Position numbers and translations under genes: made by a program. 64,000 nucleotides of DNA from Batrachochytrium dendrobatidis JAM81 (lineage: Eukaryota; Chytridiomycota; Chytridiomycetes; Rhizophydiales), in NCBI RefSeq assembly GCF_000203795.2, contig NW_006281099.1, positions 2,049,774-2,113,773 of the forward strand. Reading direction: 5' to 3'. Position 1 is the stretch's first letter. The number at the start of each line of letters is the position of its first letter. The notes beneath the pieces are model-generated. The model was not told the origin of the DNA. It saw only the letters and a program-made list of their open reading frames with translations, and did not search any database. This document shows, one piece after another, positions 1 through 64,000 of this stretch.

Positions 1-34
1 TTTAAAATAACATTCAAAAGTCCATCAGATTCTG

Positions 35-439
35 TCATAAACTCAATGACAAACTGATCGGTTGGTTAGAAACGACATTATACATACATTCTAGAGTATG
101 CCATGAATAGTAGTCTTCGGGAGTTCTACCTCGATCTGCAGTGCTGGATTGGTGTCTATTCTGTGCAACCATCATTCGACCAACTGCTGCAATATGTGTT
201 GATGATAGTCTTGCAGATGAACGAGTAAATGATTTAGCTGCCATCATGCCTAATTGAGAAATTGTCTATAAAATAGTGGTTAATAGGAATCGCTAATACT
301 AGCTACACAACTACAACTTACTGTCATCATCGCTTCCAATCCAAGAATTAATGTCAATCATCAATTCTTGGATTTGATGATTGTCCAGCCAATCAACGCT
401 TAGATTGAAATAGCCAATCAAACACTCTTGTCTGTCCAT
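35..439 (-). CDS. small two-exon protein with mitochondrial-like leader, unrecognised
   Basis: I do not recognise this protein. The longer model joins exon 439..322 to exon 249..35 (intron 321..250, gtaagt...aattag) and gives 110 residues. The shorter alternative starts at the ATG at 247 inside exon 2 and gives 70 residues. The 70-residue form begins with a run rich in Arg, Ser and Ala and lacking acids (MMAAKSFTRSSARLSSTH), which resembles a mitochondrial targeting peptide; this supports the short form or a functional internal start. The rest is hydrophilic with no transmembrane segment. The gene is divergent from RRP12, with only about 70 bases between the two starts, so they may share a promoter. 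An acceptor at the nearer tatag would shift the frame to a stop, which is why the aattag acceptor was chosen. Confidence 0.45.
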
Positions 440-511
440 CACTGCAATAAACTCGAATTTTTATTTTGCAAAAAAATATTCAAATCCATCAATTGCAGGC
501 TTCCAAGTCAT

Positions 512-3500
512 ATGGATATCAGTGGTATATTCAGTAAAGTCAGAGGCCATGCGTCTTCTGGACTGGAAAATCAACGCCAGGTATAATCATGTTTTTTATA
601 TTCCATATATTCCAATGTATATCCGATTGCTTATTTGGATTTAATGTCTTTTAGGTTGCTGTTCTCCTTGCTGCTATCGAACAAACAATCCAAGAACAAA
701 ATGAACCACTAGTTCCACTTGCCTACTTTGGTGCTTTGGTAATCAATTTGAATCTACCGGTTCAAGTTTATATTCCAGACTAATTTTTGGAAAATCTTTA
801 TTTGAATTAGATGACAGTGGTGGATCAGCAACAAAAGTCATTGGATAGCATTGATGGAGATAGCGATTCGGCTCATATTTTAACTGCTTCTATGTATTTG
901 CTTGCCATGGTTTTTCCCAAGTAGGTGACTGATCATTAGCATACCAACGTTGCTCAGTATCAAACTAATACTTGGTCAATATTTAGAATTCCCACCAATG
1001 TACTTCGCTTAAAATTCTCTCAAATTGCTGATGCTCTTGTTGGATTATTGGAGTCTCAGGATGATCAAGCACCACTTGTTCGCTCTGTATGTATATTTCT
1101 CCATAATTCAAAACGCTGGTATATTTTGAACCCAATCATCTAACTACTGACCAATATATAATTCTAGACGATTGCGTGTCTTGAATATTTGCTCTGTGCA
1201 CAGGATAATACTATGTGGACTTCAAACGATACTTGCAAACGCATCTTTGAAAACTTGTTGTTTTTGACAATCGACGCTCGACCCAAAGTTCGACGTGTTG
1301 CAGCAGATGTGGTGCGTAAACTGATTCAATCAGTCCATTCACCAGCCATGTACCATCCTGCTACTTGTCGTACAATTGAATTCTGCACTCAGCTGTTGGC
1401 TGAATTCCTTGAATCATCCACAGGATTCGGGTCCTCAAAGGCTGCCACTGAGCGATCTGAGGCAGAGGAAAAAGTCTTGTCTGCATTTATGTTTCTAAAA
1501 TCAGCCGTTCCGGTATTTGCTTCTCAGGCAAATGCAGACAAAGTCTATCAAAAATTAGATAAACTGTGCGTTGCTTTATTGGCTATTCCTGCCAAATCGT
1601 CAAGCGTCGGAAACATTGTGCTCACTCAGTGGGTGTTTCAAATATTTGATGCACTTCTAGGAGGCATTTCTGAAGAATCAGACGGCGAGATGAGCAAATC
1701 TCATACTACACTAGGTCTGCCTCTTTTAATCATGGTCGTAAAACGTTTATTGGAACTTTCTCCTTATGAGAATGATGCAGCACTGACACCTGCATGGCTC
1801 AATATAATTGCTGATGGATTTCAATGTTTGTCTGATACTGTATGTGATTACGAACTAAATGCTGATAAAAACACGGATCCTGTCTTGATCGAATTCTGCT
1901 CTTTGGAATATCCCGAGCTTGTCTCAACTTTGTTCAATCGCATCTTTTCATCTATGCTTGGTGGATCTGCAGTTAAACCTGCTATTTTGCAACGCGCTAC
2001 AATTCTTTTGTCTGTGCTGATCAACCAGGCTATAAGCAATTCAATGATCGACAAGGCAGTGCAAGGAGAAAAAGATGGCAGCCTTTTGATTATTTTGAAC
2101 ACTCTCAACTCGTCTCTTTCCAATATTCATTTTCGTGACCAATGGGGATACATTTTACTTATTGCTGCGTCAATGCTGGAACGTGTAGGTCGATCGTATC
2201 CACAACTCACGGCCCCCACACTGACCGCCATGTTTGCTTTTCGTGACGATCGTGCCTATATAGATAGCTTTCCATACAAGGAAGAACTGAATCGTGCAAT
2301 TTATGCTGGTATTCAATCTCTTGGTATGGGCACGTTTGCCTCGTTCATTCCACTCAATATTGAAAACGAATTTCCAGATCAACCTCGTCGCCCATATCTT
2401 CTTTCTTCGTTCCATGAAGCTATGCAGTCACCACTTTCTTTTTCAAAATGGGATCCAACACAAATCATGAGTGCGCATACTATCGAATACTTTTTGTTGC
2501 ACTTGTTTCCTCTTGCTGTACGCATGCTTGAAAAGGCTGGAAGTTTGTGGACAGAGAGCCGTCAGCTGGAAGCCAAGCTGCACGAAACTCTTGGAATTCA
2601 AATTTTTGAGTTACTTCCACTTATATGTGGTCTGATAGTACCAGACATTGAAACATACTTTGGAAAGCTTGCATCTCATCTGGGAAAATTATTGCAAGAA
2701 GATCCAGAGGTTTCATTTCCCAACTTACCTTCCAAGCATGATTTTCGACCGATTGTATGCGAAAGCTTGCAGAATTTGATTTCGACATTTACCGAATTAG
2801 CCAAAACTTTTGTTCCCTCCGATATGGTTGATCCTGACGAGGATGCTACTGTGGACTCAACGTTCAACGCAGAGACTCACGCCAAAGCCACGGCGGTTAT
2901 CAAAAAAATAACGGTGTACAGCAGCAGATTCCTCAGCACTCTGTGCAACAACTATACTTCCATTCATCCCAATGCGATGGCAGCAGGAAAAGCAAAAGGG
3001 CAGGCACTTCAAGTTTTCCATGAACGATCAATTCAGCAATATGAAAAAACCATACGCTCCTTTTTATTAATTGCCGATAAAAAAACTATCCAAGAGTACT
3101 TTATGAATATAGTAAAACTATTACTCGAAAAGCAAACCGAGCTGCAAATGCTTGAATCAAATGGACCAAACGTTAATATTGAGCAGTTGCGTATGTATGC
3201 TATTTTGGATCTTATGATGCTTATGATTCCATTTTTACCCAGTGATGAGCAAAACCAGGAAGATTCGCCGTTGCAGATTGTATTCAAGGTACTTATTGGA
3301 CAGCTCAAAGACACTGACTCTACTGTACAGAAAAAAACATACAACGCTCTGTATTTGGTGTTGCAAGCTATTCCACCGTCTGCCACCCAGCAACGAGAAC
3401 TTTTTACGCAACTTTTCGACGATTCCGTAATCTCCAACGTCACATCGGGAACCAGACGATCGCGTACAAGAGTCATTCAGTACTTGTGTGAAACTATTGT

Positions 3501-5160
3501 AGAAAAACGCATGCTGTTGGAAGTGATCCCCGAGTCTTTGCCCGAAGTGATCCTTGCTACAAAGGAAGTAAGCGAAAAAAGTCGTAATGCTGCTTATTCC
3601 TGTCTTGTTTCCTTTGGACAACAGATGCTGCAGCAGTCGGGTGATGAGAGTACATCTAGTTTTGATACGCTTGGATCATCCTTCCGCAAAGAACTTGATA
3701 GCGGAGTAGTCGATTCTGATAATGAAGATATGGATGCTACAGATCGTGACATTCAACATCAAGCAACCGTGTCACTAAAGGAGTATTTTTTGATGGTGGT
3801 AGCCGGTCTAGCTGCTACAACTTCACATATGCAAAGTGCAGCAATTGCCTCGCTGGGTCGTCTTTTGTTTGAATTTTCAGAAGTTGTTCCTCAGTCTCTT
3901 GCATCCGATCTTGTCAAGACTGTTTTGATTGCCATGCAGTCGAAAAACAAAGAAGTGCTCAAATCGGCACTTGGGTTTATCAAGGTTGCTGTTGTGTGTC
4001 TCCCACAGGAGATGCTTGAGGATGATTTGGAGGAGATCTGTGTAGGAATTCTAGAGCACTCTAAGGATCACAAGTCTCATTTCAGAGCCAAAGTTCGACA
4101 TATTTTTGAACGACTGATTCGAAAATTCAGCTTTGAAGCGATAGAAGGATTTGTTCCAGAAAGCGACAAGAAGCTTGTGAATAATATCCGTAAGCGACGA
4201 GAGCGACTTAAAAAACAAAAGGCTGAAGCGGGAAGCGGTCAGCGCGGTGACGCTGCTGATATAGATGCTTCCCATGAACCCAATGGTGGTAAAAAAGACA
4301 TTGTCCTGGCCAAAAGCAAAGGATTTGATCATGTTGTTAACGGGAGTGATAGCGAGCTTGGAACCGATTCTGAGGATGATGAAGCGTATATTCCACAGCA
4401 GTATCGCGACGAAACCCGACATATCAAGAGTTCTGGCACACTGATTAAAGAAACAAACGAAGACGACATTGTCGACTTTCTTGATCGTAATGTAGTGAGA
4501 AAAGTTTCAGCTGCACCCCTTCGAAAAGGTGGAAGAAATGGACTGAATGCTCAAACTTCTGGAAAGGCAAGCTCTCATGAATTCAAAACCAACGCATCTG
4601 GACGATTGATTTTGAACGAGGAGGAAAGCGAGGATGAGGGTGCAAATGTGAACGCCGAGGCACGACAAGATTATTATAAGCAGTCGTTAGAAAGCGAAAC
4701 TGCCTTTGTGCGTACCCAGGATGGCCGAATCAAGTTTGTGAACAAACGCAAGCATGATGATGATGACGATACTGCTACTTCAGGTGCTGCAACGCATGGT
4801 CAAGGTGCAACCAAAAACGTGGGATCGCGATGGAGTGGTGGACGCAATATGCGCAACAAAAAGAAAAACACTATTGATCCAAATGCTATAAACCACATGT
4901 TGGGCAGACAATACAAGGCCAAGCACGCACAAGGAGATGTTAAAAAGGAAGGACACGCAGATCCTCATGCCTACATTCCTCTAAGCGGACACGTTGTTGG
5001 TAACATGCGCAAGTCGACTAAGTTGGATGATTCGTTCAAGGGTATTTTGAAAGCAGCGCAAAAGGGAACCAATTATGGAGAATCGAAAAGAAAACAACAA
5101 AATGGAGAGAATGGGGGCAAAATATTTAGCCGTAGCAAGGCAAACAAGAGGCATAAATGA
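512..5160 (+). CDS. RRP12: RRP12-like HEAT-repeat ribosome biogenesis factor
   Basis: Rrp12 is a karyopherin-like HEAT-repeat protein needed for maturation and nuclear export of pre-40S and pre-60S ribosomal particles. Five exons: 512..580, 655..738, 811..920, 987..1086 and 1168..5160, giving about 1,451 residues, close to fungal and animal RRP12 (about 1,230-1,300) with a somewhat longer tail. The N-terminus reads SGLENQRQ then VAVLLAAIEQTIQEQ across the first splice, the typical opening of this family. A long alpha-helical repeat body follows. The middle motif QPRRPYLLSSFHEA matches the conserved NUC173 region. The last 300 residues are highly charged, with acidic stretches and Lys-rich blocks (KRRERLKKQKAE, KSKANKRHK end), as expected for a nucleolar protein. 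All four introns are GT-AG and keep frame. The family assignment is by recognition of motifs. Confidence 0.9.
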
Positions 5161-5332
5161 ATCCAATAATTGAAAGTTTAATTTATACTTGTAAATCTTG
5201 AGTGTATGAATATGTGAATATACTCGACAGATGTTTTGTAAGCTTGGTTCAGATCTGATTGTATAAATGAGTTGCGACTGTGAATTTCAAAAAGTTTAAT
5301 ATTGTCTGAATTCAAGTTAACCCAACAGAATT

Positions 5333-6376
5333 ATGTCGGAAACCTCCAAACACTTTACTGTCGATGCTATCCCCGACCTTACTGGAAAGGTTGTTATGGT
5401 AACAGGAGGAAACACTGGAATTGGCTATGAAATGTGTTTAGAGCTGGCTCGCAAAGGAGCACAGGTTGTCATGGCATCTCGCTCAGCGGATCGAGCTGCA
5501 GCTGCCATTGCTCGTATTAAGCAACAACTCCCCCAGGCATCTATCGAGTTTATGCATCTTCAACTTTCAGATCTTCACCAGGTCCAAAAGGCATCTTCAG
5601 AGTATATTGCATCAGGAAAGCCGTTAAATATTCTGATCAACAATGCTGGTATCATGGCTTCGCCATTTAAGCTCAGTATGGATGGGATTGAAGAACAGTT
5701 TGCAACCAATCACGTTGGACATTTTCTGCTGACCACGGCGCTTTTGCCTGTGTTGCTAAAGAGTCATGACGATAAGGATATGCCGAGGATTGTCAATGTG
5801 TCGTCGAATTACCATAACAAGGCACCTTTACCCCAAGGTATTCGATTTGACAAGATTAATGATCCAGGCGATCAGGACATTTGGCAACGATATGGCCAGA
5901 GCAAACTAAGCAACATTCTATTTTCCAACGCACTGAACAAGCGATATGGTGATCGTATTTATATCAACAGTGTTCACCCAGGTAGTTAATTGATAGCAAT
6001 TGCTTTGTATTCGTGTAATTGAGAGGTTCAAATGATTTACTATGAAGGCTTGTGTTGATGATATGATTGTGAGTATATAGGATTTGTCAAGACAGAACTG
6101 ACACGAGGACCAACTGCTAGTTATGGCGCATGGTTTACACCTTTGATGTGGGTTGCAAAAGCGATTGGGGCTATTTCATCTCAGCAGGGAGCACTTACTC
6201 CTCTTTATGCAGCCACATCACCAGATATTGTCAAAAACAACGCCAAAAACAGATACTTTGTGCCAATTGCGATTGATTCTCCAGAGGGACTGACAGATCT
6301 TGCCAAGAGTGATGATCTTGCAGAACAATTATGGAAATTTACGGATAAGCTTGTCAAACAGAAACTCGGTCTTTGA
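5333..6376 (+). CDS. short-chain dehydrogenase/reductase, retinol-dehydrogenase-like
   Basis: NAD(P)-dependent oxidoreductase of the classical SDR family, closest in style to retinol dehydrogenase 11-14 and WW-domain oxidoreductases. Two exons, 5333..5981 and 6081..6376, encode about 314 residues; the split codon restores HPGFVKTEL across the splice. Visible motifs are the Rossmann cofactor loop TGGNTGIG (residues 24-31), the structural NNAG, the catalytic serine region VNVSSNYH, and the active-site YGQSK with Tyr187 and Lys191. No signal peptide or transmembrane anchor is seen. The substrate cannot be read from sequence. The start at 5333 gives a normal N-terminal length before the cofactor loop. 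Confidence 0.9.
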
Positions 6377-6570
6377 AGCTGTCTTTTGTGATGCATGTAC
6401 ATTTTGGCTCAATCTATAGACAAGTCTTGGTTTGAAACAATGTGTCAGCTTTATTTTCTTATTTTGAATAAAAGCATGATTTATTCATATTCAATACTGA
6501 TGCAAGTAGACGGTTTAACAGATAATCCAGAGTACGGCAGCTTCAAACTTGAATTAGAATGTATAGACTT

Positions 6571-6903
6571 ATTCACGTAAAATGAAATACTTGCATTTGT
6601 CTTGTTTTGGGTTATACTAAATGATGGTTTTAAACACAAACTACTTTATTTTGGCACAACCACACTTTACACTACCCAATTCATTTTGATCCAGACAGTT
6701 GTATTCCAACTGTTTTCAATACAACTCTACTTTTTGTATCTTAAAATTTTGGTTTTAATTCAAGATTGCAGGAATGTAACTGTGCATGCCAATCACCAGA
6801 AAACTAAACAGTTCATGACACAATTCAATACACTGACCAATTATTTCATGGAATTGGCAGTTGACTATACATGTCCGCATTCAATATTTCATTTTACGTG
6901 AAT
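6571..6903. mobile_element. decayed MITE-like element with 19-bp inverted ends
   Basis: The gap between the dehydrogenase and BCKDHA holds a 333-bp element. It starts with ATTCACGTAAAATGAAATA and ends with the exact reverse complement. Its right half (GCATGCCAATCACCAGAA, then degenerate ATTTCATGGAATTGGCAGT) is clearly related to the right arm flanking HEN1 at 17.7-18.1 kb. The outermost GCCGT of better-preserved copies is lost. It encodes no transposase; the open frames inside are short and AT-rich. It ends about 48 bp before the BCKDHA start codon, so it probably contributes to that promoter or 5' leader. Confidence 0.7.
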
Positions 6904-6950
6904 GGAATTGTAAATTCTTTTCGTTTACAAATAATTTGATATTGCAAATC

Positions 6951-8747
6951 ATGTCAATCCTGCGGGCGATTGCCAGAAAAACCAGTGTCTGTGGACTATC
7001 TGCTGCTAACACTGTGGGTCGATCTTTTTATGCCACTCCTTCTTTTACTTCTGCTACTATTAGATGTCTGTCAACCACTTCTCCCAAGGCCATGAGCATA
7101 CCGACCAATTTCCCAGGCGCAGTGACATCGCTTTATACGGAAAAGCTCGACTTTATCAAGGAGTATGAAACCATTCCCACTTACAGAGTTATGGACATTC
7201 ATGGTGCGGTCATTGATGAGGCACATGATCCAAAGGTTTGTTTCGTTAGTGTTGGGATGAATCTCTGTCGAGAGCACTTTAAAATCTGGTTTCATCAGAC
7301 TTGTTATGAACTGTCACTTGATATCCGATTTATTATTACGGGTTGCAGATCTGCACTTGTATGCATTTGCCAATATCTTTAGAGCAAGCCTCGATTCATT
7401 AATGGTATACTCTTTTATATTTTGCATTGGATGCCTCTAACTATTTTGTTTTTAAACTGGATTGGATCATGATTGATACAAATATGAATTCAGCTCGACA
7501 GCGAAACTCTGCGCAAGATGTACACCTGCATGTTGACTCTCAACTCCATGGATGGTATCATGTATGAAGCTCAACGTCAGGGCCGTGTGTCGTTCTACAT
7601 GACCAATTATGGAGAAGAAGCAACCCATATGGGAAGTGCTGCCGCTCTTACAAACGATGACGTTGTATATGGGTACGATTGAACCCAATTACTCGAGTTT
7701 ATTTTTGCTTAGATCCAAACTGTTAATCCTATTTTAACTCATTCTTTGTACATTGTTTGGATGCACTCGGCAACAGCCAGTACCGTGAAGCGGGTGTTCT
7801 TCTTTATCGAGGATTCACTCTGGATGAATTTATGAACCAATGCTATGCAAACGAACTTGATTATGGCAAGGGCCGTCAAATGCCTGTTCATTATGGTACA
7901 CCCAAATACAATTTTCAAACCATCTCGTCACCACTTGGCACCCAGCTTCCTCATGCTGCCGGATCGGCGTATGCACTTAAACTAGCGGGTAAAAAGGCGT
8001 GTGCCATTTGTTATTTTGGCGAAGGTGCAGCTTCTGAAGGTGATTTTCATGCTGCTCTGAACATGGCTGCCACGACCGAATCTCCTGTTATTTATTTGTG
8101 TAGAAACAACGGATATGCCATTTCTACTCCTGCCAAGGAGCAATATCGTGGTGATGGTATTGCGAGTCGTGGCCATGGATATGGTATGGCTACTATCCGC
8201 GTGGATGGCAATGATATCTTGGCTGTCTATAATGCTGTCAAGGAAGCTCGTCGTATGGCAATTGAAGAAGAGCGCCCCGTGTTGATTGAGGCCATGACGT
8301 ATCGGTAAGCTATAAAACCAATGTATTCTGTCGATAATATGTCAATTGAACTGTACGATTGAAAATAACTTTTGCTGTCTGATTTGCACATGTAGTGTGG
8401 GACACCACAGTACTTCTGATGATTCGTCAGCATACCGATCTAAACAGGAAGTGGCTGAATGGCAGCAAAACCACAGTCCAATGGTTCGATTCCGAAAGTA
8501 TCTTGAAGCGCGATCACTCTGGAGCGAAGAAGAGGAACAAGCATTTAAAAAGGATATACGAACCAAGATTCTAAAGTCCTTTGCAGCAGCAGAGAAAGTG
8601 CGCAAGCCTCCTATTGAGGATCTGTTTACAGATGTGTATGATGAGATGCCACCTAATCTGATTGAGCAAAAGGCAGAACTGGACCGAATCATGAAAAAGT
8701 ATCCCGAGTTTTATGACCAAAACCCACACGCACCTTCTCGCCAGTAA
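6951..8747 (+). CDS. BCKDHA: branched-chain 2-oxo acid dehydrogenase E1 alpha subunit
   Basis: Thiamine-diphosphate-dependent decarboxylase subunit of the mitochondrial branched-chain keto-acid dehydrogenase complex, which acts on the keto acids of Leu, Ile and Val. Four exons: 6951..7235, 7494..7672, 7777..8304, 8396..8747; about 447 residues, the normal length. The first 50 residues are rich in Arg, Ser and Thr with few acids, a mitochondrial presequence. Conserved blocks are [37 protein letters not shown], the ThDP/Mg motif GEGAASEGD followed by [10 protein letters not shown], and the phosphorylation-loop motif [14 protein letters not shown]. Intron 1 is long (258 nt); joining DPK to [10 protein letters not shown] reproduces the family spacing. 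The E1 beta and E2 partners are not in the window. Confidence 0.95.
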
Positions 8748-9573
8748 ACAAGACTGATTAAAGGATCTTCAATAAAGCAGCGATTGTAAGTGAAATAAAA
8801 TGAATAAGAGTCGGCCAGTCATGGCAATCCGGTTTCAAAGCAGAGATTTTCTTTAGAAATTCGTCGGTTTGAAAACTACAAGAATTTTCTTTCCAAGTTG
8901 CACAACTTTGTATTCGCCATTCAACGTCCTAGTCACTACTCTGATATTCATTACTTACTATTGCCATGTCACTCAACTTTGGTCCTCAATGGTACGGTAT
9001 CGCTGTTTTCTACAGAGTCTTGCCTTTTATTCTTTTGTGCATCAGCATGCATGCATGCTGAGGTCGACCTGGTTGACAGTCAAATGAGAAAACCGATAGA
9101 TATGCTCTTGAGATATTCAATTCATTTTTATTTGTGGGCAAGAATACACCAGCTTGAGTGTGACTGAAGGATGTGTCAATATGGCATGGTTGAAGGTTTT
9201 GTGAGTTTTTTGGTGGTTGGGGTTAGAGCAGCGCAAGTCCTTTGAAGACATGGAAGTTGGCTCAATTATTACTGTTTGCATATGACTGTGTGTGGTATCA
9301 AATGACTGAGTTGTCCTGCGTGAGTCGAGTTTGAATGCTCAGCTCTTATCCTGGTCTTTGTAGATCGCTTCCAGCTCATTAATTTGCACTTTTGTGCCAG
9401 GTTGCCTTGTGTACTCCGACTGCTTTTTTAATATTGTTTGATGCTAACCACAATTCACTCTTTAACTCACTTCGGTTCTCTACTGGACTGGAACTTGTCC
9501 ATGAACTGATCGCGCTCGTTGCTTTGTTGGCTATCTGGGGAATCTGCCGCCAATATATTCAACCATTAACAGG
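8748..9573. other. intergenic region, no supported gene
   Basis: Region of about 826 bp between BCKDHA and the GYF-domain gene. Open frames here are short, lack recognisable domains and do not join into a plausible spliced model. It should contain the BCKDHA 3' end (AATAAA-like string at about 8770) and the promoter of the next gene. I see no RNA gene or repeat family member. Confidence 0.5.
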
Positions 9574-12500
9574 ATGAGAAAGATTCCTGCTTCGTCACCA
9601 GACCAGCAGTCAAGCTTGCAGCTGCAGCCTCTTCCGCAACAGCAGCAAGAGCACTCTACAAAGGATCGTCATGAGAGCCAGCAACAACACAAAGGTCAAC
9701 AGAATCATCCTGGCGGATCAGGTGCTGCTTTTAACTCAAAAGCTTCTGCTGCTCCTATCAAATCTGCCTGGGCGACTGGACGTCCAAATCTCACTGGTAG
9801 TCCTCCAACGCATCCATCCAATACTTCTGCTTCAGTAGCATTGGGCCATACTCGACAGCAGAGTTTGGATACACACAAGAGCTCTCCTTCAAAACAATCT
9901 CACGCTCATCACATGGTAGACGCACCCAAATCTGCTGTATCAAAAGCTATTTCTTCTGATCCTACCGCAATTAGAGACTCTGTATTAACTAGTCACACAA
10001 AACATCTTGGTTTTGGAAAGGATCCGCGAGATGCTGTTACAGCTGAGCGCACAGAGCCCAATGTAGCTGCTTCTTTACAATCTAATGCCAATTCCAATCA
10101 GACGTCCAACCCATTTAGTTTCAGTCGTGATGTCATTCTTGGGCTTTTTCGAGATCTAAATATGCTAAAGCCTGCTGATTTTGACGAAACACTTGGCTGT
10201 TTTGTAAAAGAGGGACGGGATCCTTTAGCCAATGTACCTCTTTCAGAACATGAGAAAAAGGTAGATGAGCTGTGCTTTAATAACAAGGGTTTTGTTTTTG
10301 CACTGTATGCTACGCTAATGATACTGTCCTATTGAAATTTGTAGCTACTTAGTATGTCATCCATCAACAGCGAAGCTCCTATGCGTAGACCCAACTCTTC
10401 GTACCGTCAAGATACGCTAAAAAATACTCGCAACGGTGGTATGGGCCAAGACATGCGCGGTGGTCGACGTGGCATGATGATAGGAGGCGAACGTAATTTT
10501 GCTGATCGTGTTCGCGCAAGAGATCCTATGGCTAACTCTGCAATGGGAATGGGTTTGTCTGAGGCCCAACACCCAGATGAGCTATGGGATACACCCACCT
10601 CTCTTGGTTCTTTTGCCTCGGGTGTATTTGGTGGTTTAGATAAACGTGGCATGGATAATAATGCAAATCATATTCATGGCAACGATTTGCATAACGACAA
10701 ATTTATGATGGATGATGAAATGGCCAAACTTGCTTTTGAAGAAGAACGTTTGCGCCAGATGCATTTTTCACAGCGTCCTAATTCGCCACTCCGTATGGGT
10801 AGTCGCTCCAAATTTGATGACGGTCATTTTGGTCTATCAAATGCTTCTCATTCAGGCATGCTCTTGGATCCGTCTGATGCACTCAATCAGCAGCATCGCC
10901 GCAACAGTCCGTCTGGTAATTTTGATTTTGAAGGCATGCGTGATATTGGATCTACTACATCACCTGCTTTGATGCGTCGCAGTCATTCTGGCATGTCATC
11001 AGCCGCTGCTTCCAATCTTCATCATACTGGACCAATGCCTTCACAGATGTTCAACGAGGCGCCGGCATTTATGCCTGGTTCACTTGCTATGCCTGGCTTT
11101 CAGTTTGTTCCGCCGCAGTGGGTTTACAAAGATCCTTCAGGTGTTTTGCGCGGTCCTTTTACCTCGGAGCAGATGCATAATTGGTATAAAGATGGCTATT
11201 TTCCCGAAAACTTGCCCATCAAATGTGTCGAGGATCCCTTATACATTGCTCTATCCCAATTTGTCGAGCGATATGGTCAACAGGCACCTTTCCTTGAATC
11301 ACTTATGGAACAGGAACAGCTGGAAAAAATGTTTTTTCTACGTCAAATGCAACAGCGTCGTTGGCAAGTTTCTGGAATGCCCGGTGCATCTGCTCTTGGT
11401 CTTGGGGAACTTGCTGGAGGAAATCCTGGAGAGTTGCGAATGCAACCTCCGCCACATACTCAACTTGCTGATGGTGGACAGCATGATATCAACAGTCTTG
11501 CTCACTATATTTCGGTTCAAATGGATGTGTTGGATGATGCTGCAATTCTACATCTCCCCGCTTTAGCTTCTATTCCAATTCAACAGCGCATTGTATTGAT
11601 TACTGAGATGCGTCATGCAAAAGCTGGACAGCAGTATCAAATGATGATGCAGCAGCAGCGTCAACAGGAATTAGCTCAACAACAGCAATCGATTGGAGCT
11701 GGCCGGAATGCTTTGAATACCGATGCTGGGCTCATAAATTCTTCAGGAAACACCATGCTGCGCGATGGTAGATCCGACTCTTCTTCACCAAAATCCCTTG
11801 ATGATAAGGCTGGTGCTCTTAAATCTCCAAAAGAACATTCTGCTTCCCCATCTGTTTCCAGTTTCTTGGAAGTGAACAAAGCCGGAGATTTTCAAATTGA
11901 GACTGAAGTTTTATCCGATCCTGTATCTACTCCCAAGTCCCCAGAGCATCTTCATACTGATGTAAAACCTGTAGAAAGTAAACAGTCTAGTCCATCTCGT
12001 CGTCAGAGCAAACCTAAAGAAAGCGCAGCCGTTCATTTTAACAAAAACACGGTTGAGCCTGCTATTAAAGAGGAAACTGCTTGGACATCTGCACCTGCTG
12101 TTTCCAAAAAATCAGAAAAACGCAAAAAGAGTAATGCTGACATGATTGAACAAACAGTTGAGGCTGCTGTCGAGTCTCCCACTGAACAAGCTCCTATAAA
12201 GGAAAAGTCTGTAAGTTTTGTCTAATTTTTGATTTATTATTTAAATATGTCGGACTCAATTTTGTTATAATGTTGAATGCTTTTGTAACTAGGCTCCGTG
12301 GGCTGCTTGTACTGAATCACAGGAATCAGTGCCTGGAAAAACCAAACTATCTCTCAAACAGATCCAAGAGGCTGAGCAACGTGAATTTGAGGAGCGCGAA
12401 AGGCGTCGAGTAAAGGACGCTCAGCTGCAGATCCAACAGATGGTTCTGCAAGAACAGCAAGCTGCTGCAACGGGTGTTCCTGCACAATCTACTTGGGCCA

Positions 12501-13396
12501 ACAATTCATCTCCGTGGAAAGTCAATGCTGCCACCAAGACCACTGCTCCAAAAGCTGGTCCTGTTGCTCACAGAAAATCGCTTGCTGAGATTATGAAAGA
12601 CGAATCTAAACGCAAGACTGCTGAGGTTTTGCGACAGGCCGAAATGGTGGCTACGACTGATAAGCGTTATGCCGATTCTGCAGCGACTGGTGTATCTAGT
12701 CTTCATACTACCGGCGCCAGCTGGGGCAGCAGTGGTAGCAAAGTACCTGCTGTTGTTGCAACTGGTCCTGTTCTCAAGCCTGTCATGGTTCCTGCTCAGA
12801 CCTCATCCCATATAAGCCACATTAGCACCACCAGTGCTGACGGTGGTGCCTGGAATGTTGTCGGAAAACAGACCTCTGCACCTTCTACGGGATCTCGACC
12901 TACACTGCAATCTCCCAGTTCTACTCTAGCCAGTGCCCGAGTCTCTCAGACACCTTCGCAAGCCACTAATGGATCAGCAGCTCTTGTTCAATGGTGTCGC
13001 GTTGCTCTCCGTGGAGTTCAAAGAACTTCGACCACAGTCAACGTGGATGAATTTATTACCATGTTGAATTCTATTAACGTCAAGGAATCAGCCACCATCA
13101 CCATGATATGTGACGACACACTTGGTGGAAGCACAGCCATTGATCCACGCAAGTTTGCTGACGAGTATATTCGCCGCAGGCAAGCCGAGGCTTCAGGCAC
13201 CCATTGGAGCGCTCAGTCTTCTGCCGAGAGTGATCGCCATCCCAACCTTACTATTCTCCAACCCGTTGCCGCTGAATCTGAGTGGAGCACCGTTCCTGTT
13301 GGAAAGGGTGAATTTGTTACTGGAGACTCGCTTGATTCATTTGCAGACAAGAACAAATTTGTCATCAAATCCAATAAGAAGAAGAACAAGAAATAG
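9574..13396 (+). CDS. GYF-domain adaptor protein (Smy2/GIGYF-like)
   Basis: Large low-complexity protein with one GYF domain, which binds proline-rich ligands. Relatives (yeast Smy2, animal GIGYF1/2) act in translational repression, mRNA decay and secretory traffic. Three exons, 9574..10260, 10345..12210 and 12293..13396, all phase 0, give about 1,218 residues. The domain lies near residues 485-540: PPQWVYKDPSGVLRGPF, then MHNWYKDGYF. Upstream, FSRDVILGLFRDL and GCFVKEGRDPLANVPLSEHEKK resemble the conserved N-terminal motif of the family. Gln-rich runs surround residues 660-680, and a charged helix (EAEQREFEERERRRVKDAQLQ) follows intron 2. The C-terminus carries the family-typical QWCRVALRGVQR block and ends in a Lys-rich tail. 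The orthology is by motif recognition. Confidence 0.85.
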
Positions 13397-14064
13397 CTGG
13401 TCACTTTGTACTGAATGATTGAATCACTTGGTTTAATAAATTGCGTTTAGACTTTTGCCTAAAATATTCTAGTGAAATTATGTGAGCTTGTGGTATATGG
13501 TATCTAAATTCAATATTATCAGATGCAGCCAAAAGTGCATACATGAGTATCAAGTGGCACATGTGTTGGAGTTTATTTGTAACCACTTGGAATTCTTGTA
13601 TTACAAATGATACTCATGGCAATTATAGTCTCTAGCACTGCGATTTGCGACTTTTATTTTTCAGTTTCAAAACAAACTTTTAACTCGAATAATTATTGCT
13701 GTGGGGTATCTACCTGCTTGCAATGTTGTGCTAGTTTATGTCAAGTAGTATTTTTGTGACTTGAAATGGAATGCGTTCGAGTCAAACATTGCAGTTTCGT
13801 TCACCTGGCCAAGCTTTGGTATAAGATGGCAATTGATGATGAGTTTCTGATAGTTTCTGTGTCTTTGCAAAGTGGTGTTGGGCGAATGCGTATGTTCGGC
13901 TGCGCCGTTTTGGGACCTCCCATCGCGACACAAAGCCTCTAAAAGCTTATTAAAAGGAGCTTTCAAAAACTATTTATTGGTAATCGCAAGAAGCTTGAAT
14001 TGTCATTACCAAAGTTCTTTTACATTAGACTCGAACCACTTTTAATATTTTCTAGTTGTTCATT
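13397..14064. other. intergenic region, no supported gene
   Basis: About 670 bp of AT-rich sequence between the GYF-domain gene and the secreted-protein gene. No domain-bearing frame or repeat-family end was found. A 76-codon minus-strand frame (13966..13736) has no recognisable features and is not called. The last ~100 bases presumably carry the promoter of the secreted-protein gene. Confidence 0.5.
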
Positions 14065-15186
14065 ATGAAGTTTACTACTTTTGCTGTTGGTTCTTTGTTG
14101 GTCATTTCCTCTAGTGCTGCTGTTATACCAAGTGCTTACCGGGATCATGGCATTGCTCGACTTGAACGTCGTGCAGGGGAAGAACCAGATGACGGTTCAC
14201 TATCAAGAAACTCGGGCCATCGTAATGCAATTAAAAAAAAGCCAGTTCCAGCTCCAGGTTCAGGTTCAGGCTCAGGCTCAGGCTCAGGCTCAGCTCCAGG
14301 CTCAGGTCCAGTTCCAGCTCCAGGTTCAGTTCCAGGCGATGTGGTAATGACCGACAAAGACTGGGAGAATCGCAAACGTCGAAATCCTAATCGAAATCCT
14401 GGAGTTTTACCTCCTAAAAGTGATGTGGTATATGCTGATATCGATCATGGAAACCCACCTCGTGATCGAAAACCTAGACCTTCAGCTCCTAAAGGCGGTA
14501 ATGAAGTAATATATGCCGATATTAATCATAGTCCAAATTCAAATCCTAAAAACGGAAACAAGCCTATAAGAATGAACTCTGATTCGGGTAGCGACTTTGA
14601 AGATATTAGACAAGTACGAAAGGATATAGAAGACTTGAAGGCTAAGCAAAATGGCCCACAACCGCCAGGCTCATCAGATCGATCGAACCCACCCGCTCTG
14701 CCGCCGAGAAACAACCCAGGCCCATCCAATTCACCAACGAGACCGTCAGACACACCCATTCCGGCACCGAGAAAAAAGCCAATCTTGCAACCTCCATCAG
14801 ATCAATCAGGCACACCCGCTCTGCCGCCAAAGATGGGGAAAAAGCCAATCTTGCAACCTCCATCAGATCAATCAGGCCCACCTTCTTTGCCGCCAAAAGT
14901 AGGGAAAAAACCAATCTTGCAACCTCCATCAGATCAATCAAATCCACCTTCTTTGCCGCCAAAAGTAGGGAAAAGGCCAGGCCCATCAGGTTCATCAGGT
15001 TCATCAAGTCCACCCGTTCCTCCAAGACAATCGGCTCATCAAGAACCACCAGTTCCGCCAAAACGAGTCGAGTCATTAGATCCGACACCTCCCCCAAAGA
15101 AGCCGAGTCCAAAATTACCCAAGAAATCGAGCCCAAAGCCGCCAAACAAGACAGGTCCGAAACCTCTAAATTTGAAAAAGTGGTGA
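14065..15186 (+). CDS. secreted proline-rich repeat protein with Tyr and SH3-ligand-like motifs
   Basis: No known family recognised. Single exon, 373 residues from the ATG at 14065. A clear signal peptide (MKFTTFAVGSLLVISSSAA) is followed by a likely Kex2-type site (LERRA, near residue 34), a pattern common in chytrid secreted proteins. The mature part is disordered. It has a Gly-Ser-Pro-Ala run, two similar Tyr motifs (VVYADI and VIYADI, about 30 residues apart), a short helix (QVRKDIEDLKAK), and then a Pro-rich half with many PALPPR/PSLPPK motifs. Three tandem 22-residue copies begin KKPILQPPSDQS. No cysteines or transmembrane segment follow the signal. A role outside the cell is inferred from the signal peptide only; it could be a wall or matrix component or a host-interaction protein. 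Confidence 0.75.
   Translation: MKFTTFAVGSLLVISSSAAVIPSAYRDHGIARLERRAGEEPDDGSLSRNSGHRNAIKKKPVPAPGSGSGSGSGSGSAPGSGPVPAPGSVPGDVVMTDKDWENRKRRNPNRNPGVLPPKSDVVYADIDHGNPPRDRKPRPSAPKGGNEVIYADINHSPNSNPKNGNKPIRMNSDSGSDFEDIRQVRKDIEDLKAKQNGPQPPGSSDRSNPPALPPRNNPGPSNSPTRPSDTPIPAPRKKPILQPPSDQSGTPALPPKMGKKPILQPPSDQSGPPSLPPKVGKKPILQPPSDQSNPPSLPPKVGKRPGPSGSSGSSSPPVPPRQSAHQEPPVPPKRVESLDPTPPPKKPSPKLPKKSSPKPPNKTGPKPLNLKKW
14773..14970 (+). repeat. three tandem 66-bp coding repeats
   Basis: Three in-frame copies (14773-14838, 14839-14904, 14905-14970) each encode 22 residues, starting KKPILQPPSDQS and ending in a Pro-Pro-Lys motif plus Gly. The copies differ by only a few bases, suggesting recent duplication or gene conversion within the secreted-protein gene. 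Confidence 0.85.
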
Positions 15187-15305
15187 TCACCATAAAAGTG
15201 AGTCACCAAGTACTTGCAGTAAGTATATTCTACAGATCTACCAATTTTGCCAGTTGAAGCAAACTTCAAATGATTCATGAAATAAAGAATATATATATTT
15301 ATTAT

Positions 15306-15700
15306 CATTTCCGTATTCACGTAAAATGAAACATTGAAAATCTATAATAAACCGCCAATCTCATGCAATGATTGCTATCAATTTACTGGACAACATTCTG
15401 GTGATTGACATGTATAGTTTCATTACAGATTGTTGGACTAGGACACACATCTAAAATACAAATACAACAATGATGAATTTAGCAATATCTGAATTACAAT
15501 GGGTGAATCTGGTGGTTGTGCAATATGTGATTATACCAAAATGTGACAAAATGATGGTTTGTATAATATGGCAAACATTGTTTATTGAAACAGTCAATTT
15601 GTATTAAAACAATAAATATTTAACTATTATATAAACCAATCTGAAATAAATGCAAATATTTATTTTGTGAATACAACTCAACAGAATTTGCATTGTTTTT
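15306..15700 (+). mobile_element. left MITE arm of the HEN1-enclosing inverted pair
   Basis: This stretch of about 395 bp is repeated in reverse complement at 17674-18068 with only scattered differences. Its outer end reads CCGTATTCACGTAAAATG. Near its inner end (about 15664-15680) is a related inverted motif, ATTTTGTGAATACAACTC, so the arm looks like a complete short element with its own inverted ends. It has no coding capacity. It is related to the elements at 6.6, 22.2, 34.7, 35.6 and 60.8 kb. It starts about 120 bp after the stop codon of the secreted-protein gene. Confidence 0.85.
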
Positions 15701-15799
15701 GCAAATATAAACTCGAATGCATTGCCAACTTGAAATATTCAACAAGTACTTTTCTTGTCTTGAGCGCAATCGACTTGATTCAAGCAGTATAATTGATAA

Positions 15800-17645
15800 A
15801 TGAATTTGGATATGGAAATCACCGACTCTGATATTAGAGTTGTTTCCAAGTGCATGGATCAAGTAGATGATAAAACATTCTTTAGTCCTGCCCTTTGGCG
15901 CCAGCGTAGAACACTTGCATCCACTACTTTAAAGTTGCACAATGCACACAAGGCAAGTTTTTGATTGCTATTGCAACCAGTCCATACAAATACCTCTGAT
16001 CACCATTCAGTTTGTCTACTACTGTTTGAGTCTTGTGCTTGTCTGTATTAGCATTATATGTCCATGGTATCTGTTTATAGAACGAGTTTTGGAATTTGAA
16101 TTAATCCGATTGTCATGCTTAACACCATTTAAAACAATATACATATTGAAACTGACCAAATGTATGGCTAAAGGTCTGTGACATTGGATGTGGAGAAGGT
16201 GCATTACTACAGATACTACTCAATGACACTCAGTTTACATACTTGGCTGGCGTGGACGCCGATTCGAATGTTCTGTCTGGATGCCACTACGCATGTCAGC
16301 CTTCAGAAATGGATCATGCCTACTTGAGAGAACTCCCCGTAGAGCTAGACCTGTTCCATGGTAAAATACTATAACATCCTGTTTGTGGTGTTTCCTATAG
16401 TTTAATAGATGGAAATTGCAGCAGCCACGTATTTATCCTGAAATGCTCTGTATTAGGATCGCTGGATCAACCAGATGAGCGATTTGTGGGATTTGATGCT
16501 ATGACGTGTCTAGAAGTGTAAGTGGTATATTCCAAGCATTTATATATGGTTAGTTTTCATTATAAAATGCCAACTCATTTGATTGTGCGATTACTTTTAG
16601 AATAGAACATCTGGATCCCCCTGTCCTTGCGACATTTCCTGCAATTGTACTGGGATTATACCGACCCAGTCTGCTGATAGTATCTACTCCCAATGCAGAG
16701 TACAATGTATATTTTTCCGAATTGCAGTATGGAACTTCCAATTCAAAGTTTCGTCACGACGATCACCGATTTGAATGGGATCGTCCAGCGTTTCAAGAAT
16801 GGTGTGTTAAAGCTCTGTGTATAATTTTCTTGTTTGAAATGCATGTCGGATCGTACTACTCAGCTTATTAATTCTTATAATAATGCATGAATATTAGGGC
16901 AACTACCATTGCAAGCAAGTATGGATACAATGTAACATTCACGGGAGTTGGTATAGAGCCTATGGATATCAGGAAAAAGATTCACGATGTTGGCTTTTGT
17001 TCACAATTTGCTATATTCTGCAAAAAAGAGGATGTATTGTTTCCATCACTGACTTTTGATTATTTTGCTCAACTGGGAGTATCTCCACCTCAAATCCGAT
17101 TTGCACATGTGTCACGTACCACTTTTCCGTACTTTGAAGAGACTGGATTTACAGATGCAAACATTATTCAAGAGATACAAGATCGAGTGCCATATCTCAT
17201 TACGCCTCCAAAAGATTCCTCTTGTTTAGTGATTCCTTCAGGCTCCATCATTGAAGTTGATGAACTCTGGAGCATGCTGCGAATTCGACAGATCTGCAAA
17301 ACACGTACCAGATTGATCGATGCTCTTAGATCAACAAATGCAAACAAAATATTTGAGTTGTCTGCAGATGGTCAGAAAATAGCTGTCATGTATGAAGTTC
17401 CTGTAATCGAGTATACTCCATGGGTATCGCCAACTTCAACCGCGTCTATAGTTTCTGATGAAGAATTGGCTACAAGCTCAGATGATGACTGCAAAGAAGT
17501 AAAACAATTCAAGAATTTAAAACTGACTGATAAGGAACTGAATCCACAGCATAATCAAACACAATTTCAGCAACAGGAAGATCAGAGTACACAGACATGG
17601 GGTCAAATGTATGAGGATGTTTTAGCCGATACTGGAACATGGTAA
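15800..17645 (+). CDS. HEN1: HEN1 small RNA 2'-O-methyltransferase
   Basis: HEN1 adds a methyl group to the 2'-OH of the 3'-terminal nucleotide of small RNAs, protecting them from tailing and decay. Five exons: 15800..15952, 16174..16360, 16457..16517, 16601..16801, 16898..17645; about 449 residues. The opening FFSPALWRQRR is the HEN1-type start of the catalytic domain. The SAM-binding loop is VCDIGCGEGALL, then LAGVDAD. The metal-binding signature ECxEH appears as EVIEH (Glu133, Glu136, His137), with the partner His in FRHDDHRFEW (probably His189). These are the residues that define HEN1 rather than generic methyltransferases. The first intron has a GC donor (AAG/GCAAGT). The plant dsRNA-binding and La domains are absent, as in animal and bacterial forms; the last ~110 residues are acidic and unassigned. 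The whole gene lies between inverted MITE copies. Confidence 0.92.
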
Positions 17646-17673
17646 CATAATATTTTAAACTCGAAAACTCAAT

Positions 17674-18068
17674 CAAAAACAATGCAAATTCTGTCGAGTT
17701 GTATTCACAAAATAAAATATTTGCATTTATTTCAGATTGGTTTATATAATAGTTAAATATTTATTGTTTTAATACAAATTGACTGTTTCAATAAACAATG
17801 TTTGCCATATTATACAAACCATCATTTTGTCACATTTTGGTATAATCACATATTGCACAACCACCAGATTCACCCATTGTAATTCAGATATTGCTAAACT
17901 CATCATTGTTGTATTTGTATTTTAGATGTGTGTCCTAGTCCAACAATCTGTAATGAAACTATACATGCCAATCACCAGAATGTTGTACAGTAAATTGATA
18001 GCAATCATTGCATGAGATTGGCGGTTTATTAGATTTTCAATGTTTCATTTTATGTGAATACAGAAATG
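17674..18068 (-). mobile_element. right MITE arm of the HEN1-enclosing inverted pair
   Basis: Reverse-complement copy of 15306-15700. It begins 28 bp after the HEN1 stop codon and ends about 105 bp before the RNA14 start. The outer end reads ATTTTATGTGAATAC, one base different from the left arm's outer end. The HEN1 transcript probably terminates inside it, and the RNA14 promoter adjoins it. The high similarity between the arms suggests recent origin or ongoing gene conversion. Confidence 0.85.
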
Positions 18069-18173
18069 AACAATATTACAAATCATGTAGTCGAGTGTGT
18101 GATCTAACTCGATTGTCGCGCATGAGTTGATGTAAAAATTACAATTTTACAAGTTGAATCGAGTAGAATCAAC

Positions 18174-21100
18174 ATGGAAGCCGAGGTTGATAATACGGAT
18201 CAGATTCACACTACACAGGCTTTTGTCGATGATGAATCTGAAGCAATTTCATCTGAAGCAGGTATGCTACTGCTTTATTCGGTTGTGGTTGCATATCTTG
18301 TTTAGCAAATCATATTTATGAACTATGCACCACTGCATTGGCTTGCAGTTCTACAATGATAAACTACTAATGTTTTTATGAATGATAGCAGCTGTGTGTG
18401 CTGACAGTTCATGCGCTACTACGGCACTGTCTGTTCCTCTTGATGCAGCCAATGGTAACACTGCATCAATTTTGGAGTCTGAATCAACCACAACAGCAGT
18501 TGATGTGATTGAGACTCCTGTTGATGTGATTGAGGCTCCTGCTACTGTGATTGAAACTCCTGCTACTGTGAATCCTGCAACTTTAAACCAGGCACCAGCA
18601 AGTGCATGGAACCCTCTTGTTGCACTGGGTGCGAATGCTGCACAACAGAATCCGGCTCTGGCTCGAATGGTCATCCTTCGCCAACAACTTGTGCATAACC
18701 CCTTTGATGTAGATATATGGGCAGTATATCTGCGTGAAGCCGAGCATTGTGGAGATAAAGATATGGTCCGTCAGGCCTATAACGAGTTTCTAGAGCGTTT
18801 CCCTACTTCTGTAAGCAATTGCACGTTTGTTTTAAGCTGATCTGCCAACTTACAATCGCATTGGATTCGGCTCACATGTTATACTATCGGTTGATTTGTA
18901 CACCATAGGCTCGCCACTGGATTCAGTTGGCTGAATTTGAGCGCAGACAGGAGGCTCATGATCGTATGGAAAAGGTCTTTTCTCGCTGCCTCCATTCTGT
19001 TCCGTCGGTTGCTCTTCACAAATTTTACATTAATTACATTTTGCAAGTTCATACTCCGCGGGATCCTGCATCCATTCAGGCACAGGAGTCAAACGACACC
19101 GTGATCAAGGCATTTGAGTATGTCTTGTCCAGTGTCGGAACGGATATTAAGTCTGGTTCAATTTGGCTCGATTATATTCATTTTGTAGAAAACATGCAGG
19201 TAGATTTTGGTGATTTGAGTCGACTATGTATTCATGATTGAGATGTGCATTAGATGGATGATGATTTGTGCATGGTTGAATTCAATTGCATTGTTTTTCA
19301 TGAGTGTATATAGTTTCACTTTATGAACCCATTTGCTTTATCCTGATTATTTGGGATATTGGAAATAGTGTTGTGGCCAAGTTGAATTGTGTCTTTAATA
19401 ATTGAATACAATGCCACCGTCTGTTAATATTCTTAATCATTAACTGTGAATTATTATATTTCGGGACTTTTGTTCAAGACCATATTCAACCCGACCATCC
19501 CAACAAAGCAATCTTTGTCTTTTTAAAGTGCTGGCTGCTGCATATTATATTAGTGCACAGGCTCCATCAAAACAAACATGCAACACTATTTATTTTTATG
19601 GAACTGATAATTGTTTATAAACTATTTTATCAATTCATTGTTTACATTTATCTTGTGGGCGGTTTTATAAAATAATATTTCATTTCAGGTGGCCTCAAAC
19701 TATGAAGAGCAAAAGAAAATGGACCATCTTCGTAAAATCTATCATCGTGCTGTCCACACTCCGTTACTTGATGTCGAGCAAATATGGAAAGAGTATGATG
19801 CGTTTGAGAATAACCTTTCCAAGATCACGGTTCGTAAATTACGCTTTCAATGAAACTTTATGATTGCGTCTATTGGCCAAAGCTTGGGTGATCTATCTAG
19901 TGTGCTTGACAAATAGAAGCATTCATGGTGTTTATTTAGGCAAAGAAGCTTATTGCAGAAAAAGCTGCTGGTTACATGACTGCGCGTGCTGCTATTCGTG
20001 ACATGAAGATTCTTACCGATCCAATGAGTGCATTAGAAAGAACATGGCTTGCTCGACCCCCCACTTGGGCTACACACGAAGTTCAGTTGGTAAGAATACT
20101 TTTTATGCTGACTCTACACTACAAGTTCTAGTGTGTTTTAACACAGATTGATGGCTATTTGAATGATTTTTGACGGATCGTGCTGGCAGTTGAGTTCTTG
20201 GAAGCGATATATTGCATGGGAGCAATCTAACCCACTTCATATCGAAAGTTCCGCTGTATTGCTTACACGCGTTGCATATGCGTTTAAAACAGCTCTGCTA
20301 CAATTACAGTATTTTCCCGAATTATGGTACTGCAGTATTTTGGCTTGCATCACAGTACTGTGTTTTCAGTTGCTTATCAAATACCATTTAATTTGGTAAT
20401 CTATATTCAGGTACGATGCTTGCAAATACATGAGCAATCTCGGTCATAACGAGGAGGCAAAAGAGTATCTAAAATCTGGCATTACAGTTAACCCCACAAG
20501 GTAATTGCTTTGAATGGCATTGCCGATTATAGTATCGACCAAAAAATCTAACCTTATTGTTTAATATCTAGTTTATTGCTCTCATTTACTCTTGTGGAGC
20601 TTCAAGAATCTCAAAAGTGCGATTTTAAAGAGATTCAAGTTACGTTGGACACTCTTCTTGTTAAACTAGACGAGTCTCATACGGAAATACACAAAAAATA
20701 TGATGTGGAGCGGGAGGCTTTGCTTGCGCAGCTACGCGAGGCAGACAAAGTGGAGGGTGAGGATACTAACGAAACGACTTGGGATGGCGAACGTCGTGAG
20801 CGAGAGAGAGAGTTGGAAAAGGAGCGTAATCGTGAAGTGCAGGAGCGTGTTGAAAGCCGTAGAGCAAGAAAGGTAGCACAAATTAGCTGTGCTGTTGGAC
20901 TGAGCTGGGTGATCTATATTCGTCTGGCTCGACGATATCAGGTATTGTAGACTTGTTACAAGTGACTGCATATGCATGCAGTGAGCAAATTTCACCCTAA
21001 TTCTTTTATTCAACCGAACTTATAGAACATTAAAGCAGCCCGTGTCATCTTTAGTCGCGCAAGAAAGTCACCGTTGATTACGTATCATGTTTACGTTGCA

Positions 21101-22636
21101 TCAGGTAGAGTACCTATAGTTACTCACTACACCTATACCATTTGATTTGGTATTTTAATGTCAATTTAATTCTGCAAATATTTCATTCCAGCATTGATGG
21201 AGTTTCATTTAAACAAGGATCCAGTAGTTGCAGGCAAGATTTTTGAACTTGGCATGAAAGTATTTTGTACTACAGATAATGTGGATGCAAGTGGCTACAT
21301 TCTCCACTACATTGACTTTTTGATTGGGTTGAACGACGACAACAATACCCGTGCATTGTTTGAGCGCGCATTGGCTCTGTTGCCGTCTGAAAAAGCTCAT
21401 GTAGTTTTATCAAAGTATGTTGATTATGAGATGCAATTTGGAGATTTGGGTATGCTACAAAAGGCCGAAAAGCGATATGAAGATTTGTATCCTCAAGGTA
21501 TGTGTGATGGTTGAGGTTTTATATGTAATGTCGGTATTTTAGTAGTTTACCTTTGTTGTTTTAAATTTGGATAGAAAGCACCAATTCGTTGGAATCTGTG
21601 ATACGAGTAGCCAATCGTTGGCGGTACTTTGACATAAATTACATTGGTGAACATGAGCTTGGAATTCCAGCATTGCGGACAGTAACTCGCGTACCACCGC
21701 CAGCAGCTACTTCCAAACCTACTCAATTTGCTGGATCCAACACCCCTACCCATGGAAAAAACCATCCTGTTTTGATGCTTGGATCATTTGAATCGTCTCG
21801 CTTTCCTCGGCCAGATTTATCAAAGTGGACCATGTATCGACCTGAACCCGGCACTGCAAAGGTGTTTGCTGCTAGTGGGGTGATCCAGCCACCCCCCAGA
21901 TTGCAGGGTACACCTGGCCCAGACGGAGATGTTCCGCCTCCACAACCTGATTTTACTATTTCAGAATATTTAGCATCCTTTATGTCTAGTCTTCCTCAGA
22001 GCAATCACTTTGATGGCATGTATTGTGATATACTAGTATTTGCTGTCAAAACAATGTCGTGGATGACGATTTATTTACATTTAGTTTTATATTATGATTA
22101 GGCCCTATTGTCAATGTAGACGAAGTCTTACAAACAGTGTTTAAACTTCCACTTCCTATTCCGACCACAACACCCCAGATGGTTTCTATCCCACATGGAC
22201 TTCCGATCGTATCCAACCGCGTAAGTTTTTGAAATATGATTTACAGCCGTATTCACGTAGAATGGAGCACTTGTATTATCTTGCAATATACAATGGTTAG
22301 ACATTCATTGGTTTGCTACTGCAATGGACTGCTTCTTCAATAGACACAACATCCATGATGGACATCAGCCATTTCATGAGATTGGCTGTTTATTATGTGT
22401 CTCGATACTTTTAGTGATTGATTTACGTGAATACGGCTAATAGTATAGAATCAATGTCACTCACTATTTTTTAGACAAGAGGAATGGTTGGCCCAAAACG
22501 CCCTGTTCGATGGCAAGAAGGAGATGAAGCAGGTATGACTATCATTATTCAATGTATTTTATTTCTCGCATCAGCTCTGCTGACACTGTTTGAACTGTAT
22601 GAAATAGGGCGGCAATACAAGGTTCCCAGATTCTGA
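18174..22636 (+). CDS. RNA14: RNA14 / CstF-77 mRNA 3'-end processing factor
   Basis: HAT-repeat scaffold of the cleavage and polyadenylation machinery (yeast CF IA, animal CstF). Fourteen exons: 18174..18261, 18389..18810, 18909..19199, 19689..19829, 19940..20089, 20190..20326, 20411..20500, 20572..20941, 21026..21104, 21192..21497, 21575..22015, 22102..22220, 22475..22532, 22608..22636; about 906 residues. A disordered N-terminus with a short VDVIETP repeat precedes half-a-TPR helices (PFDVDIWAVYLREAE, ARHWIQLAEFERRQ, LFERALALLPSEKA). A charged linker (WDGERRERERELEKERN) lies mid-protein. The C-terminal HFDGPIVNVDEVL and final RPVRW...GRQYKVPRF match the family's monkeytail, the CstF-64/Rna15 contact. 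Intron 11 is GC-AG (ATG/GCATGT). Intron 12 contains a MITE. Intron 3 is long (489 nt) with nothing recognised in it. Confidence 0.9.
18499..18573 (+). repeat. 21-bp tandem coding repeat in RNA14
   Basis: About three and a half in-frame units of 21 bp encode VDVIETP, VDVIEAP, ATVIETP and a partial ATVNP. The repeat lies in the disordered N-terminal part of RNA14 before the first HAT helix, so it is unlikely to affect the core fold. Confidence 0.8.
22246..22438. mobile_element. MITE with perfect 15-bp inverted ends inside an RNA14 intron
   Basis: A 193-bp element starts AGCCGTATTCACGTA and ends with its exact reverse complement. It makes up most of intron 12 of RNA14 (22221..22474) and encodes nothing. 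The internal string CATGAGATTGGCTGTTTA near its right end also occurs in the copies at 18.0 and 37.0 kb, so it belongs to the same family. Splice sites on both sides are intact, so splicing probably tolerates the insertion. Confidence 0.85.
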
Positions 22637-22832
22637 ATACAATAAAAGGATTTATTTTAGTACTGGATCAAGAGATGTGATTTAAAGTTTAATGCAGTCA
22701 GAATATCCGACATACCTGAGGGTTGCATGGACTGCATTTAGGATTGAATTGGCAGTCAATTTGGATATTTATCGCATCTGCTATCAAGTCACTATCGATT
22801 GGCTGTACTGTTCTCTATGATATAAAAAGTGT

Positions 22833-25800
22833 ATGCGTTTTAGAACTCCCAGAAAGACTACTGCTTCTAATGGCCGGACTCATTTAGCTGCTGATCCCAC
22901 TGTTGTCCAAAACAACTCTACTGCTGATCTATCTGAACATGATAAAAGTACCCATACTTCCAATAATAACAGCAGTGTCAAGAGCAAGGGTGATACATTT
23001 GTGTTTATATAAACCACTGGTGCGAGTTGTAGTAGTTTAATGTCTGACTTGTGTTTTATGTGTAATGAAATCTCAAGACAATGCCAAGGATCGTAGTTCA
23101 AGTATTTCTCGTATCTGTGCTTTAACCGACCGTCTACTCAACTCTGACCTGTCGGGAACGCCAGCAGCATACAGCAGACGTATCAACACTGCTAATCAGT
23201 TGCTTAAATTTCTTCTCACATGTCCTACAAACATCGATGTGCAGCCTGCAATTGCTGTATTGATTAATGGTGGGCGAGGATTACAGCCAATTGAAGTAAT
23301 CTTTGATGAGCAACAGTATGTTTAAAATATGACTAGTTTTGCCTGGTTCACTGCGGACTGCCTTTGTTTTTGAGCCAAATTCGATTGGTATTGGCTTGAA
23401 TCTCAATTTAAAGTTGTCGAATTAACACTAATCAACAACATTCCCACCAATCCAATAGTGCTCCAGATGCTTTTAAAATATTGATAGTTGAATGCATTGC
23501 AGCTGCCGTAACCACTATTAGGGGAAATCCTGCCATATTTTTTCGCTGGCTATTTGAACGTATCAACGCCCTTGACCGGACCAACGAATCATTCAACTGG
23601 CTCATGCAATCGTTAAAAGAAGTAATTGTGTTGTTTGTACTCGAGTTGAATTGTATTTAAAATGCACTTTAGATTGAAATTAACAAGCATTTTGTGTGAT
23701 ACGTTTAGACCATTCGACCTAGAACAGATCGTATCGGCAACTATGGATTTGGAAATTCAACAGTAATAGGCATTATTTCAAATCTTTTGCTGTTGACTCG
23801 TGATATGGATCCATCCATATCTTTCTTTCCTGTTATTGAAAATTTGAAAGTGATTGCAAACGAATACCCAGATATTTTCACGTCACAGTTTCCAGTTATC
23901 GTTGCAACTTTTATTGAGCAGTCTGCTGTTGAAAGTCTTACCAAACCTACTTTAGATAAAGTATGGGATGCAATCATAAGCTTTTGGCCATTTTGGACGA
24001 GCCACATTGCGTTTGGTCTGGTGCAGATTCATCATCAATCAAGTCTGATTGATCAGGGTCTTGCCAATTTGTGGCATGTTCAGTCTTCTGGATTAGAGTT
24101 TCAAAACGCATATTCTCTTGTGGTTGAGCTGGAATGTGCCCATGCCATTCTTTATTCACTTTATATGGCTAGTTTTCAATCCATCAATCCACAACTGGAG
24201 ACTTTACTATCTACCGCAGATGGGAATTATTTCGATATGCTGGAAGCCACTAAACATTTACTATATCAGATCCAGCTTTTAAATGATGCTATTCAAGACT
24301 GCAGATTGACTACTACTTCTTTGCAAGTTATTTCGTTGTTTCAGGCTTGCTCTGAGCTTTGTCAGGCAGAACAGTTGGTCATTTGTCAAGACTTGATCAT
24401 GCTTCTTGGTGGAAAATATTTGGAGCGTGCCACATTGTCATCTGGCTACGATGATGTGTTGGCTTGGATGAATTGCTCTATCGAGGTAGCGGATCATGTC
24501 AATACGGCTTCCTTTTGCACAAGATATTATTATTAGCTTACATATTTTACTTGCTTTTGGTGTATAGGTTTTATCTGCATCTTCAGATCCGATTATTGAC
24601 CCCTATTTTATTGACATGTGCCTATACCCTTCCAACTCTGTTGTACTTTCTCACGTGAGAATTGGCTGCGTGGGTAGTTTGTCTTCCATGGAAATACTTT
24701 CGGACTTTATCCTTGTAGTACTTGAACGCTTGCGTTTATCTCATGCAGTGAGCCAGCCAGTATCATTTTCCAGTCCTGGCGAAGTTTTGGTAGAAACTTT
24801 TCATATAATGAGATATATGATCCAAGATTTTAATGGGATGGAAAATTTGAATGAGCCACGTTTAGTTGTAAACATGAATGATCTTCCTTACCCTCAGCCT
24901 GCTTTTATCGCTGGTATGGACTATCAAGTTTTGAGAAGATTATTTCAGCTGAATCTTTCAATTTGTTCTGCAAGTATCAATTCTGGTGTGCCTGGCTATC
25001 ACTCATCGACAGTCTTTGTTTGGCTTTATGATATTTGGAGTATGGCATCGTCTACGGCTCACTTTTCTATGCAGTTGTGGTGGGACACGATGGATCTTAA
25101 TATGATTATTATCTTGACAAATCTGGCAGCATCAAACAATTATTTTCTTCCTGCGTTAATGATATCTTCAGAGCAGATAAAAGCCGTACCATTTTGGCCA
25201 TGTATTGATCGGCTGTTTCAGTTTATTCGCAACGTGTTTGACCTAAATGTCTACGACCGACAAATCATTGCCATGCATACTATTCACTCCATAATTTCAG
25301 ACATTAGTACCAAAAACAAAATTGATACAGACGTATCTCAGAGCGGTGTACTGCAGCTTGTAGAAAGTACTCTTGTGTATTTCCTTGACTCCGCAGCCAC
25401 TCAGTTTGACCCTTTTATACGTGTTGCCATTGCTGACATGTGGGAAGCGTATCTTGTTCCTTTCAAGTCAAATCGACGAGGTTACATAAATACAGCTTCG
25501 ATTTTGACAAAATTCAAAGATCGACTAGATGATATTGACAAGGATGTAAGAAATGCGTATTGGAAAGTCATTCGACTGTTTGATCCGATTGACACACAGA
25601 TGTGTCTGTCATCTTTGGAGGAACTTTCACAAAACTGTTCCGAGCATATTCAGTCGTTTAAGGTGATATTTGAATTCTTGTTATTATGCATGCAATAATG
25701 CTTGATAATGGACTAATTTTATGGGTTAATAAATATCTAGCTTGCGGTGATGGCTTCCCCGACATTTGTGACATTTAAACCACGCCATTTTCAATTGTTT

Positions 25801-28800
25801 TTGGCATATATGGGCACCAGTCAGTGCTTCCAACCTGCTGAAGAAGATGCGTTTTCTGAAATTGGGCTTGGGATGCAAACAAATGAATGGTTGATAAGAA
25901 TGTTTCACACAAGCCAAGCCTTGCAGGTTTTGCGCTCCAACACTAATCCACCATGTAAGTTTTACTTTCTGATGGCTTGGTAGCTATTTTTTAATCGTGT
26001 ATGTTTACAAAAATATTTTTGCTCATGTGGTTATGCCTATTTTTATAAATTGAATAGCTGAGGATATGCTGGCAGCCGCCTCACTTTCTCAGACAGCGCA
26101 CATTTTTTGGGCTCAATGGGAGTGTGCTAGATTTTGTGTATTATCCAAGCTAAAAACTCCTATAGGTGGACCTCTTCAGGCAAGAAATATCATGCCGTGG
26201 ATTGTGAATCTGTATTGTGTTTAATATATTAATATTTCTGTCGCTGGTGCGCTCAAATAGACTTTGGATGTATTTGATCGCACACTCCACCTTTACCAAA
26301 GCACGCTCAATGAGATGAAAGAAACTACATCAATTGGCTCAATTCAACTATTTGCCGTGGTACAGCGCCTTCGACATTTTTTGGAATTTCTTGACATATT
26401 CGAAATCCAAATCTTCAATGCGTCTCGTGGAAATTTCTCAATTCTTCCACTTGTATCAAAAGGATCTATGGCTTTTTTGCATACGAATAGGAGAGTTTGT
26501 GATGAGTGGTACGCACGTATTCGCATGCTTGTTGTTGAACTTTCTCATCAAATTGAGGCTGATAGTATTACTATTCGCCATGGATACAAGGTACATTTTT
26601 AAACATCATTTTAAGATTGTTTTGTATTCGAGTCAATATATTAATTGTGGGTATTACTCTGATTTGCTAGGCTCTTCGAGACAGAGTGTCGTATTTGAAA
26701 TTGCGCACCGTAAAAGAGATTTCTGTTTGGGAAACTGCGTGTGCCTTTCTATTGGTTGCAATAAGTATGTGCATTGTTGTTATTTGCATGTTTGACCTGA
26801 AATGTATATTACTGACAGCATTTTAAACACGAATAGGTAGTGCTTTGCGCCGATCCAAAGATGCTGACGGTTTAATCGGTCTTGCACAATATTGGCGACG
26901 TGAAACACAGAATATTCAACCTCCGATTACAATCACAGGAGAAAATATTTACAAATGGATCTGCATTCAAGCCATTTTGGCCGAGGTAAATTTAAATGAG
27001 TAGCTTTTATTGCAATGCAACTTTTTACCAATACGAGTCAACTTTTCAACTATAGGGCAAATATGAAATGGCGCTTGATGAGTTACACAGCTTGGCTCAA
27101 AACCTCACAGATACTGAGAAGTCTGTCATCAAAGTGGATTTGCATAGTCTGATGCGAGAATGCTATTTTGAATTGGGTGATTGGAAATCTGCATGCCATC
27201 TTCTTAAAATACAATCAAACACCGATTTAAAGCATGATACAGATCGCATTTTCCGTTCTGATGGCATTGGTGCCGATGATATGATGCTGTCCAATCTTTC
27301 AGAGTTTGTCGACCCAGATACTTTTGAAAGCTCTGACAAAAGTATAAGCACTTTTCTACATCATGGGTTTGGCGTCTTGACTGAAAAGATACATTTGGAT
27401 ACGGCTATTGGACTTTTTTCTAAAACTGTCAATCATTCGGATATAATTCAACAAGCATCGGATTTATATCAGTCCATATATCCAATTGTGACTATAAACG
27501 AGTCTGATCGTGCTATTGTGCTTCTCGTGTTCTATCAAGTTTTGAATCATATTGCAGGAGATGGCCACACAGCAGAAATTACTGGAGCAGTACGATTTGG
27601 AGGAGCTCGAGCAAAGGATCGTATTCATCCCGAAAGTATATCATCCAAGCATCTTGGAAATTGGATCAAGCTACATATGCAAATGAAAGAAAACGAATCG
27701 TTTCAACGTACTCGCAAACGCGACCCTGATCTAGATGAGATTCGAGGTATACTAGCCAATTTAGCCCGCAAGGCATGCAACTTTGGTTTAGCAAATCGGC
27801 TTCTTGACTCGTCACAAAGTAATCTTACTGCCTCTGGAGCCATGCAAAACAATTTTAAACTTGCAAGACTGTTGTTTGAAGAAGGTCGCTCCAAGGATGC
27901 GACTTCTTTGCTACTGAATGTCATCAACACTCCAAACAGCATGCTTGACCCATCAGATTTTGAAATCAAAGCCAAATCGTGCATACTTATATCGAAATGG
28001 AACCGCTCTGTTCGACTGGATATTTCCGACTCGCAGATCAAACGAAATTTGGATTTGATTCTTCCTCACTCATCAGCTCCAGTCCCAATGTCCGAGTACT
28101 GGCTAAGTCATAATTTGCTTAAACGAGCAACTGAGCTATCACCAGACTATCCAAAATCTTGGTTTGCATTTGGAACATTTTGCTATCGCGTGGGTCGTCG
28201 CGCATTGGATAGCTTATCTAGCCGAGAAGTTCAATCTAATCTTATTCAAGACGATCTGCAGCAACTTCATACTTATCTTGATGAAATTGGGCATGAAGAT
28301 ATATTTGGTGTTGTTATTGCATCTCTTCTTGGAGATTTTGGCGAGTCGCTTCGTGACCACGCCGAACAAGACTGGCGTGCCAAGATTCGCTCGTCGTGTG
28401 AAGACTATGACCTGCATATCTCCTACATCCTACAAGTATTGGACGTGATTCGTGGGAAAATCTTTGAGTATTTTAACACAGCCGTTTCATGCTATTTCAA
28501 GTATTTACATGTTCACCATCATTCCAAAGCAGTAAAGTTTACTTTTGACCAATCTGCTACACATGATGGTAAAAAGGAAAGCAAGCGTCTTGGAGATACA
28601 ATCACGACTACATTGCGTCTGATTCGACTATTTACCAAATTTGGTGCTGCATTTTACCAAACTTTTACAAAAGGGTTTGTTAGCACTCCAACATCGCAAT
28701 GGGAAACGGTGATCCCACAGCTTTTTTCACGGCTTCACCATCCTGAACCCATTGTTCGCCAAGAAATTGCCAATCTGCTATGTCATATTGGGACATCATC

Positions 28801-31800
28801 ACCACAATTGATCATGTATCCTGTTATTTTAGGGTCGAAACCCGAGACTCAACGATCTGAACTAGCACTTATTGGATACACCAAGGTGCTTTCTATTTTA
28901 CGTACTAATAATGCTGAATTAGTGAGCCTTGTAACTGCCTGGGTTGACGAGCTACAGAAAATAACCGTGTTTTGGGAAGAATTATGGCTGATTGGACTCG
29001 AGCGTGTTCAGAGCGAAGTTCAAGGACGTGTGGAACGTCTTATTATTGATATACGTCGTATCAATTCAAACAAATCTCTTTCAAACATATCCCGCATGGA
29101 AGTTATGAAACGCAATGCCACCAGTGTGATGAAGCCGATCCTGTTTGCCATGGACAAACTAAACGAGCAGACTGTAGCCAATGGAGCAACTACAAGACAT
29201 GAGCAACGTTTTATTGAGCATTTTGGAGAGATTATAGAAAATTCATTAAAAGTTTTGCGCGAGACTGCCAAGTTTGAGGATCCGAAAATTTTATTGAATA
29301 GCTTCAAAGAGGTATGGTCGATGCCTTGAATAGATGTATGCAGTATATACTATTGAGGTGTTTTGCTTATTAACCAATTGATGCTGTAGATTCACACCCA
29401 ACTGATTAAATATGTTAGAAAAAACCAATCTATACAACTGGCTGACGTCAGTCCATATCTCGCTGGTATTTCCGGTTCATTGATTTCTATTCCTGGTCTC
29501 ATGGATGAAAATGGAGCTCTTACTATTGCTGGATGTGAGCATGACTTGTTGATCATTCCCACCAAGACAAAACCCAAAAAAATCAAGTTTATTGCAAGCA
29601 ATGGTCGCTCCTATTCATATCTGCTTAAAGGACTAGAGGACTTGCATTTGGATGAGCGCATTCAGCAATTTATTTTGGCTGTCAATTATTTGTTGAAAGG
29701 TGATCGTCTAACCCGATCTCGCAACCTCAGTGCTCGCAGCTTTGCAGTAGTTCCTCTAGGTGACAATTTTGGCATGATTCAATGGATTGAGGATGCTGTA
29801 GGCTTGTTTTCAATCTATCGCAAATGGCAACAACGAGAGCATTTAGTCAAAACGTTGCAACACAAGGAAGGAACACCAGAAATTCCACCACCTATGCGAC
29901 CCCACGATATATTTGCTGCTAAAGCTGCCAAGGCACTATCTGCTCATGGGATTAAGGAAGGAACGCCTAGAAAAAATTGGCCCATAGAAGTATTGAGGGA
30001 TGTTTTTACTGAGCTTGAACGCGAAACTCCTTCTGACCTCATTGCAAAAGAACTGTGGTCATCATCCGATTCTAGCTTGGCTTGGTGGCAAAAAACAAAA
30101 GGGCTAGCAAGATCAGCGGCAGTCATGTCTATTGTTGGATATGTAATTGGACTTGGTGACCGACATCTTGATAATATTTTGATTGATGTGGGGCATGGAG
30201 AACTGGCGCATATTGATTTCAATGTATGTTTTGAAAAGGGGCGGAGTTTGCGTATTCCAGAAACAGTCCCTTTTCGTCTTACTCAAAATTTGGTAGGAGC
30301 ACTTGGTCCAACAGGAACAGACGGTCTATTCCGTATTGCGTGCGAGCAAGTGTTTCGTGTAATGCGAAATAATCGAGAGATTCTTTTGACTCTACTCGAA
30401 GCATTCATTTATGATCCGCTTGTTGATTGGACGCATAATACCAAATCGCAACATGAAAAGTCGCTGATGAATTTGAATGCACTCACCGGTATCATGTCTT
30501 CGCGGATCATTGAAATGAAAGGACTGCTCATGGACAACTTTCAAAAATTGGACGACTCACTTGATCTACTTGTTAAACAGATTGATCTTATGGCAGCTGT
30601 CATTAGTGATGGGTCCAATCTTGTGTGTGACGTTTCTATTCCCGAACAAAATCAATCTGAGGCGAGTGAAGCTCGAGAAGTTCCTGATGCTATTGCCAAT
30701 CAGTTTACGGATGCAAAAAACCTTTTGGACCGTCTTTATCACAACTATTCCGATTACCATGCTAAGCATGTGCATATATTGTCAGGATTGGAGGTAAACT
30801 ACTGTATTTATTTTTGTATTTTATTCCAATTATTAAATACTAATTATTTATGCTTTAGGATTTCATTTTACATACTGGACCTCAATTGAAAAGTTTATTG
30901 GATGGGTTTGCTGTCAATGATATGTATACGCCTTCAACGTCTTTACCCGTTTCTGGTAAAATGCACGAGTCTTACCAGCAGCTCAATCAAAATTTATCAT
31001 CATGCATTACCAATTCATTGTCACTTCACTCTGATACAATGGCAAATCTAAAACACTATCGCACACTACTTGCCTCGCATAGTAGCTTAATTCTTCAGCA
31101 GGATTCTGCGCGAGATTGGTCATTGAATCTCAAGAAACTAATTGATAGTGACTTTGCTTTACCAACATGTATGAATTTGGCACAACACCTGCCAAATTTA
31201 GATACTGAAAAGTCCATGTCAGTCAACATATTTGCCATGAAAATGTTTAAAAGCCTTGATGACCGACAAATTCGTTTGAAATCCCTTAAGCCATATTGCG
31301 ATCGTGTCTTTTCAAATGACGCAGTTTCTACTGTTTTAAATTCAACGATTCAAATAGTTTTTGACTGCAATACTCACTCAAGGCAGCTGCTGGTAGATGT
31401 TGCCGGCGTGATGGTACTTTCCGAAACTGTCCGTATTTTGTTTGATCGAACTGGTGATGGATTGTTATTTTCATTTGACAATGAGCTTTCTAATCTTAAA
31501 GAGTTTATTGAGCCTGCACTTTCTGAGATACCACTGACTACTGAAGATCTGGATACTATTTTGATTACTCCAACAATAGAGTGTATTTTGAGCGGTTTAA
31601 AAGGTGGGTATTGTTGTGGCCTGGCTAGCTTAATTGATTATCTAATGATTCACATATATGGTATATTTAGATCTTGGAAAAACTGTTGGCTTTATGCCAT
31701 GTGGTGTGGATCAAATTGATCTGTCATTACTGAATCATATTGCTACTACTGCTCGAACCGTTTGGCTATTTCTTGAAAGTCTGACGCAAAATATCATTTG

Positions 31801-34527
31801 TTCTGCGTTGAAATCGATTGTTTTGTGTGCAAGTGGCATCGATGCTTTAATTGGATTTGCTGCACAATTAGATGAGCTTTCTCTGACGGAAATCTGTAAC
31901 TCGACATGTGACAAAATTAAAAATACAAAACTCCAACAGATGGTTAGTTGTGGAAATGGTGACATGTGTGCAATATATATGCTTACAAATACCATTACTC
32001 ATGCGATTGTATTTAGCACAATATTATGTCAGAATTAGAAGCGGTTGCTTTTGAACATGGTGGTCTGGTAAATCAGTGCTTTGAACAACTTCAGCTTTTT
32101 CTAAAATACATGCGTGATACGCTTGCTGCACCTATTTCTGCTTTAATACCCTTGCAGTCCTTTTCCGATTTAATCACTTTGCATGTTATTTCGGTAAGTA
32201 CCATCACACGTGTCTTATTTTGACAATAATCAATTATACTATGACTGAGTAGTGACTGTTTTGTCAAATACAGTTGTTTTCTGTTTCCATCAGTTGTTCC
32301 GTTGCATACAGCTCTAGCATTCAATTTGAAGTCGATGACCCAACGGCCGAATCTCTGGACATTGACGGCATTGCCAATATTCTTCGAAAAAACTCTGAAT
32401 TTAAGCCGTTCCTCGCCAAACAACATATTTTTGAGCAGTTTGTTATTCGAGAGGTTATTTCAAATCCGACAGAAACACTCATCAACAGCATGATGGGTGC
32501 ATTTTTAAAAAAATATAGCACAATAGACGTTAGCAAACCTTTAGAATCAAGACAGTTTCTGGATGACACAGGACTCGAGTCTGTCGATCGCGTACGCAGA
32601 TTGGTCAATTTTCAACTTGCACATGATGACATTGAACTAAAACAGATTAATATGGTAGCTACACATATTGTCTGTTTTGGATTTGCAAAAGTACGGCAAA
32701 ATATGATCTTTTGGACGCGCGAGATTGCAGATGAGCAATCCAATCAACTCCAGAAAGCAAGGTCCGCATTTGAACGCTATACATTTTTCCATAGCCGGGC
32801 TTTAAAGTCTTCTCATCATACCGAAGCATCTTTTTCTTCTAATGAGGTAAATTTTACTTTGCTGTCATGTGTGCCCATATCCCGATAGTCATTTGAAATT
32901 CATTGGCATCTATTTATTTGGTAATATGTAGATCTTTGAGAAATTACAAAACAATTTGATACAGCTTACTACTGAAAAGTCAGTATTGGAGGATATTCGT
33001 ATTCAAGCTATGAACATGGACCAAGAGATTATTTCCATGCCACACATTTGGAATAACCCTCCTGCTGGTAACTTAAGTCTTGACGATTTTGCTATTCAAT
33101 CACAGAACCGTGGCAAATTTTTATCGCAGCTCCAATCTCAGGTATGCAATCTTCAGGGTGGATGATGTGTGGTTTGATAACGGTGTTTGCTTACCATTAA
33201 ATGTAAATACTGTGACTGCTAGCAAAAAATGTTTTGGAAGATGTGCGAAGGAATCACACATTTTGAGTCTTTTAGAACCCCTACAGATACTTGTAAAAGC
33301 AACGAGCATGCCGCAACACAAGCGGTCCGACATATTGCAAAGTTGGCCGACGAGATTCTATTGATTCGCAAGTATGGGCACTGTAAATCTCAGCTGCGGT
33401 CAGAAAAGGTAAAACGAAATTTCCTTAAAGTATATATTTGCATGTTTTAGAATGACAAACGACTCTTGCATTTTGTTGTATTACATTAGATTGATATCGA
33501 GAGAAAAATCATGTGCGATCTTGGTGTGGATGCAACTCTTCAGTTTAAAGCTGTATTGAAAAATATAGACCCTATTCTACGTATCACTCCACAGATACTG
33601 AAACTAGGAAATATGATTCCTCAGTCAGCTAGTCTAGTAACTATCATCAAAGTAAGTATTGTATATTTAGTGGGTATATAAACTGAAACCAATCATGCAA
33701 CAGCTGAGCTGATTGATTCACATATCTTACAGAACCTTCACAAGACATGGCACTCATTGAGTGAAAAGCCATCAAAGCTTACATCTGCTTGTCAAGCTGA
33801 TCCTTCTGTCGAGTTGGATGTTGAATTAATGGTAAGGGTTTAATTGATGTGAGAACGTGTACCACATATTGCTTGACCTAATCAGTTGAATTTATACTAT
33901 TTAGCGGGTGACTGCCAAAGATTTCAAGGAAAATGCTCAGTTGGTATTTGATGGTTTATTTTCTTTGGTAGAAATACCAGAGTTTACGTTGGATATGGAT
34001 ACTTTAGATACACCCTCCATCAATACTCTTAAAATCTCGTCACCCATGGGAGAAGCTGGTGACGGTGCCATTGCTGAAATCGATGCTGCCGTGCTTGGAT
34101 TTCAAGCTGCATCGCTTATGCTGGATCAAGAAACCATTGAAGCTGCTCCATTGTCACAGGAATTTGCCGACGAGCAAATCGAACTACAGACCGAGTTTCA
34201 ACAACAGCCTGGAACGTTTAGATTCAATCGAGGTATGTCTACTATTGGAAAATGTTGATTTTTTGGTACAACACAAAGTTGGACTTGACTGTAATTATTA
34301 AACTCATTGAATATCGAAATTGATTTGTTTATTAAATTTTTATAGAACAAGCACGGAATGCGTATGCAGTCAATGTTCTTAAAAAGATTCGACTAAAGCT
34401 GGAAGGTCGTGAAAGTGATTTCAAAAGTAGATTATCTGTTCCTGATCACGTTGAGCAGATTATCAAAGAAGCTACAAACAAAGACAACCTTGCATCCATG
34501 TATGAGGGATGGATGAGCTGGATTTAA
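22833..34527 (+). CDS. SMG1: SMG1-type PI3K-related protein kinase
   Basis: SMG1 phosphorylates UPF1 during nonsense-mediated mRNA decay. Twenty-two exons: 22833..22989, 23078..23315, 23459..23621, 23709..24485, 24568..25662, 25741..25954, 26058..26179, 26261..26590, 26671..26764, 26837..26985, 27056..29311, 29390..30793, 30859..31603, 31671..31942, 32017..32193, 32274..32846, 32932..33141, 33223..33408, 33490..33651, 33733..33831, 33905..34232, 34346..34527; about 3,310 residues. HEAT and FAT-type helices precede the kinase domain (about 1890-2230), which has PTKTKPKKIKF, KGLEDLHLDERIQQF, the catalytic GLGDRHLDNIL (Asp2132) and HIDFNVCFEKGRSLRIPE. VCFEKG..LR.PE is SMG1-specific and excludes ATR, ATM and TOR. 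A roughly 1,050-residue insert separates kinase and FATC (last ~33 residues, ending YEGWMSWI), also diagnostic. Intron 7 is GC-AG. A start at the internal 23065 frame is a weaker alternative. Confidence 0.92.
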
Positions 34528-35555
34528 ATCTATTTGGTACAGTTTGAAATATAAACTATAGAGGAATCGAATGTACTTTATTGATCTTGAACACTTTTAA
34601 TCGATTGGTGTTGAAATATGGTTGTGCCAAAACCATGCAGTCACGAAAGCATGATGCTGTTGGACAACTGGACCAACTAAGCTAACCAAACAAGATTTAT
34701 TTCCCTTGTTATTATGAATGGTTCTTGCAATACTATCAGCTGTCATCTATCAATGATTTAATAAACATTTTTCAACCAACGCTACTACCAATTGTTTTCG
34801 ACTCTACAAACTCATCTTTGTTATATTCCAAATCTCGTATGCGTTTGCATTTTAGTTAAAAGAACAAAGATTGCATGTTTCGGGAATGCAACTGCTGCTC
34901 ATTATGCACGTTGGCACTATTATTTAGTATTGCGTTTACATGAACATGGCTGTAAAGATTGTTCTGGCTAAGACTAATGGTTAGTGGTATAGGAAGAGCA
35001 CCAAATGATACCGTTTTTGATTAATATGAAGGAGCTACACAGACCTTCTGAATGCATAACGTAATCCAAGATTTGATATAAAAATGTTTTTTGAAATTTT
35101 GTATTATTTTATATTAGTTAAGCTTGGCATCACTCCATAGGTTGTTCCCTATAACCTATTGTGAAGGCGACGAGTATATAGATTTATGGCTACGAGAATT
35201 TTAGAGCTGTGCCATTTAATGGAAATAGTATCGCTAATGTTTATCTAGCTATTCCTGGTTGTTTGAAGCTGGACTACTTTTGAAAACAGGCAGCCATTTA
35301 TGCTCAGGAATGGCACTTGCCCAGGCTAAATTTAAATGTGTATCGTCACAAATAATGTTCAAAAATCAACAGTTAGCATTGGATACGAACCCAAATTTGA
35401 TAAACTATCATCATCTAGTCTTACAAGGAGTTGGCAATTGGATTGACGACATGACTTGTCGGATAACATCCAAATCCGCTATTAGCATCATACAACAGTA
35501 GAAACATGTTAGCATTCGTCTATTATTATTATTATAGATATCATGACTACATTTA
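34528..35555. other. intergenic region with a decayed repeat copy
   Basis: No gene is supported between the SMG1 stop and the 35.6-kb foldback element. The stretch 34680-34958 is a degenerate relative of the foldback arm: it retains recognisable pieces such as AACTCATCTTTGTTATATTC and GCAACTGCTGCTC and ends GTTTACATGAACATGGCTGTA, a mutated version of the family end. An 80-codon plus-strand frame at 35259..35501 has no recognisable domain. Confidence 0.6.
34680..34958 (-). mobile_element. degenerate MITE family copy (right part)
   Basis: Its similarity to 36.7-37.0 kb is clear in order and spacing but heavily mutated, with small indels. The terminal motif has CATGAACATGGCTGTA where intact copies have CGTGAATACGGCTGTA. 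No matching left end was identified, so only part of the element is recognised. Confidence 0.55.
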
Positions 35556-37022
35556 CAGCCGTATTCACGTAAAATGGGCCACTAAATAAGGATGCTGGTG
35601 TGTATTAAACAGCCAATCTCATGACATTTACTGGTCAACATTGTATTTTTAAACTCCTTGACAAAGTTTACTGAGTTCGTATTCGTTTTTGTATAAAAAC
35701 TAAACAGATGTTACAACTGCAATTTAGTCAATTCCACACTTGTTCAATCTAAAACTTTCCAGACCAAACATTATGATATTGAGTGATTGATATGGAAACA
35801 ACAGTTGCACTACTGAGACGTGCGATCATTGTTGTTGAACTAGAACGCGAACGTATCTGAGATTAGAATACAGGAATGATGAGTTGAGAACATCATAACT
35901 TGATATCTGGATTGAAATGAATGAATCTGGTGATTGTGCAATGCAAGAACAAGAAAGGGAATGATTTGCATAATATGAATATTGTATCTGAAGAATCGAG
36001 TGACAATTTGTAGTAGGAAAGCAATGAACATTCAATTATTATCTCAAAGTCTTGGTTGAAGGATGAATACAAATGTTACATTTTGAATACAGCTGTAGCT
36101 CAAGAGCACAAACCTGCTGGAATATCATGGGATGGATGGCTCTCCAATTCTAACGGAAGTGGTGCTTGCTGGTAATCTGCTGGATCATAAACCGAACTCT
36201 CGTCAATTATCGATTCATATTCATTGGCATTTTGATCCAAACAAGTGTCAGGACCGTCTTGATCATCCTCAAGTATCATATATCCACTAGCAAGATTATC
36301 AATGGCACTAGTGCTATCGAAACTAGCTTCAGTGGCAGGATGTCGAGTGTCTGAACCGACAGCATCATTCCAAGATTGCACATTATTACTGTCTGCCAGC
36401 CGTATTTGTGGAGTGATAGAATCAAGCTCTGCGGATTCATGATGGGTCGGAGCTGCTGCGAGCATATTGCAACTGAGTTACAGATATTCACGTAAAATGT
36501 AACATTTGTATTCATCCTTCAACCAAGACTTTGAGATAATAATTGAATATTCATTGCTTTCCTATTACAAATTGTCACTCGATTCTTCAGATACAATATT
36601 CATATTATGCAAATCATTCCCTTTCTTGTTCTTGCGTTGCACAATCATCAGATTCATTCATTTCAATCCAGATATCAAGTTATGATGTTCTCAACTCATC
36701 ATTGCTGTATTCTAATCTCAGATACGTTCGCGTTCTAGTTCAACAACAATGATCGCACGTCTCAGTAGTGCAACTGTTGTTTCCATATCAATCACTCAAT
36801 ATCATAATGTTTGGTCTGGAAAGTTTTAGATTGAACAAGTGTGGAATTGACTAAATTGCAGTTGTAACATCTGTTTAGTTTTTATACAAAAACGAATACG
36901 AACTCAGTAAACTTTGTCAAGGAGTTTAAAAACACAATGTTGACCAGTAAATGTCATGAGATTGGCTGTTTAATACACACCAGCATCCTTATTTAGTGGC
37001 CCATTTTACGTGAATACGGCTG
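35556..37022. mobile_element. 1.47-kb foldback element of two inverted MITE copies
   Basis: The ends are CAGCCGTATTCACGT and its exact reverse complement, each flanked by TA (35554-35555 and 37023-37024), as expected of a Tc1/mariner-type TA target duplication. The left arm (35556 to about 36098) and right arm (about 36481-37022) are near-identical reverse complements of about 540 bp. Each arm also has an inner end resembling the outer one (GAATACAGCTGTA inside the left, TACAGATATTCACGT inside the right), so each looks like a full short element. The ~380-bp centre is unique and carries a 121-codon frame. No transposase is present, so movement would need enzyme supplied in trans. Confidence 0.85.
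36100..36465 (-). CDS. acidic 121-residue open frame inside the foldback element, unrecognised
   Basis: I recognise no family. The frame occupies almost the entire unique centre between the inverted arms. It is rich in Asp, Glu, Ser and Pro, with no cysteines clustered into a motif and no hydrophobic segment. The composition is more protein-like than the surrounding AT-rich arms. It may be a captured exon fragment, a remnant of an element-encoded protein or chance. The start ATG lies just inside the right arm boundary and the stop just inside the left arm boundary. Confidence 0.3.
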   Translation of the reverse strand: MLAAAPTHHESAELDSITPQIRLADSNNVQSWNDAVGSDTRHPATEASFDSTSAIDNLASGYMILEDDQDGPDTCLDQNANEYESIIDESSVYDPADYQQAPLPLELESHPSHDIPAGLCS

Positions 37023-37390
37023 TAGTATCAAGAGCAGGAAATAACTCAATTAAAATCTACAGGTTTATATTAATGCTCTTGGCTGTTCTGCTGGCTAATA
37101 AAATTCTGGCACTAGATTTGCAAGTGCATCAACAATAATTTTTATTAAACTGCATTATGATAAAAATAATAAGCCAGTCCTATCATTTTACAATCAGCAC
37201 TGACTTTCTATGACATTAGTCTGGGTTTCGCGACTTTGGCATCCCAAAATCAAAAGCTTGTATTATCATGCACTCGACATTGTTTGCAAACATCTTTAAA
37301 TACAATCAATAAAAGCTTCCTTTATTCTCCCTCACTAATCAATTTCAAAGTTGACAGTTACAGGTCGTCAATCAATCATATATTACGTAT

Positions 37391-40255
37391 ATGACCATGT
37401 CAGAGCCCATTTCTCCATCTCGAACAGCTCTCCCGCCTTCTCAATCTGCTGGTCGTGTTCTTACACATCATACAATGCACTCGATTCTACAGCACGGCCA
37501 ATTTGGATACAAAGATGAGCGAATAGATCTTTCTAATATCCCGCATTACTTTAAGAATATGATTGTGGAGCAATCTATAGCCAAATTAAAGGATTATGAG
37601 CCTGTTATAGTTAGTGCAAGGTCTGATTTCAAATGTAGTATCCTTGATACCAAGATCGTTGCTAATGAAAAGAAACGCCTTCAGGTAAACTATTTTAGCC
37701 TATAATGCAAATCATTTCAGAAAATAGTCTTGTTACTGCTAATGAAGCAGTTTGAAAATACTGCTGTCAAGCCTATATACATGCTATTGAATTAGCTTAA
37801 TATTTTTGTAGTTTATTATTGGGTTGCTGTTCGTGTCCAAAAGATATTGCTTTTAAACACTATAAATGCTTGATTATTGTGCACTGAGGTTTCTCTTTAT
37901 TACTTGTATAATTGAATTGTATCTCAACTGCAGGATGTTTACAAGTGTGGCTTTTTGTCAGATCCAAAAGAGTTGTATTGCCCCTTAGGTAAGTCCAATT
38001 TGATATCCATCAGTTGTTATCGAGGTTCGGTCAAACTTTATCTCCACATATGCCATGATTCTAACATCACGTATTTAGGCGATCCCATTTTGGATACCGA
38101 GTTGCTGTTATATAAACGGCTGAATATCGATCCTTCCACAGTATACAAGTACGTCGCCTATATACAACTTAGATCTCATGAAAATGCTTGCTTGGAGCGG
38201 AACCAAGGATTCTGACATTTAAACCGATTCTAATTCTTTAGAAAAAGCAGCCAGCAATTCGATGAGTATAAAAAGGATGCATTTTTTAAAACTGGCGCCA
38301 AGCACCAGCAAAAGTTTCGAGGTAAACCATACTCAGACTATTGCATTATATGCTGAACCACTGACAATTTCCAGACAAACACTAATTTGATCAATGATAA
38401 TACTCAAGATGTTCCAAAAAACCACACTAACGGATTTAAATATATCAAAGAAAAGCTGGCAAAATCCAATCTTACTGTCAATTCCGTCAAGGTATGTGAG
38501 ATTGTCTTTTAGGCACGAAATCTTTAAATTCGTGTTTGTGTTGATATCTACTTACATGGAGAAATTGCAGTTTGGAGTTCCCTTTTCAACAGTGTGCGAG
38601 CCTGATAGTCGAATACATACATATGATGTAAAGGACATCTCTCCAGATACGAATGCAGTTGTTAAAGGTTTGAACGATTGCTACAGTATGTTTTGAAAAT
38701 GATATATTGCAACGCAACAGACTGATACTATTGTTTCGCTGCTGTTTTGTAGTAAATTGGAACAACTTGGAAATTGATATGGATCGTCAGGGATATTTTG
38801 GAAACCTGCTGTTACGACACGAGCGGGCTACTAGTGCACAAAGTAGACCAACTATGCATGCATATCCGTTTGCTTTATAATCAAAACATTTTAAATTTAC
38901 TCAGTTTTAAACTTGTGTAGACACCGATCGATGTGGCCAAGATCAAAGAAATCGAGACATATTTCAAGATAGAGATTCTTTAAAAGCAAACGAGGATAGA
39001 CGCAAAACAACGTACGTAATCCATAGGGTTTGATGAATCTTTTAAACTTTGCAATACTAATATCTGCATTACATATTTTCTACTGTGATTTTTTAATTGA
39101 CATTGCACGCCTATTAACGATAAAATAGAACCGAAAGTAAGTACGAGTTCTAGTCTGGCATCATTTAATATCCTTGGTAGAAATTAAAGTTGTTGACATT
39201 TCTTAATTGGCTCAATATAGACAAGACTTTAAATCTACCCATCTACAAGCATTCTCAGATAAAACTAACATCAAAGCAGATTGAAGGAGTTCTTGGAATT
39301 CAATCTGTCAATCAAACAGCCGCTACGACAGAAAAGGTGAAATTTCAACTGTATATTGAAATGGTTTTCATCCATTCATACTACTTGAATCTGTGTCATT
39401 GTATCAAACCAATAACAACGTGGCCGACTATCTATTCAAACCATTTGCTAGTTTTTCACTACACGAGATAATTTTTATGAACAGCGACAACGCCTTACGC
39501 ATCTTTTGCAAGATGATCTAACCAGGTAATTTTGCAAGCAACAAAGAGTTTTAGTTGATACTTTTAGATTGACAATGCGTAAATATAGATTGCACATGGA
39601 ACGGAAAACCTCGTTTGAGCGAAAAGTCAAGGCATTCGAATTGTCCAAGGTAATGAAGCTCAGATGATTGTGTGATTTTGTATACTTTATCACTTACCTA
39701 GTCTATATTGATCACGATCCAGTACGAAAAAAGTATTGATGGCATTAATGACATGCGGCAAAAGGCTGCAGAAGAGCGCCGGAAAGAGAAAATAGAGATT
39801 CTTTTGGCACACCCATGGTACAATGAGCTTATCAAAAAAGTTGTCGTTATGAACGGAGTGCGACGCAAAGTCACTCAATACGAATCTGTACTACTTGGAA
39901 GACTAAAGCGGTATGTTTTAGAAATGGCGGTTAATTTTAAAAATCTCGCTGATCTGGTTTATTGTAAATCAGCGCATGTATGATTTTATGACAAGTTGCA
40001 TTGAATCTGTTTGACTGCAACCACTAACATTTTTAAAATAGTATTATTGCGGACCAAATTTCTTTCAACAAGGCTGTTTTTGTACAACTCATGCGAGTGC
40101 TTCCTACAAGAGAGTTTGTTAAAGATGAGGTGCAGCGTATAATCCGATTCGTGAAACAGCACGAAAATATAGCTGAACGTGATTATTTAGAAGCAGTAGA
40201 ATTGGCTGGTCATCCAATTTCGTCTTCCATGGTAGAAAAACATACTGTTCAATAA
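37391..40255 (+). CDS. uncharacterised 14-exon protein, possibly flagellar
   Basis: I do not recognise the family. Fourteen exons: 37391..37684, 37934..37988, 38079..38148, 38242..38321, 38409..38491, 38571..38685, 38753..38842, 38921..39011, 39129..39136, 39221..39336, 39485..39525, 39589..39649, 39723..39910, 40042..40255; about 501 residues. It is hydrophilic and mostly helical, without signal peptide or membrane segment. Likely coiled-coil stretches are HLLQDDLTRLHMERKTSFERK and NDMRQKAAEERRKEKIEIL, and a distinctive block is LAHPWYNELIKKVVVMNGVRRKV. The high intron density and the neighbouring enkurin gene fit a flagellar protein, but that is inference from context only. Exon 9 is an 8-nt microexon; without it the frame closes. 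The acceptor before exon 5 (ACTCAAG) was chosen because the nearer CCAG leads to a stop. Confidence 0.65.
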
Positions 40256-40364
40256 ATTGCATTAGTCCATAAAAGGAAAATAAACTTTTTTGAAATGTAT
40301 TATCTGATATATACGACCGCTGGTTGTGTTGCCACCCAACTCGTCCAATTCCTTTATTGCAACT

Positions 40365-40455
40365 GGATTCATATAAAATAAAACACTAGATAAGAACTGA
40401 ATGTGTTTTTGGCGCTTTATTTAGTACTCCATGTTACATGAATACATCTGTAATG
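40365..40455. mobile_element. short degenerate MITE family remnant
   Basis: About 90 bp between the uncharacterised gene and enkurin start TTCATATAAAATAAAACAC and end CATGTTACATGAATACATCTGTA, mutated versions of the family ends (GTATTCACGTAAAATG / CATTTTACGTGAATACGGCTGTA). Nothing else is recognised in this 270-bp gap. Confidence 0.45.
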
Positions 40456-40524
40456 ATAATAAAGCGATTTTGATATCATCTCATTACTGATTAACCTTGT
40501 TCACGTGATGATCCTGGGTCACTA

Positions 40525-41836
40525 ATGACGACTAAATGGGCTAGCAGTATGAATCTTGCTGCATTGATTCGTTTGTATCAAAAATTAACCTTTACTCGAC
40601 TACGCGACATGGCTACAACAGCTGCTCCTAACGTGATTTTATCTAAGCGAGCCACCTTGCTGCATGCTACTGGAAAACATGCAGATCTATATGGCAAAGG
40701 AGCTGAATTTCCAGTTGACCCGAGCAATGAATCAGTCTATGAACTTATTCCAAAAGAATATGTCGCACCACCAAAAAATGCTCGCCATCGTTCTCTCTAT
40801 GCAAACCAGGCAAGAGGGGAACATAATAGCGGTCGCAAACAGGCTGCATCAATGGGTCCTGCCAAAGTTCAGGTCAATGATACATCCGACTTTCTTAAAA
40901 AAGGAGATGGTTTAAAAAAAATCGTTTCTGGTGAGGGTCTGTAGAATTGCATATTAATTTAACAAAGTGGAGTGCTACAAGCTTTAGCTTATATTTGAAG
41001 AGTGACTCTCATCTTTTATTTCCTCTTATATCTACTACCAATGATGTTTCTCGATTGATACTATTCTTTCAACTATTTGACAATACAAACTGATATGGAC
41101 GCGTAAGTAGTCCGGCCAAGTCGTCCCGATCGAACTGTTCGCAAAGCACCTGTTCCAAAAGAAAAGGAGGATCCCATTCCACCTTCCAAAAAGGATTTTG
41201 TAAAACAAAATGCTTTGGATAATATCAATTCCAGTAAGTTGTTTTGAACGAAATATGAACTCTGCTCCAACATCCCGAGGCTGGTCTAAGCTAATGACGA
41301 TTATCTATAAACACCCTAATATACTCAGTGGCCAGAAAAAATGAAAAGGCTGTGCCGTGCTACACTGCTAAAAAAGATTATGGTCGAGCACCAGATTATC
41401 TGAAGCGCCGTAACACGGAGCTAAAGGAAAGGGAGTTTCATCAAGCTCAAGCAATGGCCGAAACGAAATCGTCTAGAGGTGCACATGATGGAATTGTACA
41501 ATTGCCTGATGAAGAACGTGCCAAGATCTTGGATGGCCTGCAGGCTAACTGGATGAAGCTTAATTCGGACTACCAGAGATTAAGCCTGACTGTTGATACC
41601 GTTCCAAAAATTTCCAGGTAAAAAACCATAGTCAACCCATTATGATTGAATAACTGTACAAAAACATTGTTTAATTACTAATGAAACCTGTGATTGCATG
41701 CAACTCACGCACATTCTCGCCATTAATGATTTGCAGAAAGGTAAACATGGAGCAGCAACTTAAACAGTACGAGGAGCTCATTGAACGATTTTCACATACA
41801 AATATTCATGTCAACTTCAATGCGCTGTATAATTGA
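40525..41836 (+). CDS. ENKUR: enkurin, flagellar microtubule inner protein
   Basis: Enkurin (FAP106) binds inside axonemal doublet microtubules and also has calmodulin and TRPC adaptor functions in sperm. Four exons: 40525..40930, 41111..41233, 41329..41617, 41737..41836; about 305 residues, similar to other enkurins (about 255). The N-terminal half has ESVYELIPKEY, a Pro-rich stretch and MGPAKVQVNDTSDFLKK, matching the family's SIYNLI and MGPAKV motifs. The C-terminal enkurin domain has KKDYGRAPDYLKRRNTELK, LPDEERAKILDGLQANW and LKQYEELIERF. An alternative start is the in-frame ATG at 40609, which would remove a 28-residue extension. The exon 2 acceptor could also be three or so bases earlier with frame preserved. 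The gene implies the organism makes flagellated zoospores. Confidence 0.9.
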
Positions 41837-41948
41837 TATTGGAGATAGTCGGGAATAAAGATGTTTGTCTAAACTTTGCAGATTGTTAGGATGGCCAACA
41901 TATAAAGGGTTGCCCAAAATATATCAAAAAGTGTCCAATCGACAACAT

Positions 41949-44900
41949 ATGGACAACTCAGTAGAGGTCAAGACTGTAATTGAGACCAATGGTGGGATGA
42001 AAGGGAAAGAAAGGCAGCCATCATCAGTGCTTCCATCAACGATAATAGCATCCACTGATAGTAAGAATGTGTCTTGTGTCGACAGCGATGCTGGAATCCA
42101 CTCGATTGTTGGACAGATGAAGTCCATTCACATTGGACAGATGAAGTCCATTCACATTGGACAGCATCGGCCGGTAGCCATGACAAAAGAGTCGATGAGA
42201 AGTGGAAAGCAGAGTCACTATAAGGACACTCAATCAGGACATTCATTTCAGGATTGGCATCAACGTCGGAATCAGTCTGCCAAGTACTGCAAGCCAGTCA
42301 ATGGAGCAACTCAATTGTCAAAAGCATCAAACACCAATGGTTTCGATCGTAGCCAGCCCAGACACACTTGTATAGTGCCGGCTGCAGCAGAGAAAGGTGG
42401 TTTGGATAAGGCCAAACAGCCCATCTCAACAGCAGTAGGAATTGGCTCAAAGCCTTGGTCCTCCAATGCATCGAAACTGGTTAAACGGGCTGATTGTTCA
42501 GAGAATGCGATATTGTCATCAAAACTTGATAAGAGAACAGCTGGATCACAAAGTCATCTCAAACCATCTATAGAAGCATCGAGTGCTTCATATCAGGTTG
42601 TAGCTCCACCTGAGTTACAGCTATTTGCACCCAAATCTACTCAATGGAGATCTAAAGGCTCTAACCCTTTAGCAAACAGAAACAAAGCTTTTATTATCAA
42701 TGTGCCTCGAAACGAGCCAGTAATGGTTGCCGAGGCAAAATCTGCAATGGCTTTTGCGATTCAAAATGCTCCCAACCAACAGCATCCTGCAAAGAAATCT
42801 ACTTTAATTAAATCTGTAATTCAGTCAGATGCTTTGGTTACCGATTCCATTAAACGATTTCTGGAAACTATTCAAGATAGCTCTCTAATGCCTGTCCTGT
42901 CTGAACCAAAAGGATTTGTTGGAATGCTGATGCCTCATCAACAAGCTGGTGAGATTGGAGTTGTAGAATTGATTTAACTTCCAGTTTGATCCCTCAAGTT
43001 GAACAAAATATTGGTCATTTTGGAAATGCGCTAACAGTTGCTTTGATTCTCAGGTCTTGGTTGGCTTGTGGATCGCGAAAAGAATGGGCCTTGCCATGGA
43101 AGTATACTGGCAGATGATATGGGTCTCGGAAAGGTAATTTTAGAATACGCATTGTATATCAAATTGGCCATTTGGTTGACTTGTCATTGTTATTAGACTA
43201 TACAAACGATTGCACTTATTCTAGAATGCAAACCACCAGAATCATTCAAAGGCCGTCATGCTACTTTGATTATCTCACCTCTTGCTGTCATTGACCAATG
43301 GCGAGACGAGATTTCTGACAAAACAACTCCCGAAAGCCAGCGTATAGTTGTATTTCATGGTTCCGATCGTGGAAAATGTAAGTGATTTTGAATCATCGAG
43401 ATTGCCATGTTGGATTTTGTGTTTGTACAGAGCTTATAATGAGTCATTGCTTGCATCTTTCTAGTGATTCAGAAATTTAATGATGCAAATGTCGTTATTA
43501 CTACCTATGATGGTATGTGTATATTTTCATTGTAGTACTTATCGAGCTGCATTTATTTTATTGATTTAACCTTTTGTCGACGCTTTTTCAAATTAGTTCT
43601 TTCTGCAGACTACAAAAAACTTACCAGTAATAACAAGACACACGATAATTCCAATAGTCTTGTTTCGCCTTTGTTCACAAAACAGTGGTTCCGCGTCGTC
43701 TTAGGCAAGATCTATTGGTTTCTGGTATTCCTGATAAAAGTGGCATATTTGTATAATGAAATAATAACCTGATCCCTCATGTACTTGATTTTAGATGAGG
43801 CACATATAATCAAAACAAGGTCCACATTAGTAGCAAAAGCAGCACACTATCTGCCCACACGCCATCGGCTATGCTTGACTGGAACTCCGCTTCAAAATAG
43901 TATTGAGGATCTTTTTAGCATATTTCAATTTTTGAAACAAGACCCATATTCTAATTATGGTGAGCTGAGTAATATCTTTTACTGTCTTGTGCCAAATTAT
44001 TTATTAAAAGCCTTTTGCTCATCAATCGTGCTGAATCTATATTTATAGAGGTATTCAAACAGAAAATTCTCAAACCTTTAAAAAGCCATATCTTGAAAGA
44101 TCGTGAGGCTGCTATGGCTCAAGTAAAGCTTGTACTGCGAGGTTTACTTCTTCGTCGTACAAAAAATACTCTTGTTGATGGAAAGCCCGTTGTCACTCTT
44201 GTTTCAAGAGAGCTCAAGACTCGCTTGTTAGATTTTACTTCAAAAGAGCGCGCTTTCTATGATGGTTTACTAAATAGTATTAAAAAAGAGGTATGATTAC
44301 AGATTTTATACGCAATCGACAATTTGTTTTGCGACTGAATGATTAGAAACTATGATTAACAATATACAACTCTGCATTGCAATTAGGCAAAAGATCAACA
44401 AGGAAATATTTTGATATATATTTTGAAGCTACGACAAGGTAATTTTGATTTAATTGATTGATGCTTTCAAGATTCGTTTTAATATTTATTCATCCTTATT
44501 GGTTTTTGGTGTATAGCCTGTAACCACTTTAGTTTAATTGGATCCACAGCAGACGATGAGCCGATACCTGATTCTATACCTACACTGAGCGATTTGTCTA
44601 AATTTTTAACAAATTTGAAGCTGGAACCGACAGAAACAAAACTCGACAGGTAGCTTGAATCATTTTGTCGAAAATATTGATGTGCCACTATTTCTTGATG
44701 CATCCTATTTGTTAAACTATGCTTTTAATTTATAGTCTTGAGTCGACAACTGTTTCTTCTACAAAATGTGACGAGGTAGTTTTATGACTTGGCCATATCA
44801 ATGCGTTGATCATAGGCGGCATTTCTGGATTAAGTATAAACTAAATTTGAATTGTTTAAAAATACTAGGTTGTTCGGATATTAGCTGAAAATCAAAAGAA

Positions 44901-45683
44901 CTCGAATGTTTCAAAAACAATTGTATTCTCTCAATTTACTTCCATGCTGAATGTTATTCAAAATGCTCTTGATGAAACCGATATTTTGTATTGTCGATGT
45001 AAATTAATTTTGAAATTCATCAACTGTTTTGGTTGTAGTGTAGTATGATACACGACCGTCAAGATCGTTTATACTGACTATATTTTAACCGTATTTTTCA
45101 GATGATGGCGGTATGAAGCGCAAAGAACGTGAACAAACATTGTTTCACTTTAAATCCAGCGAGAAGATCAACGTCATGCTTATTTCCACAAAGTGCGGTG
45201 CGGCTGGGATCAATTTGACTTGTGCCAATTTTGTGATTCTAGTAGATCCTTGGTGGAATCCTATGATGGAAGGCAAGAGTTTTTAAACTGAGTTTTTGTT
45301 TTTGCTCATGGAATATACTTGAGAGTTGTATTACTAGGCGTATTAACACTTGAATGATTAGAACAAGCCATTGGAAGAGTTCATCGTATTGGACAGCGCA
45401 ATCCCGTGCACGTCGTTCGTTTGGTTATGAAGGATACGATTGAGGAGAAGGTGATGGAAAAGCAAAAACAAAAGGTAACAGTATTTTAGTTGATATCGAG
45501 ACACGCTTTTGAGCATTCTGACTAGTAGTGATTGCAGCATCCTGTGAAATTTTACTTGTACAATTTCAACTAATACAAATATTGCTATAGTTGGACATGA
45601 TCGAGGGCACTATTGGTATGACGAATGTATCCAAAGACCAATCACTTACAAAACAAGAGTGGATAACCATGTTGTTCTCCTGA
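41949..45683 (+). CDS. Rad5/Rad16-group SNF2 ATPase without RING insert
   Basis: ATP-driven DNA translocase that remodels chromatin or displaces proteins from DNA. Fourteen exons: 41949..42948, 43054..43133, 43197..43377, 43465..43512, 43597..43704, 43795..43959, 44049..44290, 44387..44438, 44517..44649, 44736..44775, 44869..44998, 45102..45272, 45362..45474, 45591..45683; about 851 residues. The first 320 residues are low-complexity. Motifs are MPHQQAGLGWL, Walker [10 protein letters not shown] (353-361), DEAH (473-476), [39 protein letters not shown], and the arginine-finger motif [12 protein letters not shown]. The opening PHQ..GL.W and the spacing place it in the Rad5/16 group. The RING finger usually found before the second lobe is absent, as in TTF2-like members. 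Introns 5 and 12 are GC-AG. Upstream codons are open to 41865 but contain no ATG. Confidence 0.85.
42111..42164 (+). repeat. 24-bp tandem repeat in the SNF2 N-terminus
   Basis: Two complete copies and a partial third of a 24-bp unit encode [18 protein letters not shown]. The copies are identical at DNA level, so the duplication is recent or homogenised. It lies in the disordered N-terminal region outside the ATPase. Confidence 0.85.
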
Positions 45684-46037
45684 TGCAGTGATATTCCAAA
45701 GACAACACTAAAGGCGACCATTGTCTAGTTGATACTCAACATTTACAGTAATTTCAAGACTTGTCATTCTTTTTACAAGCATTACATATCCCAATTGATG
45801 ATCATCTTCAAACCTAAAGCTGCTACGGTTGAATAGCAGTGGTTTATTTAGAGTATGCCCATACCAAATTACCCTATTTCTGTACTTGCTTGTACATAGA
45901 TTAAAGTAATTACAAAGTTAAACACGCAACAGCATTTGAGATTAAAAGTAATTCATCGTCCAGTATATTCAAAACAGGTTTGAATGACTATTCAATCAAA
46001 TGTGCTGTAAAAATAGCTGCATTAGTATTACACACGA
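45684..46037. other. convergent 3' intergenic region
   Basis: About 350 bp between the convergent SNF2 and DNAJC11 stop codons. I see AT-rich sequence expected to hold both polyadenylation regions and nothing else: no repeat-family end, RNA gene or plausible frame. Confidence 0.5.
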
Positions 46038-48701
46038 TTAAAATTTCGGCAACAAAGGCAAAACCGCATCCAAATACAACGTACCTCGCAAAGGGCCAGC
46101 AACCGCAGCTTTGTCATCTACTTCAACTTGATGAACTCGCCCTTGAAATTGATAGGTGATGCGAAGCCGTTTTTTTTTGCCCAGACATGGATCCCAAAAG
46201 CCAATGATATTGTGCTTTGCGTATCCCGCACTAATGTGAAGCTGACTGTTTTGAACAAGCGCTTGAACAGGGATAGTTACATCAATATACTCCAATAAGG
46301 GCTGTTGGGCAACAATGGCTTCATCTGCAGATAAAACAAAACTAATTTGTTTTCGAATGGACGCAGCCAAATCTTTAATACCATGAGATGAAAGAATAGA
46401 GGCTTTGGAGTGTTCCGATGGAGGAAGCTTTCCATATAATGCCTGAATAATCACCAGTCCATTGTGCGACTCCTCCATTTCGACACGACGAGCTACCGAC
46501 TCACGCATAAGCTCTGTAGCTTGAAGAGCATCTAGATGTCTTTCTCTGAGAATACTTTCATTTTGCTGGCAAATCAGTTGGATCGCACTAGAATAGCATA
46601 TTATACAAGTGTTTTGATGTCAATATACAATAAGGGAATCATACAATAAGTGGCTAACAATTGAAAACAAACACATACGCAGATCTACGCTGCTTGCGCC
46701 ATGAATTAAGTACTAAGCGATCAAAGGCAAGCCCAGAGAGCAAAGGAACTGAAAAGGCGAAAAACGCAAGTTTAAGGTTTAGACTCGGACTCAAATAAAT
46801 AGGAATGCTGAATTTCTGGCCCAGTCTCACCACTCTAATTGCAAAAATTGAATGTGTTTAGCAGATTGCATTGGGGTTTAAACAATCTTGTATAGAAAAT
46901 ACTAACCGAAATTTCAAGAAAACTCCACGCTGAATGCTGCAGTTGACTCCCATACTGACTCGTGTGTTGCGATCAATACGGCGCGCACCACTAATGTCAA
47001 TAGCCATATCTCCAGAACTTGAGGCAGAAAAATCCATACGTGCACGAATATGTCCAACAATAGGAAGTGTATAGGAAAGCAATACATTTGACTCCATGAT
47101 ACCTGCATGAACCAAGCAAGTCCAGCTTTTCCTTTGATCATTGTGAACAATACCAATAGTAGACGAGCTATGGCCAAGAAGCTGAGGATCAGAAAGTCCC
47201 CATGATCCAAGGCGAAAGAGACCTGGCCGATAGGTGATGAATCCAGTGTAGTTTGGTGCAATTTTTCTTCCAATATCAATAGTCAAATTAGGTGGGGAGT
47301 AGACAGAATTAAATACACCGTGAGCTGTAACAGAGCTGTTTGAATGAATTAGATTTGCATGTGAGTAAAGTTAATTGACTGCGTGAAGGATATTAGTTTT
47401 TAAATTTTACATACACGTTGGAAAAAAAGGTCCTAACAGCTTTTAATTCTACAGAAGAGTGTTGTGAGAGATTTACAGATACCTATCAATAGTTTGACAC
47501 AGATCAGTGACAGTGTATAGCATGTCAAGATAGAGCAATCAAAAACGGCTTGCAAAAATCAAATTATACCTCTCCTTGAAGTTGTGAAGATATAGCGTGC
47601 CGAACAACAGCACGAATGCTTCCATTGCCTACGCCATTATGAGCATGAGCCTTTCCACTTAAAACCAAGTCTGTCTGTGATGAAAGTTGTGTCTAAAGCC
47701 ATCACAATCAAAGCCAGTTGAGAATCAATTACTGCATCTGACAGCCAACAACCAAAAAACAATCACAAACCCACCTCCCATTCGTGTGATACGGTGGCCT
47801 GTTGAACTTCGGGAAGTACTAACAAGTCACGAAAAGAACGAGTTTCCGCAACAGACAATCCCAAATGAGAACCACGAAAACGTTGCTTATCTAACTGGAG
47901 AGATTGAAAATACGAAGTTGCATCCAATGTCAAGACAATCTCGCCGCGAGACTGCGCCAAACGCATAGTTTCCAAAGTCTGTTTTATACGAGCCTGTCGC
48001 ACAAATTCCTGCTCAATCTCCTCTGGAGTTTTTAGTTTAGGTCCGAGCTCCCAAGACTGGTCAACAGCAACTTCTCCGTAAAGATTGTATATATGGCGTT
48101 TGTTGGGATCGCTAAGAACTGAAGCAAACATGACATAGATATGACGAGATCAGCTATTTGGACATTTAGCAAATGTAGTATTCAATGCTTGATCTGTTCA
48201 AAACAGTGTAAAGTAGTGGGTCATAAGTCGACAATGACCAACCATCATAAGCTCTCTGAACGCTCTGAAACTTGCGTTGTGCAGCCATCTTTTCCTTGCT
48301 GTCCATGTATTTATCTGGATGAAAAGTAATGCATAACCTCTTGTATGAGCTCTTGATATCGTCATCCGTTGCCTTGATGATTATTTATTTGCCATGACAT
48401 CAATAGTTGTATAAGATGATCAAGATAAACGGAACAGATTGTTAGTTGGTCTTGAGTTTAATGAGAACAAGGACCAAGACTGTTACAGAAAACCAGATAC
48501 TATGAGTTTCTATAACAAGAATACCTTTCTATCAACATTTAAAATGCCATAAAAGTCGATAGCAGCAACCAGCGTTTGTGGTTCATCTTGAGAATATGAG
48601 ATGTGATCGGCAGCATCCACCCAGTCATCATCATCCAATAAAGATGGTTTTCTGTGCAGAGGGTCATTGTCTTGATCAGCATTGCCGTGTAAATCTGCCA
48701 T
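46038..48701 (-). CDS. DNAJC11: DNAJC11-like mitochondrial J-domain protein
   Basis: DNAJC11 is a J-domain protein of the mitochondrial outer membrane linked to the MICOS/MIB cristae-organising complex. Eight exons in transcript order: 48701..48525, 48372..48243, 48118..47775, 47674..47570, 47482..47415, 47335..46907, 46834..46679, 46587..46038; about 652 residues, slightly longer than the animal protein (about 560). The J-domain starts DFYGILNVDRKATDDDIK and has the Hsp70-activating HPD (residues 77-79) followed by KYMDS. A beta-rich middle corresponds to the DNAJC11 membrane-associated region. The conserved C-terminal DUF3395 block has NGLVIIQALYGKL, IDVTIPVQALVQNSQL, GFWDPCLGKKKRLRITYQF and GRVHQVEVDD. 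Exon 5 ends at GT/GTATGT, because the alternative AAC/GTGTAT breaks the frame. It is divergent from VPS41 across only 125 bp. Confidence 0.9.
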
Positions 48702-48826
48702 GAATGAATAATGATTTCTATAGTTGAAGGTTGATTTTCCAAGATTATAATTTACTATTATTAGTAAAATCTTGTATAATTTACTATTATTATTAGTAAA
48801 ATATCCATTAAAGACTGCAGAAACCC
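48702..48826. promoter_or_regulatory. short bidirectional promoter between DNAJC11 and VPS41
   Basis: Only 125 bp separate the two divergent start codons. The segment contains two similar palindromes with TTTACTA/TAGTAAA arms, at 48751-48768 and 48780-48800, about 29 bp apart, which look like a local duplication. They could be symmetrical protein-binding sites acting on both genes or a neutral AT-rich duplication. No TATA box with clear spacing was seen on either side. Confidence 0.45.
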
Positions 48827-51800
48827 ATGTCAACCCTTGCAGCAGATCTGTCGTTACCGGAAAATGACCCAGCCAAGACTTCCAGTCAGATTGCATCCAC
48901 AGATGCTCAGATATTATCCTCTAACTTGAATCAACAGGACATACCAGATACTGATGTAACAAAGGTATTGGATGACAAAAGTAAACCAGACAAAGGATTA
49001 TCCTTGGAAATGGAGGACGACTGCCATGACGATGAAGAGCCAAGACTCAAGTACCAACGATTAGTAGGAACTCTTTCTGATGTGCTCAAGAAGGATGCCG
49101 TCAGCTGCATGGGAGTATCGGATCGGTTTTTGGTATGTTCTACTGACTTGTATCTGGATCCACAATGAATAGATTCCAGCAAGCAACTGCTTTATCTCCA
49201 CTGTCTTGCTTTTCGTTTCAAGCAACGGATGCTGAGTTATAAGCTATACTTTATTCTGATAGGCAGTTGGCACTCATTGGGGTGTAGTGCATATTATGGA
49301 TCTGATTGGAACTCAAGTAAAGCGCTTTCAAAGTCATACGGCGACCGTGAATCAAGTTTCTATCGATGACAGCGGAGAGTTTGTGGCATCTGCAAGTGAT
49401 GATGGTGAATCGATTTCTATTCATAGTATTGTTGCAGTAATAACGGTTGGACTCTAACGTGTTTGTTCTGCCAATCGAATCTGCAATATTTTCATCAATT
49501 CGCTTCTTAAACTCTCAGGAAATGTGGTGATCAACTCACTCTACACTTCTGATATTCAGACCTATAATTTCTGGAGACCAGTCAAGGCCGTCTCTCTTGA
49601 GCCAGATTACAGTCGCAAACAGACTCGTCAATTTGTTTCTGGAGGAATGGCTGGAAGTCTGGTATTGACAGGAAAGGGCTGGTTTGGAAACACGAATGTT
49701 GCAATACATTCAGGTGATGGTCCCATTTTCCATGCTACTTGGCATGGAAAATATATTTTATGGGCTAGTGAAACGGTACGTACTGAAACAAACGATGCCT
49801 CCAGTTTAGTCTTCCTATTAGATATGATGGCAGTTTATTGGGGAAATAACACCATTGTTATTGTATGCCTAACATCCGACTTTTTATATGGAGAGCAGGG
49901 TGTAAATATTTATGATACCGTAACATCCCAGCGATTTGGTCGGATTGAGCGTCCACAAGATAGCCCAAGAGCGGATTTATTCCGGTGCAGTATTTGTTGG
50001 AAGTCGGATACTACCATTCTAGTTGGATGGGCTGATAGCGTAAAGGTGATTGAGATCAAGGTACATTGTTTTTACCATAATTTAGAGTCAAGGATGCTTT
50101 CATACCGGTCAATACTTTGGTTTAATTCTTAAACAATGCATTGAGTTTAGGAGCGTTCAAAGCATGACGTTGCTTCTGGATTGTCACCAAAATATGTAGA
50201 TGTAGTTTACCAATTTCGAACAGATTTTATTGTTAGCGGCATCAGTCCACTTGGAGACGCACTCGTTCTACTTGGATATATTACAGATTTATCGCCATTA
50301 CGAGATGTAGACGTGTTGAATCCTGACATAGCTCATCAAAAGGTTTGTCATTGCATTCATGTTGGTTCAAGTTGATGGTATTGACACTAGGCTGTTGTGC
50401 ATACGCAAACAACTATTTCTTGACAGGCACAACCACCAGAGATGCATATTGTAGATTTGGAGGGAGAGGCTGTGGCAAACGATGTGCTTTCATTGATTGG
50501 ATACGAGCATTTTCAAGCAAATGACTATTTACTTGGTAGGCAGATTGTGCAATATAAGCTTTTTGATAATGATGCTGGTTCTGACAGTATGCAATTTCAG
50601 TATATCTTGCATCGGAAACAGAAACGGACGCATCTTACTACATAGTTTCTCCAAAAGATATTGTTCTTGCTCGACCTCGCGATATAGATGACCACATCCA
50701 ATGGCTTGTGGAACGACAGCAGTATGCAGAAGCACTTTGCGCAGCTGATGCAGCTGGCTCCGAATATGCTGGCCAGTCCAAAGTAAACACTATTCTTGAT
50801 ATTGGTCAAAAATATATGGCTACATTGATGGCAGATGGTAAGCCTGATGAGGATGTTGATCTACTGTTTGTATCTTTCCTGTTTTAAATGTTGCAATCAG
50901 CTGTGATGCGAATTTATAACCCAGTTCCACAAATCTACGTATTTTGCCATTTCATTTAGGTAATTATTTGGAGGCAGCTCAATCATGTCAAAAGTTGCTT
51001 CGAACCGATCAGCAGCTATGGGAGCATTGGGTGCATGTATTTGCAGCAGCCAAGCAACTCCATGTATGTGAATAGAGTTTGCATTATCAATTCTATCCAA
51101 TGCGTATCGTTTAATCAAGCTATGCTATTGAAATATCTTAGATTATTACGCCTTTTGTGCCGCTGGAGTTGCCGCAGCTCTCTAGCTCGGTATATGATCT
51201 GATTTTGCTGAATTATCTTGCAAATGATTTAGACGGACTGCTACAAATTATTCAACTTTGGTCGCATGATCTGTATAATATTCCCGTGATTATAAATGCG
51301 GTTCACTCGGCGTTTATTCGTAGTCCGGAAAGTGTTATTTTAATCAAAATCATGTTAGAGTTGTAAGTTTTCAATGCAGTTTATTGGTTAATTAAGCCGA
51401 CCCTGACTATACTGCTGTGATTTTAATGGATTGCCTACATGTATAATGTTTTCTTAGATATGAACGAAATCGGCAATGGGACATGGTTTTATACTATGGT
51501 TTATGCATTCATAAACCCGGTGTATTAGATCTTGTACAAAAGCACAATCTTTTTCAAACCATCGAGCTGAATGCCCTATTGGTTCTTCAGTATGATAAGC
51601 ATTTTATTGATGCTCCGGGGTTTCAAATTCCTGCTTTTTTGGAGGCTATGTATATTCCAGAATCTACTAGTCCTGTTTCTATTGCACTTCAGAAAGTACG
51701 CACGGCTGTGGGTGCAGTTGGTGCACAGTTACTGGCTGGCCATACCGATCGTGTGCTGGTAAGCATGCCGTTTTTAGATTTTTAAAGGAGCATTGAATGA

Positions 51801-53336
51801 CTCGAGGCTTTAGTAATTCAATATATACTGCCGAGTTTTCTTATCAAAACAGTGCTCGTATTTTTTCTCTTGGCACTTACTGACAATCTTGTATTGTAAT
51901 GATAGCCTTTCCAAGTCGTCCAACAACTGCAAGGCCATAGTCGGTTTTTACACGTTTATTTAGACGCGCTGTTTATCAATGACTCGCAAGAATCCCATAC
52001 TTTTCATACACTTCAAGTTGAACTGTATGCAGAGTATGACTATGCTCGACTTATGTGGTTTCTTCGACACAGCAAGTTTTACTCCATACCAAAGGTGGAT
52101 ATATTATGCCTAGTATGAAACATGGTTTGATTTATACCTGCTGTTTCTTACTGTGATGATTGTTGAAACGCTATGTATCAAAGGCATTTGACGTCTGTGA
52201 AGCACGGGATCTGGTGCCAGAAATGGTTCTTTTATTGGGTAAAATGGGAGATAGTCGTCGTGCGTTGATGCTGATTATTGAGCGACTACGAGACGTTGAG
52301 CGGGCAAGTCAATAGTTTGGCCATTTTTGTCCAGTTTACATACATTTATATCTGATATTGTTGTATATCATGCATTTTCACTAGGCGATTGAATTTACCA
52401 AGGATCAAAATGATGAAGAACTATGGGAAGAATTTTTAAAGTATTCTATGGACAAGCCAGGTGAGTTGGAGATATATTACTGACGATTTGACTCTTGCTA
52501 GTCGATAAATAGGCAGATGGTATTTATGTTGCTCATTTTAGCTGCATTATTTTCTAGCCTTTATTGTTGGACTGTTGGAAAATTTAAGCGCTCATATTGA
52601 TCCGCTACGTGTTATTCGACTGATTCCAAAGGGATTGCGCATTCCAGGACTTAAAAATGCGCTGATTAAAATTATGACAGATTGTAGTGTTCAGGTATGT
52701 CAGAGTATATCATGAAGCATTGGTATCTGTAAGGTTTTTGGCACGGCAAGCCACTTGTATTTTGTTTGCAATGCGATTCTCAGCCAACGCAATGGCTAAT
52801 ATAAATCTTTGTCGAGGCTTAGTATCCACTAACTGTGCTTTTAATCTTAGAAATCACTTCGTGAGGGATGCGAAGAAGTACTTGTGGGAGATACCTGGGA
52901 AAGTACTCAGAACCTTTATCGTCAACAGCGTCGGGGAATGCGAATACAAGAGAATGGACAGTGTGCAATCTGTGGTGGAAACACTACCAATTTGGGCAGT
53001 TTGAGTAGTGTAACCGGTATAGATTCTACTCCAGATCTGATTGTCTTTTTCTGTCATCACCAATTTCACGAATCGTGTTTAGACATGGATGCATCAACGA
53101 CGAATCTACAACAAAAGCGGTCTATTCATCCACATGAAGCAGCATCTATGACAGCACGAACTAAATCTACCATGGCACACACAGATCGTGCTATTCAGTC
53201 GATTTATGTGCGTAGTAATGGACATCGTATTCCTGCTCCATTGATACCCTTGGCCTATGCACCAACGTCGTATAAACCCGGGCTGATTTGCCCCATATGC
53301 AGAAGCAGCAAGAGAGATGCCATGCAGTCAGTTTGA
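48827..53336 (+). CDS. VPS41: VPS41, HOPS tethering complex subunit
   Basis: Vps41 is a subunit of the HOPS complex, which tethers late endosomes and AP-3 vesicles to the vacuole. Fifteen exons: 48827..49132, 49263..49404, 49519..49775, 49899..50060, 50151..50342, 50427..50535, 50622..50837, 50960..51063, 51142..51362, 51458..51758, 51906..52094, 52184..52303, 52385..52460, 52558..52694, 52851..53336; about 1,005 residues. An acidic N-terminus precedes a beta-propeller (GTHWGVVHIMDLIG, FVASASDDGNVVI, GVNIYDTVTSQR), then YYIVSPKDIVLARPRD. The clathrin-heavy-chain repeat region has ARDLVPEMVLLLGKMGDSRRALMLII and DDEELWEEFLKYSMDKP. The C-terminal RING-like region has CAIC near 882, FFCHHQFHESC and CPICRS. 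Intron 12 is GC-AG. Intron 3 (49776..49898) is 123 nt with no stop in frame, so its retention would add 41 residues. Confidence 0.9.
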
Positions 53337-53594
53337 TGAAGTTGTGCCATATATTTATTTCAAAACGAGTAGGATTGCTCATGATTGGTGATAAGGAGAA
53401 CAAGAATGAACAGAAATGAAAAGTTGTCAGCAACCATCACCCTTGGTGATGTTTCTTTGTAAATATTGGTAGATTGCTGACCTGAATGGCAGAATCATTT
53501 ATTGCTCATGTTGTGTACTGCGGTGACAATCTGATTATCGACACGATCAGAAAGTAAAGTTTCCCATAAACATTTCATCAGTCCTAGTCGTAGC

Positions 53595-54722
53595 ATGTCT
53601 TTTTGGTCCACACTCGGCAGTACAGTGACTTCCACTACTCAACAGCAATGGAAATCCATGCTGTCGACTTCGACTGAATCTACAACACAGCAGCCAGTCG
53701 TTCTCTGTGTTTATGTCCATGGATTTATGGGCAGTGACAATTCGTTCCATTCATTTCCCAACGACCTCTTAACAGCTGTTTCACATCAGTCAGCCAATGC
53801 ACAGCCGTTGCCGTATACATTCAAATACAAACACTTTGTCTATGACACACACGGTGATAATGCAGCAGTTGTAGGGAAGCTAGTGAAATTCCTGATAGCT
53901 GAAGCGCCATCGAATTCCAGCCAAGAAATACAAGTAGTACTGCTTGCACATTCGATGGGAGGACCTTTGTCTTTGGATGCTACAAGAGAAATTCATCGCA
54001 TGGCTGGAGGCAACCCAGCTCAGCATCCTGTGCGGATCAGGGGGATTATATCTTTTGATTCACCGTTTTTTGGACTGCATTCAAATACCATTACAAGTGC
54101 AGGCAGTGGACGAATGCAAGATGTAATTTCTAATACAACAGATATGCTTGGGATATTTAATAGGGTAACGAATGGAAATAGTGCAGCCAATGCTACTACA
54201 TCAGCAACTGTATCTAAAGGAGCAACGAAAACGGCATCGAACGTGCCAGCAGCAGCCTCATCTGGGTCCTATTGGGGAGCGGCATTGGGAGCAGCGGTTG
54301 CAGCGGGAACGGCGTATTCGATATATTCTTCCAATTCATTAGTTAAAGAGACGGTGAATCGAACAGTCAGTGACCAATATGCAAAGACCAATGGATACAT
54401 GCAGTTTCTAGGTCCACTATGGAAAGTTGAGGATCAACAACAGCGGTTTGAGGATTTAAAGTCGTTCAAATGGTTATATTTCCATGGTATATTTTTGTCA
54501 TTAAAGTCCAAGCAAATGCAGCAGGAGCAGACCTTTACACAGGTGACTCAGTCAACCGACTTGGTTCCATTGTTTTCAAAACACTCCATGTCTGCATCAT
54601 CGGATGTGATTGATGCACACATGAACATGTTTAGCGAGAGTCATGATCGAGTGGCATATCTAGCACTACTTCAACGAGCAAGTGAATGCGTATGCTTATG
54701 CATGAATAGGCTTTCAAACTAA
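53595..54722 (+). CDS. alpha/beta hydrolase, DUF676-like lipase/esterase
   Basis: Single exon, 375 residues. The fold is shown by the VVLCVYVHGFMGSDNSF oxyanion strand-loop (about 35-51), a nucleophile elbow LLAHSMGGPLS with Ser120, and a late DAHMNMF that probably supplies the catalytic His. The elbow has Ala in place of the first Gly of GxSxG, a known variant among lipases. A hydrophobic Gly/Ala segment near residues 220-245 (WGAALGAAVAAGTAYSIY) may be a membrane-associated helix. No signal peptide is seen. The DUF676/serine-esterase assignment rests on the motif order; the substrate is unknown. The gene follows VPS41 by about 260 bp on the same strand. Confidence 0.75.
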   Translation: MSFWSTLGSTVTSTTQQQWKSMLSTSTESTTQQPVVLCVYVHGFMGSDNSFHSFPNDLLTAVSHQSANAQPLPYTFKYKHFVYDTHGDNAAVVGKLVKFLIAEAPSNSSQEIQVVLLAHSMGGPLSLDATREIHRMAGGNPAQHPVRIRGIISFDSPFFGLHSNTITSAGSGRMQDVISNTTDMLGIFNRVTNGNSAANATTSATVSKGATKTASNVPAAASSGSYWGAALGAAVAAGTAYSIYSSNSLVKETVNRTVSDQYAKTNGYMQFLGPLWKVEDQQQRFEDLKSFKWLYFHGIFLSLKSKQMQQEQTFTQVTQSTDLVPLFSKHSMSASSDVIDAHMNMFSESHDRVAYLALLQRASECVCLCMNRLSN

Positions 54723-54992
54723 ATGCGACCGCAACCAGATGGGTTTCAGATGATTGTTTGCTCATGGCCGAAATGGATTAAAGCCGTGCTTATGAAAATC
54801 ATTTGAGGCTTGAAGACTAGTGGCAGTGTTATTAATCACGTGGATGCCGGTTGACTTTGTCAGCCCGAAACCAGCCAACCCTTGCGCTTTTATTGTTTCT
54901 AATTGATCTCCAAAGTATAAAGCAATCGGTTTTCTACCATTTTACCTTGTTCATTCTGTTTAATTCGTACTTGTCTACTTTTGATTTGAATA

Positions 54993-56017
54993 ATGATCGA
55001 TATTGTATTGCAACTCTTTTTACTCTTCTTGCCGTTTGTAAGTGCAAGCAACAGCACGCTTAGTCAGGCCCAAGACAGTGAGTACTTGCTGGTTCTATCA
55101 AGCCCTTTATTTTTAGCTTGCAGTCTTTAGTCAACAAGGTCACCTTTGACTTGTGAATTAGGAAGGATGCCATGTTTTGTAATGCATTCCTTGTATATGC
55201 CATGATGAATCATTGTCGAGTTGCTGGGTTCAACCATCCTAGTCAATTAATTTGACTTGCAATAGACTGCTAGACTTTGAATACTTGAAACAATGAATGT
55301 TTGTAAAGCGTTGCTAATCAACCTTGATATGATGTCTGTCTAGCCATTAACGATGGAATTGCTGCCATTGGTCCTCATGCAATTGTTGTTGGTATCATAA
55401 CTATTATTGGTGGTCTGTTCTTGGTGTTTGCTGGTTATCGTTTCTTCCGTCCTACTCTGTTTTTAGCTGGTTTTGTTCTTATGTCCATGATTGGATACAT
55501 TATCCTGACTCGTGCAGAGCCGATCGATGGCTATCCACACAGGGAGACTGTGCTATTGGTTGGCAGTTTGCTAATCGGTTTAGCAGGAGGAGCTCTTTCA
55601 GTGTGTCTGTATAAACTGGGTATTACTTGTCTTGGTGCCCTTGCAGGAGCCTCACTCGCTCTGTTTATTCTTGGATGGCACACGTACGGCACTATCTCTT
55701 CTTCTACTGGTCGTGCCATTTTCATTGCAGCGTTTGCATTGGTTGGTGCAATTATAATCCACTTTTTCGAGCGAATTGCAATCATGGCTTCGACGGCTGT
55801 GCTTGGTTCGTATTTGGTAGTGTTTGGTATTGACGAGTTTGCACGGACTGGATTTATCGAGACTCTGCGCCTGTTCATGAGTGGACCAACCAAATTTGAT
55901 ATATCGGTAGTGCGCCCCTCGGGACCAGTGTACGGATTGTTGATTACATTCATTGTTTTATCTATTATTGGATTTATCGTCCAACACAAGGCTTACCGTG
56001 GACACAGTTTTATTTGA
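54993..56017 (+). CDS. TMEM198/DUF4203-like multipass membrane protein
   Basis: Two exons, 54993..55077 and 55344..56017, give 252 residues. Exon 1 encodes a signal peptide (MIDIVLQLFLLFLPFVSAS); exon 2 contains about seven hydrophobic helices, starting AIVVGIITIIGGLFLVFAGYRFFRPTLFLAGF. The Gly-rich helices with a YRFFRP turn and a late GPVYGLL match the DUF4203/TMEM198 family. Animal TMEM198 acts as a Wnt co-receptor scaffold; function in fungi is not established, so only a membrane location is claimed. The 266-nt intron separates the signal sequence from the membrane domain. Without exon 1 the reading frame at 55344 lacks a good start. Confidence 0.8.
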
Positions 56018-56127
56018 GATGTATCAATAAACTTATTTTATCATCCTTGCAGCATGGCCCGAATCAGATGTTTTTACAATGACTGTAGACAACGTGGCAG
56101 TGCAGTAATGAAATGTGTCGACCGTTG

Positions 56128-56184
56128 ATTGGTTCACGTGTCATGTTATCTGATTGGCTGGAATTAAGTCTGCAAAGTATAAAA
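56128..56184 (+). promoter_or_regulatory. HAC1 core promoter: inverted CCAAT, CACGTG, TATA
   Basis: ATTGG (inverted CCAAT) lies at 56128-56132, CACGTG at 56135-56140, a second ATTGG at 56153-56157, and TATAAAA at 56178-56184. The first in-frame ATG (56184) overlaps the TATA box, so transcription should begin downstream of it, which favours the ATG at 56226 as the translation start. CCAAT plus CACGTG spacing is not an exact ER-stress element, so stress control at this level is only possible. Confidence 0.5.
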
Positions 56185-56225
56185 TGAGAAATATTAGACT
56201 CGAATTTCTGGCCATTCTTGCATTA

Positions 56226-57527
56226 ATGGCTGACCAACGCTCATCTAGCCAACAGCGCATGCTGTTCCAGCCTCTATCTACTGAATTCTATTTATCCAAC
56301 CTATTCGACTCCTCATCAGAAGCTCCTACCACATACTCGCCTGCTAATCCTATAGAGTGGGAGTCGTTGTTTACTGCCAATGTCGGTTCTTTACCCCAAT
56401 TAACGGGTTTTGACACTCAACCTCTACCGACTTTGCCTTGTCTGTCCAATCCTAGTCCGGTCGATGCTCTACCGTCATCTACTGCTATACAAACCGATCC
56501 CAAACCGATCCGTACCAAACGCAAGGCTACAATCAATTTGGAAGACAGAGAAGATCGTGCTCGAGAACGCATTATTCGCAATAGACAGGCTGCTCAGGAG
56601 TCGAGAGAACGTAAAAAGTTGCAAAATGAAAACTTACAGGAAGAAAACCAAAGACTAAAACTGGCAAACGTTCAGTTGTCCGCCCGTCTAGAAACCATTG
56701 AACGATCTAATCAAAACCTCATTGTGAGACTAGATCACCTGTCACAACAGCTGTCCTTGCTGGTATCCACGACTGTGCATCACTCCGACTCCAACAAGTC
56801 TGTCAATAATCCTCATATTTCTACTGCATCTACTATCCATTCTCATATTCCTTCCACTTCACTAGCTTCTCCTGCCTTGTCTCCAGAATCTGTTGCTGTC
56901 TCTTCATCCTTATCAACCGATTCTAGCATTCCATTCATGACTCCATCAATATCACATCCCACTACTGTTAGTGATCAACTTTCATTAAATTTAATCAACT
57001 CTATACCATTGAACAATAATTCTGTACATAGTCAGTCTATTTTCGGCACCTGCGAATCAGAAGTATTCGCAGATCCCCAGATGTGGGTGCCGATCAATGG
57101 ACTGCCTCTTGTCTTGACGATTTTTTCCAGTCCCATTCAAGCTCGTTTGACTTGGCAAGTGTATCTGTATCTGGCTCGATCGCTTCTGCCCTCGCTCCTT
57201 GCGACGGTAAAGTCTTTGCCCCAGCACTTTCAGACAACGTCTTTGCCATGTCTTTCTTCGACCTTGGACTCGAACTGTAATTCTGTCAAGAAGTACTTGG
57301 CTGTTGTGGATGGTTTACCATTGATTACTTTACCTTCTGTTGACCCCTTTACTACTAATTGGATTGAAAATGCCACGTTTATGAACAAGGGTCGTTTTGT
57401 TGCTGTGCAAGACCCTCTCAATCAAGAATCTAAATCTTTGAATGTGCATGAATATGTTACCTCATCTCATCTAAAATGGCGCAAACAGTTTCCCATTTCA
57501 TCTGACATCCTCAATGATATGTTGTGA
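56226..57527 (+). CDS. HAC1: HAC1/HacA-type bZIP factor of the unfolded protein response (unspliced frame)
   Basis: Transcription factor that activates ER chaperone and secretion genes. From the ATG at 56226 the unspliced frame encodes 433 residues; an in-frame ATG at 56184 overlaps the TATA box and is less likely. The basic region RARERIIRNRQAAQESRERKK (about 111-131) has the N-x-A-A-Q-x-S-R core typical of HAC1/HacA/XBP1. A leucine zipper follows to about residue 175. The rest is Ser/Thr/Pro-rich. A double RNA hairpin near codon 278 marks a predicted 20-nt unconventional intron at 57061-57080. The spliced message (56226..57060 joined to 57081..57280) would encode 344 residues with a new 66-residue tail containing DDFFQSHSSSFDLAS and ending FFDLGLEL, acidic and aromatic like activation domains. 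Classification is by bZIP sequence plus this hairpin. Confidence 0.85.
   Translation: MADQRSSSQQRMLFQPLSTEFYLSNLFDSSSEAPTTYSPANPIEWESLFTANVGSLPQLTGFDTQPLPTLPCLSNPSPVDALPSSTAIQTDPKPIRTKRKATINLEDREDRARERIIRNRQAAQESRERKKLQNENLQEENQRLKLANVQLSARLETIERSNQNLIVRLDHLSQQLSLLVSTTVHHSDSNKSVNNPHISTASTIHSHIPSTSLASPALSPESVAVSSSLSTDSSIPFMTPSISHPTTVSDQLSLNLINSIPLNNNSVHSQSIFGTCESEVFADPQMWVPINGLPLVLTIFSSPIQARLTWQVYLYLARSLLPSLLATVKSLPQHFQTTSLPCLSSTLDSNCNSVKKYLAVVDGLPLITLPSVDPFTTNWIENATFMNKGRFVAVQDPLNQESKSLNVHEYVTSSHLKWRKQFPISSDILNDML
57043..57093 (+). promoter_or_regulatory. predicted Ire1 cleavage double hairpin with 20-nt intron
   Basis: Hairpin 1 is a perfect 8-bp stem, CTGCGAAT (57050-57057) with ATTCGCAG (57065-57072), closing the 7-nt loop CAGAAGT. 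Hairpin 2 has a CCC/GGG stem (57075-57077 with 57085-57087) closing the 7-nt loop CAGATGT. Both loops fit the Ire1 rule CNG/NNGN, with cleavage after the G at 57060 and 57080. An outer stem, TCGGCAC (57043-57049) with GTGCCGA (57087-57093), brackets both and shares one G with hairpin 2. The excised 20 nt equals the HacA intron length known in filamentous fungi. Confidence 0.82.
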
Positions 57528-57728
57528 TTCTATTTTTGGAATCCATATTAAACCTTGAGATCTTTATATATCCTGATACTCTTTGTTTAAGTGTTTGAAA
57601 AATAAACTTGTTTTGCAGCCCTTGACTATTTATTTATAAGCAGGCAGATGGATAGCCAGAATCTAAACACCATCAGTCTAACCCTAAACAGGGTCGTCTT
57701 GACACTTATTTTTGCAAATGAAATGGGT

Positions 57729-60632
57729 CTAGGAGCCGGATCTTTGCTGTGCATTGACAAGACCTCGTCGTTGCAAATGCCGATTGCGTATGGCTACTGC
57801 GCCAACGCCCTCGGCAGGAATATACGTTGTGTATGGTAAATGTTTGCGTGAATTCTGATATCCATCTGTAATCAAACATACAGGAAGGTCCAATCCCGCA
57901 CTTCGCACAATCAAATTCACCTTGTTCAAGTGGTGCAGTGGTAATGGTGACACAATATAAAACTGTTTTTGCCGTGGATCAATGGATCTAATGATACCGA
58001 GTCCAATGCAATGGTGATTATGAGGATGCAGCAGTGACTGCGTTGGTACAATCTACAGTATACATCATAGTAGGTGGATATAAAGATGTGTGGTTCAATA
58101 TTAGCATTTAAATAGTATAAATAAAAGCTGCTCACACATCATCGATTGATTACCTGGAGATAAGTCTCGTTTGATGTACATTGCTCAGTCAAAGTTGTTT
58201 GATATTTAGTTTGATCCACCAGCAATCCTACAACAGTGCCATTTAGCGCATAAAGAGCCTGGCTAAACGAAATCTATGTACAGGACAGTCAAATCATAAA
58301 AAATGGTGCCATTTTGTTGAGCCAAATCAATTCCATAAACTCGACAAATATCAACACCTTTGTATCAAATTACATCAACTTACATCTTCAGAAAAAAACT
58401 TGATGCGAACATGGTTCCAGGGCACGCTGTAAGGAATGCGAGATGTTAATGGTGTATCTAAATCCCATTTATATTTAACCTCGATTTGTGTATTCTGATT
58501 CTTGAACAATGTAGCATGTCTCATAAAATATGAAATAGTTGTGAGAACACGCTGGTCTGATGCATTGAGCTTGATCCTAATGGTAAAAACAGTAAAGGCC
58601 AAAATAAATATCATTGCCTTGCTCATCATATCATCCCTTCATGTGTCTACATCACAAACTGGTAGTGCTAGTAGAATTAATCAAACAACTCACTTGGATA
58701 ACGCGTCACTTGGTGCAGGCTTGATCTTCCAGATATCAAACGAATGTTGTACAGGAAAGATGCTTTTAAAATCAATTTCAGTCGTGCTATCAGCTTGTGA
58801 TGCTAATGAAAGATGAACAATATCAGTTGGCAAAAGATATCGCAGAAAATGTGCCAACAAATCATATCCCGTTCCTTGATACATTACATGGTAGAATAAC
58901 AATATATATGGGTTAGATGAATCACATGTAATAGTGTATCTGTTGAACATGTTTTTTCACTGCCAAAACAAATGTACCTTTGATCCATCCATTCGTGTTG
59001 ACAATCAATGGCATTTTAATGAGTTCTGTTTGCCATACATTGACAAGCTCCAGTACGCATGCACTGAAAAAATCTGGATCATCTTTTGGTGCTGTGCTTC
59101 CAATGAAAAACGATCGATACGAATCCCTTTGAGTAGTAAATGCAGGACCTAAAATTACAGGAATAAATAATCATAGAAAAGTGTATTATTTGAGATCAAG
59201 ACAGTATACCTAAAAGTGGAGAATTAATGACATGCAAAGACACCATGCCATTTGGAGTGCATCCTGGCTGTCCTGGATCACAATCCATATACGCAACCTC
59301 GGGATGTCTGATTTGAATGTATTAGATGTCAGTAGCAAATAGCCGTATACCCGTATATAACGTATCAAAAAATACATACCTTTCCAAAAAGCGATTGATC
59401 AAGTAACGAGTAAAGGTTGATTTACCAGAGTTCTTTGGTCCTACTGCACAAATGTTCGAATCTACCCTCCAGCATGCAACAAACAAATGTTTAATCAATA
59501 TTTGCCACGGAATTGAGTTTAGACCATCAGAATCAGTACACGAAACATACTATGAGTAAAAGAATTCACCAGCAGTGAAGATGCAGTCAATGCCCACGTA
59601 TCTGGAATAATAAGTGCATCAACCGATTTTAATGTACTTTCATCAGGAATCGAAAAGACGTTCTGTTCAGATCCAGTATTGTACATTGTTTGCAAGTCAG
59701 TTTCATGTGAAAATGGTTAGTAAGAACTAAAATCAACTGACACATTGAAACACTGGCGTCAAAATAACCATACGTTGGATTTCTTTGGAACCCCATCATC
59801 AAATAGATTTTGGAATATAGGCAAATAACGCTCGATTTTTTCAATGTTGGTTTTAGAACGTTGCATAGCTACAATGCATGAAATGGATTGACGTTGTTTG
59901 TTTGGAATCGTTTTTACAAGACGCATTATCTCTACGTGCATATTCAGTTCTTTATCAGCTGTACTTGCATGTCCCGAGTCAGTCAAATGTGTAGTCTGTA
60001 GATTTAAATATTCTAGAGAAACATTTTCAATCTGTAGTCTACTTGAGGATGCTGGGGAAAACACTTTGACAAATATGGGATGAACTGGCTTTGATGTGTT
60101 GATCGTGTCCCATTTGAAAGGGCCGTGCATAGTATATCCAAAAACTCTACAGCTTCCTAAAACAGCAGATATCAAAGCAAATCCTTGGATTGAAACGGAC
60201 TGATTACTGTCAAGTAACAGGAGCGTCAGATCCATATTAGAAGACGAAACGGTTTGACACGCCAAATCCTTTAGTGGCATACCATTAGCTGGAATGGAAA
60301 CTGTTGATGAATGCATTTGATCTCTGTTGAATGCATTATATTGTTTTTTGTTAATGCATATACAATGATTAAAGTGTCAATACAAAACATTGATTTTAAA
60401 AAAATATGTACATTGGATCAAGTATTTGCGCATAATATGCAAGCTCTATTCTTCACCTCGAGGTAGATTCTACATTGATTGGCATACTGCATTGAAATGT
60501 AGACCGATTTGGAGTTGTACTCGATATAGAAACAGTAGAAGATTCCTTGGCTGCAGGTTCAAGGCTATTGGTTTTGCGCAACTTACGAAGGACAGAAAAT
60601 GGATTGCCAGTAGGTGATGCTCGTTTACTCAT
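57729..60632 (-). CDS. GRC3: GRC3/NOL9 polynucleotide 5'-hydroxyl kinase
   Basis: Nucleolar RNA 5'-kinase which, with the nuclease Las1, processes the ITS2 spacer of pre-rRNA. Ten exons in transcript order: 60632..60457, 60323..59774, 59662..59551, 59461..59380, 59307..59210, 59148..58978, 58874..58694, 58576..58384, 58273..58154, 58052..57729; about 668 residues, close to fungal Grc3. The Walker A motif is GPKNSGKST (287-295), the following strand-loop is YMDCDPGQPGCTP, and FFIGSTAPKDDPDFF and VNTNGWIKGTGYDLL are typical of the Clp1/Grc3 kinase domain. The C-terminal VGAVAIRNRHLQRRGLVN is less conserved. The third intron (59773..59663) was set to restore frame at NVFSIPDES and is the least certain boundary. 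The 3' end faces HAC1 with about 200 bp between the stop codons. Confidence 0.9.
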
Positions 60633-61494
60633 CTTTATGATACAATAATGAATTCTAAATACTTTTATATAAGTTTAGATGATTGGTCAATAGACGAATC
60701 TGATCCCCAACAGTCAACAAGGTGGGTTAGCAATCCAACAAAAAATGTTTTCAAAAAGGAAATTATTACAGCCGTACTCACGTAATATAAAACACTATTC
60801 TACAATCTGCTTTAAAATAAGCAATGCACTCATTTAATTGTTTTATACAATAAGCACGAATACCAGTATATTTTGTTAACGAGTCTAAAGGACACAATGT
60901 TTAATACACTTGGCGGAATTATCACTCTGTAAAACTAGCTGCCTATCATGTGCTTGGCATATTTATTGTGTTCTATTTTAGGCGAGTACGGCCAAAACAG
61001 CAGATACTTGGGCAATAGCAGGTAACCAAGTTGTCCATTACATATATAAAAAGTACCGGAATATTCCCCACACTTGATTCTAAATTCACGACTTTGATTT
61101 AAACCTTAATTCAGGTGCACTTGCTATTGAATTCATTGGAACTCATACATTGAGTGTTGAATTGTACAAGGTTTAAAAATGATTGCTAAGATAAAATTGA
61201 AAACAGTATAGAATGGTGAATGACATGATTACTTTGAACCCTATCTCAATCATCCGCGCTTTCAATATCAATAGGCATCATTTCACAAGATCAGCGAGGC
61301 TCAAAGTATGCGTTACGAGTTGGGTCACATTGAAAAAAGGTTCAAACTTGTTTCAACGATGGTTAGAACTGTCGCTATCACATCGGCTGCATTATAGATT
61401 ATATATGGAAATTGATCAAAGTTTATCAGCTTGTTTGTACCATTTCTCATAAAGCCGATCTAATTCATCACAAATGCATTGATCCTTTGAAAAC
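60633..61494. other. intergenic region containing one MITE copy
   Basis: About 860 bp between the GRC3 start and the end of the kinase-LRR gene. It contains the element at 60769-60993. Outside it I find only short AT-rich frames. The first ~130 bp should contain the GRC3 promoter. An extra terminal exon of the kinase-LRR gene could in principle reach 61450, but it would add only three residues before a stop. Confidence 0.5.
60769..60993. mobile_element. MITE family copy upstream of GRC3
   Basis: Element of about 225 bp starting CAGCCGTACTCACGTAATAT, preceded by TA, and ending GGCGAGTACGGCC. The ends pair as GCCGTACTC/GAGTACGGC. It shows the family's TA-CAGCCGT start, with a GTACTC variant in both ends, so the ends have changed together and may represent a subfamily. 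It is non-coding and lies about 140 bp upstream of the GRC3 start codon. Confidence 0.65.
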
Positions 61495-64000
61495 TTACAA
61501 TTCGCGCAGTTCTGGAAGTTCATATACCTGTGCCGGAATTTCTCTGCTGATGGAATTTCCGTCAATGCAGAGTTGCATTAGTTTAACCATTTGACCAAAC
61601 TCCTTGGGTAGCTTTCCAGAAAGCCTGTTGTGATCCAAACGACTAGATAAAAAGATAAATTGAGCCGGCAAGCACTTATACACCACCTGTATGGTCATCG
61701 CAACTCATCTACTTACAGCCACTTCATCTCAACCAAATTCCCAAATTCTTTAGGAATTGGCCCAGTAAAGGAATTCTTATGCAATGATCTACATATTAAA
61801 AACCATGTGCAGACAAGTCAATTTGCCAATTGTACTAAAATTGGTAAAAACATAAAGGGATAGCAACTCCAAGACACATACAGCTGTTCAAGCTTGACTA
61901 GTTTTCCTATTTCCTTTGGAATCGGACCATCAAAATAGTTGACACCGAAATCGCTGATTAAAATAAAAAGATTAATTCGGCACTCACAAGTGAAACCTAC
62001 ATGGCCAAGAAACACTTACAGGCGAGTTAAATTAACCAGTTTACCAATTTCTTTTGGAATCTGCCCATTCAAGCCACTACGATGTAATGCTCTAATGGAA
62101 ACGCAACATTTGGCAAAATTACAATGCATCAATAAAAGTTTTGGTCAGCCTCGAGTAAGATCAGTAGAAAGTAGCCATTAGGCTTTAAATAGCAGCTACA
62201 AAGTATAGACTCACAGTTCAGTAAGATCAGTCAAACGCAGCAGATTTGCATGGAGAGGGCGACTGATGTTACTCAATGGAAATCGACTGAAAATCATTCA
62301 TTAGCTTAGTTACTTTCTGATAAAACTCAACCTCTCCTATCATAATCGAGTCTATCAAGAGTACAGTGAACACGTCTATTTCACAGCTTGGATATATACT
62401 CACATGACACTTAAATGCCCATTCTCATGCCATTCCAATGACGGTTTGATCGAAAAGTTTTTGCATGTTGGATCCCACACATCAACAGCGTCACAAACTC
62501 GATTAGCAAGTCTAGAGGCAGTGACACCATGCTTTTGGATCCAAAAAGGAAACGCTTGATTGAGGATCTGAAACTCGCGAGTATTTATAGCTGAAAGGGC
62601 TGTCAATGAACCGGTACCAGACAAAGCCGACTGAACCGATGCCGTCGTTCCTTTAGGTGCTACACTTGATGAAGCAGTCTCTGCAGTCGAGACTGATTTT
62701 CCAGATAAAGGTGCTGTAGTAGTGCATTCAACAGAGGACGATGTATGGGCAGGAACCTTGACTACAGTGGCATAGTTTAAGGGTGTTTTTAAAGCCAACC
62801 CGCCTTCTTCTTTATACTTGTCAACAGCTCTTATTTCTTCCTGGTCAGTGTTGATATCTAAGACAAAAATAGGCGACTCAGCTTGAAAATAAAATACAGA
62901 TTTAAAACTTGTTTAAACCAAAAACATTCAATGCAACCAAATTTCCTGAAAACAAACCAAAAATCTCATCGTACCTTTTATAGTGGTATCCGTATCATTA
63001 GACGAATGAATCAAAGGAGGGGAATGGCATACAAGGTTATTCTGGATAGCATCGTGTAGAAAAGACGACGAAGATGCTGGATAGGTAGAAAAAACATTGT
63101 CCTCGAAATTGGACGACAAAAAGGATACATTCTCCGAGTGCGATTTATAACGACGAACGCTCTCGATAGCTTCGTCGTGCATCGAAAGCTTGGAGATATC
63201 AGTGAGAGAATGGAATCTACCTCTTAGACCTGCTGTTCCTGAATGACCAAGAAGAGATGATGACTGAGCCGGTTGCTGAAATCCAGAACGGGATGTCGAG
63301 TATCTATTTGAAAAAGGAGCACTAACACTAGATAAACTAATTCGATTAAAAGAAGGAGACGATGCAGGCACCAATCTAGCAAAAGTGCTTAAAGTGCCCA
63401 AAGCGCCACTATTCAGATAACCTGCTGCTATCCAATCCAGATTCTGACAGATCCACTTGAAAGTAGGACGCATTAATGGGTCTTGAGTCCAACAACGCTG
63501 CATGACGTTCCAAATGGCATCGGGCACATTTACAGGGCGATAAGGCCTTTCACCATTGTTCATCCAGCCTTGAACTATATGCTCGTGAATTTGCTCGTAA
63601 AAAGGAACCAACCCTGTCTGTACTTCATAACAGGTCATCGCAAAGGAAAATACATCCAGAGAAGGAACAGGACTATAGTTGCGAACATACTGCTCAGGTG
63701 CCATCCATCGGATTGAATCTGGCGGCAGTGGAGTAAGTCTCTTGGGTGACGCAAGTCCAAAATTAGAGACCAAAACTTCGTCATGAAGGCCTATTTTGTA
63801 AGCATTACAAACACATCAACACGCGAAATGAGGCAGTCGAAACGGATCAGAAACAATCACTATTTTGACGACATGGCAAAAATAAAAGGTACCTATAAAG
63901 ATGTTCGCGGCTCTAAGATCGCCATGGACAATGGGCTGTGGCAATGAATGCAAGTATTTTACTCCGTTTGCTATTCCAACAATATACTCACTACGAGTGA
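61495..64000 (-). CDS. kinase-LRR fusion protein (5' end outside window), possible pseudokinase
   Basis: Partial gene; its N-terminus lies beyond 64000. Exons in transcript order: 64000..63893, 63790..62975, 62857..62404, 62286..62215, 62091..62020, 61953..61882, 61788..61717, 61642..61495. The visible kinase half has VHGDLRAANIF (catalytic loop, HGD for HRD), VSNFGLA (NFG for DFG), IRWMAPEQ, DVFSFAMTCYEV and the end motif CWTQDPLMRPTF, resembling TKL/tyrosine-kinase-like kinases. Asn in place of the DFG Asp, which coordinates Mg, suggests weak or no catalysis. A long Ser-rich linker leads to at least five 24-residue leucine-rich repeats of the plant type (GPIPKEIGKLVKLEQL). Four of the LRR exons are exactly 72 nt and phase 2. 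No transmembrane segment is visible in this part. The ligand and pathway are unknown. Confidence 0.8.

What the first reader, a model, noticed from the sequence alone, without database searches (positions are those of the whole stretch)
57043..57280. Unconventional 20-nt Ire1-type intron in a chytrid HAC1 gene
The sequence shows two hairpins with 7-nt loops CAGAAGT and CAGATGT, both fitting the CNG/NNGN rule for Ire1 cleavage, the first on a perfect 8-bp stem and both enclosed by an outer stem. Cutting after each loop G removes exactly 20 nt. The new frame runs 66 codons to a stop at 57280 and gives an acidic, aromatic tail, while the unspliced frame continues to 57527. Known HacA/Hac1 introns in filamentous ascomycetes are also 20 nt. 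This would put cytoplasmic Ire1 splicing, with the same intron size, in an early-diverging zoosporic fungus.
Basis: partly seen in the sequence, partly recalled or inferred. Interest (0 to 1): 0.9.

Follow-up and report, generated by a model that had tools for sequence, protein, structure and literature searches.

The report
Stress-switch mini-intron in chytrid gene
A gene of a chytrid fungus very probably carries a tiny 20-letter intron that the cell's protein-folding stress sensor cuts out to switch on the stress response, a switch already known from yeasts, moulds and animals and here indicated in an early-branching swimming-spore fungus.

Summary
The window (a Batrachochytrium genome) has a single-copy bZIP gene, 56226-57527, with two CNG|ANGN loops (57058-57064, 57078-57084) inside one enclosed RNA structure. 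Cutting after each third loop base removes 20 nt (57061-57080) and turns an unspliced 433-aa product into a 344-aa one with a 66-aa acidic tail. Hairpin 1 is a perfect 8-bp stem; hairpin 2 is weak (2-3 bp; a shifted register folds 2.8-3.4 kcal/mol better). Geometry alone is not rare (about 6 expected per genome), but of 8 bZIP loci found only this one has it. Support: the site is the best conserved stretch outside the bZIP in B. salamandrivorans (17/20), with both loop-codon changes at free loop positions; unspliced-frame changes stay compatible with the spliced frame more often inside the spliced tail (15/28) than elsewhere (30/171); the tail's acidity is reached by 0 of 1526 open synonymous recodings; the genome has IRE1 with a luminal part and a three-domain Trl1-type ligase, and no RtcB match. 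No RNA data were available. I judge it a HAC1/HacA-type Ire1 intron in Chytridiomycota: a new member of a known kind. A possible novelty is a conserved C-terminus present only in the unspliced product.

The parts
56226..57527 (+). HAC1-type bZIP gene, unspliced reading frame, 433 aa, one continuous frame
   Evidence: bZIP_2 E 5.6e-8
56553..56705 (+). bZIP_2 match (residues 110-160)
57043..57049 (+). 5' arm of outer stem, pairs with 57087-57093
57050..57072 (+). hairpin 1: perfect 8-bp stem 57050-57057/57065-57072, 7-nt loop CAGAAGT 57058-57064, cut predicted after 57060
57061..57080 (+). predicted Ire1 intron, 20 nt
   Evidence: sequence; Ire1 motif from passages of PMC6037481 and PMC8104961
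57075..57087 (+). hairpin 2: 2-3 bp stem CCC/GGG with 7-nt loop CAGATGT 57078-57084, cut predicted after 57080; competes with a shifted register
57087..57093 (+). 3' arm of outer stem; in silico the exon-exon helix grows to 11 bp (57043-57053 with 57083-57093) once the intron is gone
57081..57280 (+). exon 2 in the spliced frame: 66-aa acidic tail, stop codon 57278-57280
57281..57527 (+). C-terminus present only in the unspliced product; residues 405-429 are 18 of 25 identical in B. salamandrivorans

Best explanation
This is the Batrachochytrium HAC1/HacA counterpart. Its mRNA is made as a continuous 433-aa reading frame. Under ER stress, ER-bound IRE1 cuts after G57060 and G57080, the 20-nt piece leaves, the exon ends are held by the outer stem (which can grow from 7 to 11 bp once the intron is gone), and the Trl1-type tRNA ligase joins them in the cytoplasm. 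The frame shift replaces the last 155 residues by a 66-aa acidic tail, giving a 344-aa active transcription factor. Shown here: structure in silico, frames, codon constraint, presence of the enzymes. Inferred: cleavage, ligation, stress dependence, activity of the tail.
For: Both loops fit CNG|(C/A)NGN (motif in passages of PMC8104961 and PMC6037481). Fold z -3.7 by shuffles and by synonymous recoding. 1 of 8 bZIP_2 loci found has the element. B. salamandrivorans protein P0002: 17 of 20 residues identical across the site (274-293) against at best 10 of 20 in the linker and 8 of 20 in the N-terminus; the two loop-codon differences (E279A, M286Q) can be met by changes at loop positions 4/5 alone, with G3 and G6 still codable (my reading). 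In 30 of the 44 proteins P0008-P0051 (Mortierellaceae and like) the site reads CQSA[V/A]LA, where Q..L (CAG..CTG possible) stands for E..F (GAA..TTC), a paired change that would keep the stem. For the finding and 10 relatives (sites picked by eye), the peptide can encode an 8-10 bp stem on a CNGNNGN loop, in the same codon phase in 11 of 11. Spliced-frame compatibility of Bd-Bsal changes 15/28 against 30/171 in the rest (Fisher p 1e-4), 8/10 in the last 20 codons, stop included. Tail acidity 0 of 1526. IRE1 on L014: signal-peptide-like start, luminal match E 0.002, TM, kinase, RNase. Trl1: three domains on L015; no RtcB match. A profile of the relatives finds an ascomycete protein named hacA (E 1.6e-12).
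Against: No RNA reads. Hairpin 2 mostly folds in another register in silico. The geometry alone is expected about 6 times per genome; frame openness alone has 7.6%; aromatic content is ordinary. The spliced tail has no significant similarity to the four spliced-frame tails tried (93 to 1605 of 2000 shuffles as good). Against the other off-frame of the same stretch the compatibility contrast is borderline (15/28 v 8/28, p 0.05). The DNA of B. salamandrivorans and of the other relatives was not available, so their hairpins are inferred from proteins. Other stretches of the unspliced tail are nearly as conserved as the site (15/20 and 16/20). Rfam gave no match.
Confidence: 0.88

Rival explanations
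1. IRE1 cleaves one or both loops but the pieces are degraded (RIDD-like), not joined; the shifted frame is not used.
For: Hairpin 2 is weak; S. pombe Ire1 is specialised for decay (abstract of PMC8104961 as listed).
Against: The shifted frame is open, more acidic than 1526 of 1526 open recodings, and its changes in B. salamandrivorans are compatible in 15 of 28 cases; the exon ends can pair over 11 bp, the kind of feature PMC6037481 links to ligation (passages); a Trl1-type ligase is present.
Confidence: 0.05
2. Chance: a bZIP factor translated only as the 433-aa form; the hairpins are accidental.
For: The geometry arises by chance several times per genome, and the shifted frame stays open in 7.6% of recodings.
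Against: It lies in 1 of 8 bZIP loci found, where relatives' proteins can encode such a site too, with conservation peaking there outside the bZIP.
Confidence: 0.03
3. The structure serves another RNA role (pausing, localisation) in the unspliced mRNA, without cutting.
For: The unspliced product is also conserved near its C-terminus.
Against: Does not explain loop letters together with constraint on the shifted frame.
Confidence: 0.03

Closest known systems
HacA/Hac1 of filamentous ascomycetes (20-nt Ire1 intron)
   Same: bZIP gene, 20-nt intron, loop motif, frame change; 20 nt confirmed by sequencing in F. graminearum (PMC10786393, passages); the hacA protein P0045 can encode a first site in the same codon phase
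   Different: Site peptide CESEVFADPQM rather than HPAAVLCDLQC; second stem very short; ascomycete spliced tails were not compared
Mortierellaceae bZIP proteins (30 of P0008-P0051, CQSA[V/A]LA ... QQ[K/R])
   Same: First-site peptide of the same design and codon phase; four spliced-frame-like models (P0037, P0039, P0040, P0044) carry [D/E]SFLDL near the end, resembling SFFDLG
   Different: Longer implied introns, 41-65 nt counted from proteins; DNA not seen; tail similarity not significant
Metazoan XBP1 (26-nt intron, RtcB ligation; abstracts)
   Same: Twin hairpins with cleavage 3' of the third loop base; both unspliced and spliced forms coding
   Different: Here a Trl1-type ligase and no RtcB match
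Saccharomyces HAC1 (252-nt intron; PMC6116095 passages)
   Same: Ire1 and Trl1-type ligase, loop motif
   Different: No long attenuating intron; the unspliced frame runs through

Membership tests
HAC1/XBP1 Ire1-spliced bZIP mRNAs | bZIP domain upstream of the intron | tested here: met
   PF07716 E 5.6e-8, residues 110-160
HAC1/XBP1 Ire1-spliced bZIP mRNAs | Two loops of 7 nt with CNG|(C/A)NGN letters | tested here: met
   Letters met for both (motif)
HAC1/XBP1 Ire1-spliced bZIP mRNAs | Both loops presented on stable stems | tested here: inconclusive
   Hairpin 1 stable (8 bp); hairpin 2 only 2-3 bp in the needed register, probability about 0.03 in silico
HAC1/XBP1 Ire1-spliced bZIP mRNAs | Excision shifts the frame into a new C-terminal tail | tested here: met
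   66-aa tail, D+E minus K+R = 8; activation by it untested
HAC1/XBP1 Ire1-spliced bZIP mRNAs | Site conserved in relatives | tested here: met
   Protein level only: P0002 and 9 further relatives can encode the first site
HAC1/XBP1 Ire1-spliced bZIP mRNAs | IRE1 sensor with luminal, TM, kinase and RNase parts in the genome | tested here: met
   L014; luminal match weak (best E 0.002), exons not joined
HAC1/XBP1 Ire1-spliced bZIP mRNAs | RNA ligase able to join the exons | tested here: met
   Trl1-type three domains on L015; no RtcB match
HAC1/XBP1 Ire1-spliced bZIP mRNAs | Stress-dependent removal of the intron in vivo | not testable with these tools
   no RNA data held
HAC1/XBP1 Ire1-spliced bZIP mRNAs | Orthology by phylogeny | not tested
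   Profile A2 finds hacA at E 1.6e-12; no tree was built

The most novel reading that the evidence does not exclude
In Batrachochytrium both reading frames after the intron are selected proteins. The unspliced 433-aa form, with its own conserved C-terminus (residues 405-429, LNVHEYVTSSHLKWRKQFPISSDIL, 18 of 25 kept in B. salamandrivorans) beyond the spliced stop, is a working regulator (an XBP1u-like partner or inhibitor), so that an early fungus runs a two-product switch over an overlapping gene, unlike budding yeast, where the unspliced form is not detected.
Probability: 0.35. Interest if true: 0.7.

Novelty: new member of a known kind. Interest (0 to 1): 0.5.

Why it matters
It would extend Ire1-HAC1 splicing, with the 20-nt size known from moulds, to Chytridiomycota, which bears on the ancestral form of the fungal unfolded protein response and suggests that the long introns of budding yeasts are derived. 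It would also mean that the protein held in the database (P0001, 433 aa) is the unspliced form. The hunt for such introns in other early fungi becomes direct, since the first site can be read even from proteins.

Tried and rejected
XBP1u-like membrane-docking hydrophobic segment in the unspliced tail: many relatives have hydrophobic unspliced tails, but random codons for the Bd spliced tail give as much hydropathy in the unspliced frame in 184 of 215 open cases (of 3000 drawn), so in Bd it is a by-product of the frame relation; Bd's value is 1.23. Rejected as evidence.

Tail homology: SFFDLG/SFLDL looks alike, but shuffles reach the score in 93 (P0044), 396 (P0039), 450 (P0048, another fungus) and 1605 (P0040) of 2000. 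Not claimed.

P0040 (FCQSAAEAG...) as a record of a spliced transcript: a mispredicted ordinary splice acceptor explains it as well (my reasoning). Not used.

Rfam, 2 kb around the gene: only two hits far below their gathering scores. A homology search by the bZIP region alone found only P0001 and P0002 among 94 candidates. In some searches only the roughly 8000 candidates sharing most words were scored, so relatives are not complete.

Literature: no paper holds hac1 + Batrachochytrium + unfolded protein response; none holds hac1 + 'unconventional splicing' + Mortierella; Ire1 + Batrachochytrium gives 2 papers and Batrachochytrium + unfolded protein response 8, off topic by title and start of abstract. 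Listings (20 of 483; 20 of 373; 20 of 39; 10 of 45; 10 of 194) show no title on a chytrid HAC1 intron; the nearest is PMC10512342 on anaerobic fungi. Hooks & Griffiths-Jones 2011, a broad survey of these introns (recalled; seen only as a citation), is not held, so I cannot say whether it already lists this species.

Rows dropped: P0008 was left out of alignment A2 (truncated); one search tested P0001 and 10 of the 50 other proteins, at sites picked by eye; residues 273-286 were outside the regions compared; bZIP genes were sought with PF07716 only.

Full report
WHAT IS THERE. The window lies on contig 1 of a 23.5-Mb, 33-contig genome. The gene's protein is in the protein database as the window's own (P0001, 433 aa). 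The only close relative found is B. salamandrivorans BSLG_000586 (P0002; 75% identity over 18% of the query, 48% over the whole alignment). The gene 56226-57527 has one match to itself and no second copy in the genome and reads through as one frame. At 57043-57093 the mRNA folds in silico into an outer stem that encloses two hairpins with loops CAGAAGT and CAGATGT. Both loops meet CNG|(C/A)NGN, the stringent S. cerevisiae Ire1 motif (passages of PMC8104961 and PMC6037481). Cuts after each third loop base remove exactly 20 nt.

HOW UNUSUAL. By dinucleotide shuffles the fold has z -3.7 (0 of 200 as good), and by synonymous recoding z -3.7 (3 of 2000 as stable). The bare geometry, however, is expected about 6 times per genome (9 in 66.5 Mb simulated); in 522 kb of real strand sequence the finding was 1 of 3 pairs at the loosest criterion and the only one at stricter ones. 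It is its place that matters: of the 8 bZIP_2 loci found in the genome, only this one has it, also at a looser criterion. Hairpin 2 is the weak point: in the 7-nt-loop register it has 2-3 bp and lies 2.8-3.4 kcal/mol above a shifted register.

THE SPLICED FRAME SEEMS UNDER SELECTION. The 66-aa tail has D+E minus K+R = 8. Redrawing synonymous codons leaves the frame open in 1526 of 20000 cases, and none of those 1526 is as acidic, while 1393 are as aromatic: the acidity is remarkable, the aromatic content is not. Comparing with the B. salamandrivorans protein, I asked at each changed residue whether some codon choice keeps the spliced-frame residue. Inside the spliced tail 15 of 28 changes do; in the other three regions together 30 of 171 do (10/65, 10/56, 10/50; Fisher p 1e-4). 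In the last 20 codons 8 of 10 do, the stop codon included (p 6e-5). The other off-frame gives 8 of 28 in the same stretch and 56 of 168 elsewhere, that is, no rise; the direct contrast 15/28 v 8/28 is borderline (p 0.05). This rests on proteins, since the relative's DNA is not held.

THE SITE IS CONSERVED. The best 20-residue window at the site is 17/20 identical, against at most 10/20 in the linker and 8/20 in the N-terminus; two stretches of the unspliced tail reach 15/20 and 16/20. The two loop-codon differences (E279A, M286Q) lie where the loops are free to vary (positions 4 and 5), and the third (T275A) leaves a G-U pair in the outer stem possible (my reading). In Mortierellaceae and like, 30 of 44 proteins examined (P0008-P0051) read CQSA[V/A]LA at the site: C-E..F-A in Batrachochytrium and C-Q..L-A there are what a stem gives when GAA/TTC is exchanged for CAG/CTG. 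By enumeration, the finding and 10 of 10 relatives tested, ascomycete hacA among them, can encode an 8-10 bp stem on a CNGNNGN loop at a site picked by eye, in each case starting at codon position 2; 1 to 8 of the 84-194 admissible positions per protein, the site included, do so well.

THE MACHINERY. L014 carries an IRE1 gene: a signal-peptide-like start, an ORF matching the human IRE1 luminal domain (E 0.002; the ORF before it only E 0.2-0.3 to IRE1/IRE2), a TM segment, kinase and RNase. L015 carries all three Trl1 domains. RtcB gives no match here, while the same search rings in 9 of 14 control genomes, which are prokaryotes as far as named. So ligation would be of the fungal kind.

MECHANISM. 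IRE1 cuts both loops; the exon ends stay paired, and with the intron gone the exon-exon helix grows in silico from 7 to 11 bp (57043-57053 with 57083-57093), like the zipper described for XBP1 (as summarised in PMC6037481). Trl1 joins the ends, and the 344-aa factor with the acidic tail is made, 278 residues being shared with the unspliced form. Cleavage, joining and stress dependence are inferred.

NOVELTY. A 20-nt intron of this kind is sequenced in F. graminearum (PMC10786393, passages); sizes of 19 to 297 nt are given for other fungi and 379 nt for an unspliced one (PMC6116095, passages). In anaerobic fungi (Neocallimastigomycetes) Ire1 was reported, and the query list of that study did not include HAC1 (PMC10512342, passages). 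My searches (long listings seen only in part) showed no paper on a chytrid HAC1 intron, but the survey of Hooks and Griffiths-Jones 2011 is not held and may include it. I file it as a new member of a known kind. The less expected part is that a stretch of the unspliced-only C-terminus is conserved (18 of 25 residues, 405-429), which suggests that the unspliced protein is also made and used.

Noticed in passing
L013:2040-6691 (G000:C7): A second IRE1-like gene whose kinase and RNase match solved IRE1 (best 2rio_A, E 6.6e-112) but which may be soluble: the TM-like stretch before the kinase is the translation of a predicted 80-nt GC-AG intron (5296-5375), and the 1090-aa ORF upstream has no Pfam match and a maximal 19-residue hydropathy of 1.02.
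   Followed up: partly
P0008, P0041, P0042 (Mortierellaceae-type proteins): These proteins run on after FCQ into other residues beginning with V, as if an ordinary spliceosomal intron lay inside the 5' arm of hairpin 1; the Ire1 hairpin would then exist only after nuclear splicing.
   Followed up: no
unspliced tails of P0003-P0036: Unspliced frames after the site are often hydrophobic in other fungi too; for Bd this is a by-product of reading an acidic tail in the other frame. Not tested for the others.
   Followed up: partly
window 56178-56184: TATAAAA 42 bases upstream of the start ATG 56226; it overlaps an in-frame ATG at 56184 that is thus less likely to be the start.
   Followed up: no
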